From: Pseudacidovorax sp.
GTDB taxonomy: Bacteria > Pseudomonadota > Gammaproteobacteria > Burkholderiales > Burkholderiaceae_C
DNA: 64,000 bases
Direction of reading: 5' to 3'
Assembly (NCBI RefSeq): GCF_017991995.1
Contig: NZ_JAGOPN010000010.1
Span: 1 to 64,000, forward strand
Within the stretch, counting starts at the first letter, position 1, and each line of letters starts with the position of its first letter. Of the stretch, positions 1 to 64,000 are shown in pieces. Below the pieces are notes generated by a model. It had not been told where the DNA came from. It ran no database searches and saw only the letters and a list, made by a program, of their open reading frames with translations. The position numbers and the translations under genes are program-made.

Positions 1-1
1 A

Positions 2-301
2 CGCTCCCTCATCAGCGAGCGCACCAAGGCCGGCATGGCCTCCGCCAAGAGCCGCGGCAGCCACGTCGGCCGGCCTCGCGCCCTCTCCGACGATCAGCTC
101 GACGCGCTGCTGCTCGAGCTGCAGCACGAGCCCCTGGAGCAGGTCGCGCAGCGCATGGGCGTGCATCCGCGCACCTTGCAGCGGTACATGAAGTCGGCCG
201 ACGCCGATCCCACGCATATCGGGCAGGCACACGCACCGGCGTGCGGCCGACCTCGATCTGTCGACGCCGACCACACGGCCGATCAGCGGCCCAACGCATG
301 A
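2..301 (+). CDS. Serine recombinase (resolvase/invertase family), C-terminal part
   Basis: The reading frame is open from the window edge, so the gene starts outside it. The visible residues open with an RSLISERTKAGMASAKSRG stretch, which is the helix-E end of the catalytic domain in small serine recombinases of the resolvase/DNA-invertase family. A short helix-turn-helix follows (DQLDALLLEL through HPRTLQRYMK), then a low-complexity tail. The active-site serine is not in the window. Such genes usually belong to Tn3-like transposons or inversion modules, and its place before a metal-resistance block suggests that block was carried in by a transposon. That link is inference. Confidence 0.8.
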   Translation, partial: RSLISERTKAGMASAKSRGSHVGRPRALSDDQLDALLLELQHEPLEQVAQRMGVHPRTLQRYMKSADADPTHIGQAHAPACGRPRSVDADHTADQRPNA

Positions 302-537
302 CGCGCACGCCTCGCAGCGCGAGACCACATCTTCGGCGCCGCGGCCTTTCAGGGCGCTGGCGCAGGTGAGAGGCGGCCCGCTGCCTCGCAACCAAGCGGA
401 CGGCACGAGGAGGTTCGGGAGCCTCGACCTACTGGCGCCCCAAGGCTTGTCCTACGAGCAAAGGTCCCGGTGGCCCTCACACTGCCCGGCTTTACCTGCA
501 CGACCGCGTACAGGCTCCGTATCCCACACAGGCCACC

Positions 538-825
538 ATGAACGAAACACCCGACCCCCGATTTGCTGCATGGATGCGGGCCGAGCGCGACACGTACGAA
601 GCCATCCACCAGTTGCAGCAGAGCACGCAGGGGGGTCGGCGGATCGTCAAGGCAGAGGCCATGGCCCGGATCTCCGCACTGAGGCGCGAGGCCGACCGGC
701 GCTTGGCAGAGTTGTCCGGGATGGAGCCGCCGCTGGCGCGTGTCGAGCCCCGGCCCAGCGCAGAGTTGGGACAACGGCCGTTCACCCGGCCCGCCCCCGC
801 AACCGCCCTGGGCTACAAGCACTAG
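538..825 (+). CDS. Small hypothetical protein, 95 aa
   Basis: Not recognised. The ATG follows a weak purine stretch (AGGCC). The protein is hydrophilic and rich in Arg, Glu and Ala, with a probable long helix over residues 10-60 that could form a coiled coil, and a Pro-rich tail. It has no signal peptide or membrane segment. It lies alone between the recombinase tail and the cadR-like gene. The 236 bases before it hold no other gene I can support. It may be a remnant of the mobile element upstream. Confidence 0.4.
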   Translation: MNETPDPRFAAWMRAERDTYEAIHQLQQSTQGGRRIVKAEAMARISALRREADRRLAELSGMEPPLARVEPRPSAELGQRPFTRPAPATALGYKH

Positions 826-844
826 CCGGACTTCCGCTCACCGC

Positions 845-1309
845 TCATACATGGCGCCGAGGCCCGGCCTGCGTGGCGGTGCCTTCGGCGGTCTGCGCAT
901 CCGCACGCGCATGCAGCGCCTCGATGGTGTGGCAGTAACTGTCCTGACCGTCACAGCGGTCGCGCAGCGTCTTCAGGTCCTGCTCCAACGATCGAAGCTC
1001 CGCGATGCGCTCGCGCACATGGCCCAGGTGCGCGTTGAGCACGTCGCAGGCCGCGCTGCAGTCGGCCTTGCTGCGCAGGTCCAGTGACAGCAGCGCACGC
1101 ACCTCGTCCAGCGACATGTCCATGGCCCGGCACATGCGGATGAAGCGCAGGCGGTGCACGTCGTCGGCGCTGTAGAGCCGGTAGCCGTTGTCGGCCCGCT
1201 GCTCCGCGCCGAGCAGACCCTCCTTTTCGTAATAGCGGATGTTGGCGGCGCTGACGCCCGAGCGACTGGCTGCCTCGCCGATGCGCAGATGGGGGCTTGC
1301 AGAAGGCAT
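845..1309 (-). CDS. cadR: MerR-family Cd(II)/Pb(II)-responsive regulator, CadR-like
   Basis: A 154-residue cytosolic regulator that would bind a divergent promoter and switch on the neighbouring efflux ATPase when it binds metal. The N-terminal winged helix-turn-helix opens with LRIGEAASRSGVSAANIRYYE, typical of MerR proteins, and a dimerisation helix follows. Cys84, Cys119 and Cys126 keep the 35- and 7-residue spacings of the Cys77/Cys112/Cys119 metal triad known from CadR, so cadmium is the most likely signal, with lead or zinc possible. The ATG at 1309 is chosen because the conserved domain starts there; longer versions would run through the shared promoter. Confidence 0.88.
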   Translation of the reverse strand: MPSASPHLRIGEAASRSGVSAANIRYYEKEGLLGAEQRADNGYRLYSADDVHRLRFIRMCRAMDMSLDEVRALLSLDLRSKADCSAACDVLNAHLGHVRERIAELRSLEQDLKTLRDRCDGQDSYCHTIEALHARADAQTAEGTATQAGPRRHV

Positions 1310-1311
1310 GC

Positions 1312-1342
1312 TTGACCTTGAAGTGGCTTGAAGGTTTTCAAT
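1312..1342 (+). promoter_or_regulatory. MerR-type promoter/operator for the cadA-like gene
   Basis: A -35 TTGACC (1312-1317) and a -10-like TTCAAT (1337-1342) are separated by 19 bases, the over-long spacer characteristic of MerR-regulated promoters. Inside it lies the dyad ACCTT...AAGGT (1315-1335) with inner AAG/CTT arms, the expected operator. It sits between the divergent regulator and ATPase starts. Confidence 0.85.
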
Positions 1343-1365
1343 GCTGGCACGAAAGCGAAAACCCG

Positions 1366-3534
1366 ATGACGAGCCGCCCTTCCCCCTCCCTCGCCGGCGA
1401 GCCGGCGCACCGCCACCACACGCCGCACACCCACGCCACCGAGCCGGTCGCCCCGCCCGCAGCGCCGCGCACGCTGCGCATTGCCGCGGGTTGCGGTACC
1501 GGCTGCGGATGCGGCGCCCCCGCGCCTGCGGTCGCCGCGACATCCCCGTCGCACCGCCAAGCCGACCACGGTCACGGCGATGGTCACGCCCATGACCATG
1601 ACAGTGCCCACGCGCACACGCATGCGCACGAGGCCGGTGATGGGTACGACCACGGCCCCCTGCCCGGTCCAGCCCGCATCGCCGCCGCCCTCGGCGTCGC
1701 CATCGCAGCCGAGCTGAGCCACCTGTTGCTGCCCGACGCCCTGGCATGGCGCATCGCCGGCATGGCGCTGGCCGCCGTGGCCATCGCGCTGGCCGGCACG
1801 GGCATCTACCTGAGCGGCCTGCGCGCCCTGATGCGTGGACGCCTGGGCATCGACACGCTCATGGCCGTGGCGGTGACGGGCGCCTTTCTGATCGGTCAAT
1901 GGCCCGAGGCGGCCATGGTGATGGCGCTGTATGCGCTGGCCGAACTGATCGAGCACAAGGCGGCCGACCGCGCGCGCAACGCGATCTCGGGCCTCATGGC
2001 GCTGGCGCCCGAAGAGGCCGAGGTGCAGGCCGCCGACGGCAGCTGGCAGCGCGTGCCCGCCGCCAGCGTGCCCCTGGATGCCATCGTGCGCATCCGCCCC
2101 GGCGAGCGCGTGCCGCTGGACGGCCAGGTGAGCGCCGGCCGCAGCACCATCGACCAGGCGAGCGTGACCGGTGAAAGCATCCCGGTCGACAAGACCGTCG
2201 GCGACCCGGTGTTCGCCGCCACCGTCAACCAGGGCGGCGAGCTGCAGGTGCGCGTGACGGCCGTGGCCGGACAGACCACGCTGGACCGCATCATCGAAGC
2301 CGTCGAGCAGGCGCAGGAGTCGCGCGCGCCCACGCAGCGCTTCGTCGAGCGCTTCGCCGCCATCTACACGCCGGCGGTGTTCATCGCCGCCGTGGCCGTG
2401 GCCGTGCTGCCACCCCTGCTGATGGACTGGGCCTGGCTCGACGCCATCTACAAGGCGCTGGTGCTGCTGGTCATCGCCTGCCCGTGCGCGCTGGTGATCT
2501 CCACGCCGGTGACGGTGGTCAGCGGCCTGACGGCCGCCGCGCGCCGCGGCATCCTCATCAAGGGCGGCACGCACCTCGAAGGCGCTCGGAGGCTCCGGGC
2601 CATCGCGCTGGACAAGACCGGCACGCTGACCCAGGGCAAGCCGGTGCTGGTGCACTGGCAGCCCTGGGGCGATGCAGATCCTGCGCATGTGCAACGCGCC
2701 GCCTCGGCCCTGGCGGGCCGCTCGGACCATCCGGTCTCGCTCGCCATTGCCAAGGGCCTCACCACGACCGAGGCGATACCCGGTGTCGACAGCTTCGAAG
2801 CGCTGGCCGGGCGCGGCGTCAGGGGCGTGGTCGACGGACTGCCGCTGGTGCTCGCCAACCACCGCCTGGTCGAGGAGCAAGGCCTGTGCAGCCCGGCGCT
2901 GGAAGCCCTGCTGGCCGAGCACGAGGCACAGGGACGCACCTTGACCCTGCTCGCCGACGAACATGCGGTGCTCGGCGTCTTCGCGGTGGCGGACACGCTC
3001 AAGGCCGGCTCCAGGGAAGCGGTGGCGCGCCTGAAGCACCTGGGCGTCACGCCCGTGATGCTGACGGGCGACAACCCCAGCACCGCCCGCGCCGTGGCCG
3101 ATCAGGTCGGCATCACGGATGCCCGTGGCGCCCTGCTGCCCCAGGACAAGCTGGCTGCCATTCGCGACCTTCAACAGCGCCACGGCGTCATCGCCATGGC
3201 GGGCGATGGCATCAACGATGCGCCCGCCATGGCCCAGGCCGACATCGGCTTCGCCATGGGCGCGGCCGGCACGGACATCGCCATGGAGACGGCCGACGTG
3301 GTCATCATGAACGACGACCTGGGCCGCATCGCCGACACCGTGGCACTGTCGCGCCGAACGCATGCGCTGCTCTGGCAGAACATCGCGCTGGCCCTGGGTA
3401 TCAAGGCCGTGTTCTTCGCGCTGGCCATCGCCGGGCAGGCCACCATGTGGATGGCCGTGTTCGCCGACATGGGCGCCAGCCTGCTGGTGGTGGCCAACGG
3501 GCTGCGGCTGCTGCGCGGTCTGCCCGGGCGCTGA
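1366..3534 (+). CDS. cadA: P1B-type heavy-metal-translocating ATPase, CadA/ZntA-like
   Basis: An inner-membrane pump that would export Cd(II), Zn(II) or Pb(II) using ATP. The 722-residue protein starts with a His-rich, Cys-containing tail (CGTGCGCG near residue 45, then HGHGDGHAHDH-like runs) instead of a classic CxxC heavy-metal domain. Family landmarks appear in order: TGES of the actuator domain, the CPC metal site in a membrane helix near residue 372, the phosphorylated Asp416 in DKTGTLT, the SDHP motif and GDGINDAPAMA. The ATG at 1366 lies just after the MerR-type promoter. The upstream 23-codon extension would begin inside the regulator gene, so I rejected it. Confidence 0.9.
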   Translation: MTSRPSPSLAGEPAHRHHTPHTHATEPVAPPAAPRTLRIAAGCGTGCGCGAPAPAVAATSPSHRQADHGHGDGHAHDHDSAHAHTHAHEAGDGYDHGPLPGPARIAAALGVAIAAELSHLLLPDALAWRIAGMALAAVAIALAGTGIYLSGLRALMRGRLGIDTLMAVAVTGAFLIGQWPEAAMVMALYALAELIEHKAADRARNAISGLMALAPEEAEVQAADGSWQRVPAASVPLDAIVRIRPGERVPLDGQVSAGRSTIDQASVTGESIPVDKTVGDPVFAATVNQGGELQVRVTAVAGQTTLDRIIEAVEQAQESRAPTQRFVERFAAIYTPAVFIAAVAVAVLPPLLMDWAWLDAIYKALVLLVIACPCALVISTPVTVVSGLTAAARRGILIKGGTHLEGARRLRAIALDKTGTLTQGKPVLVHWQPWGDADPAHVQRAASALAGRSDHPVSLAIAKGLTTTEAIPGVDSFEALAGRGVRGVVDGLPLVLANHRLVEEQGLCSPALEALLAEHEAQGRTLTLLADEHAVLGVFAVADTLKAGSREAVARLKHLGVTPVMLTGDNPSTARAVADQVGITDARGALLPQDKLAAIRDLQQRHGVIAMAGDGINDAPAMAQADIGFAMGAAGTDIAMETADVVIMNDDLGRIADTVALSRRTHALLWQNIALALGIKAVFFALAIAGQATMWMAVFADMGASLLVVANGLRLLRGLPGR

Positions 3535-3549
3535 CCAGTACGGGAGTTC

Positions 3550-3879
3550 TCAGCCGGCCATGGCCCGGCAGGCGCCGGCGCAGTCGCGGCAGGCCTTGGC
3601 ACAGTCCTGGCAGTGGTCGGCCTGGTGCTGGGCGCACTCCGTAGCGCAGGCATCGCACAGGCGGGCACAGAGCGCGCAGATGGCCGCCGCATGCTCGCTG
3701 CCGCGGGCCAGCGCCGCCGCGGCGAACTGGCAGGCCGCGGCGCAGTCCATGTCCAGACGGATGCAGCCGGCCATGGCGCCCGGATCGGGCTCGCGCAGGC
3801 AGGCCGCCGCGCAATGGCTGCAGGCCACGGCACAGGCGTTGCAGGCGTCGATGCAGTCCTGGTGATCGATGGGGGTCAT
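3550..3879 (-). CDS. Four-helix-bundle Cys-rich copper-storage protein (Csp-like)
   Basis: A 109-residue protein with 19 cysteines placed at helix-turn intervals (DCIDACNACAVACSHC and similar), the pattern of Csp copper-storage proteins, which bind many Cu(I) ions inside a four-helix bundle. No signal peptide is visible, so this is the cytosolic Csp3-like type. The ATG at 3879 follows an AAAGGAA ribosome site by seven bases. It faces the cadA-like gene tail to tail with 15 bases between them. The role as a copper buffer is family knowledge; the coordinating residues are seen here. Confidence 0.85.
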   Translation of the reverse strand: MTPIDHQDCIDACNACAVACSHCAAACLREPDPGAMAGCIRLDMDCAAACQFAAAALARGSEHAAAICALCARLCDACATECAQHQADHCQDCAKACRDCAGACRAMAG

Positions 3880-4059
3880 CGCAATGTTCCTTTCATTGGG
3901 TGAGGGCAAGCGGCTTGCCGGGTGATCCAAGCCTGCGACGGCGTGCACATCGCGACGTCGGACGATGGTGCATGAGGCTGCGAGGGCAAGGCTGGCTCCG
4001 CAGCGATGCATTGGCGCCCCTGCGGGGCGTCAAGGCCCGCGCTGGCGTGCACTCCTAGA

Positions 4060-4527
4060 ATGCCGCCCGTGCGCCTCTTCGTCCTGGTCCTTGCCCTCGT
4101 CCTGCTGCCCTTGCGCGGCTGGATCGGTGGCGCCATGGCGGTGGAGGTCACGGCCGCGGCGCCGTCCGCACATGCCGCCCACACGGCCAATCCGATGCCG
4201 GCGCCGCAACACATGCCGGCGATGGCGGCAGCCCCAGCGCAGCCAACGGCGCACTGCCATGAGCATGCTGCGGATGAAGAACACGGCATGCAAGAAGCAT
4301 CGCCCCACGTCGCCAGCGCCCCTTCCGTGGCGCACCATGGCGACGACAGCGGCACCGCACACGACCATGGCCACTGCGGCCTCTGTCAGATCTGCCATTC
4401 GGTGGCGATGACCGACGCGGCATCTGAAGCCCCTGTCGCGCCGCCCGCACGCGTGCAACCCCGCAGCAGCGCCCCGCACTTCGCGAGCGCCCTGCTCGCG
4501 CAGGCCGACAAGCCGCCCATTTCCTGA
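4060..4527 (+). CDS. Exported His/Met/Cys-rich protein, CopL-like
   Basis: A 155-residue protein with a strongly hydrophobic N-terminal segment (VRLFVLVLALVLLPL) that reads as a signal peptide. The mature part is rich in His and Met (HEHAADEEHGM, HDHGH) and ends its metal-rich zone with CGLCQICHS. This composition matches small periplasmic proteins found at the head of copper operons, such as CopL. I cannot assign a family with certainty. It precedes the outer-membrane factor and multicopper oxidase on the same strand, which supports a copper role. The ATG at 4060 is preferred to 4006 because the signal peptide then starts the protein. Confidence 0.6.
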   Translation: MPPVRLFVLVLALVLLPLRGWIGGAMAVEVTAAAPSAHAAHTANPMPAPQHMPAMAAAPAQPTAHCHEHAADEEHGMQEASPHVASAPSVAHHGDDSGTAHDHGHCGLCQICHSVAMTDAASEAPVAPPARVQPRSSAPHFASALLAQADKPPIS

Positions 4528-4605
4528 ACGTCCTGCCCGTAGTCCGTCCGCCGCAGCCGTCCTGACGCGCCGCGGTGCCGATGCATTGCTTCAAGGAGCG
4601 TTCTC

Positions 4606-6150
4606 TTGTCCACCCCTCTCGTCCCGCGCAGCGTGCGCGGGCTGTCGCTGCGCCGTCGCCACGACGAAGCGCCGCCGATTCCCCATCTTTCCGTCGCGGC
4701 GCCGCCCGCCATCTTGCGCCGTGCGTGCCACATGGCCCTGGCAGGCCTCGCCGTGCTGCTCGCCGGCTGCGCCAGCCTGTCGCCCGAGGGCGATGCACCG
4801 CAGGCGCTTTCGCTGGTGCAGGGCCAGCCGCTCGTGGGCGACGCCCGGCCCCAGCGTCGGCCCGACACCGCATCTGCGGCGCAGGCGGAGACGCTGCTGG
4901 CCGGCCCGCTCGACCAGCAGGCGGCCGTGCGCATCGCCCTGGCCCAGAGCCCCCGCATGCAGGCGGCTTTCGCGGCCCTGCAGCTGTCCGACGCCGAACG
5001 GGCGGAAGCAGCCACGCTGCCCAACCCCGTGTTCTCCTTCAGCCGGCTGCGCGAGGGCCGCGAACTGGAGCTGGACCGCCTGATCAGCTTCAACGTGGTG
5101 GGCCTGCTCACCCTGCCCTGGCGCGCCCGCTGGGCCGGCCAGCAGCAGGAGGCGGCCCGGCTCGATGCGGCGCAGGCGGTGCTGCAGCTGGCGGCCGACA
5201 CCCGTCGCGCCTGGCTGCGCGCCGTCGCCGACCGGCAGAGCGCCGTCTACCTGCGCGACGTGCGCGATGCCGCCGAAGCCGGCGCGACGCTGGCCCAGCG
5301 CATGCAGAAGGCGGGCAACTGGCCAGCCCTGCAGGCCGCACGCGAGCAATTGCAGCAGGCCGACGCACAGGCGCAGTTGGCCCGCGCCGAGCAGGCCGCC
5401 ACCGCCAGCCGCGAGGCCCTGGTCCGCCTGCTCGGGCTCGATGGCGCACAGGCCGCGCGGCTCACGATGCCCGACCGCCTGCCCGACCTGCCCGCCTCGC
5501 TGCCCGGCGATGCCGACCTGCAGGCGCAGGCCCTGCGCGATCGTCTGGACCTCCGCGCCGCCCGCGCCGACGCCGCAGCCATTGCCGAGGCCCAGCGCCT
5601 GACACGCGCTACCCGTTTCGTCGACGTGATGGAACTGGGCGTCGCCCGCAACACCACCTTCACCAACGACATCGACCGGGGCCGCAGCACGCAACGCGGC
5701 TGGGAGATCGGCCTGCCGATCCCGCTCTTCGACTTCGGCCAGGCACGCAGTGCGCAGGCCGAGGCACGTTACCTGCAGGCCGCCGCCCGCGTGCGTGGCG
5801 TGGCGCTGGCCGCGGCGAGCGAAGTGCGCGAAGCCGAGGCCGCCCGCCGGCATGCGTGGCAGATCGCGCATCGCTACCAGGCCGAGGTGCTGCCGCTGCA
5901 GCGCCAGGTCAACGACGAGATGGTGCTGCGCTACAACGCCATGGGCGCCAGCGTCTGGCAATTGCTGGCCGAAGCCCGCGCCAGTGCGCGAACGGTGGAT
6001 GCGGCCATGCAGGCCCAGCGCGACTTCTGGCTCGCCGAGGTGGATCTGCAGATGGCGCTGACCGGCAGTTCGCCCGCCGGCCTCTCGGCCCTGCGCGGTG
6101 CAGGGACGGGCCCAGCCCTCGCCAGCACGACCAACGAAGGAGGCCACTGA
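4606..6150 (+). CDS. TolC-family outer-membrane factor (CusC/CzcC-like lipoprotein)
   Basis: A 514-residue outer-membrane channel of RND-type efflux systems, probably for copper or silver given its neighbours. The TTG start at 4606 follows a strong AAGGAG site by seven bases. The lipoprotein signal MALAGLAVLLAGC lies further in, with the lipidated Cys at residue 55, so an ATG start at 4732 giving a normal signal length is a real alternative. The rest is the repeated long-helix architecture of the family, including the PIPLFDFGQARSAQAEARY motif. It ends on TGATG shared with the next gene. No RND pump or adaptor gene accompanies it in the window. Confidence 0.85.
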   Translation: MSTPLVPRSVRGLSLRRRHDEAPPIPHLSVAAPPAILRRACHMALAGLAVLLAGCASLSPEGDAPQALSLVQGQPLVGDARPQRRPDTASAAQAETLLAGPLDQQAAVRIALAQSPRMQAAFAALQLSDAERAEAATLPNPVFSFSRLREGRELELDRLISFNVVGLLTLPWRARWAGQQQEAARLDAAQAVLQLAADTRRAWLRAVADRQSAVYLRDVRDAAEAGATLAQRMQKAGNWPALQAAREQLQQADAQAQLARAEQAATASREALVRLLGLDGAQAARLTMPDRLPDLPASLPGDADLQAQALRDRLDLRAARADAAAIAEAQRLTRATRFVDVMELGVARNTTFTNDIDRGRSTQRGWEIGLPIPLFDFGQARSAQAEARYLQAAARVRGVALAAASEVREAEAARRHAWQIAHRYQAEVLPLQRQVNDEMVLRYNAMGASVWQLLAEARASARTVDAAMQAQRDFWLAEVDLQMALTGSSPAGLSALRGAGTGPALASTTNEGGH

Positions 6151-7547
6151 TGGACCGCCGACACTTCTTCTCCGGCATGCTGGCCGGCGCCGCCGCCGGT
6201 GCCGTCAGTCGGGTGGCCCTGGCCGCCGTGCCCGAGGCCGCGCAGCAGACCGGCCCCGCCACCGCGCCGCCGCTCCTGCCGCCGGATGGCCGGCCCTACG
6301 ACCCGGTCATCACCCTCAACGGCTGGAGCCTGCCCTGGCGCATGAAGAACGGCGTCAAGGAGTTTCACCTCGTCGCCGAGCCCGTGGTGCGCGAGATGGC
6401 ACCGGGCTTCAAGGTCAACATGTGGGGCTACAACGGCCAGTCACCCGGCCCCACCATCGAGGTGGTCGAAGGCGACCGGGTGCGCATCTTCGTCACCAAC
6501 CGCCTGCCCGAACACACCACCGTGCATTGGCATGGACAGCGGGTGCCCAACGGCATGGACGGTGTCGGCGGCATCACGCAGCCGCACATCCCGCCGGGCA
6601 AGACCTTCGTCTACGAGTTCACCGCGCGCCGCCCCGGCACCTTCATGTACCACCCGCATGCGGACGAGATGGTGCAGATGGCCATGGGCATGATGGGCTT
6701 CTGGGTGACGCACCCCAAGGTGCGCAGCCATCCGCAGATCGCCCGCGTGCAGCGCGACTTCTGCTTCCTGCTCGGCAGCTTCGACGTCGAGCCCGGCAGC
6801 GCCACGCCCAAGGTCAACACCATGACCGACTTCAACACCTGGGCCTTCAACAGCCGCGTGTTCCCAGGTATCGACCCGCTCTGCGTACGCCAGGGCGACC
6901 GGGTGCGCATCCGCGTGGGCAACCTCACCATGACCAACCACCCCATCCATGTGCATGGCCACGAATTCGAGGTCACCGGCACCGATGGCGGCGCCGTGCC
7001 GCGCAGCGCCCGCTGGCCCGAGGTGACCACCGATGTCGCCGTCGGCCAGATGCGCCAGATCGAGTTCATCGCCGACGAGGAAGGCGACTGGGCCCTGCAC
7101 TGCCACAAGAGCCACCACACCATGGGCCCCATGGGCCACGACGTGCCCACCATGATTGGCGTGGACCATCGCGGCGTCGCGGACACCATCCGCCGGCTGG
7201 TGCCCGATTACATGGTGATGGGCGACAAGGGCATGGCCGAGATGGGCTCGATGGAGATGCCCCTGCCCGACAACACCCTGCCCATGATGACCGGCCGCGG
7301 CCCGTTCGGTCCCGCGGAGATGGGGGGCATGTTCACGTTGCTGAAGGTGCGGCGCGACCAGGCGCCGGGGGACTTCCGTGACCCGGGCTGGTTCAGGCAT
7401 CCGCCGGGCAGCGTGGCGCATGAGGTCGAAGCGGGGCAGGCGCCTGCGGCGGTGAGCCGAGCCGGCCCGGCAGACGCCGTGGCTTCAGGCACGACCGATG
7501 CCGCACCCGCCTCCGTCCGTAAGTCCAGTGGCCATGACCACCACTGA
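6150..7547 (+). CDS. Multicopper oxidase, probably Tat-exported
   Basis: A 465-residue periplasmic oxidase likely to convert Cu(I) to the less toxic Cu(II). The N-terminus MDRRHFFSGMLAGAAAG has a twin-arginine-type signal. The copper ligands stand in the expected order: HWHG near residue 125, HPH, HPIHVHGHEF, and HCHKSHH near the end of the fold. A Met-rich stretch (GMAEMGSMEMPLPDN) follows. The start codon overlaps the previous stop by one base and follows GAAGGAGG, so the two genes are translationally coupled. The C-terminal 60 residues are low complexity and end in GHDHH, a likely extra copper-binding tail. Confidence 0.9.
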   Translation: MDRRHFFSGMLAGAAAGAVSRVALAAVPEAAQQTGPATAPPLLPPDGRPYDPVITLNGWSLPWRMKNGVKEFHLVAEPVVREMAPGFKVNMWGYNGQSPGPTIEVVEGDRVRIFVTNRLPEHTTVHWHGQRVPNGMDGVGGITQPHIPPGKTFVYEFTARRPGTFMYHPHADEMVQMAMGMMGFWVTHPKVRSHPQIARVQRDFCFLLGSFDVEPGSATPKVNTMTDFNTWAFNSRVFPGIDPLCVRQGDRVRIRVGNLTMTNHPIHVHGHEFEVTGTDGGAVPRSARWPEVTTDVAVGQMRQIEFIADEEGDWALHCHKSHHTMGPMGHDVPTMIGVDHRGVADTIRRLVPDYMVMGDKGMAEMGSMEMPLPDNTLPMMTGRGPFGPAEMGGMFTLLKVRRDQAPGDFRDPGWFRHPPGSVAHEVEAGQAPAAVSRAGPADAVASGTTDAAPASVRKSSGHDHH

Positions 7548-7713
7548 CAAGGGCACCGCCGCCTGAGGCTCGATTGCCGACGCCAACGAAAGCTGGTACG
7601 TCACGTACCTCATCTTTCCCGACTCTGCCGCGCCCGGCGTTTCCCCGAACCGGAAGGGCATACATCGCCCAGCGCATGACAGAGCCACCGATTCGATTCA
7701 GAAGGACCCAACC

Positions 7714-8028
7714 ATGAACAAGAGAAGCTTCCTCACCCTACTTTTACCCACCGCGGGCATCCTGCTGGCCTCCCCCGCCACCTTCGCGCAAACCGACGCA
7801 CCGCTGCCCCAGGTCGAAGGCGAAGTCCGCCGCGTCGATGCCGCCCAGGGCCGCATCACCCTGCGCCACGGTGACATTCCCAACCTCGACATGGGCGCGA
7901 TGACCATGGTCTTCCGCGTCCGCGACCCGGCGCTGTTGAAGGAGGTGAAGGCGGGCGACAAGGTGCGCTTCACGGCGCAGATGGTCGACGGGCAACTGAC
8001 CGTGCTGTCGCTCACGGTTGCGCACTGA
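7714..8028 (+). CDS. CusF-like periplasmic copper-binding protein
   Basis: A 104-residue exported protein with a clear signal peptide ending PATFAQ. The small beta-barrel follows: GEVRRVDAAQGRITLRHG and MGAMTMVFRVRDP match the CusF copper site, with its His and the two Met of the MTM motif. The Trp that caps Cu(I) in E. coli CusF is not at the expected place; Met or Gly is there instead. CusF proteins hand copper to a CusCBA pump, but no CusBA genes follow. It is 166 bases after the oxidase gene. Confidence 0.82.
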   Translation: MNKRSFLTLLLPTAGILLASPATFAQTDAPLPQVEGEVRRVDAAQGRITLRHGDIPNLDMGAMTMVFRVRDPALLKEVKAGDKVRFTAQMVDGQLTVLSLTVAH

Positions 8029-8036
8029 GCGGCCGA

Positions 8037-8070
8037 TTGGAAAGGACTGGAAAAAGTCTATATTCAGTCC
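8037..8070 (+). promoter_or_regulatory. Promoter with overlapping inverted repeat for the toxin-antitoxin pair
   Basis: A -35-like TTGGAA (8037-8042) and -10 TATATT (8059-8064) are 16 bases apart. The inverted repeat GGACTG (8044-8049) and CAGTCC (8065-8070) straddles the -10 box, where an autorepressing antitoxin would bind. The repressor role is inference from how such operons are normally controlled. Confidence 0.6.
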
Positions 8071-8089
8071 TCTTTCCCGGGAGCCGCGA

Positions 8090-8368
8090 ATGCGCCTTTC
8101 GACGCAAGTCAAACCGATCAGCTACCTCAAGGCCAACGCGGCTGAAGTGCTGGACACGCTCGCGCAGCGGCGCGAGCCGCTGGTCATCACCCAGAACGGC
8201 GAAGCCCGCGCCGTGATCCAGGACGTGGCCTCCTTCGAAGAGACCCAGGAAACCCTCGCCCTGCTCAAGCTGCTGGCCCTGGGCCAGCAGGATGTGGAGG
8301 CCGGGCACCTCAAGTCGCTGGCCGATGTGGTGCAGCGGCTTCGCAGCAAGCATTCCGCCAGCGAATGA
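8090..8368 (+). CDS. Type II antitoxin, Phd/YefM family
   Basis: A 92-residue protein with the N-terminal DNA-binding fold of the Phd/YefM family (VKPISYLKANAAEVLDTLAQRREPLVITQNGEARAVIQDVASFEE). The C-terminal half would wrap the toxin. The ATG at 8090 lies after the predicted promoter and operator, which argues against the longer frame starting at 8018. It overlaps the toxin start by four bases (ATGA). It should neutralise the toxin and repress the operon. Confidence 0.88.
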   Translation: MRLSTQVKPISYLKANAAEVLDTLAQRREPLVITQNGEARAVIQDVASFEETQETLALLKLLALGQQDVEAGHLKSLADVVQRLRSKHSASE

Positions 8369-8703
8369 CGAGGGCGAAGGGCTTTCAGGTCATGCTGACC
8401 CGCGGTGCGGAGCAGGACCTGGAATCGCTCTACGACTACGTGGCCGAAGCCGAAAGCGTCGCCAACGCCCGTCGCCTGCTGGACCGCATCACAGCGACCC
8501 TCGATGGCCTGGCCCATCTGCCGGAGCGCGGCAGTCACCCCAGAGAACTGCTGAGCCTGGGCATCAAGGCTTACCGGCAGGTCCTGCTCAAGCCCTATCG
8601 CATCGTGTACCAAGTGCTGGCCCACCGGGTCGTGGTCCACCTGATCGCCGACGGGCGGCGGGACATGCAGACCCTGCTCGCACGCCGGCTGCTGGGTCGG
8701 TGA
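8365..8703 (+). CDS. Type II toxin, RelE/ParE superfamily
   Basis: A 112-residue basic protein of the RelE/ParE fold. Typical features are FQVMLTRGAEQDLESLYDYVAE at the start, an LP-RG-HPRELL segment in the middle and YRQVLLKPYRIVYQVLAHRVVVHLIADGRRD in the beta-sheet. The charged Arg-rich end resembles ParE toxins that poison gyrase more than ribosome-dependent RelE nucleases, but the sequence alone does not settle it. The start overlaps the antitoxin stop, as is usual for these pairs. Confidence 0.87.
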   Translation: MTRAKGFQVMLTRGAEQDLESLYDYVAEAESVANARRLLDRITATLDGLAHLPERGSHPRELLSLGIKAYRQVLLKPYRIVYQVLAHRVVVHLIADGRRDMQTLLARRLLGR

Positions 8704-8747
8704 TAGCGCGACTGATCGGCTTTGTTTTCAGCCGACCCGGATGGCTT

Positions 8748-9479
8748 TCAGGCCATCCCGCCATTCACAGAAATGACCTGCCCCGTGATGTACCCCGCCT
8801 CCGCGCTGGCCAGAAAGCCGGCCAGAGCAGCGACCTCTTCGGGCCGGCCGGCGCGCTGGGCCGGCACCATCTGCTTGACCATCGCGGGGTCGAAGGCGGC
8901 GTCGGCCATGGGCGAGGCGATGACGCCCGGGGCGATGGCGTTGACGGTCACGCCGCGCGAGGCCACTTCCATCGACAGCGCCTTGGTCGCGCTGTTGAGG
9001 GCGCCCTTGGCCGCCGCATAGTTGACCTGGCCGCGGTTGCCCATGATCGCCGCCACCGACGAGATGTTCAGGATGCGGCCCCAGCGCGTGCGCAGCATGG
9101 GCAGCAGCAGCGGCTGGGTGACGCGGAAGAAGCCGTTGAGCGACACGTCGATGACGCGGTGCCACTGATCGGGCCGCATGCCGGGCATCACGGCATCGTC
9201 ATGGATGCCCGCGTTGTTGACCAGCACCTGCACCGGTCCGGCCTCCAGCATGCGGGCGCAGGCTGCCGCCGTGGCTTCGTCGTCGGTCAGGTCGAAGACG
9301 TGGCATTCGGCCTGGCCGCCGGCCCCGGCGATGCGCGCAGCCAGGGCCTCGATGGCCTCGCGGCGGCCGTTGGCATGCAGCAGCACGGTGGCGCCGTCGC
9401 GCGCCAGGCGCTCGGCGATGGCACCGCCCAGGGCACCGCTGGCACCGGTGACGAGCGCGCGCTTGTTCTGAAGGGTCAT
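8748..9479 (-). CDS. 3-oxoacyl-ACP reductase-like SDR (FabG/ApeQ-like)
   Basis: A 243-residue short-chain dehydrogenase. It has the TGASGALGGAIA nucleotide-binding loop, the NNAG motif, catalytic Ser in NISSVA and YAAAK, and the closing GQVISVNGG typical of FabG proteins. As the last gene of a leftward operon with an acyl carrier protein and dehydratases, it would reduce ACP-bound beta-ketoacyl intermediates, the ApeQ role in aryl-polyene pathways. It is 61 bases downstream of the dehydratase gene. FabG-like SDRs are promiscuous, so the pathway role rests on context. Confidence 0.82.
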   Translation of the reverse strand: MTLQNKRALVTGASGALGGAIAERLARDGATVLLHANGRREAIEALAARIAGAGGQAECHVFDLTDDEATAAACARMLEAGPVQVLVNNAGIHDDAVMPGMRPDQWHRVIDVSLNGFFRVTQPLLLPMLRTRWGRILNISSVAAIMGNRGQVNYAAAKGALNSATKALSMEVASRGVTVNAIAPGVIASPMADAAFDPAMVKQMVPAQRAGRPEEVAALAGFLASAEAGYITGQVISVNGGMA

Positions 9480-9540
9480 GGGGAAGTACCTCCGTCGGTG
9501 ACGGTGTCACGGACACCGGTCGTGATGGCCGGGCAGGCGC

Positions 9541-10005
9541 TCAGGGCGCGGCGTCCGGCAAGGGCGTGTTGAGAACGACCACCGCGCGGCCATCCGCCAC
9601 CGGTGCGCCAGCCGCATCGAGCACGCGGAAGGCATAGAGCACCTGCTGCGCATCGCCCGACAGGCGTTCGGCATGAAGGTGCAGCGGCGCGGGCGCATCG
9701 TCGAAGCGGGCGCGATGCAGGCGCACGTTGCGGGTGCTGGCCAGGTAGCCGGCCGCGGGCGGCCCGTCCCCCGTGCTCAGCAGGCCACCATGCAGCGCCA
9801 TGGCCTGCGCCGCGAACTCGATGGCGCAGGGGGCGAGCAGGCCCGAGGCGGTGCGCATCGGATTGGAAGGGTCCGCATGGGTGGCCGTCGTGCAGTGGAT
9901 GGACTGCGCATCCCAGGCTTCGAGCCGGTCGAGCAGGCACATGCTGCCCGCGTGGGGAATGCGCGCGGCGATGCCGCTGCGGTCGAGGGTGGAGGGCGCG
10001 GTCAT
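9541..10005 (-). CDS. Hotdog-fold 3-hydroxyacyl-ACP dehydratase, ApeP-like
   Basis: A 154-residue protein whose IPHAGSMCLLDRLEAWD opening and CAIEFAAQAMALHGGLL helix are hallmarks of ApeP-type dehydratases, the partners of ApeI in aryl-polyene synthesis. It would remove water from ACP-bound 3-hydroxyacyl chains to build the conjugated polyene. The start overlaps the methyltransferase stop by ATGA. The second dehydratase half needed for an ApeI:ApeP pair is present as the C-terminal domain of the ligase gene at 15669-17393. Confidence 0.82.
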   Translation of the reverse strand: MTAPSTLDRSGIAARIPHAGSMCLLDRLEAWDAQSIHCTTATHADPSNPMRTASGLLAPCAIEFAAQAMALHGGLLSTGDGPPAAGYLASTRNVRLHRARFDDAPAPLHLHAERLSGDAQQVLYAFRVLDAAGAPVADGRAVVVLNTPLPDAAP

Positions 10006-10766
10006 GGCAGGTCCGAGATCAGCAGCACATTGGCAAAGGGCGTGCCCTGGCTCATGGGCATGGGCTGCACCGCGAAGCCCAGGCGCTGCAGCAACGCGAT
10101 CCACTCGTCCAGCGTGCGGCCCCAGGTGGGCGAGACCTTGTGGCCGCGGATGCGCGTCACGGTGCGATCCACCCACTGGCTGATCGCGAAGCCACGGCGG
10201 CTGGCGGCATCGCCGACGCGCAGCAGCAGGCGACCGGGCAGGCCGTCACGCTGCGCAGCGCCGGCGGCCAGCGCGTCGCGCACCCGCACGAGCACGCCTT
10301 CCTGCGCGGAATGGTCCACATAGTGCAGCACGTCGAGGATCACGACCACGTCGCAGGCCGGAAAGTCGGCCTCGCACATGTTGCCGCAGACGACGGTGGG
10401 CGTGGGCCGGATGTGGCCGACCGAGCACCGTGCCCGTTCCACGTCGCGGGGCATCAGCTCGATGCCGGTGTAGCGGGCATCGGCCGGCAGCGGCGCCCAG
10501 GCGGCGGGCCATCGGCCCTCGGCGCGCATCGCCTGGGCGGTGTGCAGCACGTTGGCGAACAGGCTCTGGCCCGAGCCGATGTCCAGCATGCGCGGCCGGC
10601 CGTCTCCGATCAGGCCGCGCTCGACGATGCCGCGGAATACCGGGTCATGGCCCAGCTTGCCGCGTGCGAAATGCCAGGCGAAGTTGCCGCCCTGGCGGTA
10701 GGGCTCGGTGGCGCGGGCGTGGAGGTCGCGCCACGCGGCGTCAGGGGAAGGCGATGTAGCAGTCAC
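10002..10766 (-). CDS. Class I SAM-dependent methyltransferase
   Basis: A 254-residue protein with the Rossmann-type motif I LDIGSGQSLFANVL, an acidic motif II (YTGIELMPRD) and the DVVVILDVLHYVD strand. I chose the GTG at 10766; the frame upstream passes through a hairpin repeat and has no better start. In aryl-polyene and related clusters such an enzyme methylates the aryl head group, but the substrate cannot be read from sequence. It overlaps the dehydratase gene downstream by four bases. Confidence 0.75.
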   Translation of the reverse strand: MTATSPSPDAAWRDLHARATEPYRQGGNFAWHFARGKLGHDPVFRGIVERGLIGDGRPRMLDIGSGQSLFANVLHTAQAMRAEGRWPAAWAPLPADARYTGIELMPRDVERARCSVGHIRPTPTVVCGNMCEADFPACDVVVILDVLHYVDHSAQEGVLVRVRDALAAGAAQRDGLPGRLLLRVGDAASRRGFAISQWVDRTVTRIRGHKVSPTWGRTLDEWIALLQRLGFAVQPMPMSQGTPFANVLLISDLP

Positions 10767-10787
10767 GGAGGCGTCGGGTTCGTGGCT

Positions 10788-10810
10788 CCCTCTCCCGCGA
10801 GGGGAGAGGG
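10788..10810. repeat. Short palindromic repeat (REP-like hairpin)
   Basis: CCCTCTCCC (10788-10796) and GGGAGAGGG (10802-10810) are perfect complementary arms around a five-base loop. This is the only real gap inside an operon whose other genes mostly overlap. Similar C/T-G/A palindromes are common intergenic repeats in Burkholderiales and may attenuate or protect the transcript. Confidence 0.7.
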
Positions 10811-10843
10811 CAAAAGCGGGAAAGGTCTGGTGCGCCGAGCGGT

Positions 10844-11659
10844 TCACGCATGTCCGAGCGCATGCGGCAAGGTCACGGCACGCAGGCCCTGGCGCGAGAA
10901 CTGGTCGAGCAGCAGTGGCAGCACCTCCAGGATCACCGGCCGGCCGCTGGGCGCCAGGGCCGCATGGCCGTCGTGCAGCAGCAGGATGTCGCCGGCACGC
11001 AGGTCGCGAGTCAGGCGCGCCAGCACGCGGGCCGGGTCGCGCTCGCGGGTGTCGAAGCCGCGTCGGGTCCAGCTCACCAGCTCCAGGCCCAGGCGATGCA
11101 GCACCGGGGCGAGGAAGGGATTGCGCAGGCCTGCGGGCGCACGAAAGCAGGTCGGCCGCTGGCCGATGACGGCATCGATCATCTGCTGCGCGCGTTCGAT
11201 CTCGGCATGGAAGCCGCGCGGCCCCAGCACCGAGAAGTTGTGCCGGTGCCGCGCCGTGTGGTTCTGGATGCTGTGGCCACGGGCCACGATCTCGCGCGCC
11301 AATGCCGGATGCGCCTGTACCCGTTCGGCGATGCAGAAGAAGGTGGCCTTCTGACCGTGGGTGTCCAGCAGGTCGAGCACGGCCGGCGTCACCGAGGGCT
11401 CGGGCCCGTCGTCGATGGTCAGCGCCACTTCGTTTCGCGCTTCGGCGGCGGCAGGCAGGCGCAGCGTGTTCTGGCCGAGCCAGCGGCTGCGCGGCGTCAG
11501 GCCGATGGCGGTGATGGCCGCATGGTTGAGCACCACGGCGCCAAGCGCCCAGGGCCAGGCACCCGGCACGAGCAGGCTCGCCCCCAACGCGCCCGCATGC
11601 AGCACCGCACTGCCCTTGAGGAAGGGCGTGGGCTGCCAGCGGCCGGCCAGGGCGCTCAT
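10844..11659 (-). CDS. Polysaccharide deacetylase-family (NodB-like) membrane protein
   Basis: A 271-residue protein. The first 50 residues hold two hydrophobic segments, so the enzyme is membrane-anchored. The NodB domain then begins with VALTIDDGPEP, the metal-binding Asp pair, followed by HSIQNHTARHRHN, the His pair, and later LLLHDG near the end. Such enzymes remove acetyl groups from N-acetylated sugars, though some family members act on other amides. It overlaps the MMPL gene by ATGA, so it belongs to the operon. A role in modifying the sugar or lipid that anchors the product is inference. Confidence 0.75.
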   Translation of the reverse strand: MSALAGRWQPTPFLKGSAVLHAGALGASLLVPGAWPWALGAVVLNHAAITAIGLTPRSRWLGQNTLRLPAAAEARNEVALTIDDGPEPSVTPAVLDLLDTHGQKATFFCIAERVQAHPALAREIVARGHSIQNHTARHRHNFSVLGPRGFHAEIERAQQMIDAVIGQRPTCFRAPAGLRNPFLAPVLHRLGLELVSWTRRGFDTRERDPARVLARLTRDLRAGDILLLHDGHAALAPSGRPVILEVLPLLLDQFSRQGLRAVTLPHALGHA

Positions 11660-14058
11660 GCCTTCGCCGTCCGGGCAAAGGCGGCCGACAGCAGCAGCGC
11701 CAGCAGTGCGCCGGGCGCCACCACCTGTCCGATGGACGCCAGCGAGGGGATGTCGGAGATGGCGATCAGCGTGAAGGAGATCACCGTCGTCAGGTTGGCC
11801 AGCATCAGCGAGGCCAGCGTGTCCTCGTCGGCATGGCCGGTCTCGCGCAGCTGGTCGAAGAAGAGCGCGTAGTTGGAGCCCACGGCCACCACCAGCAGCA
11901 GGCCCACCAGATGCAGGATGGACAGCGCCATGCCCATGGCCGCCATCGCACCCAGCGTGAGCGCCACGGCGGCGGCCAGCGGCTGGCACACGGCCAGCAG
12001 GCGTCGGCCCGAGCGCAGCCAGGCGCCCAGCAGCAGCACCACGGCCAGCGCGCCCAGGCCCACCTGCACGAAGGCCTCGTGCAGGTAGCGCTTGTAGAGC
12101 GCACCCAGTTCCTCGCCGACCTCGGCCACCGACACGCCCGGCAGCCCCTGCAGGGCGGCGACGACGTCTGCATGCTTGAACTGCGGGCCGGGGTGCAGCG
12201 AGATCATGGCGGCCCAGCCGCCACCCGGTCGCTCGAACAGCAGCGCGTCGACCACGGCGCCCAATGGACCCTGGCGTGCGTCCTCGCGGCTGATCAGCGG
12301 CGCGGCACGCGCCGCCTCGACCTGGGTCACGAAAGGTGCCAGGCGGTCGGCCGCGATCGGCAGGCCCGCCGTGGCTTCCTCCAGCCGGGCACGCAGCGTG
12401 GTGGCGTCGGGCAGGGCCTCGCGCCGCTGCATCTGCAGCGCCTGGCTGGGCAGGATGCGGGCCACGCTGTCGTAGCCCAACAGCGCGCCGCGCTCCACCA
12501 GCGGGTCGAGCCGCGCGCCGGCCGCCTCGGCCTGGCGCAGCGCCGCTTCGACGGTGTCGCCATAGGCCACCACCAGCGTGGCGCCGTCGCTGGCGCCGAT
12601 GTCGCCGCGCAGTTGCTCGTCCAGCGCCTGCGATTCGCGCGAGACCGGGCTCATCGAGCTCAAGCCGGCGCGCCAGAGCTGGTCGCCTTGCCACAGCACC
12701 AGCGCGAAGCCGGCGACGGCCAGGGCCATCAGTGGCAGCCGCAGCCGCGGCAGTCCGCGCACGATGGCGCCGGCCGCGTGCGCCATGTAGCGGCGCAGGC
12801 CTCGGCCGCTGGCGCCCTGCGGCGCCAGCACCGGCAGCAGGAAGCGCGTGGCCACGGCCGCGGCCACCAGTCCGGCGATGGAGAACACGCCCAGCTGCGC
12901 CAGTCCCGGAAAGCCCGAGAACACCAGCGCCGCAAAGCCCGCCACCGAGGTCAGCAGGCCCAGCCGCACCGTGGGCCAGTGCAGGTCGCGCCAGCGTTGC
13001 CAGCCGGCCTGGGCCGGTCCCTCGCCCGCCACCTGGCGGGCCTGGATCAGGTAATAGATGGCGTAGTCCACCGTCTCGCCGATCAGCGTGCTGCCGAAGC
13101 CCAGCGTCAGCCCATGCACGCCGCCGAAGACCAGGCTGACGGCGGCCGTGCCCACCACCACGCCGGTGGCCACCGGCAGCATGGCGATGGCCAGCGCACG
13201 CAGCGCACCGAAGGCCAGCAGCAGCAGGCCGCTGACCACGATGGCACCCACCACCGCCAGGTGGACGGCCTCGCGCTTGATGCTGTCGCGGCTCTGCACC
13301 GAGAACACGGCCGTGCCGCTCATCAGCAGGCGCGTGTCGGTGGCGCCCACCTCGGCGGCGGCCTGGGCGAAGTCGGCCTGGATGGTGGCGATGGCCTGCG
13401 CCTGGGCGTCCAGGTCGCCGCCGGCGGCGCGGGTGCTGGCCAGCAGCAGCGCGCGCGGCGCCTCGCGCGCCGCCCACACGCCGTCGACGCTGCGCGGCGC
13501 GGTGGCCGGAATCAGCGTCTCGGCCATGCGGGCGGATTCGCCCGTGGGGTCGCGCTCCAGCAGCGGCTTGAACGCATTGCCGCCCGGCGTGCCCAGCAGC
13601 GAGAGCGTGTCGAGGATGGCGTTGCGCAGCCCTTCCACCGTAAAGTGCTCGGGCGTGACCGCGGGCGAGAGCTGGTAGCGCCGGTCGAAGACCCAGGTGC
13701 CGGCATCGCGCCATTCGCTCTGGTCGCCGTTCTGCACCTGGTCGAACAGGCCGCTCTTGCGCAGGCGCTGGCCCAGTTCGCGCGAGACGGCCGCGCGCTG
13801 CGCCTCGTCGCGTCCGCCCTCGATGCCGATGAACAGCGTGCGCGAAGCGACGCCCGTCTGGATCTGCTCGATGAGCATGCGCTGGCGCGCGTCCGGATGG
13901 GCAGGCAGGAAGGCCGAAAGGTCGGCGTCGAACTTGGAGCGCGCGATGATGCCCACGCCGGCCGCCAGCACCAGCAGCCAGACGAGCACCACGGCCAGAC
14001 GGCGCGCGGGCGAGAGGCCGGCATCGTGGGCCGGCGCGGCAGGAGGGCGGCGGCTCAT
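11656..14058 (-). CDS. MMPL/RND-family exporter
   Basis: An 800-residue inner-membrane protein with two repeats, each of one helix, a large periplasmic domain and five further helices, the MMPL layout. The N-terminal helix is RLAVVLVWLLVLAAGVGII and the first bundle follows at about residues 260-430, the second at about 650-790. Asp in GETVDYAIYYL is the likely proton-relay position. In aryl-polyene type clusters this gene sits beside a LolA-like protein, and together they are thought to carry the lipid-linked product towards the outer membrane. Both neighbours overlap it by four bases. Confidence 0.83.
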   Translation of the reverse strand: MSRRPPAAPAHDAGLSPARRLAVVLVWLLVLAAGVGIIARSKFDADLSAFLPAHPDARQRMLIEQIQTGVASRTLFIGIEGGRDEAQRAAVSRELGQRLRKSGLFDQVQNGDQSEWRDAGTWVFDRRYQLSPAVTPEHFTVEGLRNAILDTLSLLGTPGGNAFKPLLERDPTGESARMAETLIPATAPRSVDGVWAAREAPRALLLASTRAAGGDLDAQAQAIATIQADFAQAAAEVGATDTRLLMSGTAVFSVQSRDSIKREAVHLAVVGAIVVSGLLLLAFGALRALAIAMLPVATGVVVGTAAVSLVFGGVHGLTLGFGSTLIGETVDYAIYYLIQARQVAGEGPAQAGWQRWRDLHWPTVRLGLLTSVAGFAALVFSGFPGLAQLGVFSIAGLVAAAVATRFLLPVLAPQGASGRGLRRYMAHAAGAIVRGLPRLRLPLMALAVAGFALVLWQGDQLWRAGLSSMSPVSRESQALDEQLRGDIGASDGATLVVAYGDTVEAALRQAEAAGARLDPLVERGALLGYDSVARILPSQALQMQRREALPDATTLRARLEEATAGLPIAADRLAPFVTQVEAARAAPLISREDARQGPLGAVVDALLFERPGGGWAAMISLHPGPQFKHADVVAALQGLPGVSVAEVGEELGALYKRYLHEAFVQVGLGALAVVLLLGAWLRSGRRLLAVCQPLAAAVALTLGAMAAMGMALSILHLVGLLLVVAVGSNYALFFDQLRETGHADEDTLASLMLANLTTVISFTLIAISDIPSLASIGQVVAPGALLALLLSAAFARTAKA

Positions 14059-14678
14059 GAACCGGCGGGCCCGGGCACGATGTTCATCACCGAGCGGTCG
14101 CCGCCGATGAATTCCATCTCGATGCCGCGCACGTCGCTGCCGATGCCCGACAGGCGCAGGCTGCGCACCTGGGCGGCCAGCGCGGGCAGCGTGGGCACCA
14201 GGTCGAGCGTCCAGGCCTTGGCATCGCCCTTCACATCGGCCTTGAAGTAGCGCAGCAGCGCCGGCGCGTTGCCGCTCAGGGTGCCGCGCATCGCTTCCAT
14301 CATGCCCTGCAGCTCGGGCATGGCGTCCAGGCTCAGGGTGCGGGTGCGGCCGCCGCGCGAGAGGATGAGCACGTTGCCCTGCACCTCCATCGACTCCGGC
14401 CGCGGCGTGAGCGTGCGGCGCACCAGCTTGTCGGGTGCGGTGAAGCTGAGCACGCCGGCCGAGTCGAGCGGGCCGTCCAGGCCGCGCACATAGCGCTGCT
14501 CGGTGAAGCGGGCCTCGCCGCTGCGGCGCTGGGCCAGCAGGGCCATCAGCTCGTTGAGATCGAACGCCCAGGCAGGTGCCGCAAGCAGGCCGGCCAGGGC
14601 CAGCAGCAGGACGGCACGCAGGCGGCGCACGCCGGCCAGGGCCTCACGCACGCGGCGAATCTTCGAGCCAGAAGTCAT
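14055..14678 (-). CDS. LolA-like outer-membrane carrier protein
   Basis: A 207-residue exported protein with a signal peptide (RAVLLLALAGLLAAPAWA). The mature chain FDLNELMALLAQRRSGEARFTEQRYVRGLD resembles the half-barrel of LolA/LolB-type lipid carriers, with a SLRLSGIGSDVRGIEMEF ending. It would shuttle a hydrophobic product across the periplasm for the MMPL exporter encoded next to it. The start at 14678 lies 35 bases inside the acyltransferase gene. Confidence 0.75.
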   Translation of the reverse strand: MTSGSKIRRVREALAGVRRLRAVLLLALAGLLAAPAWAFDLNELMALLAQRRSGEARFTEQRYVRGLDGPLDSAGVLSFTAPDKLVRRTLTPRPESMEVQGNVLILSRGGRTRTLSLDAMPELQGMMEAMRGTLSGNAPALLRYFKADVKGDAKAWTLDLVPTLPALAAQVRSLRLSGIGSDVRGIEMEFIGGDRSVMNIVPGPAGS

Positions 14679-15672
14679 GGAAATTGAACCAGTTGTGGGG
14701 ATGGGCGCGGCACAGGTCTTCCAGGCGCCGCACATAGGCTTCGAGGGCATCGCGGATGCGGCGTTCCCGCTCGGCGGGATCGAGTCCGCGGGCGCGGCGC
14801 GGCGCTGGTGCGCCGGGCTCGGTGGTGCCACTTTCCGCCGCCGGTGCCGAGAAATCGGCCAGCGGCTCGAACACCACGCGGTAGCGGTTGCCGCCCAGGT
14901 ACAGGCCCGCCATGAACACGGCCGGCCGGCGCAGCAGCGCGGCGAGGCGGAAGGGCCCGTCGTTGAACCAAGCCGGCTGGCCCAGGAAGTCGATCTGCAC
15001 CCGGTTGCCGCGCTGGCCGCCGTCGTCCTCGCCCACGGCCAGGGTGCGATCGCCGAGCATGCCGGCCATGCGGCCGCTGTCCAGCCAGTCGCGCAGCTCC
15101 AGCATGGCGGCGGGCCGGCCCAGGGCGATGATGTGCGGCCGGTACTCGGGCAGGCTGATGGCGCCCAGCACGGCGTTGATGCGCCGCGCGTTGTCCGGGT
15201 ACATCAGCATGGCCAGCCGCAGGTCGACCGGCGCCTCTGCCTGCTGCCGACAGGCCGACAGGGCCTCGAAACTGCCGATGTGCGCACCGACCAGGAAGGC
15301 GCCGCGACCCGCGCGCACATCGGCCTCCACGGCCTCGCCGCCCTGCACCTGCACGTCGAAGAGCGCCATGCGCCCGCGCAGGAAGTACACCCGGTCGAGC
15401 ACCGTCGACGCGAAGTTGTGCAGCAGCCGGTAGCCGTCGCGCCAGCCCGCCTTCGGCCCGATGGCCCGCGCCAGGTAGCGCCGCACATGGCGACGCGGCG
15501 TGGGCGCGAAGAGCAGGAAGTACAGCGTGATCGGATGCAGGACCAGCCGCGTGAGCGGCCGGCCGCAGCGCAGCGCCATCCAGCAGATGAAGCGCAGCGC
15601 CAGGATGTTGCTGCGCTCGGGCGCGCGGGCCCAGTCGGTGCCGGGACGCAGGTCGTCGCCGAGGGCGCTCAC
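14644..15672 (-). CDS. LpxL/HtrB-like lysophospholipid acyltransferase
   Basis: A 342-residue inner-membrane acyltransferase. GAHIGSFEA carries the catalytic His and Glu of the LpxL-type HxxxxD/E motif, and MLGDRTLAVGEDDG and a conserved GGNRYRV strand follow. The GTG start at 15672 overlaps the upstream stop as GTGA. In aryl-polyene clusters related enzymes attach an acyl chain to the lipid carrier of the product. The last 35 codons overlap the LolA-like gene, a sign of tight coupling. Confidence 0.8.
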   Translation of the reverse strand: MSALGDDLRPGTDWARAPERSNILALRFICWMALRCGRPLTRLVLHPITLYFLLFAPTPRRHVRRYLARAIGPKAGWRDGYRLLHNFASTVLDRVYFLRGRMALFDVQVQGGEAVEADVRAGRGAFLVGAHIGSFEALSACRQQAEAPVDLRLAMLMYPDNARRINAVLGAISLPEYRPHIIALGRPAAMLELRDWLDSGRMAGMLGDRTLAVGEDDGGQRGNRVQIDFLGQPAWFNDGPFRLAALLRRPAVFMAGLYLGGNRYRVVFEPLADFSAPAAESGTTEPGAPAPRRARGLDPAERERRIRDALEAYVRRLEDLCRAHPHNWFNFHDFWLEDSPRA

Positions 15673-17393
15673 GGGCGACCTCCGGCTTCGCCTGCGGTGC
15701 GGGCGCCCTCGCCCGGCAGCCAACGGCCGCTGGCAGCCACGGTGTCGCCCATGCGCACCTCGAAGCGCACGCCCGCGGCGGCGCCCGTCTCGGGCTGCAG
15801 GTCGAAGACCAGGTCGGCGCCCGGCCGCACCGGCGCCAGGAACTTGGCCGCCGCCAGCATCGGCGCATCGCCCAGGCGCGCGCGCAGCGAGGGCACGCCG
15901 CGCATCGCCTCCAGCAGTTCGGCGAGCAACAAGGCGCCCGGCAGCAGCGGCTGGCGGGGGAAATGGCCGGCAAAGGCGGGATGGTCCTCGGGCACGCGGT
16001 GCGACAGCCGGACCGGGCTGCCGTCCGCCGCCAATTGGGCGAGCGCGAATTCGCGCAGCTCCCGACGCGTCAACTTGCCGGTGCCCACGCGCGGCAGCGC
16101 CTGCACATGCACCACGCGGCGGGGCACGAACACCGGTTCGACGCGCTCGCGCAGGCCGGCGATGACCGTCGCGGCATCCACCGAGGGGGCCACCACGAAG
16201 GCCACCGGCCGCACCACGCCGTCGGCCACGTCGTCCGGCAGCCAGAAGGCGCCGTCCTCGACGCCAGGAATGCTGTTGAGATGGAAGTCGAGGTGGCCCA
16301 GCGACGTCCGCCGGCCCGCCACGTGCACGAGGTCGTTGGCCCGGCCCAGCAGGCGGAAGCGGCCATCGCCCAGCAGCTCCAGCAGGTCGGCCATGGGCGT
16401 GGGCGCGGGAATGAAGTCACCCGAGAAGACGAAGCGCTCGGCACCATCCGGGCCGGTCTCGGCCTGCACGCGGATGTCGCCCATCACCTCCCACACCTCG
16501 CTGCGCACCGGGCAACGGGTGGCGACCTGGCCGGTCTCGGTGCTGCCGTAGATCTCGACCATCACGCCGCCCGTGGCGCGCTCGGCCTGGGCCGCCAGTT
16601 GCGGCGACAGCGGCGCGGTGGCGGACAGCACCATGTCCACCGGCGGCACGTCCAGCCCGGACTGCAACAGCGTCTTGAGGTGGAAGGGCGTGGTGACCAG
16701 CGCGCGCGGTCGTGGCACCGATTCCAGCGCCTGCACGATGTCGGCCGGATAGAACGGGCGCCCGGCCTCGAAGGCCGGCCCGCCCAGCATGGCCAGCAGC
16801 GCCGAGGATTCGAGGCCGTAGCTGTGCTGCACCGGCACGGTGGCCACCAGCGTGAGGCCGTCCAGCGCGGGCAGATCGAGCAACTGGCACAGCCGCGGCA
16901 CGGCGGCGGCCACGTCGCCCACCAGCGTGCCCCAGGTCTTGGCATGCGGCTGCGGCACGCCGGTGGAGCCCGAGGTGAGCAGGCTGGCCGCGTGGCGGTC
17001 GAGCGCGATGGCCGCCCAGTCGGGCATGGCGGCGAGCGGCGTGCGCGCCCCATCGGCGTCGACCTCGACGCGCTGCGCGAGGCCGGCGCCGTGGGGCTCG
17101 CCGGGATCGACCAGCGCGAAGGCCGCAGGATGCTCGGCGCAGACGCGTGCCAGGGTGTCCTGGCGCGCATCGGGCGGCAGGAGGCTGGCATGGCCCCGCA
17201 GCAGCGCCGCCGCCAGCCCGACGGAAAAGCGGTAGCGGTCGCCACACAGGTTGACGGCCGGGCCTTCGGCCGGAAGCTTCGCAGCAACGGCCTCGACATC
17301 GGCCAGCCAGGCCAGCGCACTGATTGGCCGGCCATGGCGCCAGGCCAGCGGCGCGCGCAGGTCGCGCGGGCCGAGCAGGTGGGACACGCTCAT
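15669..17393 (-). CDS. AMP-dependent acyl/aryl ligase fused to a C-terminal FabZ-like dehydratase domain
   Basis: A 574-residue two-domain protein. Residues 1 to about 450 are an adenylating enzyme: the LLTSGSTGVPQPHAKTW loop, IYGSTETGQVATR, and the C-terminal RRELREF hinge. Residues from about 455 to the end form a hotdog fold with HPAFAGHFPRQPLLPGALLL, the active-site pattern of FabA/FabZ dehydratases. The first part would load a starter acid onto ACP (ApeH-like); the second supplies an ApeI-like dehydratase. It overlaps both neighbours by three to four bases. Confidence 0.85.
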   Translation of the reverse strand: MSVSHLLGPRDLRAPLAWRHGRPISALAWLADVEAVAAKLPAEGPAVNLCGDRYRFSVGLAAALLRGHASLLPPDARQDTLARVCAEHPAAFALVDPGEPHGAGLAQRVEVDADGARTPLAAMPDWAAIALDRHAASLLTSGSTGVPQPHAKTWGTLVGDVAAAVPRLCQLLDLPALDGLTLVATVPVQHSYGLESSALLAMLGGPAFEAGRPFYPADIVQALESVPRPRALVTTPFHLKTLLQSGLDVPPVDMVLSATAPLSPQLAAQAERATGGVMVEIYGSTETGQVATRCPVRSEVWEVMGDIRVQAETGPDGAERFVFSGDFIPAPTPMADLLELLGDGRFRLLGRANDLVHVAGRRTSLGHLDFHLNSIPGVEDGAFWLPDDVADGVVRPVAFVVAPSVDAATVIAGLRERVEPVFVPRRVVHVQALPRVGTGKLTRRELREFALAQLAADGSPVRLSHRVPEDHPAFAGHFPRQPLLPGALLLAELLEAMRGVPSLRARLGDAPMLAAAKFLAPVRPGADLVFDLQPETGAAAGVRFEVRMGDTVAASGRWLPGEGARTAGEAGGRP

Positions 17394-18013
17394 TGCTTGG
17401 CAGGCGCGTAGAAGGCGCGAACGGCATCGATCAGCCGCACGCGCTCGAACTCGGGATGCAGGCGGTAGCGCAGCAGGTATTCGCCGACGAACAGCGCACC
17501 GACGCCGATGGGCGTGACCACGTTGGAGAACAGTGACCAGTCCTCGAACGGCCGCAGCAGGTAGACAGCCAGCGACAGCACGCAGACCGCGCAGAAGTAC
17601 ACGGTCCATACGGCCGTCACGCGCGCCGTGTAGTGCCGCATGTCGGGCGTGAGCATATGGATGCGCTGCGCGAACTGCCCGATCAGCGAAAGCTGCCCCG
17701 CGCGCAGCGTGCCGCCGAACCAGCCGGCCAGCAGCGCGTTGATGCCCACGTGCTGCAGCACATAGAGCGGATTGGGATCGCCGGCATGGCCGCTCATGAC
17801 CAGGGCCAGCCCGGCCAGGCCCAGCACGCCCACCAGGACCAGGCCGGCACGCCCCAGGTGCTGCCCCGCCAGACCCATGCCGGTGAGCCACAGCGGCACC
17901 AGCAGCACGACCACGGCCCAGGGCTCGGCCGCGTGGTAGACCATCATCCAGTGCGAGGCGCCGGCATAGGCCACGCCCACCAGCAGCATCAGCGCAATGC
18001 GCCAGGCGGGCAT
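17390..18013 (-). CDS. COG4648-type membrane protein of polyene-like clusters
   Basis: A 207-residue integral membrane protein with about five hydrophobic segments (for example WAVVVLLVPLWLTGMGLAG and AGLVLVGVLGLAGLALVMS) and a basic C-terminal tail. The segment HVGINALLAGWFGGTL with GQLSLIGQFAQRIH is the conserved core of a family of unknown function almost always found next to an ACP and an AMP-ligase in aryl-polyene-type clusters. It starts five bases after the ACP gene and overlaps the ligase start by ATGA. Confidence 0.75.
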   Translation of the reverse strand: MPAWRIALMLLVGVAYAGASHWMMVYHAAEPWAVVVLLVPLWLTGMGLAGQHLGRAGLVLVGVLGLAGLALVMSGHAGDPNPLYVLQHVGINALLAGWFGGTLRAGQLSLIGQFAQRIHMLTPDMRHYTARVTAVWTVYFCAVCVLSLAVYLLRPFEDWSLFSNVVTPIGVGALFVGEYLLRYRLHPEFERVRLIDAVRAFYAPAKQ

Positions 18014-18018
18014 GCCCC

Positions 18019-18300
18019 TTACCCGGCCTTGTTGGCGGCGACGTGGGCCGCCAGCGCGCGCAGCGAGGCAAAGATCTGCTGGTTGCGCTCGTCGTCCGAG
18101 CGCAGCTGGAAGCCGTAGCGACGCGAGATCTCCAGCGCCACTTCAAGGATGTCGATGGAGTCCAGGCCCAGGCCGTCGCCGTACAGGGGCGCCTCGGGGT
18201 CGATGGACTCGGGGGCCACTTCGAGATTGAGGGCGCTCACCAGCAGTTCGGCCAGCTCGTTCTCGAGCGGAGTGCGGTCAAAAGAGGTGGTCGAGGACAA
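18019..18300 (-). CDS. Acyl carrier protein
   Basis: A 93-residue acidic four-helix protein with GLGLDSIDILEV; Ser48 would carry the phosphopantetheine arm. I chose the TTG at 18300 because GGGAG lies six bases ahead and homologous ACPs start close to this point. A GTG at 18339 would give 106 residues but has no clear ribosome site. It is the first gene of the leftward operon and would carry the growing polyene chain for the ligase, dehydratases and reductase downstream. Confidence 0.82.
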   Translation of the reverse strand: MSSTTSFDRTPLENELAELLVSALNLEVAPESIDPEAPLYGDGLGLDSIDILEVALEISRRYGFQLRSDDERNQQIFASLRALAAHVAANKAG

Positions 18301-18362
18301 GAGGGGCTCCCGGATGTGTAGAGATGAACCGTCGGCCACAGCCCGTACGGCAAAAGAGAAAA

Positions 18363-18368
18363 ATTATA
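18363..18368 (-). promoter_or_regulatory. Perfect -10 box for the leftward polyene-like operon
   Basis: TATAAT on the minus strand at 18368-18363 lies in a short AT-rich patch between the divergent ACP and HerA-like genes. The -35 region is poor (TGGCCA-like), so a different sigma factor or an activator may be used. Confidence 0.5.
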
Positions 18369-18475
18369 GGAGTCGCCCCGATGGCCATGGCCACGGCCGG
18401 CGCGGCCGCGACACCCTGGCGCAGCCCTCCCCTTCGGTAGACTGCCGCGGTTTTTCGCCCTGATCCGGGAGTCTT

Positions 18476-20023
18476 ATGGCCGATCCTCTGCTGCTGGCGC
18501 GCCACGGCGCCATCCAATGCTTCCTGCTGCCCGCCCTGGCCAATCGCCATGGCCTGATCACCGGGGCCACGGGCACCGGCAAGACCGTCACGCTGCAGAC
18601 CCTGGCCGAGCGCCTGTCGGGCATCGGCGTGCCCGTCTTCATGGCCGACGTGAAGGGCGACCTGAGCGGCATCAGCCAGCCCGGCCGCATCGGCGAGCGG
18701 ATGGCTGCCACGCTCAAGGAGCGCGGCATCGAGCTGCCCACGCCGCAGGCCTGCCCCGTGGCGCTGTGGGACGTCTTCGGCGAGCAGGGACATCCGGTAC
18801 GGGCCACCATCTCCGACATGGGGCCGCTGCTGCTGGGCCGAATGCTGGACCTCAACGAGACCCAGGCCGGCGTGCTCAACCTGGTGTTCAAGATCGCCGA
18901 CGACAGCGGCCTGCTGCTGCTCGACCTGAAGGACCTGCGGGCCATGCTGGCCCATGTGGGCGAGAACGCCAAGCAGTACACCACCAGCTACGGCAACATC
19001 AGCGCCGCCAGTGTGGGGGCCATCCAGCGCGGGCTGCTGGCCATCGAATCGCAGGGCGGCGACCGCTTCTTCGGCGAGCCGATGCTGGACATCCAGGACT
19101 TCATGCAGACGGTGGACGGCCGCGGCGTGGTCAACATCCTCGCGGCCGACAAGCTGATGAATGCGCCGCGCCTGTACGCCACCTTCCTGCTGTGGATGCT
19201 GTCGGAGCTGTTCGAGCAGTTGCCCGAGGTGGGCGACCTGGACAAGCCCAAGCTGGCCTTCTTCTTCGACGAGGCCCACCTGCTGTTCAAGGACGCGCCC
19301 AAGGCGCTAGTCGAGCGCATCGAACTGGTGGTGCGGCTGGTGCGCTCCAAGGGCGTGGGCGTGTACTTCGTGACGCAGAACCCGCTGGACATCCCGGACT
19401 CGGTGCTGGCCCAGCTCGGCAACCGGGTCCAGCACGCGCTGCGCGCCTTCACGCCGCGCGACCAGAAGGCCGTGCAGTCCGCCGCCAGCACCATGCGCCC
19501 CAAGCCGGGCCTGGACATCGGCCAGGCCATCACCGAACTGGCCGTCGGCGAGGCCTTGGTCAGCCTGCTGGATGAAAAGGGCCGGCCCGGCATCACCGAG
19601 CGGGTGTTCGTGCTGCCGCCCGCGGGCCAGATCGGGCCGGTGTCGCCGGAGCAGCGCCGCACGCTCATGAGCGGCTCGCTGGTGGCCGGCGTTTACGAGC
19701 AGGCGGTGGACCGCGAATCGGCCTACGAGAAGCTCAAGGGCCGCGCCGCGTCGGCACCGGACGCGCCGGCGACGGCCCGGCCCGACGGGACCGGCCCCGG
19801 CAGCGCTGCGGGCACGGGGGCAGGCGGAGGCAATGCAGGCCAGGCCGAGGGAAGCTTCCTGGACGATCTGCTCTTCGGGACGACCGGGCCGCGAGGCGGG
19901 CGCAAGGACGGTCTGGTGCAGACGCTGGCCAAGTCGGCGGTGCGCACGGTGGGCACCAATGTGGGCAAGGAAATCCTGCGCGGCGTGCTCGGCGGCATCT
20001 TCGGCGCCAAGAGCCGGCGCTGA
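18476..20023 (+). CDS. HerA-like ATPase of the DUF853 family (YjgR-like)
   Basis: A 515-residue cytosolic ATPase. GATGTGKT at residues 30-37 is the Walker A loop, LAFFFDEAH is Walker B with the catalytic Glu, and [38 protein letters not shown] holds sensor and arginine-finger regions of the HerA/FtsK group. A Gly/Ala-rich linker near residues 425-460 precedes a basic C-terminal tail. The function of these widespread proteins is not established. It diverges from the polyene-like operon and stands alone. Confidence 0.85.
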
Positions 20024-20125
20024 GACTGCCACCGCAGCCTGCAGGGGCGCCGCCGCGTCACTGGCGCGGCAGCGCGCGGGCAAGGGACCGGCGCCCAACG
20101 CCAGCCCCTGCGGCGGCAGACGACC

Positions 20126-20245
20126 TCAGTAGGTCGGATAGCGCACGGCGTCTTCTTCGGCGTAGCGGCTGCGGCCGACCATGAAGCCGACCAGAACGGT
20201 GCCGCACACCACGCCCAACATGAATCCTGCAATGACCATCAACAT
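20126..20245 (-). CDS. Tiny single-span membrane protein, 39 aa
   Basis: MLMVIAGFMLGVVCGTVLVGFMVGR is one membrane helix, followed by a charged cytosolic tail ending RYPTY. GGAGA stands about seven bases before the ATG. The Gly-rich helix resembles small DUF3789-type proteins of unknown function. It lies between the HerA-like and chromate transporter genes on the opposite strand. Confidence 0.55.
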   Translation of the reverse strand: MLMVIAGFMLGVVCGTVLVGFMVGRSRYAEEDAVRYPTY

Positions 20246-20472
20246 GGCGCGTCTCCATTCGTTGTGAGGGAAGCCCTGGCGGCCGCCGTCGGACGCTCGC
20301 CGTGCTTCCTGACTGTGACGATACCGTGATCGTCCCTGCGCAGCGATGGGAGTTAACCCAGTGTTAGCAACTCCGACATGCCCGTCGGCCAAGGCCGCGC
20401 AGACGGGTCGGCGGCCACGCGCGGCTCGCCGATCTGGCGGTTCAGTCCGCCGTCATCGCGCAATGGGATGAT

Positions 20473-21846
20473 GTGGAAGCGCTCCCTGTGCGGCCCATGC
20501 TCCCCTCCCCCAACACACCCTCCAAGCCTTCGCCGATCAGCTTCGGCCGCGCCCTGCTCTTCTGGCTCAAGCTGGGCTTCATCAGCTTCGGGGGGCCGGC
20601 CGGTCAGATCGCCATCATGCATGCCGAATTGGTGGAGCGCCGGCACTGGATCAGCGAGCGCCGCTTTCTGCATGCCCTCAACTACTGCATGCTGCTCCCC
20701 GGCCCCGAGGCACAGCAGCTGGCCACCTACCTGGGCTGGCTGATGCATCGCACCTGGGGCGGGATCGCGGCAGGCCTGCTGTTCGTGCTGCCTTCGCTGG
20801 TGCTGCTGATCGGACTGTCATGGGTGTACATGGCCTTCGGGCAGCAGCCGCTCGTCACCGCGATGTTCCACGGCATCAAGCCGGCGGTCACCGCCATCGT
20901 GCTGCAGGCGGGCTGGCGCCTGGCGGGCCGTGCGCTGCACAGCCGCCCGCTGATGGGCATCGCCGCGGCGGCCTTCATCGCGATGGCCGTGCTGCACCTG
21001 CCCTTCGTACTCGTGCTGACGCTCGCGGCACTGGCCGGGCATTGGGGCGGCCGGCGCTGGCCCGGGACTTTTCGAGGCCGGGGGGCCCATGCGGCTGCGG
21101 CGTCCGGCGATGTGCCGGGTCCCGCCGCCTGGATCGACGACCACAGCCCGCCCCCGGCGCACGCACGCTTCTCGCGCGGCCGGATGGTCCGCGTCGTGGC
21201 GGTGTGCGTCGCCCTCTGGAGTGCGGGCATGGCCGCCGCCATCGCCATTGGCGGAGTGCAGGGCACCCTGGCGCGCATGGGCTGGTTCTTCACCAAGGCG
21301 GCCTTCATGACCTTCGGCGGCGCTTACGCCGTCCTGCCCTATGTGTACCAGGCGGCCGTCGAGCACTACCACTGGCTCTCGGGCCCGCAGATGATCGACG
21401 GGTTGGCGCTGGGAGAGACCACGCCCGGCCCGTTGATCATGGTGGTGGCGTTCGTGGGCTTCGTGGGGGGCTGGAACCAGCTGGCACTGGGCCCGGACCT
21501 GCCTTTCCTGGGCGGCGCAGTGGCAGCGGTGGCCGTGAGCTTCTTCACCTTCCTGCCGTCGTTCCTGTTCATCCTGGCAGGTGGCCCGCTGGTGGAATCG
21601 ACCCGCGACCGCCTGGGGCTGGCCGCGCCCATGGCGGCGATCACGGCTGCGGTCGTGGGCGTGATCGCGCAGTTGGCCCTGTTCTTTGCCGGCCATGTGC
21701 TGTGGCCCGAGGGACATGGCTTCGATACCGGGGCTGCGGTGCTGATGGTGCTCGCCGCCTTTGCGCTGATCCGGTTGAAGTGGGGCGTGATGCCGGTTCT
21801 GGCGGCAAGCGCGGCGGCAGGACTGGCGCTGCAGGTGCTGGCCTGA
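20473..21846 (+). CDS. chrA: Chromate transporter, ChrA family (long two-domain form)
   Basis: A 457-residue inner-membrane protein with two homologous halves joined by a hydrophilic linker at about residues 200-240. Each half has the family signature: FWLKLGFISFGGPAGQIAIMH with LLPGPEAQQLATYLGWL in the first, FFTKAAFMTFGGAYAVLPYV with LALGETTPGPLIMVVAFVGF in the second. ChrA proteins export chromate. The GTG at 20473 follows GGGATG; an ATG at 20497 is possible and would remove eight residues. No chrB regulator is nearby. Confidence 0.88.
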   Translation: MEALPVRPMLPSPNTPSKPSPISFGRALLFWLKLGFISFGGPAGQIAIMHAELVERRHWISERRFLHALNYCMLLPGPEAQQLATYLGWLMHRTWGGIAAGLLFVLPSLVLLIGLSWVYMAFGQQPLVTAMFHGIKPAVTAIVLQAGWRLAGRALHSRPLMGIAAAAFIAMAVLHLPFVLVLTLAALAGHWGGRRWPGTFRGRGAHAAAASGDVPGPAAWIDDHSPPPAHARFSRGRMVRVVAVCVALWSAGMAAAIAIGGVQGTLARMGWFFTKAAFMTFGGAYAVLPYVYQAAVEHYHWLSGPQMIDGLALGETTPGPLIMVVAFVGFVGGWNQLALGPDLPFLGGAVAAVAVSFFTFLPSFLFILAGGPLVESTRDRLGLAAPMAAITAAVVGVIAQLALFFAGHVLWPEGHGFDTGAAVLMVLAAFALIRLKWGVMPVLAASAAAGLALQVLA

Positions 21847-21915
21847 GCAGACGGCAACGCGGGCGATCTGATCGACGAGGGCGACCGTACAATCCTCGCC
21901 CGCCGCTCCAAAGCA

Positions 21916-21940
21916 GAAAGCCCGCACTGGGCGGGCTTTC
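21916..21940 (-). terminator. Hairpin terminator, probably the ancestral tRNA-Asn terminator
   Basis: GAAAGCCCGC and GCGGGCTTTC are perfect ten-base arms around ACTGG. On the minus strand it is followed by TGCTTTGG. It lies 35 bases from the left attachment repeat, where the tRNA-Asn end would have been before the island entered, so it most likely once ended that tRNA. It can also serve chrA, which ends at 21846. Confidence 0.7.
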
Positions 21941-21974
21941 TGAGCAGCTTGGTGACGACCACCAAGTGCTTCGT

Positions 21975-21983
21975 TTGGCTCCC
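21975..21983. repeat. Left attachment repeat (attL) of the tRNA-Asn island
   Basis: TTGGCTCCC here repeats the 3' end of the tRNA-Asn gene at 34483-34491 in the same orientation. The chromosomal-looking terminator lies just to the left, and AT-rich foreign sequence to the right. The match is only nine bases, which is acceptable for a serine recombinase but is not proof alone. Confidence 0.65.
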
Positions 21984-22289
21984 AAGACAGTTGTCACTAC
22001 GAACAGCCCAAATCAGCCTTAAGCTTCCGGCAGCTTTAATACGCCAGCCAAAGTCGCGCATTGACGTCGAAGTATCGCTCCGGCCAAATTGAGCGCTCTG
22101 CAAGCTCCGCTACTGATGACAACCCTTGGCACTCCTTCGCCTCGCATTGGGCCGGGAAAGCTTGCTGTACGCCTGCCGTGCGCCCGCACGCTGTATTCGG
22201 CTGACCTAACCCTGGCCCTTATCACTCTACCGCTTTGTGGCTGAGATTTCTTCTCGGTCCTCGCAAATGCCATTCAATCCAGAGTCTGT
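21984..22289. other. Gene-free left end of the island
   Basis: No convincing reading frame. The segment moves from mid-GC to AT-rich composition and contains several TAA/TGA codons in each frame. With 21847-21983 it makes a 443-base gap after the chromate transporter holding only the terminator hairpin and the attL repeat. Confidence 0.6.
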
Positions 22290-23048
22290 TTACAGACCTT
22301 CGGGCGTTCCATTTGAACTGATAGGATAAGCTCCAGACAATACTTGATGCTCAACATTTCCGTTGACGGTGACACGATTTACAAAGCACTGCTCGCCGTT
22401 TACTTCTCTAAACCTGAGCTCTTGTACCCACTCGCCATTTCTGGCGGTGAAGAAAATGTTGACGTCTTGAGATTGAGGCGTATGCAAGACAACACTAAAC
22501 TGCCCCAAAGCAAATCCGGGCGTCAGATCTCCAACCTTAACATGACGATCTGAATCAGGTAAATGACCGCCAGACTTTAGCAAAGTATTAAAATGATATA
22601 AGTCGGTCACTCGAGCAACAACATTAAAAAGAGGGAACTCGCCGACATGAATTGCAGTAAGATATAGTGTTGCGCCCACTTTCATAACTGAGAAGTAGCA
22701 ATAACTATCTCCTCCTGTGGAGTAGTTAATTAGTTTTTTTGCATGCAACTCTAACTGCTGCACAGAGTCAGCAACTTTTTGTTCTATAGTTTTTAGATTT
22801 TGTTCGACAGACGCTTGCTTTTTCACCCTAAATACCTGCGCTGTTAACCAACTAAAAAAGAAGAACGTTGGCCCAAAAAGTTGTAAAAAGCCAGTCACTG
22901 AAAATTCGGCGTTCCATTTTGAAAAAGTCGTCCAAGCTGCCGCTGCGCCGAACGGAATGTAGAATTCCTTAAAAAGCTGCTTTGCAGTCAAAAACTTCGG
23001 TGAATTCTTAATGCCCTTGAAGAGCACTCTAGTACTATTGACTCTCAT
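22290..23048 (-). CDS. Membrane-anchored protein of unknown function, island cargo
   Basis: Not recognised. A 252-residue protein: two hydrophobic segments at about residues 27-45 and 50-70 (the second is FLQLFGPTFFFFSWLTAQVF), a short coiled coil at 75-100 (VEQNLKTIEQKVADSVQQLE), then a soluble beta-rich domain of 150 residues. The ATG at 23048 follows GGAGG closely, which is better than the TTG at 23081. The DNA is visibly AT-rich; the line 22741-22800 has 22 G+C of 60. It follows the HEPN-motif gene on the same strand after 183 bases, so the two may work together, for instance as sensor and membrane effector. That idea is inference. Confidence 0.65.
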   Translation of the reverse strand: MRVNSTRVLFKGIKNSPKFLTAKQLFKEFYIPFGAAAAWTTFSKWNAEFSVTGFLQLFGPTFFFFSWLTAQVFRVKKQASVEQNLKTIEQKVADSVQQLELHAKKLINYSTGGDSYCYFSVMKVGATLYLTAIHVGEFPLFNVVARVTDLYHFNTLLKSGGHLPDSDRHVKVGDLTPGFALGQFSVVLHTPQSQDVNIFFTARNGEWVQELRFREVNGEQCFVNRVTVNGNVEHQVLSGAYPISSNGTPEGL

Positions 23049-23231
23049 AAATCCCTCCAAGGAAACCGTCTCTACGAACAAAAATCATTCGCCGAAATTC
23101 ACAGTTTAATTAGTACAACCGCCCCTCTCTCTCTTCAAATCAGGGGCCGGTGAAAGGGAACATTGGCCATAAATGCAGACCGACTGGATTCATGCGACGC
23201 TAGAGGAGTGACATGGCCCATTGTTCACCCA

Positions 23232-24530
23232 TCAACTTTCGTCCGCGTCATCGTCAAGATAATCATCAAGCTCTGTTTCCTTTATTTTTTCTAGAATGAT
23301 GCTTGCTGGTAGCTCAGGTCTTCCGCTATCTTTTATTTTCTGCAAAAGTGGCTTAAGGCTAAAGCTGCCGGTTATTTCCGAATTCGCAGCCATACCAATC
23401 AATAATCTTCCAATTTGATTTATATTTAATTCAGGCACCAAGTCGGTAATCACCTTTGCACCAGAATTGGCACTCTCAAAAGATCTCGACCGCAGGTAAA
23501 GGTCAATTGCCTTATCAATAATAGCCGGCGGCGTCACCAAAAATAGGGCACTTTTTATCTCTGTCAATGTTAGTTTTTGCACACGAACTTTAGCGGCGTC
23601 TGCAAGAGGCCGGAAGGTCAGCAGAAAAGATAAATCTTCGATTGCCTCTGCTGGTAATGCTGACACAAATTCATTTAGTCGAATGTTGACATCTTGCTCC
23701 AAGTATGGCCAGCAGTCTGGAATTTCCGCGATGAGATCTACCATACGTTGCAACTCTGTCGCGGCAAGATCCCTGCCCATTTGACTAAGCTTCTCCCTGA
23801 AAACAGCCTCAACCACAGGGAAATGGAGTTTGAAGACGACGCCGAGCGTCCTACGTGCAATAAGCTTCTTCCTATAGTCTACATCTTCCTCTGTTAAACA
23901 CCGCTTTAACAGCGCCGTCGCGAAGTTACGGGTCAATGATTCGCGCGGCTTCCGCAATATTCCAGTAGACAAGAGCGCTTCAATTTTTTCAACGCTGCTG
24001 GGGAAAATTTCCGAATCCACATCGCGTAGTAGCCGCGTCAAAGCATACCTCCCTTGCGCAGGGGGATGTTGAAGTAGATGCGACACCGCCGAATGGATAT
24101 GCGTTCGAGCAAGTTCCGCGGAAGGCGTATACATTTCGTCCTCTCCGACTAAAGAGGGGTGTGCGCAGCGGTTCCGATCCGCGTAAATTCGCTCGAGATC
24201 CACGGATTCGAGTGGCGAAATAAGTTCGAACTTTTCGCGAGCAACTTCCAACAGACTCTTCTCAAACCTTAGCGCGCCAGCCACATCCCCTTGCTGAGTA
24301 ATGCCGCTCAGCAAAGAAATTTGCTGCTCCGCTTCTTTGTCTCCGGCAATCGAAAGCTCGCGAAATTTGTCGATTATGTCAAAGCACACGGCAATCCAAG
24401 TTGCCACAATCGCAGATCGGTATGCACCTGATTTGTAGCTCGCAATCGCTTCAGAGATATAGCTTTTCGCCTTCTCATCTCGGCATTTCAAATAAAGCTC
24501 GTCAAGATCTGAAAGGGCACCGTGTCTCAT
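23232..24530 (-). CDS. HEPN-motif protein of unknown function, island cargo
   Basis: A 432-residue protein not assigned to a named family. The N-terminal 140 residues are helical and contain IYADRNRCAHPSLV; Arg119 and His124 form the Rx4H signature of HEPN RNases. Before it runs the usual HEPN helix pair (YKSGAYRSAIVATWIAVCFDIIDKF). The remaining 300 residues look like helical repeats and end in an acidic DDYLDDDADES tail. HEPN proteins are often toxins or defence nucleases. The ATG at 24530 follows AGGTGG and is preferred over the GTG at 24539. Codon use is AT-rich compared with the island genes to the right, which suggests separate acquisition. Confidence 0.7.
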   Translation of the reverse strand: MRHGALSDLDELYLKCRDEKAKSYISEAIASYKSGAYRSAIVATWIAVCFDIIDKFRELSIAGDKEAEQQISLLSGITQQGDVAGALRFEKSLLEVAREKFELISPLESVDLERIYADRNRCAHPSLVGEDEMYTPSAELARTHIHSAVSHLLQHPPAQGRYALTRLLRDVDSEIFPSSVEKIEALLSTGILRKPRESLTRNFATALLKRCLTEEDVDYRKKLIARRTLGVVFKLHFPVVEAVFREKLSQMGRDLAATELQRMVDLIAEIPDCWPYLEQDVNIRLNEFVSALPAEAIEDLSFLLTFRPLADAAKVRVQKLTLTEIKSALFLVTPPAIIDKAIDLYLRSRSFESANSGAKVITDLVPELNINQIGRLLIGMAANSEITGSFSLKPLLQKIKDSGRPELPASIILEKIKETELDDYLDDDADES

Positions 24531-24711
24531 AGCATCCACCTACCGGACTTCCTGCAGTACTAGCAGCGGTAATGGTAATCATCGGACGTTACTGCCTCTC
24601 TCGACCATCTGGCTCAATCCGCCCGTCGGGCTAGCCAGGATTGCGGTCCTGCATCCAGCCGGCAGCACGCTACCCGTACTGCCGTGGTTAGGCGCTCAGC
24701 GGGAGAAGCGA

Positions 24712-24975
24712 TTAGCTCAGCCGGTCGAGCCCGAATCTGTGGCGCAGCGCCGGCGCGAGCCAATAGGACCAGGCCCCTTTCGCCCAGGCAGCGGTGTACA
24801 GGATCGCCAGCGCGAACATGCCCCACTGGCCTGCGCTCCAGGTGGAGGCGAGGAAGAAGGGCTGGCTGACCAGCCCGAAAAGGCATGCCCACCGCGCCCA
24901 GCTGGGCCGGCGATCCTGCGACAGCCAGGCAGCGGCCGCGCCGCAGGCCAGGATCACGGCCTGATCAGCTCCCAC
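24712..24975 (-). CDS. Small membrane protein, 87 aa
   Basis: A GTG start at 24975 gives VGADQAVILACGAAAAWL, WACLFGLVSQPFFLASTW and WGMFALAILYTAAWAKGAW: three hydrophobic stretches separated by short charged turns, and a basic tail. Proteins of this kind are frequent in phages and integrative elements, with unknown function. The start overlaps the end of the 64-residue gene by 11 bases, so the two are probably cotranscribed leftwards from the LexA-like promoter region. Confidence 0.55.
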   Translation of the reverse strand: MGADQAVILACGAAAAWLSQDRRPSWARWACLFGLVSQPFFLASTWSAGQWGMFALAILYTAAWAKGAWSYWLAPALRHRFGLDRLS

Positions 24976-25159
24976 GAGCCGATTCCACTGGGGCAAGCCA
25001 GCGTGCCGCGGCCGCGGCCGGCGCGAGCTGACGCAGATCCGCGTCGTGCGCCAGTTCGCGCGCAGTCGCCTCCAGTTCGAGGGGATCGACAGAGCGCCAG
25101 TGCTGCTGGAGACGGTGGGCGCAAGCCGCAATCCAGAGTTCGTCGTCGTGGTGTTCCAT
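24965..25159 (-). CDS. Small hypothetical protein, 64 aa
   Basis: Not recognised. MEHHDDELWIAACAHRLQQHWRSVDPLELEATARELAHDADLRQLAPAAAAARWLAP is an acidic, helical protein without a signal or membrane segment. The frame is better than its shadows because it is compact, starts just beside a palindromic promoter region and overlaps the next gene in the same direction. No clear ribosome site is visible. Confidence 0.5.
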   Translation of the reverse strand: MEHHDDELWIAACAHRLQQHWRSVDPLELEATARELAHDADLRQLAPAAAAARWLAPVESARGS

Positions 25160-25177
25160 GAGCGCAGTCTAGCCATT

Positions 25178-25201
25178 AACACTGTATATTTCACCAGTGT
25201 T
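25178..25201. promoter_or_regulatory. LexA-like operator between divergent island genes
   Basis: AACACTG (25178-25184) and CAGTGTT (25195-25201) are perfect seven-base arms ten bases apart, so the core reads CTG-N10-CAG with an AT-rich centre TATATTTCAC. This is the layout of a LexA box, and it overlaps a TATATT -10 candidate. It lies between genes going left (25159) and right (25215). Induction by DNA damage is inference. Confidence 0.55.
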
Positions 25202-25214
25202 TTCGGAGATATTC

Positions 25215-25457
25215 ATGACATGGAACCAAAGCAGCGGCGTGCTCTGCAAGATGCTGGGACCGGAGGTGTCCGATGCGGCGCGGTTGCTGCCGACCCCCGG
25301 CCCTGACCAGCCGAAGACCGCAACGGTCGAGATGGACACAGCCCAAACGGGACGGGTGCGGGTGACGCTGGAATGCCGGCTCTGGAAGCATTACAAGATG
25401 CGCCACTGGGGCTGGCACGCCACCCACGCGGAGCGCATCGATGGCAAGGATCAATGA
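25215..25457 (+). CDS. Small hypothetical protein, 80 aa
   Basis: Not recognised. The ATG follows GGAG by six bases and comes 14 bases after the LexA-like palindrome, so it may be the first gene of a rightward operon reaching to the primase. The protein has a middle strand pair (TATVEMDTAQTGRVRVTLECRLW) and a His/Trp-rich end (HYKMRHWGWHATH). It overlaps the next gene by 17 bases. Confidence 0.55.
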   Translation: MTWNQSSGVLCKMLGPEVSDAARLLPTPGPDQPKTATVEMDTAQTGRVRVTLECRLWKHYKMRHWGWHATHAERIDGKDQ

Positions 25458-25683
25458 GCCCATGGCCGCGAGCGCCCTGGGCCACCCCACCCTATTGCGC
25501 GTGCCGGCCTGGTACAGCGAACGCATCCAGGACGAGATCGTGCTGCCTCTCCCTCCGGAGGAATACGACATCGAGCCCGGCGAGGGCATCAATGGGCGCT
25601 GGGTGGTGACCAGCAGCAGCGGCGCGGTCGTCTACAACGGCATCGGCCCGGTCGAGGTGGTGCGCTCACCCGCGCCGTTCTGA
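25441..25683 (+). CDS. Small hypothetical protein, 80 aa
   Basis: Not recognised. The start lies inside the preceding gene with GGAG about nine bases ahead. The chain is acidic in the middle (LPPEEYDIEPGEG) and ends with beta-strand-like sequence (GRWVVTSSSGAVVYNGIG). It is probably translated together with its neighbours; the methyltransferase gene begins 62 bases later. Confidence 0.5.
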   Translation: MARINEPMAASALGHPTLLRVPAWYSERIQDEIVLPLPPEEYDIEPGEGINGRWVVTSSSGAVVYNGIGPVEVVRSPAPF

Positions 25684-25745
25684 GCCATTCCAGGGCCGAC
25701 CGCCCCCCTTTTTTCGCCTTGCCTCGGTGCTCATGATGGCCGACC

Positions 25746-27026
25746 GTGGCAAAAGACTGGTCATCGCAGCTCAATCAGGTCAACTTCCAGTGTCGGCTGT
25801 GCCGCCACGCGTGGGAGGGACCGCCTGACCTGATCGAAGACGATCCGGAGGCCGAACACCACCCCTACCGGTACTTCGCCGACTGCCCACGGTGCGACTC
25901 GCCGAAACAGCCGCAGGCCGGCTGGGCCCGCGCCCTGCTCAAAGCCCACCAGGCTGCCACCGGGCCGGTGACGCCGAAGGGCAAGGCGGCAACCGCGGCC
26001 AATCTGGCCGGCCACCCCACGCCAGAGGAGACGCTGCGGACCCGCTTCAACGCGATGAAGCACGGCATGGCGGCGCGCACGGCCACCTACTTCCCGGCCA
26101 AGCCTGACCGCTACGCCTTCTGCGAAGGCTGCGAGGTCAATCGGCTGTGGTGCTCGGAGCAGCCGGCCTGCGTGAAGCAGTCCGCCATCTCAGCACCGGC
26201 GCTGCGCTACCACGGCGGCAAATTCCGGCTGGCCTCCTGGATCCTGAGCTTCTTCCCGCCGCACACGTGCTACGTCGAGTCGTTCGGTGGCGCAGCATCG
26301 GTACTCCTGCGCAAGCCCAGGTCGTATGCCGAGGTCTACAACGACCTCGACGATGAGATCTGGAACTTCTTCCATGTGCTGCGTCAGCCAGAGCTGCGCG
26401 CGAGGCTGATCGAGGCATGCCAGCTCACCCCGTACAGCCGCCGCGAGTTTGAAGCCGCTTTCGCAGTCTCCGAAGACCCGGTGGAGCGCGCGCGCCGGAT
26501 GGCCGTCCGCGCCGCCATGGGCTTCGGATCCGCCGGCGCCACGAAGGGAAGCACGGGCTTTCGCATCGATTGCCGCCGAAGGCACGGCACTGCGCAGCAT
26601 GTGTGGGTGAACTATCCCGAGACGCTGGCGCCCATAGGCGAGCGGTTGACTGGGGTGATGCTCGAGAACCGTCCGGCGCTGGATGTGATCCTGCAGCATG
26701 ACGCGCCGACGACGCTCCATTTCGTCGATCCGCCCTATCTCCCGCACACCCGAAAGGTGGGTCGCGCATATCGCCACGAAATGACGGCTGAACAGCATCT
26801 GGAGCTGCTCACCACCCTCAAAGGGCTGCAGGGGATGGTGGTGCTCTGCGGATATCCCAGCACGCTGTACGCCGAGCAGCTGGATGGCTGGTCCCAGTTT
26901 GGCACTCAGGCGCGTGCATCCGGCGGCAGGGGCACAGTGCTTCGGCAGGAATCGGTGTGGGTCAACCCCGCATGTGCCGCGGCGCTGGCGCAGCACCCCG
27001 GCGGACTGTTCGCGGAGGCCGCATGA
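25746..27026 (+). CDS. D12-class DNA adenine N6-methyltransferase fused to an N-terminal Cys-rich domain
   Basis: A 426-residue protein. Residues 150-400 are a Dam-like methyltransferase: RYHGGKFRLASWILSFFPPH is the SAM-binding motif (154 onwards) and DPPY stands at 328. The first 140 residues form a different module with two Cys pairs (CRLCRHAW and CPRC, a zinc-ribbon pattern), an HGMAARTATYFPAKPDRY segment known from phage proteins of unknown role, and further cysteines (CEGC, CSEQPAC). The GTG start has no strong ribosome site. No restriction enzyme is beside it, so it may protect the element or mark its DNA. Confidence 0.82.
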   Translation: MAKDWSSQLNQVNFQCRLCRHAWEGPPDLIEDDPEAEHHPYRYFADCPRCDSPKQPQAGWARALLKAHQAATGPVTPKGKAATAANLAGHPTPEETLRTRFNAMKHGMAARTATYFPAKPDRYAFCEGCEVNRLWCSEQPACVKQSAISAPALRYHGGKFRLASWILSFFPPHTCYVESFGGAASVLLRKPRSYAEVYNDLDDEIWNFFHVLRQPELRARLIEACQLTPYSRREFEAAFAVSEDPVERARRMAVRAAMGFGSAGATKGSTGFRIDCRRRHGTAQHVWVNYPETLAPIGERLTGVMLENRPALDVILQHDAPTTLHFVDPPYLPHTRKVGRAYRHEMTAEQHLELLTTLKGLQGMVVLCGYPSTLYAEQLDGWSQFGTQARASGGRGTVLRQESVWVNPACAAALAQHPGGLFAEAA

Positions 27027-27367
27027 AGGCGCCTTTTCATCGTTGCGCGGCCACAGGCTGCAGCAGGCAGGTTCCTTCCCACCTGCTCATGTGCATCGAT
27101 CACTGGCGCCTGGTGCCGGCGCCGCTCCGCCGCGAGGTGGTGTCGGCCTGGACCTGGAGGCAGCGATCGGCCCAGGCACCCGGCGGTGCCTCCGTCGACG
27201 CGGTGCGCGCCCACCAGGCGGCCGTCGAGAAGGCCGTGGCAGCTGTGGCCACGAAGCAAACCAACAAACAAGCCCGGCGGGCAGCGGTGGAGGGAGACCT
27301 GTTCGCCGCCACGCCGGACACTTCACAGCGAGAAGATGGCATTCAACACAACCAGCGGCCGGCCTGA
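27023..27367 (+). CDS. Small Cys/His-containing phage-type protein, 114 aa
   Basis: The start overlaps the methyltransferase stop (ATGA). HRCAATGCSRQVPSHLLMCIDHWRLVPAPLRREVVSAW is a compact Cys/His module of the kind seen in short proteins next to phage replication genes; it could hold zinc. The rest is a helical, Lys/Ala-rich stretch (AAVEKAVAAVATKQTNKQARRAAVEGDLF). It overlaps the primase gene by 32 bases. Function unknown. Confidence 0.6.
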   Translation: MKAPFHRCAATGCSRQVPSHLLMCIDHWRLVPAPLRREVVSAWTWRQRSAQAPGGASVDAVRAHQAAVEKAVAAVATKQTNKQARRAAVEGDLFAATPDTSQREDGIQHNQRPA

Positions 27368-30161
27368 CACGGCCGCGGAGATCAACGCGAAGGTCGACTG
27401 TGAGGACTTGGCCGAGCGCCTCGGCCTGGAGCGGCCGACCGGCAAGGGCAATTTCCGAAGCCCGCACCACCCCGACAAGGAGCCCTCGGTTTCCGTGTTC
27501 CGGGCTCGATCTGGCGTGAACGCCGGCGCTTCCCGCTTCAAGGATCACTCGACCGGGGAGACCGGCGGCCCGATCGACATGCTGATGTGGGCCCGCGGCA
27601 TCGACTTCGTCGACGCGGTCAAGGAGCTGGCGGACATGTACGGGATCCGCGTGCACAGGCCGGCGCACCCCGGCGCCGCGGCCGCGCCGCCAGCGCCGCG
27701 CACCCTGGCCGAGACCATCGCGGACGCCTGCATCCGGGACGCCGGGCCCGGCCGCGACGACCTGGTGGCGTACCTGGAGGGGCGGTGCATCAGCCGTGAA
27801 GTGATCGATCACGCCATCAAGCGGCGGACCCTCGGCTGGAACACCTGGCGCAGCCCCAAAGTTCCGGAGGGTGAACGCGGGCATGGCGGGCCCGCCATGG
27901 CCACCATCGTCCGCTCACCGATGAACGACCAGGTGATGGCGGTGGACATGCGCTACACCGACCCTGAGAAGAACGGCGGCCAGAAGACGGGCAGCCAGGG
28001 CGAGAAGGCGGGCTATCCGTGGTGCAGCGACTGGCGCCGCCTGCAGGCGGCTCACAAGGTGTTCGTGGTGGAGAGCGCGATCAACGCCATGACCATCGAG
28101 ACGTGCGGCATCCCGGGTTCGGCCGCGCTGGCGGTCCGCGGCACGGGCACGGTCGAGTCCATCGACTGGACCATCCTGCGCGGCAAGCAGGTGATCGCGG
28201 TGTTCGACAACGACCGGCCACAGGAGCATGGGCCCGCAGCCGGCTACTGCCCAGGCTTGAAGGCCGCGTGGCGACTGCACGAGTTGCTGACGGCGCTGGA
28301 CATCAGCTGCCTCCTGGTCGACCAGTCCGACTGGTGGGAAGACGAGGAGAACCAGGAGGGGCTGATCAACGACATCAACGACTTCGTGAAGGAACGCGGC
28401 GTTGACGCGACGAAGAAGGCGCTGGCCAAGCTGGAGAGCTGGCTGATCCCCGGCATGGCCGGCGACGACAAGCGGCTGGGCAAGCCGCGGCTGTTCCTGC
28501 CGAGCCACGACTACATGGCGTATTGGCGCTACCGGGTGCAGCCCGACTTCACCAAGTTCGTGGCCAAGGTCGACAAGGACAGCGACGGCAACGAGAAGCT
28601 GGAGTACCAGGACGTGTGTGGCTTCCGAGTCGCGGCCGTGAGCCGGGTGCAGATCGCCTCGCCCACGTCGACGATGACGGGCGACGTGGACCACAGCCCG
28701 CGGACCATCTTCGCCCTCAGCGTTCAGGTGCCACGCCACGGCGCCCGCCTGCAGCGCCGCGTGGTGGACGACGAGAAGCTGCACAACATCGACGTCTGGA
28801 AGAAGCTCGGGCCGGTGTTCGCGCCCACGCCGTTCGCCCGCATGCTGAACGTGCTGGAGCGGGCCGCTGACATCGGGGCCCGGGACGCGGTCAACTTCGT
28901 CGGCCTGGCCTGGCGGGACGGCAAGCTGGTGGTGAACGAGGGGCCGGACTGCTTCTTCGCCGACCCCCGGCAGCAGTGCCCGTACCACGAGCTGATCTTT
29001 CCCTCGGGCACCATGGCCGATGCTCGCGAGGTGGCCGCCCAGTTCCAGGCCACGTTCCGCGACAACGCGGCCATGATCCCGTTGGTCTGGGCGCTGGGCG
29101 CCCATCTCAAGGCTTTCCTCGGCTTCTGGCCGCACTTCGAGATGCAGGCCGAGAAGGGCACGGGCAAAACCACCCTGGTGAAGCGCCTGGAACGAGCCCT
29201 GGCCATGATGACCAGCAGCCGCCAGAGCCTGCAGACCGAGTTCCGGCAGCTGACGTCGCTGAGCTACACCAGCCACCCCGTGGGCTGGGGCGAGATGTCG
29301 ACCAACAAGCAGGACGTGATCAACAAGGCGATCAGCAACCTGCAGGAGTGCTACCAGTACGAGCACACGCGCCGCGGCGCCGAGCTGATCGACTTCCTCC
29401 TGTGCGCACCCGTGCTGCTGTCGGGCGAGGATGTGCCCGTGTCCAGCCTGGTCGGCAAGATCGTGCGCTCCGAGCTGACCAAGGCCAAACGCGGCCCGCT
29501 GATCCCCGAGGACCTGCCCGTCTTCCCGGTCAAGCAGTGGCTGCAGTTCCTGGCCAGCAAGAGGAAAGACCAGGTGCTCGAGCTGCAGCGCTCGTGCGTG
29601 GCGGATCTGTTCGGCCGCTGCATCGCCAGCACGTCGGACTCGGGCGCCGAGCGGATGGTGGCCAACTACGCCGGCGTGGCCACGGCCTGGGAGCTGCTGT
29701 GCGAGTTCCTCGATCAGCCGCGGGAGACCGGCGACTTCCTGACCAGCCTGACGGCCGAGATGAACGCCCACATCCGCGAGAGCGCTGCCGAACGCCAGCC
29801 CTGGGCCTGGATCATGGAGAAGCTGCTCAGCGAGATCGCCAGTGGCGCGTTCCGCTACCCGTATGCCTTCAGCGAAGAGGACGAGGTGCCCGTGCTATGC
29901 GTGCGTACGGGCTTCGTCATGGCCCACATGAGCCAGACGCCGGCGCTGCGCGAGTTCTGGGACGGCCTGCCGGTCAAGAGCGATCGCGTGTTTAAGAAGC
30001 AGCTGGCCGCGGCGGGCGTGCTGGCCACGGAGCGGGCTGTGGAACGGACGATCGGCCACACGCGTGTCGGCCACATGGTGGCGCTCAGCCTGCCGGCGCT
30101 GGAGCAGTTCGGGCTGCATGCCGTTCAGCCGAAGCGGGTCGATGCCGGCGCGCATGCTTGA
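27336..30161 (+). CDS. Primase/ATPase replication protein with CHC2-like and Toprim domains
   Basis: A 941-residue protein expected to prime and unwind the element's DNA. Residues 20-110 resemble the DnaG CHC2 region (FRSPHHPDKEPSVSVF), although most zinc-binding cysteines are missing. The Toprim domain covers about 230-330, with Glu in VFVVESAINAM and the DxD of IAVFDNDRP. A P-loop AEKGTGKTTLVKRL lies near residue 605. The gene lies just upstream of an iteron cluster, as in satellites that replicate with their own alpha-like protein. The ATG at 27336 is chosen over upstream codons that lie in the previous gene. Confidence 0.78.
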   Translation: MAFNTTSGRPDTAAEINAKVDCEDLAERLGLERPTGKGNFRSPHHPDKEPSVSVFRARSGVNAGASRFKDHSTGETGGPIDMLMWARGIDFVDAVKELADMYGIRVHRPAHPGAAAAPPAPRTLAETIADACIRDAGPGRDDLVAYLEGRCISREVIDHAIKRRTLGWNTWRSPKVPEGERGHGGPAMATIVRSPMNDQVMAVDMRYTDPEKNGGQKTGSQGEKAGYPWCSDWRRLQAAHKVFVVESAINAMTIETCGIPGSAALAVRGTGTVESIDWTILRGKQVIAVFDNDRPQEHGPAAGYCPGLKAAWRLHELLTALDISCLLVDQSDWWEDEENQEGLINDINDFVKERGVDATKKALAKLESWLIPGMAGDDKRLGKPRLFLPSHDYMAYWRYRVQPDFTKFVAKVDKDSDGNEKLEYQDVCGFRVAAVSRVQIASPTSTMTGDVDHSPRTIFALSVQVPRHGARLQRRVVDDEKLHNIDVWKKLGPVFAPTPFARMLNVLERAADIGARDAVNFVGLAWRDGKLVVNEGPDCFFADPRQQCPYHELIFPSGTMADAREVAAQFQATFRDNAAMIPLVWALGAHLKAFLGFWPHFEMQAEKGTGKTTLVKRLERALAMMTSSRQSLQTEFRQLTSLSYTSHPVGWGEMSTNKQDVINKAISNLQECYQYEHTRRGAELIDFLLCAPVLLSGEDVPVSSLVGKIVRSELTKAKRGPLIPEDLPVFPVKQWLQFLASKRKDQVLELQRSCVADLFGRCIASTSDSGAERMVANYAGVATAWELLCEFLDQPRETGDFLTSLTAEMNAHIRESAAERQPWAWIMEKLLSEIASGAFRYPYAFSEEDEVPVLCVRTGFVMAHMSQTPALREFWDGLPVKSDRVFKKQLAAAGVLATERAVERTIGHTRVGHMVALSLPALEQFGLHAVQPKRVDAGAHA

Positions 30162-30206
30162 AGTGTCAACCGAAGACCGGCCGGCCGAAGCCCTGAACAC
30201 AGGGCC

Positions 30207-30238
30207 GTAGGTCGGCCACACGAGGCCTTTCGACCTAC
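30207..30238. repeat. Inverted repeat after the primase gene
   Basis: GTAGGTCG (30207-30214) and CGACCTAC (30231-30238) pair perfectly; GGCC follows the left arm and precedes the right one. There is no T-run, so a protein-binding site or weak terminator is possible. Confidence 0.55.
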
Positions 30239-30281
30239 AGGCTTCCGGCAAAAGTCGAAGGTTCACAAGCAGGAGTCCAAG

Positions 30282-30605
30282 ATGTCACGTTCCCGGCCCC
30301 ACGCCGCCGGCGCGGATGCGCGCGCCCCTCTCCCTGAGATCCACACCCGCGAGACGCTGCGCGCTCTGCATGGCGAGGCGCAGACGCTCCACCAGGGCCT
30401 GGATCTGCTCGTCGAGCTGCTCGGCCAATGCGCGCCGGCCCACCAGGTCAGCGCCGGCGCCGTGCTTGCACTTCTCGATCCCGTCGCCGGCGGACTCGAG
30501 GCGCTCAGCGCGGACCTGCACATGCTTGCTGCCGACCGTGCGGCCGCGCATCACGGCCCTCCCCCACTCCGAGGAGCAGCCCAATTCCGCGCCGCAGGCG
30601 CCTGA
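30282..30605 (+). CDS. Small hypothetical protein, DUF1484-like, 107 aa
   Basis: AGGAG stands seven bases before the ATG. The central helical part (LRALHGEAQTLHQGLDLLVELLGQ with LLDPVAGGLEALSADLHML) resembles DUF1484 proteins found in Ralstonia and Burkholderia prophages and islands; the match is by eye and tentative. The tail is low complexity. It lies between the primase gene and the iteron region. Confidence 0.55.
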   Translation: MSRSRPHAAGADARAPLPEIHTRETLRALHGEAQTLHQGLDLLVELLGQCAPAHQVSAGAVLALLDPVAGGLEALSADLHMLAADRAAAHHGPPPLRGAAQFRAAGA

Positions 30606-30833
30606 TGGGATTGATGACGAATGCGCAACGCTCGCCCGCCGGCCCCCCGCACCCCCCGACCGAGAAACGCCGCGGCCCGCAGGGCTCGACTGGAAGGTCG
30701 AGGGGGGCGCCGGATAGGTTCAGGCTATCCCGGGGCACAGGGGCTCACGCCGGAACACGTGGAAGAAGCCCTCATGCAACCACCAAACGCTGATTTCACT
30801 AAGGCGATCCGGCCGTTTGCAACTTTTGGAATT

Positions 30834-31048
30834 CCACGGGTTGCCCTGTTTTGTCCACGGGTTGCCCATTTTTTTCCACGAGCGTCAATTCCTGGCCTGC
30901 GCCGACCTTTTCTCTCTTTCTCTCTTTTTTATAGAGAGAGAAGAGAGAGAAAGAAGGGCGGACGAAGGCCAACAGTGGTCCACGGGATGAATGACTGGAA
31001 ACAATATGTATCCACGGGTTGGGCTGCCGTTCCACGGGTTTTCCGTGG
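30834..31048. repeat. Iteron-like CCACGGG repeats: candidate replication origin
   Basis: CCACGGG or a one-base variant occurs at 30834, 30855, 30876, 30980, 31012 and 31032, and an inverted CCGTGG at 31043-31048. The first three are exactly 21 bases apart, two helical turns. The first two share CCACGGGTTGCCC. Several copies read TCCACGG, close to DnaA boxes. The 564 bases 30606-31169 contain no gene I can support, so this non-coding zone next to a primase gene is a good origin candidate. Confidence 0.7.
30907..30953. repeat. Long polypyrimidine/polypurine hairpin inside the iteron region
   Basis: A C/T-only arm (30907-30924) and a G/A-only arm (30934-30953) are complementary except for two single-base bulges, with loop TTTTTTATA. 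It separates the two groups of iterons. It may be the melting site or a single-strand initiation structure; a bidirectional terminator is the alternative. Confidence 0.7.
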
Positions 31049-31169
31049 ATTAAAAAGTGGGCAAAGTCCAATGCCGGCAAGCACTTACAGCCTGGGCGCT
31101 GCCTTCCCCCGCTTTTTTTGGGGAAATGCCCTACCCCCTGCGCCGACCCGGCCAATCTGAGTACGAACC

Positions 31170-32195
31170 ATGAATGGCAACTGGACCCAAACAACCGCAA
31201 TTGATGCGTGGATGGAATACATCCAGGCGAACAAGGGCCGCAGCCCTCGCACCGCAGAGGCATATGGCATGGCCCTGCACAAGCTGAGCGAGTTCCTCGG
31301 GCGCGACGTCCTCGATGCCACCGCTGAGGAACTGGAGGCGTTCACCGGCCTCTGGCTGCACAAGCGCGGCGTGGTGGCCCTGAGTCGCAAGCCCTACATC
31401 TCCGCGGTGAAGGGCTTCTTTGCCTGGGCGGCCTGGCGCGGGATCATTGACGGCAATCCGGCGGGCGACCTGGTGCACCCCAAGACCGGCTTGGTCCTGC
31501 CGGAGACCATCAGCCTGGCCAACGCCGAGCGCCTGGCCTGCGCTCCGGACCTGGCCACGTTCACCGGCATCCGGGACTCGGCCATCCTCCACGTGCTGCT
31601 GGGCTGCGGGCTGCGTGTGTCCGGCCTGGTGGGCCTCAACGAAGGCGACCTGCTGGAGATCGAGGTCGACGGCCGCCGGCGCCTGGCGGTGCGCACATTC
31701 GAGAAGGGCAGCCGGGAGCGCCGCGTGCCCATGCCCAAGGAGGCCGAGGCCATCGTGCGGGTGTACCTGGGCCACGAAGAGCTGCTCGAGATCGACCGCG
31801 ACGTGGTCGACCGCCGAGGCCATGCGGACAAGGTGCTGTTCGTCAGCACGCGGAACTCCACGGTCAGCGAAGACCGATATCGGGGCGAGGAGCGCCGGCT
31901 CTCCCGACAGTCGGTGCACGACATCATCCAGAAGCACGGCAAGGCAGTCGGCATTCCGGAGCGTGAGCTGCACCCGCATGCGCTGCGCCACATCTACGGC
32001 ACCGAGCTGACCGAGGACGAGATCCCGACGCTTGGCGTCCAGGACCTCATGGGGCACTCGGATCCGAAGAGCACGGCGGTCTACACCGCGCTGAGCATGC
32101 GCAAGAAGACCAGGTGGGTGGACAAGGCTTCCCCCCTGGCCAAGGTTCGCACGCCGGTGAGCGAGCTGCTCAAGCGCCTGCCCGATCAGGGCTGA
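31170..32195 (+). CDS. Tyrosine recombinase (XerD/phage-integrase family)
   Basis: A 341-residue recombinase. The N-terminal SAM-like arm is present (AIDAWMEYIQANKGRSPRTAEAY) and the catalytic residues are Arg149 in GCGLRVSGL, His270-Arg273 in HPHALRH, His296 in MGHSDPKST and nucleophile Tyr305. It starts directly after the iteron region. With a serine recombinase at the island's end, this enzyme may resolve multimers of the excised form rather than integrate it; integration cannot be excluded. Confidence 0.88.
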   Translation: MNGNWTQTTAIDAWMEYIQANKGRSPRTAEAYGMALHKLSEFLGRDVLDATAEELEAFTGLWLHKRGVVALSRKPYISAVKGFFAWAAWRGIIDGNPAGDLVHPKTGLVLPETISLANAERLACAPDLATFTGIRDSAILHVLLGCGLRVSGLVGLNEGDLLEIEVDGRRRLAVRTFEKGSRERRVPMPKEAEAIVRVYLGHEELLEIDRDVVDRRGHADKVLFVSTRNSTVSEDRYRGEERRLSRQSVHDIIQKHGKAVGIPERELHPHALRHIYGTELTEDEIPTLGVQDLMGHSDPKSTAVYTALSMRKKTRWVDKASPLAKVRTPVSELLKRLPDQG

Positions 32196-32447
32196 CCCCC
32201 TCCCCGTTATTTCTGCCGGTTTTTTAGGACGGCCTCCACATGCCCATCCGCACAACACGTATACACAAACCTAGGTGCCGCAAGCGGCTACAGCCCGAAC
32301 ACGCCTGCGGCAGTGCGATCTCGCACGTCCGCCAAACCTGTAACAGGAACGGGCTAAATCAGCCTGCCCCCCTGGGTTCGCCACTGTGGAAAAAGGCAAA
32401 AGGCGCAGTGGCTCGCAGGTGCTCCCCAGGGGCAGAGGGGCGCTGCC

Positions 32448-32957
32448 ATGCCTGAACCTCGCAGTGGCGCACGTGCACGCGCACGGCCTGGCACGGGCGG
32501 GGGTGGTCAGGCGCAGGGGGTGGGGGGTCGGCAAGGCGACCTCTTCGCCCCCGAAGGGGGGGGTGGGTACCTGGATGAATGCAATCCCGTAGAACTTCCC
32601 CAGGGGGCCGTCGAGGACACGAAATTTCGCGAGCTGGAGGAGATGGGCTTGCCCGCCGTTTGGCTGGAAGGAGCCCGTCTGATCGGCTACGAAAATTTCG
32701 TGCGCCTGTGGAAGCACCTCGACGGCGCCGCCGCGGGCGGCTCGCTGCCGCTCTCCGACAACGAATCCATGATCGAGGTCCGCCTGCGCCGTTTCGCCAG
32801 CTTCCAGCGCTTCCAGCGGAACCGGTTCATCGAGAGCTTGGCCGCGATGGGCCTCGGCGGCAGCGAGATACACGCCGCTGTCAAGGCCCAGCTGGGTGAA
32901 AACCTCACGCGGAATCACATCTTGCGGCTTGCCCGTCGTGGCAGGATGGCCCGATGA
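32448..32957 (+). CDS. Hypothetical protein upstream of the recombinase, possible HTH regulator
   Basis: A 169-residue protein with a Gly/Arg-rich first 40 residues and a helical second half (FVRLWKHLDG, RRFASFQRFQRNRFIESLAAMG, GSEIHAAVKAQLGENLTRNHILRLARRGR). The last part could be a helix-turn-helix. GAGGGG precedes the ATG. Its stop overlaps the recombinase start (ATGA), so it is cotranslated and may act as its regulator or directionality factor. The 252 bases before it contain no clear gene. Confidence 0.55.
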   Translation: MPEPRSGARARARPGTGGGGQAQGVGGRQGDLFAPEGGGGYLDECNPVELPQGAVEDTKFRELEEMGLPAVWLEGARLIGYENFVRLWKHLDGAAAGGSLPLSDNESMIEVRLRRFASFQRFQRNRFIESLAAMGLGGSEIHAAVKAQLGENLTRNHILRLARRGRMAR

Positions 32958-34525
32958 AGACGGCCGTGATCTATGCCCGCGTCAGCACCCAGCGGCAGGC
33001 CGATGAGGGGGTGTCGCTCGACGCGCAGGTCGAGCAGTGCCGTGGCCGCGCCGAGCAGCTCGGCGCCGAGGTGCTGAAGGTCTTCAGGGACGAAGGTGTC
33101 AGCGGTCGCTCGACAAAGGGACGCCACGGCTTCCAGGCGGCCGTCGACTTCTGCGGCCAGGCCGGCGTCCACTTCTTCATCACGTGGGCCACCTCGCGCG
33201 TGGCCAGGAACGCCGTGGACCTCATCATGGCGCAGGAAACCCTGCGAGATGGCGGCACGCGGCTGGAGTGCCTCAACGCTGACGTCAACGACGACACGGA
33301 TGCCGGCTTCATCAATCGCACCTTCATGGCAGCGATGGACGAGCTCCACTCGCGCAACATCAGCCGCGACACCCTGCGATCCCAGAAGCGTGTGGCGGCC
33401 GAGGGCTTCTTTACCGGCGGGCGCGTGCCCTACGGCTACGCCGTGGTGGACGAGGGCAAGCGGCGCCGCATGGTGCCGGATCTGGAGGCCGCTGCCATCG
33501 TCCGGCGCGCCTTCGACCTCTGCCTACAGGAAGGCCTAGGCGCCCAGGCCATCGCCCACGCGCTCAACGATGCCGGACTGCTCCGCGCCGGCGCCCGGTG
33601 GGGGAAGAACAGCGTCCAGTACCTGCTCAATAACCGCGTCTACACGGGCGTGAAGACCTACAACCGCAAGCACAGCCGGACCGGCCGCGCGAAGCCGCTG
33701 GACGAATGGGTGTCCGTCGACGCCCACGAGCCGCTGATCAGCAAGGAAGCATTCGAAAGGGCTCAGACCATGATCAAGGACCGAACGCCCCACGAAGGCG
33801 GTGGCACGCCGCGCAGCGAGTTCGTTTTCGCGGGCAAGCTCACCTGCGGCATCTGCAGCAGCTTGCTGCAGATCACGAACGGCACATCCCGCAGCGGGGC
33901 CCTGTACAGCTACTACAGCTGCGTGGCGCACAAGCACGGGCGGCCTCAGTGCCTCTTTCGGCCGATCCGCGCCGACCTCATGGACGAATGGCTTACCCAG
34001 ACGATCCTGGAGCGCGTGCTGACGCCTGAGGTGGTCTCCAAAGCCCTGGACGACGTGGCGGCAATGACGGAAACCTGGCTGCGGGACAGAGAGGCAGCGC
34101 GCGGCCGCCTGGTGCGCGATCTGCGCGCCGTCGAGGGAAAGCGGGACGGGCTGCTGGACTTCGTGGCAGAACACGGGAGGGCCACGCCGGCGGATGTCAT
34201 CGGCAAGCTGAACGAAGCACGCGCCCAAATCGATGAGCTGCAGGCCGAGCTGGACCGCCTGGAGCGCGCCAAGGTGCCGCGGCGCAATCGGCACATCGAC
34301 CCCGAAGTGGCCATCGAGGTGATGCACGAAACGATAATGGCGGCCGATGCCAAAAAAAAACGCGCCTTTATGGGCGCGTTCTTAGACCAGATCACGGTCT
34401 CCAACTCGGAAGTCGAAGTCGCTTATCGGGCGGATGCCTTGCTGCAAACGGGTCCGGTGAAGGATGTTCACAGTGGCCTTGATTGGCTCCCCGACCTGGG
34501 CTCGAACCAGGGACCTACGGATTAA
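32954..34525 (+). CDS. Large serine recombinase (site-specific integrase)
   Basis: A 523-residue enzyme likely to integrate and excise the island. The catalytic domain starts AVIYARVSTQRQADEGVSLDAQ with Ser11. The recombinase domain (GGRVPYGYAVVDEGKRRRMVPD and NSVQYLLNNRVYTGV) and the zinc ribbon (CGICSSLL with CVAHKHGRPQC) follow, then a coiled coil at about 395-440. The stop codon lies within the tRNA-Asn gene, so the last 14 codons (PDLGSNQGPTD region) are antisense tRNA sequence. The C-terminus will differ after excision. Confidence 0.92.
   Translation: MKTAVIYARVSTQRQADEGVSLDAQVEQCRGRAEQLGAEVLKVFRDEGVSGRSTKGRHGFQAAVDFCGQAGVHFFITWATSRVARNAVDLIMAQETLRDGGTRLECLNADVNDDTDAGFINRTFMAAMDELHSRNISRDTLRSQKRVAAEGFFTGGRVPYGYAVVDEGKRRRMVPDLEAAAIVRRAFDLCLQEGLGAQAIAHALNDAGLLRAGARWGKNSVQYLLNNRVYTGVKTYNRKHSRTGRAKPLDEWVSVDAHEPLISKEAFERAQTMIKDRTPHEGGGTPRSEFVFAGKLTCGICSSLLQITNGTSRSGALYSYYSCVAHKHGRPQCLFRPIRADLMDEWLTQTILERVLTPEVVSKALDDVAAMTETWLRDREAARGRLVRDLRAVEGKRDGLLDFVAEHGRATPADVIGKLNEARAQIDELQAELDRLERAKVPRRNRHIDPEVAIEVMHETIMAADAKKKRAFMGAFLDQITVSNSEVEVAYRADALLQTGPVKDVHSGLDWLPDLGSNQGPTD
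34352..34380 (-). terminator. Minus-strand intrinsic terminator inside the recombinase gene
   Basis: On the minus strand AACGCGCC (34380-34373) pairs with GGCGCGTT (34366-34359) and seven further Ts follow. It lies 104 bases after the tRNA-Asn 3' end and would end that transcript. It overlaps codons of the recombinase near its C-terminus, so one stretch serves as both protein code and antisense terminator. Confidence 0.75.
34483..34491. repeat. Right attachment repeat (attR) in the tRNA-Asn 3' end
   Basis: TTGGCTCCC, which includes the complement of the tRNA's GGGAGCCA end. It matches 21975-21983 in direct orientation. Confidence 0.65.
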
Positions 34526-34559
34526 CAGTCCGGCGCTCTACCGACTGAGCTATCGGGGA
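34484..34559 (-). tRNA. tRNA-Asn (GTT)
   Basis: A 76-base tRNA with encoded CCA. On the minus strand it starts TCCCCGATAGCTC, carries anticodon GTT at 34526-34524 in the loop CTGTTAATC, has the TTCGA T-loop and ends GGTCGGGGAGCCA. The acceptor arms pair fully. A TATACT -10 box lies at 34577-34572. The island occupies the DNA beyond its 3' end, and the gene is intact after integration. Confidence 0.97.
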
Positions 34560-34739
34560 AGGAAGCCCTAGAGTATAGCGACGGTGTTTCGGTCGCACAG
34601 AGTAACCAACATAAATAGTCGGAAATAGCCTGGATTGCCCTGCACGTTCGTGCCGCCGACACGGCGGCCGGCATGCCAAATGGCCGAGTGCGATTCGGCT
34701 GACGCATCGCTGACCCGCAAACGCTTATGCTGGATATCG

Positions 34740-36458
34740 ATGATCTCCCGATACGCTCCTGCTCAAGATCGCCACTGGGATGTCCTTGCGCGCGATCTTC
34801 GACAGAGCGTGCCGCTGGAACTCCCGGCGGCACATGCGGACGATGTCCTGCCCGGCGGCCAGGGCGCCTTCATCCACAAGCAGACCGGCGCGCCCGTGGT
34901 GGGCATGGGGCGCTGGGGACTGGTGACGGCGGAAAGCCGGCGTGGCGGCATGGAGGCCGCGCTGCGACTGCGCACCGCCCTCGTGCGTGACGACGAAGTG
35001 CGCAAGTCGCCCTACGCCACGGCCTGGACCAAGGACCAGCTCTGCGTGGTGCCGGTGGCAGCCATCTATGTGCAGGACTTCCGCGTCGACCCCCGTGTAC
35101 CGCAACTCGCACGCATCAGCCGGCGCGACGGCCATGCCCTGTGCATCGCCGGCCTGTGGAGCAGTTGGCTGGACGACAACGGCGTGCGGCAACTGAGCTT
35201 CGCCCTGCTCACCATCAACGCGGACGACCATCCGCTGATGGCCCGCTACGGCGCGAGCGGCCATGAACGGCGGATGCCGGCGCTGCTGCCGCGGGGCCTG
35301 GTGCGGGCCTGGCTCGAAGCCCGGGGCCGCGAGCGCCACGAGTTCCTGCGTCCGCTGCCCGCCGAACAGCTGGTGGGTGAGGCTGTCGCACCGCAGGCGC
35401 CGGAGATGCCGGCCCCCGCCCCCGCGGCTGCGCCCACCGCCCTGCCCGCCGCCGCGGCCGAAACAGCTGCCCCGCGCCATCGCCGGCCCTGCCTGCTGCT
35501 GGTGGACGACGAACCCTCCAACCTCCAGGTGCTGCGTCTGGCGCTTCAGGCCGACTACCGGCTGGTGTTCGCTACCGACGGGCGGCGGGCCCTGCAACTC
35601 GCCCGCGAACACCGGCCCGACCTGATCCTGCTCGACATCATGATGCCGGAGCTCGATGGCTATGCCGTCTGCCGCGTGCTGCAGGAGGACCCGGCCACGG
35701 CGAGCATCCCGGTGATCTTCTGCACCGCGCGCGCCGACAGCCAGGGCGAGGCCCTCGGCCTGGAAGCCGGCGCCGTCGACTACATCACCAAGCCGCTCTA
35801 CCCGCCGGTGGTACGGGCGCGCGTGCGCACCCACCTGTCACTGGTGCGCGCGGAGGAACTGCGCCGCACCCAGTTGCAGATCGTCCAGCGGCTCAGCCGC
35901 GCCGCCGAGTACCGGGACAACGAGACGGGCATGCACGTCATCCGCATGAGCCACTACGCCCGCGAGCTGGCGCTGGCCGCGGGTAGCACGCAGGAATGGG
36001 CCGACGACCTGCTGCATGCCGCGCCCATGCACGACGTGGGCAAGATCGGCATCCCCGACGCCCTGCTGCGCAAGGCCGGACCGCTCGACAGCCACGAATG
36101 GGACGTGATGCGCCGCCATCCGCTGATCGGCGCCGAGATCATCGGCAACGACAGCTCGGAGATCCTGACCATGGCCCGCGCCATCGCCCTGTCGCATCAC
36201 GAGAAATGGGACGGCACCGGCTATCCGCAGGGCCTGCGCGGCGAGGCGATCCCGCTGGAGGCACGCATCGTGGCCATCGCGGACGTGTTCGACGCCCTCA
36301 CATCGCGCCGTCCCTACAAGGAGGCCTGGACTGCCGAACGGGCCCTCGACTACATCCGCAGCGAATCGGGACGGCACTTCGATCCCACGCTGGTCGCGCT
36401 CTTCCTGTCCATTGCGCCGCGCCTGGCCGAAGTGCGCCAGCGCTGGCCCATCGACTGA
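34740..36458 (+). CDS. Fusion of degenerate SRAP domain, receiver and HD-GYP phosphodiesterase
   Basis: A 572-residue protein. Residues 1-215 resemble SRAP/YedK proteins (MISRYAPAQ start, GRWGLV, CVVPVAAIYV, FALLTINADDHPLMARYGASG-ERRMPALL), but the catalytic Cys2 is Ile, and the expected Asn and Glu positions are also changed. A Pro/Ala linker follows. The receiver domain (about 245-365) has phospho-acceptor Asp299 in LLDIMMP and Lys in ITKP. The HD-GYP domain has HD at 431-432 and GYP from 494, so it should cleave cyclic di-GMP. The first part may now only sense or bind. No partner kinase lies beside it. Confidence 0.85.
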   Translation: MISRYAPAQDRHWDVLARDLRQSVPLELPAAHADDVLPGGQGAFIHKQTGAPVVGMGRWGLVTAESRRGGMEAALRLRTALVRDDEVRKSPYATAWTKDQLCVVPVAAIYVQDFRVDPRVPQLARISRRDGHALCIAGLWSSWLDDNGVRQLSFALLTINADDHPLMARYGASGHERRMPALLPRGLVRAWLEARGRERHEFLRPLPAEQLVGEAVAPQAPEMPAPAPAAAPTALPAAAAETAAPRHRRPCLLLVDDEPSNLQVLRLALQADYRLVFATDGRRALQLAREHRPDLILLDIMMPELDGYAVCRVLQEDPATASIPVIFCTARADSQGEALGLEAGAVDYITKPLYPPVVRARVRTHLSLVRAEELRRTQLQIVQRLSRAAEYRDNETGMHVIRMSHYARELALAAGSTQEWADDLLHAAPMHDVGKIGIPDALLRKAGPLDSHEWDVMRRHPLIGAEIIGNDSSEILTMARAIALSHHEKWDGTGYPQGLRGEAIPLEARIVAIADVFDALTSRRPYKEAWTAERALDYIRSESGRHFDPTLVALFLSIAPRLAEVRQRWPID

Positions 36459-36470
36459 GGGGCGCCGGGC

Positions 36471-36517
36471 GCCCGCCTGACCACACGCGCTGGCGCGTGG
36501 CGCCTCAGGCGGCGGGC
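36471..36517. terminator. Nested hairpins between converging genes
   Basis: GCCCGCCTGA (36471-36480) pairs with TCAGGC plus CGGGC (36505-36517) with a small bulge; inside lies CCACACGCGC TGGCGCGTGG, itself a hairpin. It sits between the HD-GYP gene and the end of phoR and overlaps the phoR stop. There is no T-run. Confidence 0.5.
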
Positions 36518-37869
36518 GCGGAGGCCGAGGCCGCCAGCCGCGCCCGCACCTCGCGCACGCGCGTCGCCGGGAAGGTGATCGAGAAGCGCGACCCCTTGCC
36601 CACCTCGCTCTCGATGCGCAGTTGCCCGCCGTGGCGCTGCACGATGTGCTTGACGATGGCCAGGCCCAGTCCAGTCCCACCTGTCTCGCGCGAGCGACTG
36701 CGGTCGATGCGGTAGAAGCGCTCGGTCAGCCGCGGGATGTGCTCGGCGGCCACGCCCGGCCCGGTGTCGCGCACCGTGAACTCGCCGCGGCCGTCGGACA
36801 GCAGGCGCCAGGTAACGACCACCTCGCCGCCACCGGGCGTATAGCGCACGGCGTTGGTCACGAGGTTGGACATGGCGCTCTGCAGTTCGGTCGGCACGCC
36901 CGAGACTTCCGAATCGGCCTCGACGGCAAAGAAAAGCTTGTGCGGCTGCGACGCGATGCGGCCCGAGAGCCCACGCGCCTCGTCCTCGCAGTGCGCCATC
37001 AGCGCCCTCATGCGCGTCCACTGGTTGACCGGCGGCGCCGCACTGCCTTCGAGGCGCGACAGCGTCAGCAGGTCGGCCACCAGCGTGCCCATGCGCTGCG
37101 CCTGCTGGCCCATCAGGGCCAGGTAGCGGGCCCGCTCGTCGGCGTCCAGCGGCAGCGTCTGCAGCGTTTCGACGAAGCCGGTGAGCACGGTCAGGGGCGT
37201 GCGGATCTCATGCGACACGTTGGCGACGAAGTCACGCCGCATCTCCTCGGCCTTCTCGAGCGCCGTGATGTCGCGCGTGAGCAGCATCCGGCGGTTGCCC
37301 GCGTAGGGATGCGCCTGCACCGACAGCCGCATCGGCTGTCCGGACGCGGAGCGCGAGGCCACCGGCGCATCGATGACCACCTCGCGGCTGTAGTTCCACG
37401 AGGCGAGGTAGCCGATGAAGGCAGGATCGCGCACGAGATTGGCGATGAGCTGCTGCAGGTCGCGTTCGACGTCCAGCCCCAGGTGGACGCCGGCGGTCTG
37501 GTTGCACCATTCGATGCGGCCTTCCTCGTCCACCAGCACCACGCCGTTGGGCGAGGCCTGGATGGCGGCCAGGAACTCCTGCAGACGCTGCTCCGCCTGC
37601 TGGGTCTGCTGCTCGCGCAGGCGCAAGGCGCGGCGGATGCGGTCCGACAGCTCGCCCCACAGGCCGAAGCGGCCGGGCGGCAGTCCCAGGGCGTCGTTGC
37701 GCATCGCCTGGATCAGGCTGTGGGCCCGAAGCATGTCCAGCACCAGCCAGCCCAGCGCCCCCGCCCAAGCCCCGGCCCAGGCCAGGCGCCATCCCATCAG
37801 GAAGCCGGCGGCAGCGGCGCCTGCAGCGGACAGGCAGAGAAAGGCGGCTAGACGACCGGGCATGGCCAT
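36505..37869 (-). CDS. phoR: Phosphate regulon sensor histidine kinase PhoR
   Basis: A 454-residue inner-membrane kinase that phosphorylates PhoB when phosphate is short and is held inactive by PhoU and the Pst pump. Two adjoining membrane helices lie at residues 5-50, a PAS domain at about 95-205 (GVVLVDEEGRIEWCN), the dimerisation helix with His220 in FVANVSHEIRTPLT, then the ATP-binding domain (NLVTNAVRYTPGG, DTGPGV, GGTGLGLAIVKHI). It is the last gene of the pst-pho block, 106 bases after phoB. Confidence 0.93.
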   Translation of the reverse strand: MAMPGRLAAFLCLSAAGAAAAGFLMGWRLAWAGAWAGALGWLVLDMLRAHSLIQAMRNDALGLPPGRFGLWGELSDRIRRALRLREQQTQQAEQRLQEFLAAIQASPNGVVLVDEEGRIEWCNQTAGVHLGLDVERDLQQLIANLVRDPAFIGYLASWNYSREVVIDAPVASRSASGQPMRLSVQAHPYAGNRRMLLTRDITALEKAEEMRRDFVANVSHEIRTPLTVLTGFVETLQTLPLDADERARYLALMGQQAQRMGTLVADLLTLSRLEGSAAPPVNQWTRMRALMAHCEDEARGLSGRIASQPHKLFFAVEADSEVSGVPTELQSAMSNLVTNAVRYTPGGGEVVVTWRLLSDGRGEFTVRDTGPGVAAEHIPRLTERFYRIDRSRSRETGGTGLGLAIVKHIVQRHGGQLRIESEVGKGSRFSITFPATRVREVRARLAASASAPAA

Positions 37870-37975
37870 GGATTATCGGCAGGCACCGCCTCGGCGGGCC
37901 CGCGGGCAAAGTCGCGCACGGAAGGAAGGAAGACGGGCAGCGGCCGGCGCATCCGGCGGCCCGGCGCCAGGCCGA

Positions 37976-38668
37976 TCAGACGGTCGCCTGGACGGTGAAG
38001 CGGTAGCCCGCGCCCCGCACGGTCTCGACCATGCTGGCGGCGGCGCCCAGCGACTCGCGCAAGCGCTTGACGTGGACGTCGACCGTGCGCTCCTCGATGA
38101 AGACATGGTCGCCCCACACCTTGTCGAGCAGTTGCGAGCGGCTGTGCACGCGCTCGGCGTTCTGCATCAGGTAGGCCAGCAGCTTGAACTCGGTCGGGCC
38201 CATCTTGAGGGCGGCTCCCTGCCAGGTCACGCGGTGGGTCGCGGTGTCGAGCACCAGCTCGCCGGCCTCCAGCCGTTCGACCGCGGCCTCGGGCGCGCGG
38301 CGGCGCAGGACGGCACGGATGCGGGCCAGCATCTCCTGCGTGGAGAAAGGCTTGGTGATGTAGTCGTCGGCGCCGGCGTCCAGTCCGGCCACCTTGTCCG
38401 GCTCGTCGCCGCGGGCGGTGAGCATCAGGATCGGCACCTGCTTCGTTCGGGCGTCGCGGCGCCACTGGCGCGCCAGCTGCAGGCCGCTCTGGCCCGGCAG
38501 CATCCAGTCCAGCAGGATCATGTCCGGCAGCACCGCATCGATCTCGCGCTGTGCGCTCACGCCGTCCTCGGCCCAGATGGGCTCGAAGCCGTTGTGCCGC
38601 AGGTTCACCGCCAGCAGCTCGGCGATGGAGGACTCGTCCTCCACGATCAGTACACGAGGTTTCTTCAT
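37976..38668 (-). CDS. phoB: Phosphate regulon response regulator PhoB
   Basis: A 230-residue activator. The receiver has the acidic pair in VLIVEDESS, phospho-acceptor Asp54 in MILLDWMLPG and Lys in ITKPFS. The C-terminal winged helix (KMGPTEFKLLAYLMQNAERVHSRSQLLDKVWGDHVFIEERTVDVHVKRLRESL) is of the OmpR/PhoB type and would bind the Pho boxes found at 43517, 43586 and 47960. It is followed by phoR and preceded by phoU with a repeat-rich gap of 178 bases. Confidence 0.95.
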   Translation of the reverse strand: MKKPRVLIVEDESSIAELLAVNLRHNGFEPIWAEDGVSAQREIDAVLPDMILLDWMLPGQSGLQLARQWRRDARTKQVPILMLTARGDEPDKVAGLDAGADDYITKPFSTQEMLARIRAVLRRRAPEAAVERLEAGELVLDTATHRVTWQGAALKMGPTEFKLLAYLMQNAERVHSRSQLLDKVWGDHVFIEERTVDVHVKRLRESLGAAASMVETVRGAGYRFTVQATV

Positions 38669-38769
38669 GGTGTTCTTCCAGGTCCGGGCGGCGCAGCCAT
38701 CGCCAACAGCCGCTCAGCCAGCCCACCGCTCGAACGGCCGCGGAGCAGGCCACGCCCAAGCACCCGCGG

Positions 38770-38846
38770 AACTGGCTTTGCCAGGCCGCTGGGTGCGCCC
38801 CCCTCCGGGGGGTTGGCGGAGCGCGAAGCGCGGAGCCTGGGGGGCC
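38770..38846. repeat. GC-rich palindromic repeat between phoU and phoB
   Basis: Contains CCCCCCTCCGGGGGG (38798-38812) and a GCGCGAAGCGCGG hairpin, ending at the phoU stop. Elements of this composition recur between genes in Comamonadaceae genomes. It could lower readthrough into phoB-phoR or stabilise the upstream messenger. Confidence 0.6.
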
Positions 38847-39548
38847 TCACTTCAACGCGCTCTCGATCTCTTGCATCGAAGTGTGCCGCACGTCCTCACC
38901 CTTGACGATGTAGATGATGAACTCGGCGATGTTCTTCGCATGGTCGCCGATGCGCTCGATGGCCTTGGCCAGGAACAGCAGGTCCAGGCTGGGCGAGATG
39001 GTGCGCGGGTCTTCCATCATGTAGGTGACGAGCTTGCGCACGAAGCCGTCGAACTCGGCGTCGATCAGGTCGTCCTCCTTGAGGATCGACAGCGCGCCGG
39101 CGGTGTCGAGGCGGGCGAAGGCATCCAGCGCCTTGCGCAGCAGCCCAGACGCCAGATCGGCGGCGATGCGCAGCTCGGTGCAGGGCAGCGCGCGGGCCGA
39201 GCCGCTCTCGATGATCGACTTGACCATGCGGGCGATCTTGTTCGCCTCGTCGCCCACGCGCTCGAGGTTGGCCGTGGTCTTGGAGATGGCGATCAGGAGG
39301 CGCAGGTCGCGCGCCGTCGGCTGGCGGCGCGCGATGATGGACGAGAGCTCGCGGTCGATCTCGATCTCCATCGCGTTGACGCGCGGCTCGGTCTCGATCA
39401 CGCGCTCGGCGGCGTCGGTGTCGAACTGCAGCAGCGCATAGACGGCCTGGCGGATCTGGGACTCGACCATGCCGCCGAGTTCCATGACGCGCGAGGACAC
39501 GCCGTTGAGTTCGCTGTCGAACTGGGTGGAAAGATGTTTGTCAGCCAT
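38847..39548 (-). CDS. phoU: Phosphate transport system regulator PhoU
   Basis: A 233-residue all-helical cytosolic protein of two PhoU repeats, each with the conserved DRELSSIIARRQPTARDLRLLIAISKTTANLERVGDEANKIA and LDLLFLAKAIERIGDHAKNIAEFIIY signatures whose acidic residues bind metal clusters. It conveys Pst activity to PhoR and silences the regulon when phosphate is plentiful. The ATG at 39548 is chosen because the PhoU family begins there; the open frame extends further up through pstB. Confidence 0.94.
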   Translation of the reverse strand: MADKHLSTQFDSELNGVSSRVMELGGMVESQIRQAVYALLQFDTDAAERVIETEPRVNAMEIEIDRELSSIIARRQPTARDLRLLIAISKTTANLERVGDEANKIARMVKSIIESGSARALPCTELRIAADLASGLLRKALDAFARLDTAGALSILKEDDLIDAEFDGFVRKLVTYMMEDPRTISPSLDLLFLAKAIERIGDHAKNIAEFIIYIVKGEDVRHTSMQEIESALK

Positions 39549-39571
39549 CGCTGTGGTCTCCAGTGCCGGCA

Positions 39572-40351
39572 TCAGCCGAAACGGCCCGTGATGTAGTCCT
39601 CGGTCTCCTTGCGCTTGGGCTTGAAGAACATCTGCTCGGTGGCGCCGAACTCGATGAGGTCCCCCAGGTACATGTAGGCCGTGTAGTCGCTGCAGCGGGC
39701 GGCCTGCTGCATGTTGTGGGTCACGATGACCACGGTGTATTCGTCCTTGAGCTCGGCGATCAGCTCTTCGATCTTGGCGGTGGAGATCGGGTCCAGCGCC
39801 GAGCAGGGCTCGTCCAGCAGCAGCACTTCGGGCTTGATGGCGATGCCGCGGGCGATGCACAGGCGCTGCTGCTGGCCACCGGACAGGCCGGAGCCGCTCT
39901 GGTGCAGCTTGTCGCGCACCTCGGTCCACAGGGCGGCCTTCTTGAGCGCCCATTCGACGCGGTCGTCCATGTCCGAGGCCGACAGGTTCTCGAACAGCTT
40001 CACGCCGAAGGCGATGTTGTCGTAGATCGACATCGGGAAGGGCGTGGGCTTCTGGAAGACCATGCCGACCTTGGCGCGCACCAGGGCGACGTCCTGCTTG
40101 GAGGTCAGCAGGTTCTCGCCGTCCAGCTCGATGGCGCCTTCGGCGCGCTGCTCGGGATACAGCTCGAACATGCGGTTGAAGGTGCGCAGCAGCGTGGACT
40201 TGCCACAGCCCGAAGGACCGATGAAGGCGGTGACCTTGTTCTCGGGGATGTCGAGGTTGATGCCCTTGAGCGCGTGGAACTTGCCGTAGTAGAAGTTCAG
40301 GTCCTTGACGGCGATCTTGGAACGCGGGGGGGTGGAGACGGTAGCAACCAT
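39572..40351 (-). CDS. pstB: Phosphate ABC transporter ATP-binding protein PstB
   Basis: A 259-residue ATPase that drives phosphate import. Walker A is GPSGCGKST, the signature is LSGGQQQR, Walker B with its Glu is [13 protein letters not shown], and the switch His lies in [20 protein letters not shown]. The PstB-specific [25 protein letters not shown] is also present. It is separated from pstA by 19 bases and from phoU by 23. Confidence 0.96.
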
Positions 40352-40370
40352 GGCTTGACTCTTCTTGGTA

Positions 40371-41273
40371 TCAGTTCTTGCCGCGCGTAAGGACGCGGGC
40401 CAGGATGTTGAGGGCGAGAACGGCGACGGTGATCAGGAACACGCCAGCCCAGGCCAACTGCTGCCAGTTCTCGTACGGGCTCATCGCGAACTTGAAGATG
40501 GTGACCGGCAGGCTGGCCATCGGCTGCGTGACGTCGGCCGTCCAGAACTGGTTGTTCAGGGCGGTGAAGAGCAGCGGCGCGGTCTCGCCCGCGATGCGGG
40601 CCACGGCCAGCAGGATGCCCGTCACGACGCCGGCGCGGGCCGCGCGCAGCGTGATCGACAGGATCACCTTCCACTTGGGCGTGCCCAGGGCGTAGGCGGC
40701 TTCGCGCAGACCCGGCGGCACCAGCTGCAGCATGTTCTCGGTGGTGCGGATCACCACGGGAATGGTGATGAGCGCCAGCGCGATGGAGCCGGCCAGGCCA
40801 GAGAAGGACCGGAACTGCGCCACCACCAGCGAGTAGACGAACAGGCCGATCACGATGGACGGCGCCGACAGCAGGATGTCGTTGACGAAGCGGATCACCG
40901 ACGACAGCCAGCCGTGCGGGTTGTACTCGGCCAGGTAGATGCCGGCCATGATGCCGATGGGCGTGCCGACGAAGGTGGCGACGCCCACCATCACCAGCGA
41001 GCCGAAGATGGCGTTCAGGATGCCGCCGGCCTCGTTGGGCGGGGGCGTCATCTCGGTGAAGGTGGCCAGGGACAGGCCACCGATGCCGAGGTACAGCGTC
41101 TGCCAGAGGATCCAGATCAGCCAGAACACGCCGAAGGCCATGGCAGCCAGCGACAGGGCGAGGGCCACCTGGTTGACGCGCGAGCGGCGGGCGTACTTGG
41201 CCTCGCGGGTGCGGGCCAGCGCCTGGGCGGCCAGCAGTTGTTGGGAAGTGCTGGCGGGGCTGGGGGTGCTCAC
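40371..41273 (-). CDS. pstA: Phosphate ABC transporter permease PstA
   Basis: A 300-residue permease with six predicted membrane helices. The ATPase-contact loop reads [49 protein letters not shown], which is the PstA form of the EAA motif. The start overlaps the pstC stop by ATGA, so PstC and PstA are made together as the membrane channel. Confidence 0.95.
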
Positions 41274-42295
41274 GAGCGGGCTCCTTCGCTCTTCTTCATG
41301 CGAGCCAGCAGCAGCTTGGACAGCGACAGCACGACGAAGGTGATGAAGAACAGGACCAGGCCGAGGTACATCAGCGCGGCCTGGTGCAGGCCGGCGCCGG
41401 CTTCAGCGAATTCGTTGGCCAGCGCCGAGGTGATGCTGTTGGCCGCCTGGAACAGGGACAGAGAGTCGAGCTGGTTCATGTTGCCGATGACGAAGGTCAC
41501 GGCCATGGTCTCGCCCAGGGCGCGGCCCAGACCGAGCATGATGCCGCCGACCACGCCGGCCTTGGTGTAGGGCAGCACGACCTTGCTCACCACCTCCCAG
41601 GTGGTGGCGCCCAGGCCGTAGGCCGACTCCTTCAGCATCGGGGGCGTGACCTCGAAGACGTCGCGCATCACCGAGGCGATGAAGGGAATGATCATGATGG
41701 CCAGGATGATGCCGGCCGACAGGATGCCGATGCCCACGGGTGGGCCGGCTACCAGCGCACCCAGCACGGGCACGCCGGTCAGCAGCTTCTGCAGGGGCTG
41801 CTGCACATAGGTCGCGAGGATGGGGCCGAAGACCAGCAGGCCCCACATGCCGTACACGATGGAGGGCACGGCGGCCAGCAGCTCGATGGCCGTGCCCAGC
41901 GGGCGCTTGAGCCAGCTGGGCGAGAGTTCGGTGAGGAAGAGCGCGATGCCGAAGCTCACCGGCACCGCGATCAGCAGGGCAATGATGGAGGTCGCCAGCG
42001 TGCCGTAGATCATCACCAGACCGCCGAACTCTTCCTGCACCGGGTCCCAGACGCTGCTGGTCAGGAAACCCAGGCCGTACTTGGCGATGGCGGGCCAGGC
42101 GCCGATGACGAGCGAGACGAGGATGCCGATCAGCAGGGCCAGCGTCAGCAGCGCAGCGCCCTTGGCGGCCCAGCCGAACAGCAGGTCGGCCATGGGGCCG
42201 GAGCGGGGACGCTTGACCGGCGGAGGCACCGCGGGGCGGGCCCGCTCGGCGGGCCGCTCGAGCCCCTGGCCGTCGGCGGTGAGAGTGGATGACAC
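41270..42295 (-). CDS. pstC: Phosphate ABC transporter permease PstC
   Basis: A 341-residue permease with six or more membrane helices and the loop [51 protein letters not shown] prefer the GTG at 42295 because AGGAGGT lies seven bases ahead; an ATG at 42358 would add 21 unconserved residues. The N-terminal 50 residues are Pro/Arg-rich and cytosolic. It is 117 bases after pstS. Confidence 0.93.
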
Positions 42296-42412
42296 GGTAT
42301 GAACCTCCTGCGGGCGCGCATCGACCCGCACCGTCGACTCGGCAGCGATGCGGGTCATGCGGCTCCCTGTTCCTGGTTTGTCTTAGTTATGGAATCCCGA
42401 GGGGGGCCGGGG

Positions 42413-43450
42413 TCAGTGCGAGGCGACGACCTTGCCCGAGCCGTCCTTGATGCCGTCCCACGACTTGCGGATCGTGGTCTTCACGGCATCGGGCATCGGC
42501 ACGTAGTCCAGGTCGTCGGCGGTCTTGTCGCCGTTCTTGTAGGCCCAGTCGAAGAACTTGAGCACGGTGGTGCCCTGGGCCGGCTTGTCCTGCACCTTGT
42601 GCATCAGGATGAAGGTGGCACCGGTGATGGGCCAGGCGCCGTCGCCAGGCTGGTTGGTCAGCACCTGGTAGAAGCTCTTGTTCCAGTCGGCGCCGGCTGC
42701 GGCGGCCTTGAAGGCGGTGTCCTCGGGCGAGACGAACTTGCCGGCCGAGTTCTGCAGCAGGGCGTAGGTCATCTTGTTCTGCTTGACGTAGGCGTACTCG
42801 ACGTAGCCGATCGAGTTGGGCAGGCGGCCCACGAACGCGGCGACGCCTTCGTTGCCCTTGCCGCCGGCGCCGGTGGGCCAGTTCACGGCGGTGCCTTCAC
42901 CGACCTTGTCCTTCCACTCGGCGTTCACCTTCGACAGGTAGTTGGTGAACAGGAAGCTGGTGCCGGAACCGTCGGCGCGGCGCACCGGGGCGATGGCGGC
43001 GTCGGGCAGGTTCAGCGAGGGGTTCAGGGCCTTGATGGCGGGGTCGTTCCACTTGGCGATCTTGCCCAGGTAGATGTCGCCCAGCACCTGGCCGCTCAGC
43101 TTGAGTTCGCCGGCCTTGATGCCCTGGATGTTCACCACGGGGATCACGCCACCGATCACGGTGGGGAACTGCAGCAGGCCCTTGGACTCCAGCTCGGCGT
43201 CCTTCAGCGGGGCATCGGAGGCACCGAAGTCGACGGTCTTGGCCTCGATCTGCTTGATGCCGGCACCGGAGCCGACCGACTGGTAGTTGATCTTGACGCC
43301 GGTGGCCTTGTTGAAATCGGAGGCCCACTTGGCGTACAGCGGGGCGGGGAAGCTGGCGCCGGCGCCGGTGGCTTCCTGGGCGAAGGCGGGCACATGCGCG
43401 AAAGCGGCGAGGGTCAGGCCGGCGGCGGCAATTTGAAACACGGACTTCAT
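42413..43450 (-). CDS. pstS: Periplasmic phosphate-binding protein PstS
   Basis: A 345-residue exported binding protein. The signal peptide ends AHVPAFAQ, and the mature chain begins [21 protein letters not shown]. Phosphate-binding loops are visible ([47 protein letters not shown]). It is the first gene of the operon, behind a Pho box on the coding strand at 43534-43517. The open frame upstream of the ATG at 43450 passes through that box, so the longer start is wrong. Confidence 0.95.
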
Positions 43451-43516
43451 GGTCTTCCTTTCCGAAGGGTCACCACCCCCGGGTCCGGGGGTCTGCGGCG
43501 GACTGTAGAAAGGCCA

Positions 43517-43534
43517 TGTGACAACCATGTGACA
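43517..43534 (-). promoter_or_regulatory. Pho box upstream of pstS
   Basis: On the minus strand TGTCACA occurs at 43534-43528 and again at 43523-43517, four bases apart and so with an 11-base period, matching the PhoB-binding direct repeat. It lies 67 bases upstream of the pstS start. Confidence 0.85.
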
Positions 43535-43585
43535 CCCCGTCTCCGAGGGAAAACCGCCCCGGGGCGCGCTCGCCCACCATGACAC

Positions 43586-43603
43586 TGTCATCAATTCGTC
43601 ATG
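43586..43603 (+). promoter_or_regulatory. Pho box upstream of ppx
   Basis: TGTCATC, four bases AATT, then CGTCATG give an 11-base repeat on the plus strand, 65 bases before the ppx start. The second half-site has one mismatch from TGTCA. Confidence 0.65.
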
Positions 43604-43668
43604 TCCCGGACGGAGGATCGCCAGCCTGCCGCCGCTACCATCGGGGCCGACTTTTCCCTCCTTGATGT

Positions 43669-45186
43669 ATGCAGAACGGAACGCGCCTGGCCGCCATTGA
43701 TCTCGGCTCCAACAGTTTTCGCCTGGAGATCGGCCGCGTGGACCACGGGCAGATCCAGCGCGCCGAATACTTCAAGGAGACCGTGCGCCTGGGCAACGGC
43801 CTGGACAGCGCACGCAACCTGACCCACGAGGCCATGCAGCGCGGCTGGGAGGCCCTGGCCCGCTTCGGCGAGCGGCTGGCCGGCTTCGAGCGCGCCCAGG
43901 TCCGCGCGGTGGCCACGCAGACGCTGCGCGAGGCGCGCAACCGCGAGGAATTCCTGCTGCGGGCCCGCACCGTGCTCGGCTTCGGCATCGACGTCATTCC
44001 CGGCCGCGAGGAAGCCCGCCTGATCTACCAGGGCGTGGCCCACCTGCTGCCGCGCAACGAGGTCGCCGACAGCGAGCGCCGGCTGGTGGTCGACATCGGC
44101 GGCCGCTCCACCGAGATGATCATCGGCTCGGGCCTGCAGGCGCAGACCACGGAGTCGTACCGGGTGGGCAGCGTCGCCTGGTCGATGAAGCACTTTCCGG
44201 ACGGCCAGTTCTCCGCCAGCGCCTTCCGCGTCGCCGAGATCGCGGCCAAGGCCGTGATGGACGATGCCCTGAACAACTACACCCGCGACCAGTGGGACAC
44301 CGCCTATGGGGCCTCCGGCACCATCGGCGCCGTCGGCGATCTGGTGGCGGCGGCCGGCGGCCGCGTCGGCGTGGTCACGCGCGCCGACCTGGACTGGCTG
44401 CTGGACCGCCTGCTCAAGGCCGGCAGCGCCGACCGCCTGCGGCTGGACGGCCTGCGCGAGGATCGCAAGCCCGTCATCGGCGGCGGCCTGGCCGTGCTGC
44501 GGGCGTTGTTCGACCTGCTGTCCATCGACGAGATGCGCGTCGCACAGGGCGCCCTGCGCCACGGTGTGCTGTACGAACTGCTGGAGCGCGACGACGGCGT
44601 GGCCGACCTGCGCGACAGCACGGTGGCGCGGCTGGCGCACCGCTTCGACGCCGACGAGGCGCAGGCGCGGCGCGTGGGTGACGTGGCCGCTGCGCTGTTC
44701 GTGCAGCTGGTGCCCGAGGCCCGCGGCGGCGCCAGCGCCAGCCGGGCCGGCAGGGCCCTGCGCAAGCTGCGCTGGGCGGCGCAGCTGCACGAGATCGGCA
44801 TGCACATCTCGCACAGCGACTACCACAAGCACGGCGCGTACATCCTCGACAACGTGGACGTGCCCGGCTTCGCCGTCAACGAGACCCATGCGCTGAGCCA
44901 GCTGGTGCTCGGCCATCGCGGCAAGCTGCGCAAGGTCGAGGCCTCGATGGCCGACGAGACCTTCGCAGCGCAGTTGCTGGCCCTGCGGCTGGCAGTAATC
45001 CTCTGCCACGCGCGGCGCGACCCGGAAGCCGATGCGCTGGCCGTGGAACTGTCGGGCGCACGCGGTTTTGCGGTGCGGGCGCGCCAGGACTGGGCGGAGC
45101 GCTATCCCCAGTCGGCGCACCTGCTGCGCGAAGAGGTGCTGGCCTGGCAGAAGACGAGCTGGATGCTGGGGCTGCACCTGGACTGA
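43669..45186 (+). CDS. ppx: Exopolyphosphatase (Ppx/GppA family)
   Basis: A 505-residue enzyme that removes phosphate from polyphosphate, or converts pppGpp to ppGpp, as family members do. The ASKHA fold is clear: [15 protein letters not shown] (phosphate 1 loop), [16 protein letters not shown] (phosphate 2) and a GASGTIGAV motif. The C-terminal half contains an HD-like [21 protein letters not shown] segment, typical of Ppx. It diverges from pstS with a Pho box in between, and stands near ppk, the enzyme that makes its substrate. Confidence 0.93.
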
Positions 45187-45271
45187 AAAGGCGCCGCGGC
45201 GTCTCAGGGCGGCTCAATCCACCAGACACCGTTCGGGCGGAGCCTGCCCAAGCCAGGGGGCGAGGTGACGC

Positions 45272-45733
45272 TCAGAGCAGCTCGGGCGCCTGCACCGTGA
45301 CCATCACCGTCTGCTCCTCGCCATCGCGCTCGCGCGTGCGCAGCCACCACACCGAGCCCTTGCGCACGGCGCAACTGTCCTGCTGAAGGCCCAGCAGGCG
45401 CGCGACGGCCTGGCCCAGGGCCGGCTGGTGGCCCACCAGCACGATCACCGACTTGCCATGCGGCCAGCCGGCCGCAACCAGCAGTTCATCGCCGGTCGCG
45501 TGTGGGGCGATTTCCTCGCGCAACTTGTACTTGCGGCCCAGCGCCAGCACCGTCTGCTCGCAGCGGCGCGCCGGGCTGCACAGGATGCGCGTGCCCTCGG
45601 GCAGTTGTCGATCCAGCCAGGCGGCCATTCGCTTGGCCTGCTTCTCGCCCCGCGGCGTGAGCGAACGGGCCAGGTCGTCGCAGCCCTCGTGCCAGTCTTC
45701 GGCTTCGGCATGGCGCCAGAGGATCAGGTCCAT
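45272..45733 (-). CDS. Histidine phosphatase, SixA-like
   Basis: A 153-residue cytosolic phosphatase. LILWRHAEAED carries the catalytic Arg-His, and LVGHQPALGQAVARLL supplies the second His. The short, lid-less form fits SixA, which dephosphorylates phosphohistidine proteins. It lies between ppx and ppk, 33 bases after ppk and on the same strand, so it may share its messenger. A link to polyphosphate is inference only. Confidence 0.85.
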   Translation of the reverse strand: MDLILWRHAEAEDWHEGCDDLARSLTPRGEKQAKRMAAWLDRQLPEGTRILCSPARRCEQTVLALGRKYKLREEIAPHATGDELLVAAGWPHGKSVIVLVGHQPALGQAVARLLGLQQDSCAVRKGSVWWLRTRERDGEEQTVMVTVQAPELL

Positions 45734-45766
45734 GGTCTCGTCCTTCCCTTGCGAACAGTGCGCGTC

Positions 45767-47941
45767 TCAGACACCCGGGCCACGGCCGCCGAAGGCATAG
45801 CGCCCCATCAGGGCCGCCTGCGCGCCGTGCGCTTCGATGGCGCGCGAGGCACCGGGCTCGCCCGCATGCAGGTTGCGGTCCACCCGCTCGTAGCAGCCGT
45901 CGGCTTCCAGCTCCCAGGCATCGCGGCCATCGTGCAGGTAGGCCACCAGGCATTCGTCGATCAGCCGCTGGCGCAACACCGGATGCGTGACGGGCCAGGC
46001 CACCTCCACCCGCCGCATCATGTTGCGATTCATCCAGTCGGCACTGGAGAGATACAGGCTCTCGTCCTCGTCCACGCGGAAGTAGAAGACCCGCGAATGC
46101 TCCAGGAAGCGGCCGATGATCGAGCGCACGCGGATGTTGTCGCTCACGCCCGGCACCTGCGCCGGCAGCATGCAGGCACCTCGCACGATGAGGTCGATCT
46201 TCACGCCGCGGCTGCCGGCACGCAGCAGTGCCGCGATCAGTGCCTCGTCGGTGAGCGCATTCATCTTGGCGACGATGCGCGTGGTCTTGCCCTCGCCCGC
46301 AGCCTCGGCCAGCGCGTCGATGCGGGCCACCAGGTTCCTGTGCAGGTCGAAGGGCGCCACCCACAGCCGCTGCAGCTTGGGCAGCCGGCTCTGGCCGGCC
46401 AGGTGCACGAAGAGCGCATCCATGTCCGCCGTGAGTTGCGGGTCGGCCGTCAGGTGGCTGATGTCGGTGTAAAGCCGCGCGGTGCGGGGGTTGTAGTTGC
46501 CGGTCGAGAGATGGCCGTAGCGGCGGATGTGGCGGCCTTCGCGGCGGGTGACCAGCAGCATCTTGGCGTGCGTCTTGAGACCCACCACGCCGTACACCAC
46601 CTGCGCGCCGATGGATTCGAGCACCTCGGCCCAGTTGATGTTGGCCTCTTCGTCGAAGCGGGCCTTGAGCTCCACCACCGCCATCACTTCCTTGCCGCGG
46701 CGCACGGCCTCGCGCAGCAGGTCCATCAGCACCGAGTCGGAGCCGGTGCGGTAGATGGTCTGCTTGATGGCCAGCACCTGCGGATCGGCCACCGCCTCGC
46801 GCAGGAATTCGATGACACCGTCGAAGCTCTCGAAGGGCTGGTGGATCAGCACATCGCTGCGCTGCAGCCGGTCGAAGAAGGACTGGCCGGTCGACAGGTT
46901 GATCGGGTAGGAGGCCTGGTACGGCGTGAAGCGCAGGTCCTTGAAGCGCGGCTCATCGATCAGGTCGACCATCTGCGAGAAGCGCGCCAGGTTCACCGGC
47001 CCCGGCACGCGGTAGAGCGCACCCTGCGGCAGGTTGAACTGCGCCAGCAGGAAGCTCCAGAGCGACTCGTCGCAGTCGGCCGACACCTCCAGCCGAACGG
47101 CCTGGCCGAAGTTGCGGTGCTGCAGGCCCTGACGCAACGCGGTGCGCAGGTTCTTCACATCTTCCTCATCCACGGCGAGGTCGGAATGGCGCGTGACGCG
47201 GAACTGCGAAAACTGCCCCACCTCCCGCCCCGGGAACATCGCGTGCAGGTGCGCCCGCACGATGCTCGACAGCGCCACCACCAGCGTCCTGCCCTCCGAC
47301 ACCTTGGCCGGCATGCGGATCAGCCGCGGCAGCACGCGCGGCACCTTCAGGATGGCAATGGGGTTCTCGCGGCCGAAGGCGTCCTTGCCCGAGAGCTTGA
47401 CGATGAAGTTCAGCGACTTGTTGGCCACCTGCGGGAAGGGATGAGCCGGGTCCAGCGCGACGGGGATCAGCAGCGGCCGCACCTCGCGCTCGAAGTATTC
47501 CTGCACCCACTTGCGCTGTGCCGCATTGCGCTTGCCGTGCGAGATGACATGGATGCCATGCTCGGCAAAGGCCGGCAGCAGTTCGTCGTTGTAGAGCTGG
47601 TACTGGCGTGCCACCAGCGCATGCGCGGCCGCCGACAGGGCATCGAAGGATTCGGCCGTGTACGGCCCGGTGCCCTGCGCTTCGAGGCAGGCCCGCACGT
47701 GCGGCTCGGCCCGCACCTCGAAGAACTCGTCGAGGTTGGACGAGACGATGCACAGGTAGCGCAGGCGCTCCAGCAGCGGCACTTCGGGCCGCTCCGACCA
47801 GTTCAGGACGCGCCGGTTGAAGGCCAGGATGCTGTGGTCCCGGTCCAGCAACGGGGTGGCTGCCGGCACATTCGGCGTCGGCAGGGACTCTTCGGAAAAG
47901 GGCATGACGTCGGGGTCGAGGGACAGAGGCAAGACTGTCAT
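45767..47941 (-). CDS. ppk1: Polyphosphate kinase 1
   Basis: A 724-residue enzyme that makes polyphosphate from ATP. The N-terminal domain starts LLDRDHSILAFNRRVLNWSE and continues through RYLCIVSSNLDEFFEVR; the catalytic core includes VKQTIYRTGSDSVLMDLL-like sequence, the autophosphorylated His of VTRREGRHIRRYGHLSTGNYNPRTARLYTDISHLT and a final SADWMNRNMMRRVEVAWP. The ATG at 47941 is given, but the predicted Pho-box promoter places transcription start at about 47938, so the ATG at 47905 (MPFSEESLP) may be the true one. Neither has a good ribosome site. Confidence 0.92.
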   Translation of the reverse strand: MTVLPLSLDPDVMPFSEESLPTPNVPAATPLLDRDHSILAFNRRVLNWSERPEVPLLERLRYLCIVSSNLDEFFEVRAEPHVRACLEAQGTGPYTAESFDALSAAAHALVARQYQLYNDELLPAFAEHGIHVISHGKRNAAQRKWVQEYFEREVRPLLIPVALDPAHPFPQVANKSLNFIVKLSGKDAFGRENPIAILKVPRVLPRLIRMPAKVSEGRTLVVALSSIVRAHLHAMFPGREVGQFSQFRVTRHSDLAVDEEDVKNLRTALRQGLQHRNFGQAVRLEVSADCDESLWSFLLAQFNLPQGALYRVPGPVNLARFSQMVDLIDEPRFKDLRFTPYQASYPINLSTGQSFFDRLQRSDVLIHQPFESFDGVIEFLREAVADPQVLAIKQTIYRTGSDSVLMDLLREAVRRGKEVMAVVELKARFDEEANINWAEVLESIGAQVVYGVVGLKTHAKMLLVTRREGRHIRRYGHLSTGNYNPRTARLYTDISHLTADPQLTADMDALFVHLAGQSRLPKLQRLWVAPFDLHRNLVARIDALAEAAGEGKTTRIVAKMNALTDEALIAALLRAGSRGVKIDLIVRGACMLPAQVPGVSDNIRVRSIIGRFLEHSRVFYFRVDEDESLYLSSADWMNRNMMRRVEVAWPVTHPVLRQRLIDECLVAYLHDGRDAWELEADGCYERVDRNLHAGEPGASRAIEAHGAQAALMGRYAFGGRGPGV

Positions 47942-47985
47942 CCCATTGTCATGTTTGAATGTGACGCCGTCATGACACTGTCATG
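47936..47985. promoter_or_regulatory. Cluster of overlapping Pho-box repeats at ppk
   Basis: On the minus strand TGTCATG (47977-47971), four bases, CGTCACA (47966-47960) point towards ppk, with GACAAT (47950-47945) as -10. On the plus strand further 11-base-period pairs occur: TGTCATC-CCAT-TGTCATG (47936-47953) and CGTCATG-ACAC-TGTCATG (47968-47985). Phosphate control of ppk is therefore likely. Confidence 0.75.
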
Positions 47986-48002
47986 TGCCGCGCCGCCCCC
48001 TC

Positions 48003-48827
48003 TCAGGCGCCGAGGAAGTGGCGGCGATAGCGCGGTGGCAGGTCGGCCAGGCGCATCATCATCGGCAGGTCGGCGGTGTTGAAGTCCGGGTCCCAGGCCG
48101 GCGCGCCCAGCACCTTGGCGCCCAGGCGCAGATAGCCCTTGATGAGCGCGGGCGGCTCCACATCGAGCGAGCCGTCCAACTGGTCGACCGGCAGCGGCAG
48201 GCGCGGCTGCACGTGGTACTGGATGGGCGCCATGTGCGTGGCCGACAGCTGGCGCCAGATGCTGGCCGCGGCATCGCCACCATGCACACCGTTCTGCAGC
48301 ATCGGGATGCTGGCGCAGCCGATCATGGTGTCGAGCCGGTTGCGGTGCATGAAGGCCGCCAGCGCACCCCACAGGGCCAGGATCACGCCGCCCTGGCGAT
48401 GGTCCGGATGCACGCAGCTGCGGCCCAGTTCGACCATGCGCTCGCGCAGGCCACGCAGGCGGGTCAGGTCGAACTCGGTGTCGCTGTAGGTACCGCCCAC
48501 CCGGCGGGCCTGGGCCGGCGTGAGCACGCGGTAGGTGCCCACCACCTCGCCACCCGGCTCGGCGCGCACCAGCAGGTGCTCGCAGAAGTCGTCGAACAGG
48601 TCCACGTCATGGCCCGGCAGCGACGTGGGCAGGCGCGCACCCATCTCTTGCACGAACACGCGCCAGCGCAGGCGCTGCGCCTCACGCACCTCGTCCTGGT
48701 GGCGGGCCCATGCCACCGTCACGCCGCCGGCTGCGGCCGGCTGGGGAAGTTGCGGCGGCTGCGGCCACAGCGTCTCGCGCAGGCCGAGGCGTGACAGGGC
48801 GAGGGTGGGCGTCGGCAGTTCTTTCAT
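48003..48827 (-). CDS. GNAT-fold N-acyltransferase, OlsB-like
   Basis: A 274-residue protein with the acyltransferase signature RLRWRVFVQEMGARLP...DLFDDFCEHLLVR, GTYRVLTPAQA and ELGRSCVHPDHRQGGVILALWGALA of the family that includes OlsB, the enzyme adding a 3-hydroxyacyl chain to ornithine in ornithine-lipid synthesis. Such lipids replace phospholipids when phosphate is limiting, and the gene lies just upstream of the Pho-controlled ppk. No OlsA partner is in the window and no Pho box precedes this gene, so the exact substrate is uncertain. Confidence 0.75.
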   Translation of the reverse strand: MKELPTPTLALSRLGLRETLWPQPPQLPQPAAAGGVTVAWARHQDEVREAQRLRWRVFVQEMGARLPTSLPGHDVDLFDDFCEHLLVRAEPGGEVVGTYRVLTPAQARRVGGTYSDTEFDLTRLRGLRERMVELGRSCVHPDHRQGGVILALWGALAAFMHRNRLDTMIGCASIPMLQNGVHGGDAAASIWRQLSATHMAPIQYHVQPRLPLPVDQLDGSLDVEPPALIKGYLRLGAKVLGAPAWDPDFNTADLPMMMRLADLPPRYRRHFLGA

Positions 48828-48958
48828 GAGCGGCTTCTGGTCTTTTCGGATTGCCGCGCAGTCTGTGCCGCACCGATGAAGCCCGCATGTCGAAGCCGTG
48901 GCAATTGCGTGACGGCGCTGCGCGGGTGGCCGCGCGGCGCTATCCTGCGGCCCGCCTG

Positions 48959-49128
48959 CCTAGGGACGCGCTTCACGAATGCGCGCGCCGTGGGCATCTG
49001 CGGAATCGGGCGATCTGCGTCGTTGCAAATGCTCGCAATAGCTGGGCTATTGCTGCGCTTTGCGCCTAGCATCTCATCCCGATCCGCAGCGCCCACTTGC
49101 CGCTCGATTCGTGAAGCGCATCCCTAGG
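48959..49128. mobile_element. 170-bp MITE-like palindromic element
   Basis: The ends are 22-base inverted repeats with a single mismatch: CCTAGGGAC-GCGCTTCACGAAT at 48959-48980 and its complement at 49107-49128. Inner arms also pair (GGCATCTGCGGAATCGGG with the CCGATCCGCAGCGCCC side; GCAATAGC with GCTATTGC at the tip), so the whole element can fold into one hairpin. It has no reading frame of its own. It fills most of the 313-base gap before the GST gene, and its right end provides the AGGAG of that gene. Confidence 0.8.
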
Positions 49129-49140
49129 AGCCATCCGACC

Positions 49141-49848
49141 ATGTCCGAACAACCTGTCATCGACGTCTATTCCTGGCCCACGCCCAACGGCCACAAGGTC
49201 CACATCATGCTGGAGGAGACCGGCCTGCCCTACCGGGCGCACGCGGTCGACATCGGCCAGGGCGACCAGTTCGCGCCCGACTTCCTGGCCATCAGCCCCA
49301 ACAACAAGATCCCGGCGATCACCGACCCCGTGGGGCCGGACGGGCAGCCGATCTCGCTCTTCGAGTCAGGCGCCATCCTGGTCTACCTGGCGGCCAAGAC
49401 TGGCCAGTTGCTGCCCCAGGGCGACCGCGCGCGCTTCGAGGTGCTGCAGTGGCTGATGTTCCAGATGGGCGGCGTGGGCCCCATGCTCGGCCAGGCCCAT
49501 CACTTCCGCATTTACGCGCCCGAGAAGCTGCCCTACGCCATCGAGCGCTACACCAACGAGGCCAAGCGGCTGTATGGCGTCATCGACCGCCGCCTGGAGA
49601 AGAGCGCCTTCGTCGGCGGCGCCGACTATTCGATTGCCGACATCGCCATCTTTCCGTGGCTGCGCAGCTGGCAGAACCAGGGCGTGGAGATGGACGATTA
49701 CCCCGCGCTCAAGGCCTGGTTCGACGGCATCGCGGCGCGTCCGGCAGTGCAGCGGGGCGTGCAGGTGCTGGCCGATCGGCGCAAGCCGATCACCGACGAC
49801 AAATCGCGCGAGATATTGTTCGGCAAGACCCAGTATCAGAAGCGCTAG
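49141..49848 (+). CDS. Glutathione S-transferase (YghU/YfcG-like)
   Basis: A 235-residue cytosolic enzyme. The thioredoxin-like half begins VIDVYSWPTPNGHKVHIMLEETGLPYRAHAVDI; the NNKIPAITD cis-Pro and LFESGAILVYLA segments bind glutathione. The helical half has YSIADIAIFPWLRSW. Length and the PTPNGHKV loop fit the YghU/YfcG (Nu-class) group, known for disulfide-bond reductase activity. The ATG is preceded by AGGAG that belongs to the end of the palindromic element at 48959-49128. Confidence 0.9.
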   Translation: MSEQPVIDVYSWPTPNGHKVHIMLEETGLPYRAHAVDIGQGDQFAPDFLAISPNNKIPAITDPVGPDGQPISLFESGAILVYLAAKTGQLLPQGDRARFEVLQWLMFQMGGVGPMLGQAHHFRIYAPEKLPYAIERYTNEAKRLYGVIDRRLEKSAFVGGADYSIADIAIFPWLRSWQNQGVEMDDYPALKAWFDGIAARPAVQRGVQVLADRRKPITDDKSREILFGKTQYQKR

Positions 49849-49862
49849 AATGGCGGGCTTGT

Positions 49863-49939
49863 CGGAACGTAGCGCAGCCTGGTAGCGCATCTGCTTTGGG
49901 AGCAGAGGGTCGCGAGTTCGAATCCCGCCGTTCCGACCA
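49863..49939 (+). tRNA. tRNA-Pro (TGG)
   Basis: A 77-base tRNA: acceptor CGGAACG pairs with CGTTCCG, the anticodon stem TCTGC/GCAGA holds TGG in loop TTTGGGA, and CCA is encoded. The T stem GCGAG/CCCGC has one A-C mismatch. It follows the GST gene by 14 bases and may be read through from it. Confidence 0.95.
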
Positions 49940-49951
49940 ATCCATGCGAAT

Positions 49952-49984
49952 GCCCGCAGTGACTTCGGCCACTGCGGGCGTTTT
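49952..49984 (+). terminator. Intrinsic terminator after tRNA-Pro
   Basis: GCCCGCAGTG (49952-49961) and CACTGCGGGC (49970-49979) form a perfect ten-base stem, followed by GTTTT. It also overlaps the stop region of the MarR gene coming from the other side. Confidence 0.85.
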
Positions 49985-50559
49985 CATTTGCGCGGCTTGC
50001 GCGCCGCGCGCTTCTCGGCCCCCGCGCCGCCTTCCGCCTCGGCGGGCTTCTGCACCAGATGCACCCGCAGGCGGCCCAGGTGCTCGTACAGGGCTTCCTT
50101 GTTGCCAGCGGGCAGGCCCTGGAACATGGCGATCAGCCATTTCTCGTGCTCGGCCGCCATGGCGGCGAATTCGGTGCGGCCCTTGTCGGTCAGGCACACG
50201 CGCCAGGACCGGCGGTCTTCGGGGTCGTCGATGCGCTCGACCAGACCCTCTTTCACCAACTGATCGGTCAGGCCCGTCACATTGCCGCCGGTCACCATCA
50301 GGTAGCGCGACAGCACATTCATGCGCAGCCCCTCCGGATAGCGGTCGAGCTGGGCCAGGTAGTCGAAGCGCGGCAGCGTGGTGCCGAAACGGGTGCGCAA
50401 CTGCTGGCGGATCTGCTGCTCGATCTGTGTGCTGCAGGCCAGGAGGCGCAGCCAGATCTTGGTGTCCAGGTGGTCGTCGACCTGGGCACGGGCCTCCAGG
50501 CCGATGTGTTCGTCGCCCAGCGACTCGACGAGGCGGAAATGCTTGGAATGGGTGGCCAT
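49984..50559 (-). CDS. MarR-family transcriptional regulator
   Basis: A 191-residue regulator with the winged helix-turn-helix MNVLSRYLMVTGGNVTGLTDQLVKEGLVERIDDPEDRRSWRVCLTDKG, clearly MarR. Helices before and after would form the dimer. The basic Lys/Arg tail (AEKRAARKPRK) is unusual in length. It reads in the same direction as the catabolic block whose last gene ends at 50792, 232 bases upstream of it, so it may control that block; MarR proteins often respond to aromatic acids. The 20-base palindrome at 62371 is a candidate target. Confidence 0.85.
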   Translation of the reverse strand: MATHSKHFRLVESLGDEHIGLEARAQVDDHLDTKIWLRLLACSTQIEQQIRQQLRTRFGTTLPRFDYLAQLDRYPEGLRMNVLSRYLMVTGGNVTGLTDQLVKEGLVERIDDPEDRRSWRVCLTDKGRTEFAAMAAEHEKWLIAMFQGLPAGNKEALYEHLGRLRVHLVQKPAEAEGGAGAEKRAARKPRK

Positions 50560-50791
50560 TCGGGTTGTCCTGTTGTTGTGTCTTCAGTCACGCTCGTGGG
50601 GCCGGGGCGCCCCATCACGCCCCCACCCGCCGGCCAGCGCATGCCGGATCCCTGCCGCCGAGCATAGCCGGCAGGCCTGCCTTCGGCTGTCGGCGCCGGG
50701 CGTGCCCATCACCTCGCCCACGCGAGCCGTTCGCCGGCTGCACGCCGATGGGTGTCCGGTGAAGGAAGACCGTGTGTCGCGCAATGGGCCA

Positions 50792-51559
50792 TCAACGCAT
50801 CAGCCGCCCGCCATTGATGTCCAGCGTCGCGCCCGTGATGAAGGCCCCCGCGTCCGATGCCAGAAAGACCGCCGCCGCGGCGACCTCCTCGGGCTCGCCG
50901 AAACGGCCCAGGGGAATGGCGCTCAACAGTCCTTCCTGCCGGTCGGGCGCCAGGGCCTCCAGCGCCGGACTGCGGATGGCCGCCGGGGCCAAGGCATTGA
51001 CGGTGATCCGGTCGGCCGCCAGTTCCGTGGCCAAGCCGCGCGTGAGCGCCAGGATGCCGGCCTTGGAGGCGGCGTAATGGAGGCCCGTGGCCGCGCTCGC
51101 CTGCTGACCGGCGAGCGACGCCAGGTTGATGATCCGACCGCCCTGCCCCCGCAAGCGCATGTGCGCACCCAAGGCACGGCAACCCAGGAAGCAGCCGCGC
51201 AGGTTGACGGCCATGAGGGCGTCCCATTCCTCCACCGCGATGTCCCACAGCGGAGTGGAGACGGTGCGCGCCGCGTTGTTGACGAGCACGTCGACGAAGC
51301 CCCACGCGTCGCAGCCGGCCTGCAGCATCTGCTGCCAGCCGGCCTCCGCCGCGACGTCCGCCACCACGGCCCGCACCTCCAGCCCTTCGGCCCGCAGTGG
51401 TGCGGCAGCGTCGTGCACCGCCGCCTGCGCGTCGGCCATCAGCACGCGCGCACCGGCCTGTCCCAGCGCATGGGCCATGGCCAGGCCCAGCCCCTGCGCC
51501 GCGCCGGTGACCAGGGCCACGCGGCCGGCCAGCACGGGGGCGGAAGGTGGCACCGGCAT
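50792..51559 (-). CDS. Short-chain dehydrogenase/reductase
   Basis: A 255-residue SDR with the TGAAQGLGLAMA cofactor loop, NNAA motif, Ser in NLASLAG and the YAASK catalytic pair, and the GATLDINGG end. An Asp after the second strand (MADAQ) suggests NAD over NADP. It starts two bases after the acyl-CoA ligase gene, so it is in that operon and probably oxidises a hydroxyacyl or diol intermediate of the imported substrate. The exact substrate is unknown. Confidence 0.83.
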   Translation of the reverse strand: MPVPPSAPVLAGRVALVTGAAQGLGLAMAHALGQAGARVLMADAQAAVHDAAAPLRAEGLEVRAVVADVAAEAGWQQMLQAGCDAWGFVDVLVNNAARTVSTPLWDIAVEEWDALMAVNLRGCFLGCRALGAHMRLRGQGGRIINLASLAGQQASAATGLHYAASKAGILALTRGLATELAADRITVNALAPAAIRSPALEALAPDRQEGLLSAIPLGRFGEPEEVAAAAVFLASDAGAFITGATLDINGGRLMR

Positions 51560-51561
51560 GC

Positions 51562-53169
51562 TCAGGCCCGGCGGGCGCGCGCCTGCGGCGGCCGCTCCCA
51601 CGCGGTGGGCGTGACGCCACGCTCGCGCAGCTTGTACTTCTGCACCTTGCCGTTCTCGGTGCGCGGCAGGTCGTCGACGATGTCGAACCAGCGCGGCACC
51701 GCAAAGTACGGCAGGCGCGCTTCGCACCATTCGGCCAGTTCCTGCGACGCCGGGGCCTGGCCCTCGCGCAGGATCAGCGCGGCCATCACCTCGTCCTCGG
51801 CCAGCTCGGAGCGCACGGGGTACACCGCCACGGTCGCAACGGCCGGATGGCTCTGCAGCACCTGCTCGACCTCGAAGGAAGAGATGTTCTCGCCCCGGCG
51901 GCGGATCGCGTCCTTGATTCGGTCCACGAAGCGCAGGGCGCCATCGGGCTCGCGCACCACGCGGTCCCCGGTGTGGAACCAGAGGTTGCGCCAGGCCTCG
52001 ACGGTCTTTTCGGGCATGTTGAAGTAGCCGCTCGCGAAGGCATGCGGCTCATGCGCGCGCAGCAGCAGCTCGCCGGCCTGGCCGTCGGGCAACTCGGCAT
52101 CGTGCTCGTCGGCCACGCGGGCCTCGAAGCCGGGCAGCACCCAGCCCATCACGCCACCGCGCGGCGAATCGGGCGCGGTGGCGATGACGAAGTTGGTCTC
52201 GGTGGAGCCATAGCCTTCGAGCAGGCGCACGCCGGTGCGGGCCGCGAAGGCCTGGCCCGCGGCGCCTGGCACGCCCGGGCCCAGTCCGATGCGCACGCGG
52301 TGCTCGCGTTCGGCGGCGCCTTCGGGCTGCGCAAGCAGGATCGGCACCATGGCGCCCAGCAGGTAGACCACCGTGGCGCCGCAGGACCGCATCGAAGGCC
52401 AGAAGCCCGAGGCCGAGAAGCGGCCTTCGAACACCACCTCGGCGCCCGACAAACAGGCCTGGGCAAAGGTGTTGAGGGCATTGATATGGAACAGCGGCAG
52501 CGTGGTGCACAGCACGTCGTCGGCGCGCACGCCCAGCACGCGCAGGCTGTTGACGCCCCACCAGTAGTACTGGGCATGCGGGCAGAGCACGCCTTTCGAT
52601 GGACCGGTGGTGCCGGAGGTGTAGAGGATGGCCAGCGTATCGGCGGGGCCGACCTCGGCCGCCGCGACCGCCTCGCCGGCCGCTGGCCAGGCTTCAACGA
52701 CGACGCCCGGCAGATCGACGCCAGGCGTGCCGTCCTCGCCTTCCAGCACCCACATGCGCTGCAGCGACGTGCGCGCCAGGTCGGCCGTGGCCAGCCGCGG
52801 CAGGTACTGGGCCTCGATGACCAGCAGCTTCGCCTGGCTGTTGGCCAGGAAGTATTCGATCTGCGGCCCCATGGACGCCGTGTTGACCGGCACCGCCACC
52901 GCGCCGGCCCAGCCACAGCCGAGGAAGGCCTCCAGGAACTCCGGCCGGTTGCCCGCGAGGATGGCCACACGGTCGCCGCGTTCGATGCCGGCAGCCTGCA
53001 GCGCGCCCGCCCGGGCCGCGGCGCGGTGCGGCACCTCGCCATGCCCCCAGCGCTGGCCGCCGATGCGCACCCCCGGCGCGTCGCCGAAGCGCTCGGCCTG
53101 CCGCCGCAGCATCTGCGGCAGCGTGCGCTGCGCCACCGGCAGCAGGGCGTCGGCCTCAGTCGTCGTCAT
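51562..53169 (-). CDS. Acyl-CoA synthetase (AMP-forming ligase)
   Basis: A 535-residue ligase that would activate a carboxylic acid to its CoA thioester. Motifs: [19 protein letters not shown] (P-loop), [18 protein letters not shown], and the C-terminal [22 protein letters not shown] and [12 protein letters not shown] with the catalytic Lys. It is closest in pattern to CaiC/short- to medium-chain or aryl acid ligases. The ATG at 53169 overlaps livF by 14 bases. Lying with a Liv importer, it likely traps the imported acid. Confidence 0.85.
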
Positions 53170-53889
53170 GGGTGCCGCCGCCCAGGTAGGTCGCACGCAC
53201 GCGCTCGTCGTCGGCGAGCGCCGCCGAGTCGCCCGACAGCGCCACCTCGCCCGTCTCCAGCACGTAGCCGAAGTCCGAGCTTTCCAGCGCGGCGCGGGCG
53301 TTCTGTTCCACCAGCAGGATCGAGACGCCGTCCTCGCGCAGCTGCCGCACGATGGACAGGATCTCCTGCACGATGAGCGGCGCCAGCCCCAGGCTGGGCT
53401 CGTCGAGCATCAGGAGGCGCGGCGCGGACATCAGCGCGCGGCCCACGGCCAGCATCTGCCGCTCGCCGCCCGAGAGCGTGTCGGCCCGCTGGCCCCGGCG
53501 CTCGGCCAGGCGCGGAAAGCGCGCATACACGCCGTCCAGGCGCTGGCGAAGCGCGTCCGCGCGCAGGCGGCGCGAATAGGCGCCCAGGCGCAGGTTGTCC
53601 AGCACGGTGAGTTCGCCGAAGAGTTCGCGCTTCTCGGGCACCAGGCACAGGCCGCGCTCGACACGCGATTCGACGTCGAGCCCGGCCAGGTCCTCGCCCT
53701 CGAAGCGGATCGTCCCGCGCGACGGCAGCAGGCCCATGGCCGCGGCCAGCAGCGTGGTCTTGCCCGCGCCGTTGGGCCCGATGACCGAGATGATCTGCCC
53801 CGGCTGCAAGGCCAGCGAGACACCGCGCACCGCCTCAACCTGGCCGTAGCCCACGTGCAGGTCGGCGATCTCCAGCATGGGCGTATCGC

Positions 53890-53893
<4 letters not shown>
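53156..53893 (-). CDS. livF: Branched-chain/aromatic acid-type ABC transporter ATPase, LivF-like
   Basis: A 245-residue ATPase. Walker [11 protein letters not shown], signature [15 protein letters not shown], Walker [20 protein letters not shown] and switch His replaced by Gln in [11 protein letters not shown], as usual for LivF. It starts with an ATGA overlap on the LivM-LivG gene. The family imports branched-chain amino acids, amides or aromatic acids; the catabolic neighbours favour an aromatic or related carboxylate. Confidence 0.92.
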
Positions 53894-55673
<1,780 letters not shown>

Positions 55674-55677
<4 letters not shown>

Positions 55678-56729
55678 TGGTCGATCTCCTCGGCTTCTTC
55701 CTCGTGGTGGCGCGCCATGTACGAGCGCGCCATCAGCACCGGGATCAGCAGGCTGAACACGATCACGTCCTTGAGCGCCCCGCTCCAGAAGGAGGCAAAG
55801 CTTTCGATGATGCCCACGGCCAGCGCGCCGATGGCCGTCACCGGGTAGCTCACCAGGCCGCCGATGATGGCGGCCACGAAGGCCTTCAGGCCGATGATGA
55901 AGCCCGAGTCGTAGTACATGGTGGTCACCGGCGCGATCAGCACGCCGATCAGCCCCGCCAGCAACGAGGCGCAGCCATAGGCCAGCAGCGCGGTGCGTGC
56001 CGGCCGGATGCCGACCAGCCGCGCGCCCGTGCGATTGACCGCGGTGGCCCGCAGCGCCTTGCCGGTCACGGTGCGCTCGAACACCAGGAAGAACAGGCCG
56101 CTGAGCACGATGGCCGCGCTCACCATCAGCACCACCTGGCCGCTGACGGTGAAGCCGTCGCCGAGCGTCAGCGAGGCCGAGGTCAGCGCACTGGTGCGCG
56201 AGCCCTCCGGCCCGAAGAAGAGAAGGCCCAGACCCGACAGCAGGAAGTGCAGCGCCAGCGACACGATCAGCAGCACCAGCCCCGAGGCATCGGCGATGGG
56301 CTGGAACACCACCCGCGCCAGCAGCGGCGCCACCGGCACCACCAGCAGCACCGAGGCCACGATCTGCAGCGCCACGGGCACGCCGGCGCGTGCCGCGGCC
56401 CAGGCGATGGCGCAGGGCACCAGCGGCAGCACACCCCACAGCAGCAGCGCCTTGGGGATGTGCCGCGACTCGCCCTTGCGCAGCAGGCTGCCCACTTCCG
56501 TGAGCAGCGCCAGCGCGGCCAGGAAGATCACCATGCCGATGGTGGGCGGCAGCTTGCCGGTCTCGAAGGCGGCCAGCGTCAGCGCGGAAAAAGCCGCGAT
56601 GTCGCCGAAAGGCACGAACACCACCCGCGTGACCGAGAAGATCAGCACCAGTCCGATGCCGGCCAGCAGATAGATGGCACCGTTGGCCAAACCGTCGATG
56701 CCCAGGATGAGGGCGACGTCCCAGGTCAT
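55674..56729 (-). CDS. livH: Branched-chain-type ABC transporter permease, LivH-like
   Basis: A 351-residue permease beginning LILGIDGLANGAIYLLAGIGLVLIFSVTRVVFVPFGDIAAF, the characteristic LivH start. The EAA-like loop is KALRATAVNRTGARLVGIRPARTALLAYGCASLLAGLIGVL and later GLKAFVAAIIGGL. It is longer than typical LivH (about 290-310 residues) because of an extra segment at about 75-130. It ends with an acidic EEEAEEIDQ tail overlapping the next start. Confidence 0.92.
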
Positions 56730-56790
56730 GGTCGGGCGGTCCTTTGCGTCATTGCGTTCTTTCCCATGTGTCGGATGCGTCCGCGGGCGC

Positions 56791-57960
56791 TCAGGGCGCC
56801 AGCTTCCACTGGCCCTTGTCGAGCGTGACGATCACGCGGGCGCGCTCGTCCACGCCGTACAGGTCGCCGGGCTTGAAGTTGTAGACGCCGTGCGTGCCCA
56901 CCACCTCGCGGGTGCTGAAGATGGCATCGCGCAGGGCGGCGCGGAACTCGGGCGTGCCGGGCTCGCCCTTGCCGGCCGCCAGCACGCGCTGGGCGGCGTC
57001 GGCGAACACCAGCCAGCCGTCGAAGGAATAGGCCGAGAAGGCATCGCTGGTGGGCGCGTTGTTGACCTTCTGGTAGATGTCTCGGAAGGCCAGGCCCATC
57101 TTGCGGGTCGGATGGTCGGCCGGCAGCTGCTCGGCCACGATGACGGGGCCGGTGGGCATCAGCGCGCCCTGCCCCGCCGCGCCGACCACGCGCACGAAGT
57201 CGGGGTTGATCAGCCCGTGCTGGCCATAGACCTTGCCCTTGAAGCCGCGCTCGGCCAGGGCCAGGAAGGGCAAGGCACCCGGCGTGCCGGCACCCCCGGT
57301 CATCACCGCGTCGGGCCGCATGGCCAGCAGCTTGAGCACCTGGCCGGTGACCGACTGGTCGGAGCGTGCATAGCGCTCGTTGCCCAGCACCTGAATGCCG
57401 GCATCCTTGGCCGCCTGGTTGAGGGCGCTGAACACCAGGTCACCCCAGGCGTCCGAGAAGCCGATGTAGCCCACGCTGCGCACGCCGTCCTTCTTCATGC
57501 GCTGTACCACCGCGTCGATCATCAGCTGCGTGGGCTGGGCCACCGTCATCACCCAGGCGTTGTCCGCCGGGTTCAGCAGGATGGGCGTGAGGCCGATCAT
57601 CGGCACCTTGGCATCGCGGCCCACCTGCGCCATGGCGATGGCGGCGGGCACGCCCGAGGTGCCCATCAGCACGTCGACCTTGTCCTCTTCCACCAGCTTG
57701 CGGGCGTTGCGGCCGGCAGTGGTGGGGTCGGAGCCGTCGTCCAGCACGATGAGCTGCACCTTGCGCCCGGCAATCTCGCCCTTGTAGGCCAGCGCGGCCT
57801 GCATGCCCTTGGCATAGGGCACGCCCAGCGAGGAGTTCGGGCCGGAGAGCGACACGCTCAGGCCGACCTTGAGGTCGGCCGCCTGGGCGGCAACCGCGGC
57901 CGCGACCAGGGCACCGGCAGCCAGCGCACCGCGGCCGAGGGACATCAGCTTCTTCTTCAT
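56791..57960 (-). CDS. LivK-type periplasmic substrate-binding protein (copy 1)
   Basis: A 389-residue exported protein with signal peptide ending AVAAQA. The mature chain begins ADLKVGLSVSLSGPNSSLGVPYAKGMQAAL and has LIVLDDGSDPTTAGRNARKLVEEDKVDVLMGTSG, the type-I periplasmic-binding fold of the LivK family. It lies 61 bases upstream of livH and is the copy most closely tied to the permease genes. Two further copies follow at 59813 and 61090, all ending in a KGQWKL motif. Confidence 0.9.
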   Translation of the reverse strand: MKKKLMSLGRGALAAGALVAAAVAAQAADLKVGLSVSLSGPNSSLGVPYAKGMQAALAYKGEIAGRKVQLIVLDDGSDPTTAGRNARKLVEEDKVDVLMGTSGVPAAIAMAQVGRDAKVPMIGLTPILLNPADNAWVMTVAQPTQLMIDAVVQRMKKDGVRSVGYIGFSDAWGDLVFSALNQAAKDAGIQVLGNERYARSDQSVTGQVLKLLAMRPDAVMTGGAGTPGALPFLALAERGFKGKVYGQHGLINPDFVRVVGAAGQGALMPTGPVIVAEQLPADHPTRKMGLAFRDIYQKVNNAPTSDAFSAYSFDGWLVFADAAQRVLAAGKGEPGTPEFRAALRDAIFSTREVVGTHGVYNFKPGDLYGVDERARVIVTLDKGQWKLAP

Positions 57961-57999
57961 GGAGGAACTCCTGGTTGGGAGAGGCAGGGACGGAAGGGA

Positions 58000-58479
58000 C
58001 TAGACGAACAACTGGATGGCCGGCAGCGGCTGGCCCGCATCGAGCAGGTTGACCCGCTTCTCGTGGATCAGCCAGCCCAGCGGCCCGCCGGGCACGAGCG
58101 TGTGGATGCAGTGGCCGGCCAGCAGCACCTGCTGCGGGCCGCGAGATTCGATGTAGAGGAAGGCGGTGCGCAGGCGGATGGACTCGCCGCCGGCCGGTGT
58201 GGCGGACAGACGCCGAGGTGCCTGCAGCACATGCTGGCAACGGCTGGCCGGATGCTGCGAATGGGCACGCGGGCTGTGCAGTCGCTTGACGCGCAGTTCG
58301 AGCAGCAGCCGGTCTTCGAGCGCCAGCGCGTTGTGGGTCTGGTCGTCGGCCTGCGCAGCGCCCTGCAGCGGGATCCAGTAACGGCCATCGGGCGCGAAGA
58401 GGGCCAGCCAGTCGTCCCAGCAGCGGTCGTCGATCAGCTCGGCTTCGTGGACGACGAAGTCCTCGGCAGAAAGCGTCAT
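58000..58479 (-). CDS. Aromatic-ring-hydroxylating dioxygenase, small (beta) subunit
   Basis: A 159-residue protein of the NTF2-like fold. EDFVVHEAELIDDRCWDDWLALFAPDGRYWIPL is the conserved opening of the beta subunits of Rieske dioxygenases, and later RLRTAFLYIESRGPQQVLLAGHCIHTLV is conserved too. It overlaps the alpha-subunit gene stop by ATGA. It has no cofactor and stabilises the catalytic alpha subunit. No ferredoxin or reductase gene is in the window, so electrons must come from elsewhere. Confidence 0.88.
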   Translation of the reverse strand: MTLSAEDFVVHEAELIDDRCWDDWLALFAPDGRYWIPLQGAAQADDQTHNALALEDRLLLELRVKRLHSPRAHSQHPASRCQHVLQAPRRLSATPAGGESIRLRTAFLYIESRGPQQVLLAGHCIHTLVPGGPLGWLIHEKRVNLLDAGQPLPAIQLFV

Positions 58480-59789
58480 GCAGCCTCCCCCATCCACCGT
58501 GCCCACGCGCGGAACTGGTTGCGCATGAGGCGCTCGTCGGTGCCGCTGGTCTCTTCCACCACGTCGCTGCGCTCGCCCTCGGCAAAGCCGCGGTGCAGGC
58601 TGACCCATTCGTTGCCCTCGCCGCGCAGGCCCTGCTGCATGCTCTCGAACAGGTGCACGTCGTCGTGCGCCACCACCGACATGGGCGAGAACACCAGCCG
58701 GTTGTAGTTCATCGAACGTTGCAGCAGCAGCTCGGGGGCGCCCTCGGCGCGGAAGCTCCAGGCCTCCACCAGCGTGCGGTCCGCCGCCAGCGGCCGGATC
58801 ACGCGGATGGCCTGCGGCGAGCCCTTGACCGACAGGCTGGGAAAGAGCACCGCGTTCTGCGGCGAGCGCTGCAGCACCTCGTTGGCGCGCTCTTCGCCCA
58901 GAGCGGCGCGCAGCGCGTCCTCATAGTCCTGCAGCTGCGCGTAGCTGGAATGAATGCTGAAGCGCGTGCCCAGCACGCTGTGGCCGTTGGGGTAGACGCG
59001 CCCGCCCATGCGGTCAAAGAAGTCGTAGCCCGAACCGAAGGGCAGGATCTGCTCCATGGCCATGGGCTTGGGCGCATCGGCCGGCTGGTCCTTCCACAGT
59101 GCGTTGGCCGCCTGGGTGGCCGACTCATGCGTGGACATGGGATGCACCGTGTCGTTGATGTTCTCCAGGTACATCTTCCAGTTGCAGTGGATGACGTTGC
59201 GCAGCACCCCACCCGCCACCGTCAACCGCCGCTCGGGCGAGCGGTCGACCATGTTGTCGATCATCTGCAGGATGTCGCCGAAGTACGCGTCGAAGCCCGG
59301 GCCGTCCTTCGCCAGGCGCACGAAGACGAAGTCGCGGTACACGGCGACGCCTGCCACGGGCTGCAGGCCCTGGCCCGACTCGCACTGTGCGAGGCCGGTG
59401 CCCTCGTAGCCCGCCTTCAGCGGCAGGGCCAGCGCCGCGCCGTCCAGCTTGTAGGTCCAGGCGTGGTAGGGGCAGCGGAAGAAGCGGCCGGTGTTGCCGC
59501 GCTCTTCGGTGACCAGTTGGGCGCCCTTGTGAGCGCAGCGGTTGTAGAAGACGCCCACGCCGCCATCGGCCTGCCGCACCATGAGGAGCGGCCGGCCCGC
59601 GATCTCCCGCGTGCAGTAGTCGCCGGCAGCCGGCACCTCGCTCGCGTGGCCGGCAAACTGCCAGGTGCGGGCGAAGAAGCGCTCCTGCTCCAGCGCGAAG
59701 AGCTCCTGGCTCAGGTACAGGTCGCGGTGAACGCGCCGGTCCTGCACCAGGGCCTGGATCGCGGCGGGGTCGTGGCGGTAGGCGGTCAT
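58476..59789 (-). CDS. Aromatic-ring-hydroxylating dioxygenase, large (alpha) subunit with Rieske centre
   Basis: A 437-residue oxygenase. The Rieske site is CAHKGA (Cys85, His87) and CPYHAW (Cys106, His109). The catalytic domain binds iron through the conserved His/Asp set; NINDTVHPMSTHESA appears to contain two of the ligands. The enzyme would add oxygen to an aromatic or heteroaromatic acid. It lies between two LivK-type genes, which suggests that uptake and oxidation of one substrate are linked. Confidence 0.9.
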   Translation of the reverse strand: MTAYRHDPAAIQALVQDRRVHRDLYLSQELFALEQERFFARTWQFAGHASEVPAAGDYCTREIAGRPLLMVRQADGGVGVFYNRCAHKGAQLVTEERGNTGRFFRCPYHAWTYKLDGAALALPLKAGYEGTGLAQCESGQGLQPVAGVAVYRDFVFVRLAKDGPGFDAYFGDILQMIDNMVDRSPERRLTVAGGVLRNVIHCNWKMYLENINDTVHPMSTHESATQAANALWKDQPADAPKPMAMEQILPFGSGYDFFDRMGGRVYPNGHSVLGTRFSIHSSYAQLQDYEDALRAALGEERANEVLQRSPQNAVLFPSLSVKGSPQAIRVIRPLAADRTLVEAWSFRAEGAPELLLQRSMNYNRLVFSPMSVVAHDDVHLFESMQQGLRGEGNEWVSLHRGFAEGERSDVVEETSGTDERLMRNQFRAWARWMGEAA

Positions 59790-59812
59790 GGCCGGGCGTC
59801 GTCAGCCGAGGC

Positions 59813-60964
59813 TCAGGGCACCAGCTTCCATTGGCCCTTTTCCATGCGCACGATCACGACCGCGCGCTTGTCTGAGCCATAGCGGCTGTCGGGCGTGAAG
59901 TTGTAGATGCCATGCGTGCCCACCAGCTCACGGGTGGCGACGATGGCGTCCTTGAGCGACTGGCGGTAGGCCGGCGTGCCGGGCTCGCCCTTCGCGCGCG
60001 CCGCGGCATTGGCCAGCAGCAGGTAGGCGTCGTAGGTGTACGACGAGAAGGCATCGACCGGCGGCGCGCCATTGGCCTTCTGGTAGGCGGCACGGAAGTC
60101 CATCGACACCTTGCGGATCGGGTTGTCGGCCGGCAGCTGCTCGGCCACCAGCACCGGGCCGCTGGGCACTTCCAGGCCCTCGATGGACTTGCCGCCAACG
60201 CGCACGAAGTCGGCATTGATCAGGCCGTGCGTGCCGTAGATGCGCCCCTTGTAGTTGCGCTCGGCCAGCGCCAGGTAGGGCAGCGCGCCGGGCGTGCCCG
60301 AGTTGCCGGCGAACACCGCGTCGGGCCGCTGCGCGACGATCTTGAGCACCTGGCCCGCCACCGAGCTGTCGGTGCGCGCATAGCGCTCGTTGGCCACCAC
60401 CTTGATGCCGGCCTCGCCCGCGCTCTTGACCAGCGAGTCGTAGGCCAGGTCGCCCAGTGCGTCGGAGAAGCCGATGAAGGCCACCGTCTTGACGCCCGCC
60501 GCCTTCATCTTGTCCACCACGGCGGCGACCATCAACTCGAAGGGCTGCGACACCGACACCGTCCAGCCGTTCTCGGCGCCCGGCAGCGACACCGGCGTCG
60601 GCGAGATCAGTGGCACGTTCAGCTCGCGCGCCACGGCGGCGATGGCCATGGCGCCCGGCACGCCGGAGGTGCCGATGAGCACGTCCACCTTGTCCTCGGT
60701 GGCCAGCTTGCGGGCATTGCGGCCGGCCGTGGTCGGGTCGGAGGCATCGTCCAGCACGATCAGCTCGACCTTGCGGCCGCCGATGGTGGGCATCTGCGCA
60801 TGGGCGGCGCGGATGCCCTTCTCGTACGGGATGCCCAGCGCCGACACCGGGCCGGAGAGCGAGCTGATGACGCCCACCTTGAGGTCGGCCGCGAAGGCGC
60901 CGACGGCGAAGGCCGAGGCAGCCAGCAGGGCGAGGGGACGAAGCACACGAGAACGAGAGGCCAT
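59813..60964 (-). CDS. LivK-type periplasmic substrate-binding protein (copy 2)
   Basis: A 383-residue exported protein. The signal peptide runs RPLALLAASAFAVGAFA, followed by ADLKVGVISSLSGPVSALGIPYEKGIRAAHAQMP. Its fold and conserved stretches (ELIVLDDASDPTTAGRNARKLATEDKVDVLIGTSGVPGAM) match copies 1 and 3. It precedes the dioxygenase alpha gene by 23 bases. Differences in the ligand-facing loops could give a different specificity for the same permease. Confidence 0.9.
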   Translation of the reverse strand: MASRSRVLRPLALLAASAFAVGAFAADLKVGVISSLSGPVSALGIPYEKGIRAAHAQMPTIGGRKVELIVLDDASDPTTAGRNARKLATEDKVDVLIGTSGVPGAMAIAAVARELNVPLISPTPVSLPGAENGWTVSVSQPFELMVAAVVDKMKAAGVKTVAFIGFSDALGDLAYDSLVKSAGEAGIKVVANERYARTDSSVAGQVLKIVAQRPDAVFAGNSGTPGALPYLALAERNYKGRIYGTHGLINADFVRVGGKSIEGLEVPSGPVLVAEQLPADNPIRKVSMDFRAAYQKANGAPPVDAFSSYTYDAYLLLANAAARAKGEPGTPAYRQSLKDAIVATRELVGTHGIYNFTPDSRYGSDKRAVVIVRMEKGQWKLVP

Positions 60965-61089
60965 TGAGCGGGACTCCAGGAAAGGAAAGGGAGGGAGAGC
61001 GGGAGGAGGCTGCCGGAGCCATCGGCCGCCGGCGTCTGGTCAGTGGCGTGCGCAGGCGGCCGCCCGCATGGCGGCCCGCTGGACGCGGC

Positions 61090-62265
61090 TCAGGGCACCA
61101 GCTTCCACTGGCCCTTTTCGAGCCGCACGACCACGCGCGAGCGCTCGTCCGAACCGTAGCGGTCGTTGGGCGTGAAGTTGTAGACGCTGTGGGTGCCGGC
61201 CAGCTCCTTCGTGCTGGTGATGGCATCGCGCAAGGCCACGCGGAACTGCGGCGTGCCCGGCTCGGCCTTGGCCGAGGCGCGCTTGGCGGCGTCCAGGAAG
61301 ATCAGCCAGGCGTCGAAGCTGTAGGCCGAGAAGGCATCGGTGGGCGCCGCGCCGTTGGCCTTCTGGTAGGCGGCGCGGAAGTCCATCGACACCTTGCGGA
61401 TGGGGTTGTCGGCCGGCAGCTGCTCGGCCACGATCACTGGGCCGGTGGGCGCCAGCAGGCCCTCGACGGACGCTCCGCCCACGCGCACGAAGTCGGGGTT
61501 GATCAGCGCATGCATGCCGTAGATCTGGCCCTTGTAGCCGCGCTCGGCCAGCGCCAGGTAGGGCAGCGCGCCGGGCGTGCCCGAGGTGCCGGTGAGCACC
61601 GCGTCCGGCCGCAGCGCCACGATCTTGAGCACCTGGCCTGTCACCGACGAATCGGCGCGCGCATAGCGCTCGTTGGAGACCACCTTGATGCCGGCCGGCT
61701 CGGCGCTCTTCTGCAGCGCGTCGTACACCAGGTCGCCCCAGGCGTCGGAGAAGCCGATGTAGCCCACCGTCTTGACGCCGGACTTCTTCATGCGGTCCAC
61801 CACCGCGCTGACCATCAGCGGCGCCGGCTGCGGCAGCGTGACCATCCAGGCGCCCTCCTCGCCCGGCAGGTTGGCATTGGCGATGGAAATGAGCGGCGTC
61901 TTCGTCTCGCGCGCCACGGCAGCGATGGCCAGCGCGCCGGGCGAGCCGGCCGTGCCGATGATGACGTCGACCTTGTCCTCGTCGATCAGCTTGCGGGCAT
62001 TGCGGGCCGCGGTGCTCGGGTCCGATGCGTCGTCGAGCTGGATGACCTGCACCTTCTTGCCGTCGATCTCGCCCTTGAAGGCCTGCGCCGCGGCCATGCC
62101 CTTCTGGTAGGGAATGCCCAGCGACGAGACGGGCCCCGACAGCGAGGTGATGAAGCCGACCTTGTAGTCGGCGGCCATGGCGGCGGGCGCCGCGGCGCCC
62201 AGCAGCGTGGCGCAGGCCAGGGCAGCCAGGCTGCGCAGGGGACGTAGTGACTTCATCATCTTCAT
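61090..62265 (-). CDS. LivK-type periplasmic substrate-binding protein (copy 3)
   Basis: A 391-residue exported protein. I chose the ATG at 62265 because GGAG stands six bases ahead; an ATG at 62277 is in frame. The signal peptide ends AAPAAMA and the mature chain begins ADYKVGFITSLSGPVSSLGIPYQKGMAAAQ. It is closest by eye to copy 2. It is the first gene of this run and lies 105 bases from the palindromic operator at 62371. Confidence 0.9.
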   Translation of the reverse strand: MKMMKSLRPLRSLAALACATLLGAAAPAAMAADYKVGFITSLSGPVSSLGIPYQKGMAAAQAFKGEIDGKKVQVIQLDDASDPSTAARNARKLIDEDKVDVIIGTAGSPGALAIAAVARETKTPLISIANANLPGEEGAWMVTLPQPAPLMVSAVVDRMKKSGVKTVGYIGFSDAWGDLVYDALQKSAEPAGIKVVSNERYARADSSVTGQVLKIVALRPDAVLTGTSGTPGALPYLALAERGYKGQIYGMHALINPDFVRVGGASVEGLLAPTGPVIVAEQLPADNPIRKVSMDFRAAYQKANGAAPTDAFSAYSFDAWLIFLDAAKRASAKAEPGTPQFRVALRDAITSTKELAGTHSVYNFTPNDRYGSDERSRVVVRLEKGQWKLVP

Positions 62266-62370
62266 CGCGAACTCCATCTGATTCGGTGGCAACACGGTGG
62301 AACAACGCCGGTGTCGACGGGCCGCCTCTTCCACGCTCCTGCGGCTGCCGCACTGGCACATGACTTATCA

Positions 62371-62390
62371 ATTATTTAGTCTTAAACAAT
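62371..62390. promoter_or_regulatory. AT-rich palindromic operator candidate upstream of the Liv block
   Basis: ATTATTTAGTCTTAAACAAT is an inverted repeat (ATTnTTTA/TAAAnAAT around GTCT). It is an isolated AT-rich island in GC-rich DNA, at the position of the promoter for the leftward copy-3 gene. The size and symmetry fit a MarR- or TetR-type site. Confidence 0.6.
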
Positions 62391-62473
62391 CCTAGCGAGC
62401 ACATCCAGGCGTTGCAAGGGGACTGTCCTCATGGTGGAAAGCCGCGGCGCAGCATGGTGCGCCGATGCACGCC

Positions 62474-63211
62474 CTAGAGCGTCAGGCTCCCCACGCTGGT
62501 GCCTCCGCACACGTAGAGCACCTGTCCGGTCACGAAACTGTTGGCCGGCTCCACGAAGAAACGCACGGCCCGTGCCACATCGGCGGCCTCGCCCAGGCGC
62601 TTGACGGGCACGCTGGCAGCGAGCGCCCTTTCCTTCTCACTGCCGGCATCCACGACGTCGTAGAACATGTCGGTGCGGATGGGCCCGGGCGCCACCACGT
62701 TGACGGTGATGCCCTCGCCGCCCAGCTCCAGCGCCCAGGTGCGGGCCATGCCCAGCATGCCGGCCTTGGTGGCCGAATAGCTGGTGCGCGTGGCCAGGCC
62801 GAGGGCCGCGCGCGAAGAGAGCAGCACCACGCGGCCGAAGCCGGCGGCGCGCATGGCCGGCAGCGCGGCCTGCACCAGTTGCACGGCGCAGCCCAGGTGC
62901 AGGTCCACCAGCGCGTCGAGGTCCGTCAGCTGCACCTGCGGCAGCAAGGCGGCGCGGATCACGCCAGCGTTGTGCACCACGGTCGTCACCTGCCAGCGCG
63001 ACGCGACCTCGGCCACTGCCTGGGCCGTGGCGGCGCGGTCGCTCAGGTCCACCTCGATGCTGTGCAGCCGCGCATGGGCGATGTCGGCGGGCCGTCGCGC
63101 GAGGCTGACCACCTCCCAGCCGCCCTCCAGCAGGTCCTGGCAGATCGCTTTGCCGATGCCCGCGCTGCCGCCGGTGACGACGGCGACGCCGCGGTCCTGC
63201 ACGGCGCTCAT
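62474..63211 (-). CDS. Short-chain dehydrogenase/reductase
   Basis: A 245-residue SDR: TGGSAGIGKAICQ cofactor loop, HNAGV, Ser pair in LLSSRAALG, catalytic YSATK and the GQVLYVCGG end. It overlaps the cyclase-family gene stop by ATGA, so they are translated together. In catabolic clusters such pairs oxidise a ring diol or alcohol and then open or hydrolyse the product; this role is inference. Confidence 0.83.
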   Translation of the reverse strand: MSAVQDRGVAVVTGGSAGIGKAICQDLLEGGWEVVSLARRPADIAHARLHSIEVDLSDRAATAQAVAEVASRWQVTTVVHNAGVIRAALLPQVQLTDLDALVDLHLGCAVQLVQAALPAMRAAGFGRVVLLSSRAALGLATRTSYSATKAGMLGMARTWALELGGEGITVNVVAPGPIRTDMFYDVVDAGSEKERALAASVPVKRLGEAADVARAVRFFVEPANSFVTGQVLYVCGGTSVGSLTL

Positions 63212-64000
63212 GCCGACCCCACCAGCGCCAGCACGCGCAGCGGGCTGCCGCTGCCCTTCTCGATCTTCAGCGGCGGGCAGATCAGCACCGCGCCGGCCGG
63301 CGGCAGCAGGTCCAGGTTGCAGAGGCATTGCAGGCCGTAGCGCCCTGCCCCGTGCATGTAGTAGTGGCAGGGATACGGCGGGCGCAGGTGGTAGCCCTGG
63401 CCGGCGTCGGTGCCGATGGCCTCGGAGCCGAAGCCCAGCACGTCGCGCTCTTCCACCAGGAAGCGCACCGCGGCCGTGCTGGGGCCGGGCGTGTGCTGGC
63501 CGGTCTCGTCGAAGTTCTGGTACTCGGCCGGGTCGGTGCGCTTGGACCAGTCGGTGCGCATCAGCACCCAGGCGCCCTTCGGGATGCGGCCATGCGCGGC
63601 CTCCCATTCGGCAATGTCTTCCAGCGTGAGCAGGTAGTCCGGGTCGTCCTTGACCTGCGGCGAGCAGTCGATCACGCAGGCCGGCGCCACGAAGTTCTGC
63701 ACGGGGATGGTGTCCACCGCGTTGTTGGGCAGGTCGCGGCCCGAGATCCAGTGGATGGGCGCGTCGAAGTGCGTGCCCGTGTGCTCGCCGCAGGAGAAGT
63801 TGTTCCAGTACCAGCCCGGGCCGCGCTCGTCGTAGCGCGACACCTCCTCGATGCGGAAGGGCCAGCACTGGCCCATTTCGGGCGGCAGCGCGATCTGCGG
63901 GAACTCGGGCGTCAGCGTCTGCGTGAGGTCGACCACGCGGATGCGGCCGGTGGCCAGGGCGCTCACCAGGCCGGCCAGGGCGTCGAGGCCGGTGGGTGCC
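63208..64000 (-). CDS. Cyclase-family hydrolase (kynurenine formamidase-like), start outside window
   Basis: A metal-dependent hydrolase with the signature CGEHTGTHFDAPIHW, in which the His and Asp residues bind zinc or manganese. VVDLTQTLTPEFPQIALPPEM at the front and the YYMHGAGRYGLQCLCNLDLLPPAGAVLICPPLKIE end fit the family. A GTG at 63966 would give 252 residues, but the frame stays open to the window edge with plausible protein (GLDALAGLVSALATGRIRV), so the true start may lie beyond 64000. It could hydrolyse an amide or lactone-like intermediate. Confidence 0.85.
   Translation of the reverse strand, partial: APTGLDALAGLVSALATGRIRVVDLTQTLTPEFPQIALPPEMGQCWPFRIEEVSRYDERGPGWYWNNFSCGEHTGTHFDAPIHWISGRDLPNNAVDTIPVQNFVAPACVIDCSPQVKDDPDYLLTLEDIAEWEAAHGRIPKGAWVLMRTDWSKRTDPAEYQNFDETGQHTPGPSTAAVRFLVEERDVLGFGSEAIGTDAGQGYHLRPPYPCHYYMHGAGRYGLQCLCNLDLLPPAGAVLICPPLKIEKGSGSPLRVLALVGSA

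Follow-up and report, generated by a model that had tools for sequence, protein, structure and literature searches.

A predicted divergent member of the PD-T7-3/Dandelion anti-phage family in an exchangeable cargo slot of a tRNA-Asn-integrated phage element of Pseudacidovorax

The window, a 64,000-nucleotide stretch of a Pseudacidovorax sp. contig (NZ_JAGOPN010000010.1), contains on the minus strand at 23232..24530 the gene of a 432-aa protein, P0001, which is assigned below to the PD-T7-3/Dandelion family of HEPN proteins. The open frame begins with an ATG at 24530 and runs over 432 codons, while an alternative start, a GTG at 24539, would give a protein of 435 aa. A first-pass annotation made from the sequence alone had placed a gene at 23232-24530; the open frame is found there, but the strand has to be corrected to minus, as the plus-strand frame over the same interval was rejected for its many stops. 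P0001 can be divided into an N-terminal HEPN-like part of about residues 1-160, which contains Arg119 and His124, and a C-terminal part of about residues 161-432. The codons of the R-N-R-C-A-H motif (residues 119-124) lie at 24159..24176 on the minus strand when coordinates are derived from ATG 24530, and the positions originally given for the Arg/His pair are right in this numbering. The AT-rich location that had been described is also confirmed, with a GC content of 47.3% in the gene versus 69-71% in the flanking chromosome (71.1% and 69.4% on the two sides), 47.9% in the cargo slot that surrounds the gene (22006-24730) and 66.7% in the remaining mobile element. A scan of 22000-24800 gave a single promoter-like site, inside the HEPN gene, against a chance expectation of 2.4; terminator-like sites are likewise at chance level (3 versus 3.3 expected). 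An RNA partner of the gene was rejected, as there is no Rfam match in 21900-25300 at E-values up to 0.1.

The AT-rich cargo slot (22006..24730) adjoins the left end of a mobile element that is integrated at a tRNA gene. The 9-bp core TTGGCTCCC is present both at attL (21975..21983) and at attR (34483..34491), the latter at the 3' end of a tRNA-Asn gene (34484-34559, minus strand), and in the same-genus genome G009 both flanks are continuous, which gives the element a length of 12,508 bp. The two cores, the tRNA and the empty site substantiate the tRNA island with a left attachment site beside the gene that the first reading had proposed. Apart from the HEPN gene, the slot holds a minus-strand ORF of up to 263 aa and no known family at 22290..23081, downstream of the HEPN gene. 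The plus strand carries an ORF for a D12-class adenine methyltransferase (25746..27026), a phage-type DNA primase (phrog_5629; 27186..30161), a tyrosine recombinase (31170..32195) and a serine recombinase (integrase; 32954..34525), so that recombinases of both types are encoded within 31170-34525. The frame of the serine recombinase extends beyond the crossover core into the tRNA-Asn gene and stops there; its last codons are therefore host DNA, and the C-terminus of the protein would change on excision.

Another genome of the genus (G011) has a prophage of about 48 kb at the same site. Common to both elements are 24731-26190 of the window (97.9%) and the sequence from 27020 to beyond the tRNA-Asn (96.6%), and the two serine recombinases are 99% identical. 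Where the window has 829 bp (26190-27020), a stretch that is spanned by the D12 methyltransferase ORF, G011 has about 38 kb (C4:229427-267384). Of eight ORFs chosen from these 38 kb, six match head/portal/protease, tape-measure or tail-fibre families, one is weakly spanin-like and one is without match. The earlier description of a satellite-like element is right as to the mobile element, but the ends are common to a 48-kb prophage, so that the element may be a shortened prophage, or a satellite with the ends of that prophage.

The G011 counterpart of the slot 22006-24730 has a length of about 1.04 kb and gives no blastn match to it. As G011 holds other DNA in this place, the HEPN gene lies in an exchangeable slot adjoining attL, and a tRNA-integrated phage element is seen to swap cargo beside its attachment site. 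The slot of G011 (L047 5929-6968) contains a minus-strand ORF starting MCNRY, which resembles an SRAP/YedK-type protein. In a third genome (G001; L046 14422-14470), the left flank continues into only 49 bp that match the 3' end of the tRNA-Asn gene; there the similarity breaks off, which would fit the use of this tRNA by a different element. Phages and their satellites are described in part of PMC9122126 as carriers of hotspots of antiviral systems, and a passage of PMC9519451 places 12 of the 21 systems from the study that found PD-T7-3 in intact prophages. PD-T7-3 itself is absent from defence islands according to a passage of PMC10799925.

The family of P0001 was identified by profile searches and by a search of the Protein Data Bank. 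The PADLOC model of PD-T7-3 matches P0001 with an E-value of 6.3e-33 over residues 9-387 of 432 (profile positions 6-396 of 432), and it matches all 14 members of a wider alignment (A1) that includes P0001 and in which five members had been recruited with this same model. Searched with the single sequence of P0001, the Protein Data Bank yields two credible matches only: Dandelion at 4.3e-17 (9wxf, an entry with 12 chains) and Dandelion-hepn at 1.5e-15 (9wx2). In the alignment, RNRCAH stands opposite RHLSAH. Profile A3, built from P0001 with four relatives and free of the three strong PD-T7-3 matches, finds Dandelion with 2.1e-28 over profile positions 7-288. The profile of A1 already contains Dandelion and is therefore no independent test of C-terminal homology, for which the A3 match stops at position 288.

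PD-T7-3 and Dandelion can be joined through a prophage gene. The Dandelion chain 9wxf is the product of ORF1 in the Z region of the P2-EC30 prophage (AJ512676), to which 455 of 455 aligned residues are identical, and this ORF1 scores 558 bits against the PD-T7-3 model, which makes PD-T7-3, Dandelion and P2-EC30 ORF1 one family. The identity of P0001 to P2-EC30 ORF1 is 28% over residues 1-160 and 14% over residues 161-432. Compared with the three strong matches, which together with the model stand here for PD-T7-3 in place of the original E. coli sequence, identity is 15-19% overall and 9-14% in the C-terminal part. At such values the trigger, and even the target, may differ from those of PD-T7-3. 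In some relatives, the PD-T7-3 model covers the N-terminal part only (4-170 in L040, 6-159 in L033).

Pfam HEPN families do not match P0001 at E-values up to 1, in searches where the HMMER filters drop most weak matches, and the HEPN-type family DUF4145 is weakly matched by two of 14 homologues (best 0.023). Many HEPN families are missed by sequence models, and a curated Pfam match does not define the fold. The comparison of P0001 with NCBIfam gave one sub-threshold match (0.066) and nothing credible, and that with PHROGs gave none. A confident match of the N-terminus to a non-HEPN family was thus found neither in Pfam nor in NCBIfam nor in the Protein Data Bank, and the HEPN reading that the first-pass annotation had given for P0001 is supported by homology to the solved Dandelion-hepn domain (9wx2), with Arg and His aligned. 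The match to the PD-T7-3 model also sustains the candidate defence gene, though not the undescribed system that was implied: P0001 is predicted to be a divergent member of a known single-gene anti-phage family, PD-T7-3/Dandelion.

The Arg/His motif by itself is without weight. Of 5000 shuffled copies of P0001, 40% contain one or more Rx4H (mean 0.48 per copy) and 78% one or more Rx4-6H, and the motif was rejected as stand-alone evidence on account of this chance level. Across homologues, R119, A123 and H124 are present without exception (90 of 90 full-length sequences), so that the Rx4-6H feature of the HEPN superfamily is found throughout and no aligned homologue lacks the pair; P125 is kept in 89. 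One of the recruitment patterns included the motif, which biases the sampling, but Arg and His are also kept in all 17 of the 76 newly recruited rows that lack this pattern, and their conservation therefore goes beyond chance. R38, D51, K55 and E90 are invariant to the same degree. The count of 90 is silent about the rows that were dropped, namely L144 (no ORF match) and eight with ORFs of <330 aa from the 85 A3 loci, together with those left out of the 23 earlier loci L023-L045, of which 13 rows were used: L023-L026 (no ORF match to P0001), L027, L036 and L045 (short), and L032, L035 and L039 (split or interrupted).

Matches to P0001 were found in 51 plasmid records, ten of which align to 80% or more of the query, and in two of 50,697 phage records, and a scan of genome contigs with P0001 alone as query gave no relative. 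Scans with A3 gave 73 loci in genome contigs and 12 in viral contigs. In genome sets that are samples of larger groups, the PADLOC model finds matches in 6 of 369 genomes of the class and 7 of 399 of the family, and P0001 as query in 6 of 399 of the order; these counts include the genome of the window itself, and several of the matches are weak or partial. The PD-T7-3/Dandelion-type family is rare in the sampled genomes.

In a tree that is rooted at the midpoint only, and in which the placement of several long rows is unsure, P0001 falls among 69 rows, and the three strong PD-T7-3 matches are grouped apart from these on a long branch of their own. Records named as Pseudomonadota, Acidobacteriota, Chloroflexota, Cyanobacteriota, Bacteroidota and Myxococcota are found among the 69 rows, a number of them being metagenome bins. 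The nearest relative of P0001 is found in Variovorax paradoxus (55% by tblastn), and the next nearest in Geothrix (Acidobacteriota), a Rhodocyclaceae bin and Ramlibacter, an order that suggests horizontal spread of the branch. At loci of >9 kb, 59 of 70 homologues are AT-richer than their surroundings by >3 points; AT-rich cargo is therefore a habit of the family and not peculiar to the window. A defence family found by experiment in E. coli is in this way extended into a large multi-phylum branch, of which, wide as it is, no study was found in literature searches.

The two parts of the protein differ in their speed of change. Median identity to P0001 among 89 homologues is 49% over residues 1-160 versus 21% over residues 161-432, and dN is higher in the C-terminal part in 12 of 12 pairs, with ratios from 1.13 to 5.13. 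Eleven of these pairs were formed from closer homologues without a common member and the twelfth from P0001 and its Variovorax relative; synonymous sites are saturated in ten of the 12, and for this reason no dN/dS is claimed. We take this to suggest a conserved effector joined to a quickly changing sensing part, but a C-terminal part that is less constrained would equally show faster change, so that speed alone is no proof of sensing. What is new is a large branch, extending over several phyla, with a conserved HEPN part and a C-terminal part that changes 1.1-5 times faster. A bolder reading, which we consider possible though rather doubtful, is that the P0001 branch forms a separate, phylum-spanning part of the superfamily in which one conserved HEPN effector is combined with a variable C-terminal sensor, that each branch would respond to phage triggers of its own, and that phages and islands have spread the resulting repertoire of single-protein immune receptors. 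As a structure of Dandelion exists, the branch lends itself to testing whether a conserved HEPN cutter takes its direction from a variable sensor in the same protein.

P0001 can be compared with several known systems. PD-T7-3 (Vassallo et al. 2022; PADLOC PDLC04108) is like P0001 in its profile match over most of the length, its similar length, its single gene and its HEPN domain with Arg and His; it is unlike P0001 in standing on a separate long branch, at the 15-19% identity of the three strong matches. PD-T7-3 protects E. coli against T-even phages more strongly than against T7 (PMC9519451), and part of a review lists it under HEPN (PMC10952713). Dandelion (PDB 9wxf, 9wx2, 9wwz) resembles P0001 in the sequence of its HEPN part and in a two-part architecture, the HEPN and C-terminal chains having been solved separately, and differs in having RHLSAH instead of RNRCAH and a C-terminal part too divergent to align well with that of P0001. 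No paper on Dandelion was found in literature searches in which not every paper listed for the word was opened; the main text of PMC13337447 is without the word. BxaP of Akkermansia, compared by description, comes close to P0001 through an N-terminal DUF4145/HEPN region and a structural likeness to PD-T7-3, and passages of PMC10799925 describe in addition a weak C-terminal HEAT-like match, a likely action by abortive infection and the loss of protection through P121A in the N-terminus. Unlike P0001 with its tRNA-integrated phage element, BxaP is associated with BREX/RM according to the same passages. In P0001, P125, which might be the counterpart of BxaP P121, directly follows His124. Tha of Staphylococcus, also compared by description, is like P0001 an HEPN anti-phage system of a prophage, and unlike it is activated by phage tail proteins, as part of PMC11087260 states.

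It is probable, in our view, that P0001 acts as a divergent PD-T7-3/Dandelion member whose C-terminal part holds the HEPN part inactive until a phage is sensed, upon which RNA is cut and the infected cell is stopped. The active site of HEPN proteins is divided between two subunits. P0001 would form a homo-oligomer in which the C-terminal part keeps the N-terminal HEPN domains inactive. During infection, the C-terminal part would sense something that the phage makes or does and release the HEPN domains, whose paired active sites (Arg119 and His124) would then cut RNA, probably that of the host, and the cell would be halted before phage progeny mature. The copy in the window would be an active one. 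RNase activity, defence and the trigger of P0001 are what we infer from sequence.

Some HEPN proteins have no RNase activity, and for the clade of P0001 the cutting of RNA is deduced from sequence. P0001 might therefore have the HEPN fold and not, or no longer, cut RNA, binding RNA or a phage protein instead. The constancy of the Arg/His pair and of A123 in 90 of 90 homologues is what would be expected of a catalytic site and makes this alternative unlikely. Another thought is that the gene is decaying cargo, intact in its frame but unexpressed or non-functional within a shortened prophage. Such decay would agree with the absence from the element of the structural region present in its G011 relative, with the position of the single promoter-like site inside the HEPN gene, and with interrupted copies elsewhere, which are found in G840 (L035 and L039; in-frame stop, two pieces) and in G610 (L032; split over two ORFs). 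With a frame that is open over 432 codons and all invariant residues kept, we consider decay of the copy in the window quite improbable.

The HEPN gene and its neighbour had at first been treated as a pair, but the neighbour is not conserved. The downstream ORF at 22290-23081 has no tblastn relative in 72,556 plasmid records and none in the other 199 of the 200 family genomes searched, and at the homologue loci it was found only in a copy of the window itself, for which reasons it was rejected as a conserved partner. The 25 largest clusters of neighbouring ORFs give no common partner either: all but one occur solely in a group of five prophage loci that are related to each other, namely L072 (a Xanthomonas) and L134-L137 (viral contigs), and the remaining one, present at four loci, is presumably a tyrosine recombinase. 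A two-gene system of the toxin-antitoxin or effector-regulator kind, in which the downstream ORF controls the HEPN protein, is very unlikely given this distribution, even though the ORF lies on the same strand, 150 bp downstream and in the same AT-rich slot. In these searches the HEPN gene has no conserved partner, and it looks like a single-gene system; PD-T7-3 is described as a single-protein system in a passage of PMC10799925.

Defence genes may be more frequent close to members of the family. Neighbours were compared at 46 of 89 homologue loci, taken with 6.5 kb on both sides and kept when <85% identical to one already kept. The nearest flanking ORFs (A4, n=92) match 266 PADLOC models at 1e-10, while the ORFs lying farthest from the homologue at these loci (A5, n=92) match 34. 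Among the first 25 models listed, type I restriction leads in A4, with MTase_I in three members and Specificity_I in two, and each of those listed for A5 is found in one member. As length decided which ORFs were taken, many Specificity_I models can be matched by a single type I locus, the totals count models and not the members matched, and only the first 25 models were listed, the contrast between A4 and A5 is no more than a hint at defence genes near family members. Pfam Phage_integrase is matched by five of the 92 nearest ORFs. On a conjugative Cupriavidus plasmid (L041 1-7311), a homologue stands directly after a Wadjet-type operon.
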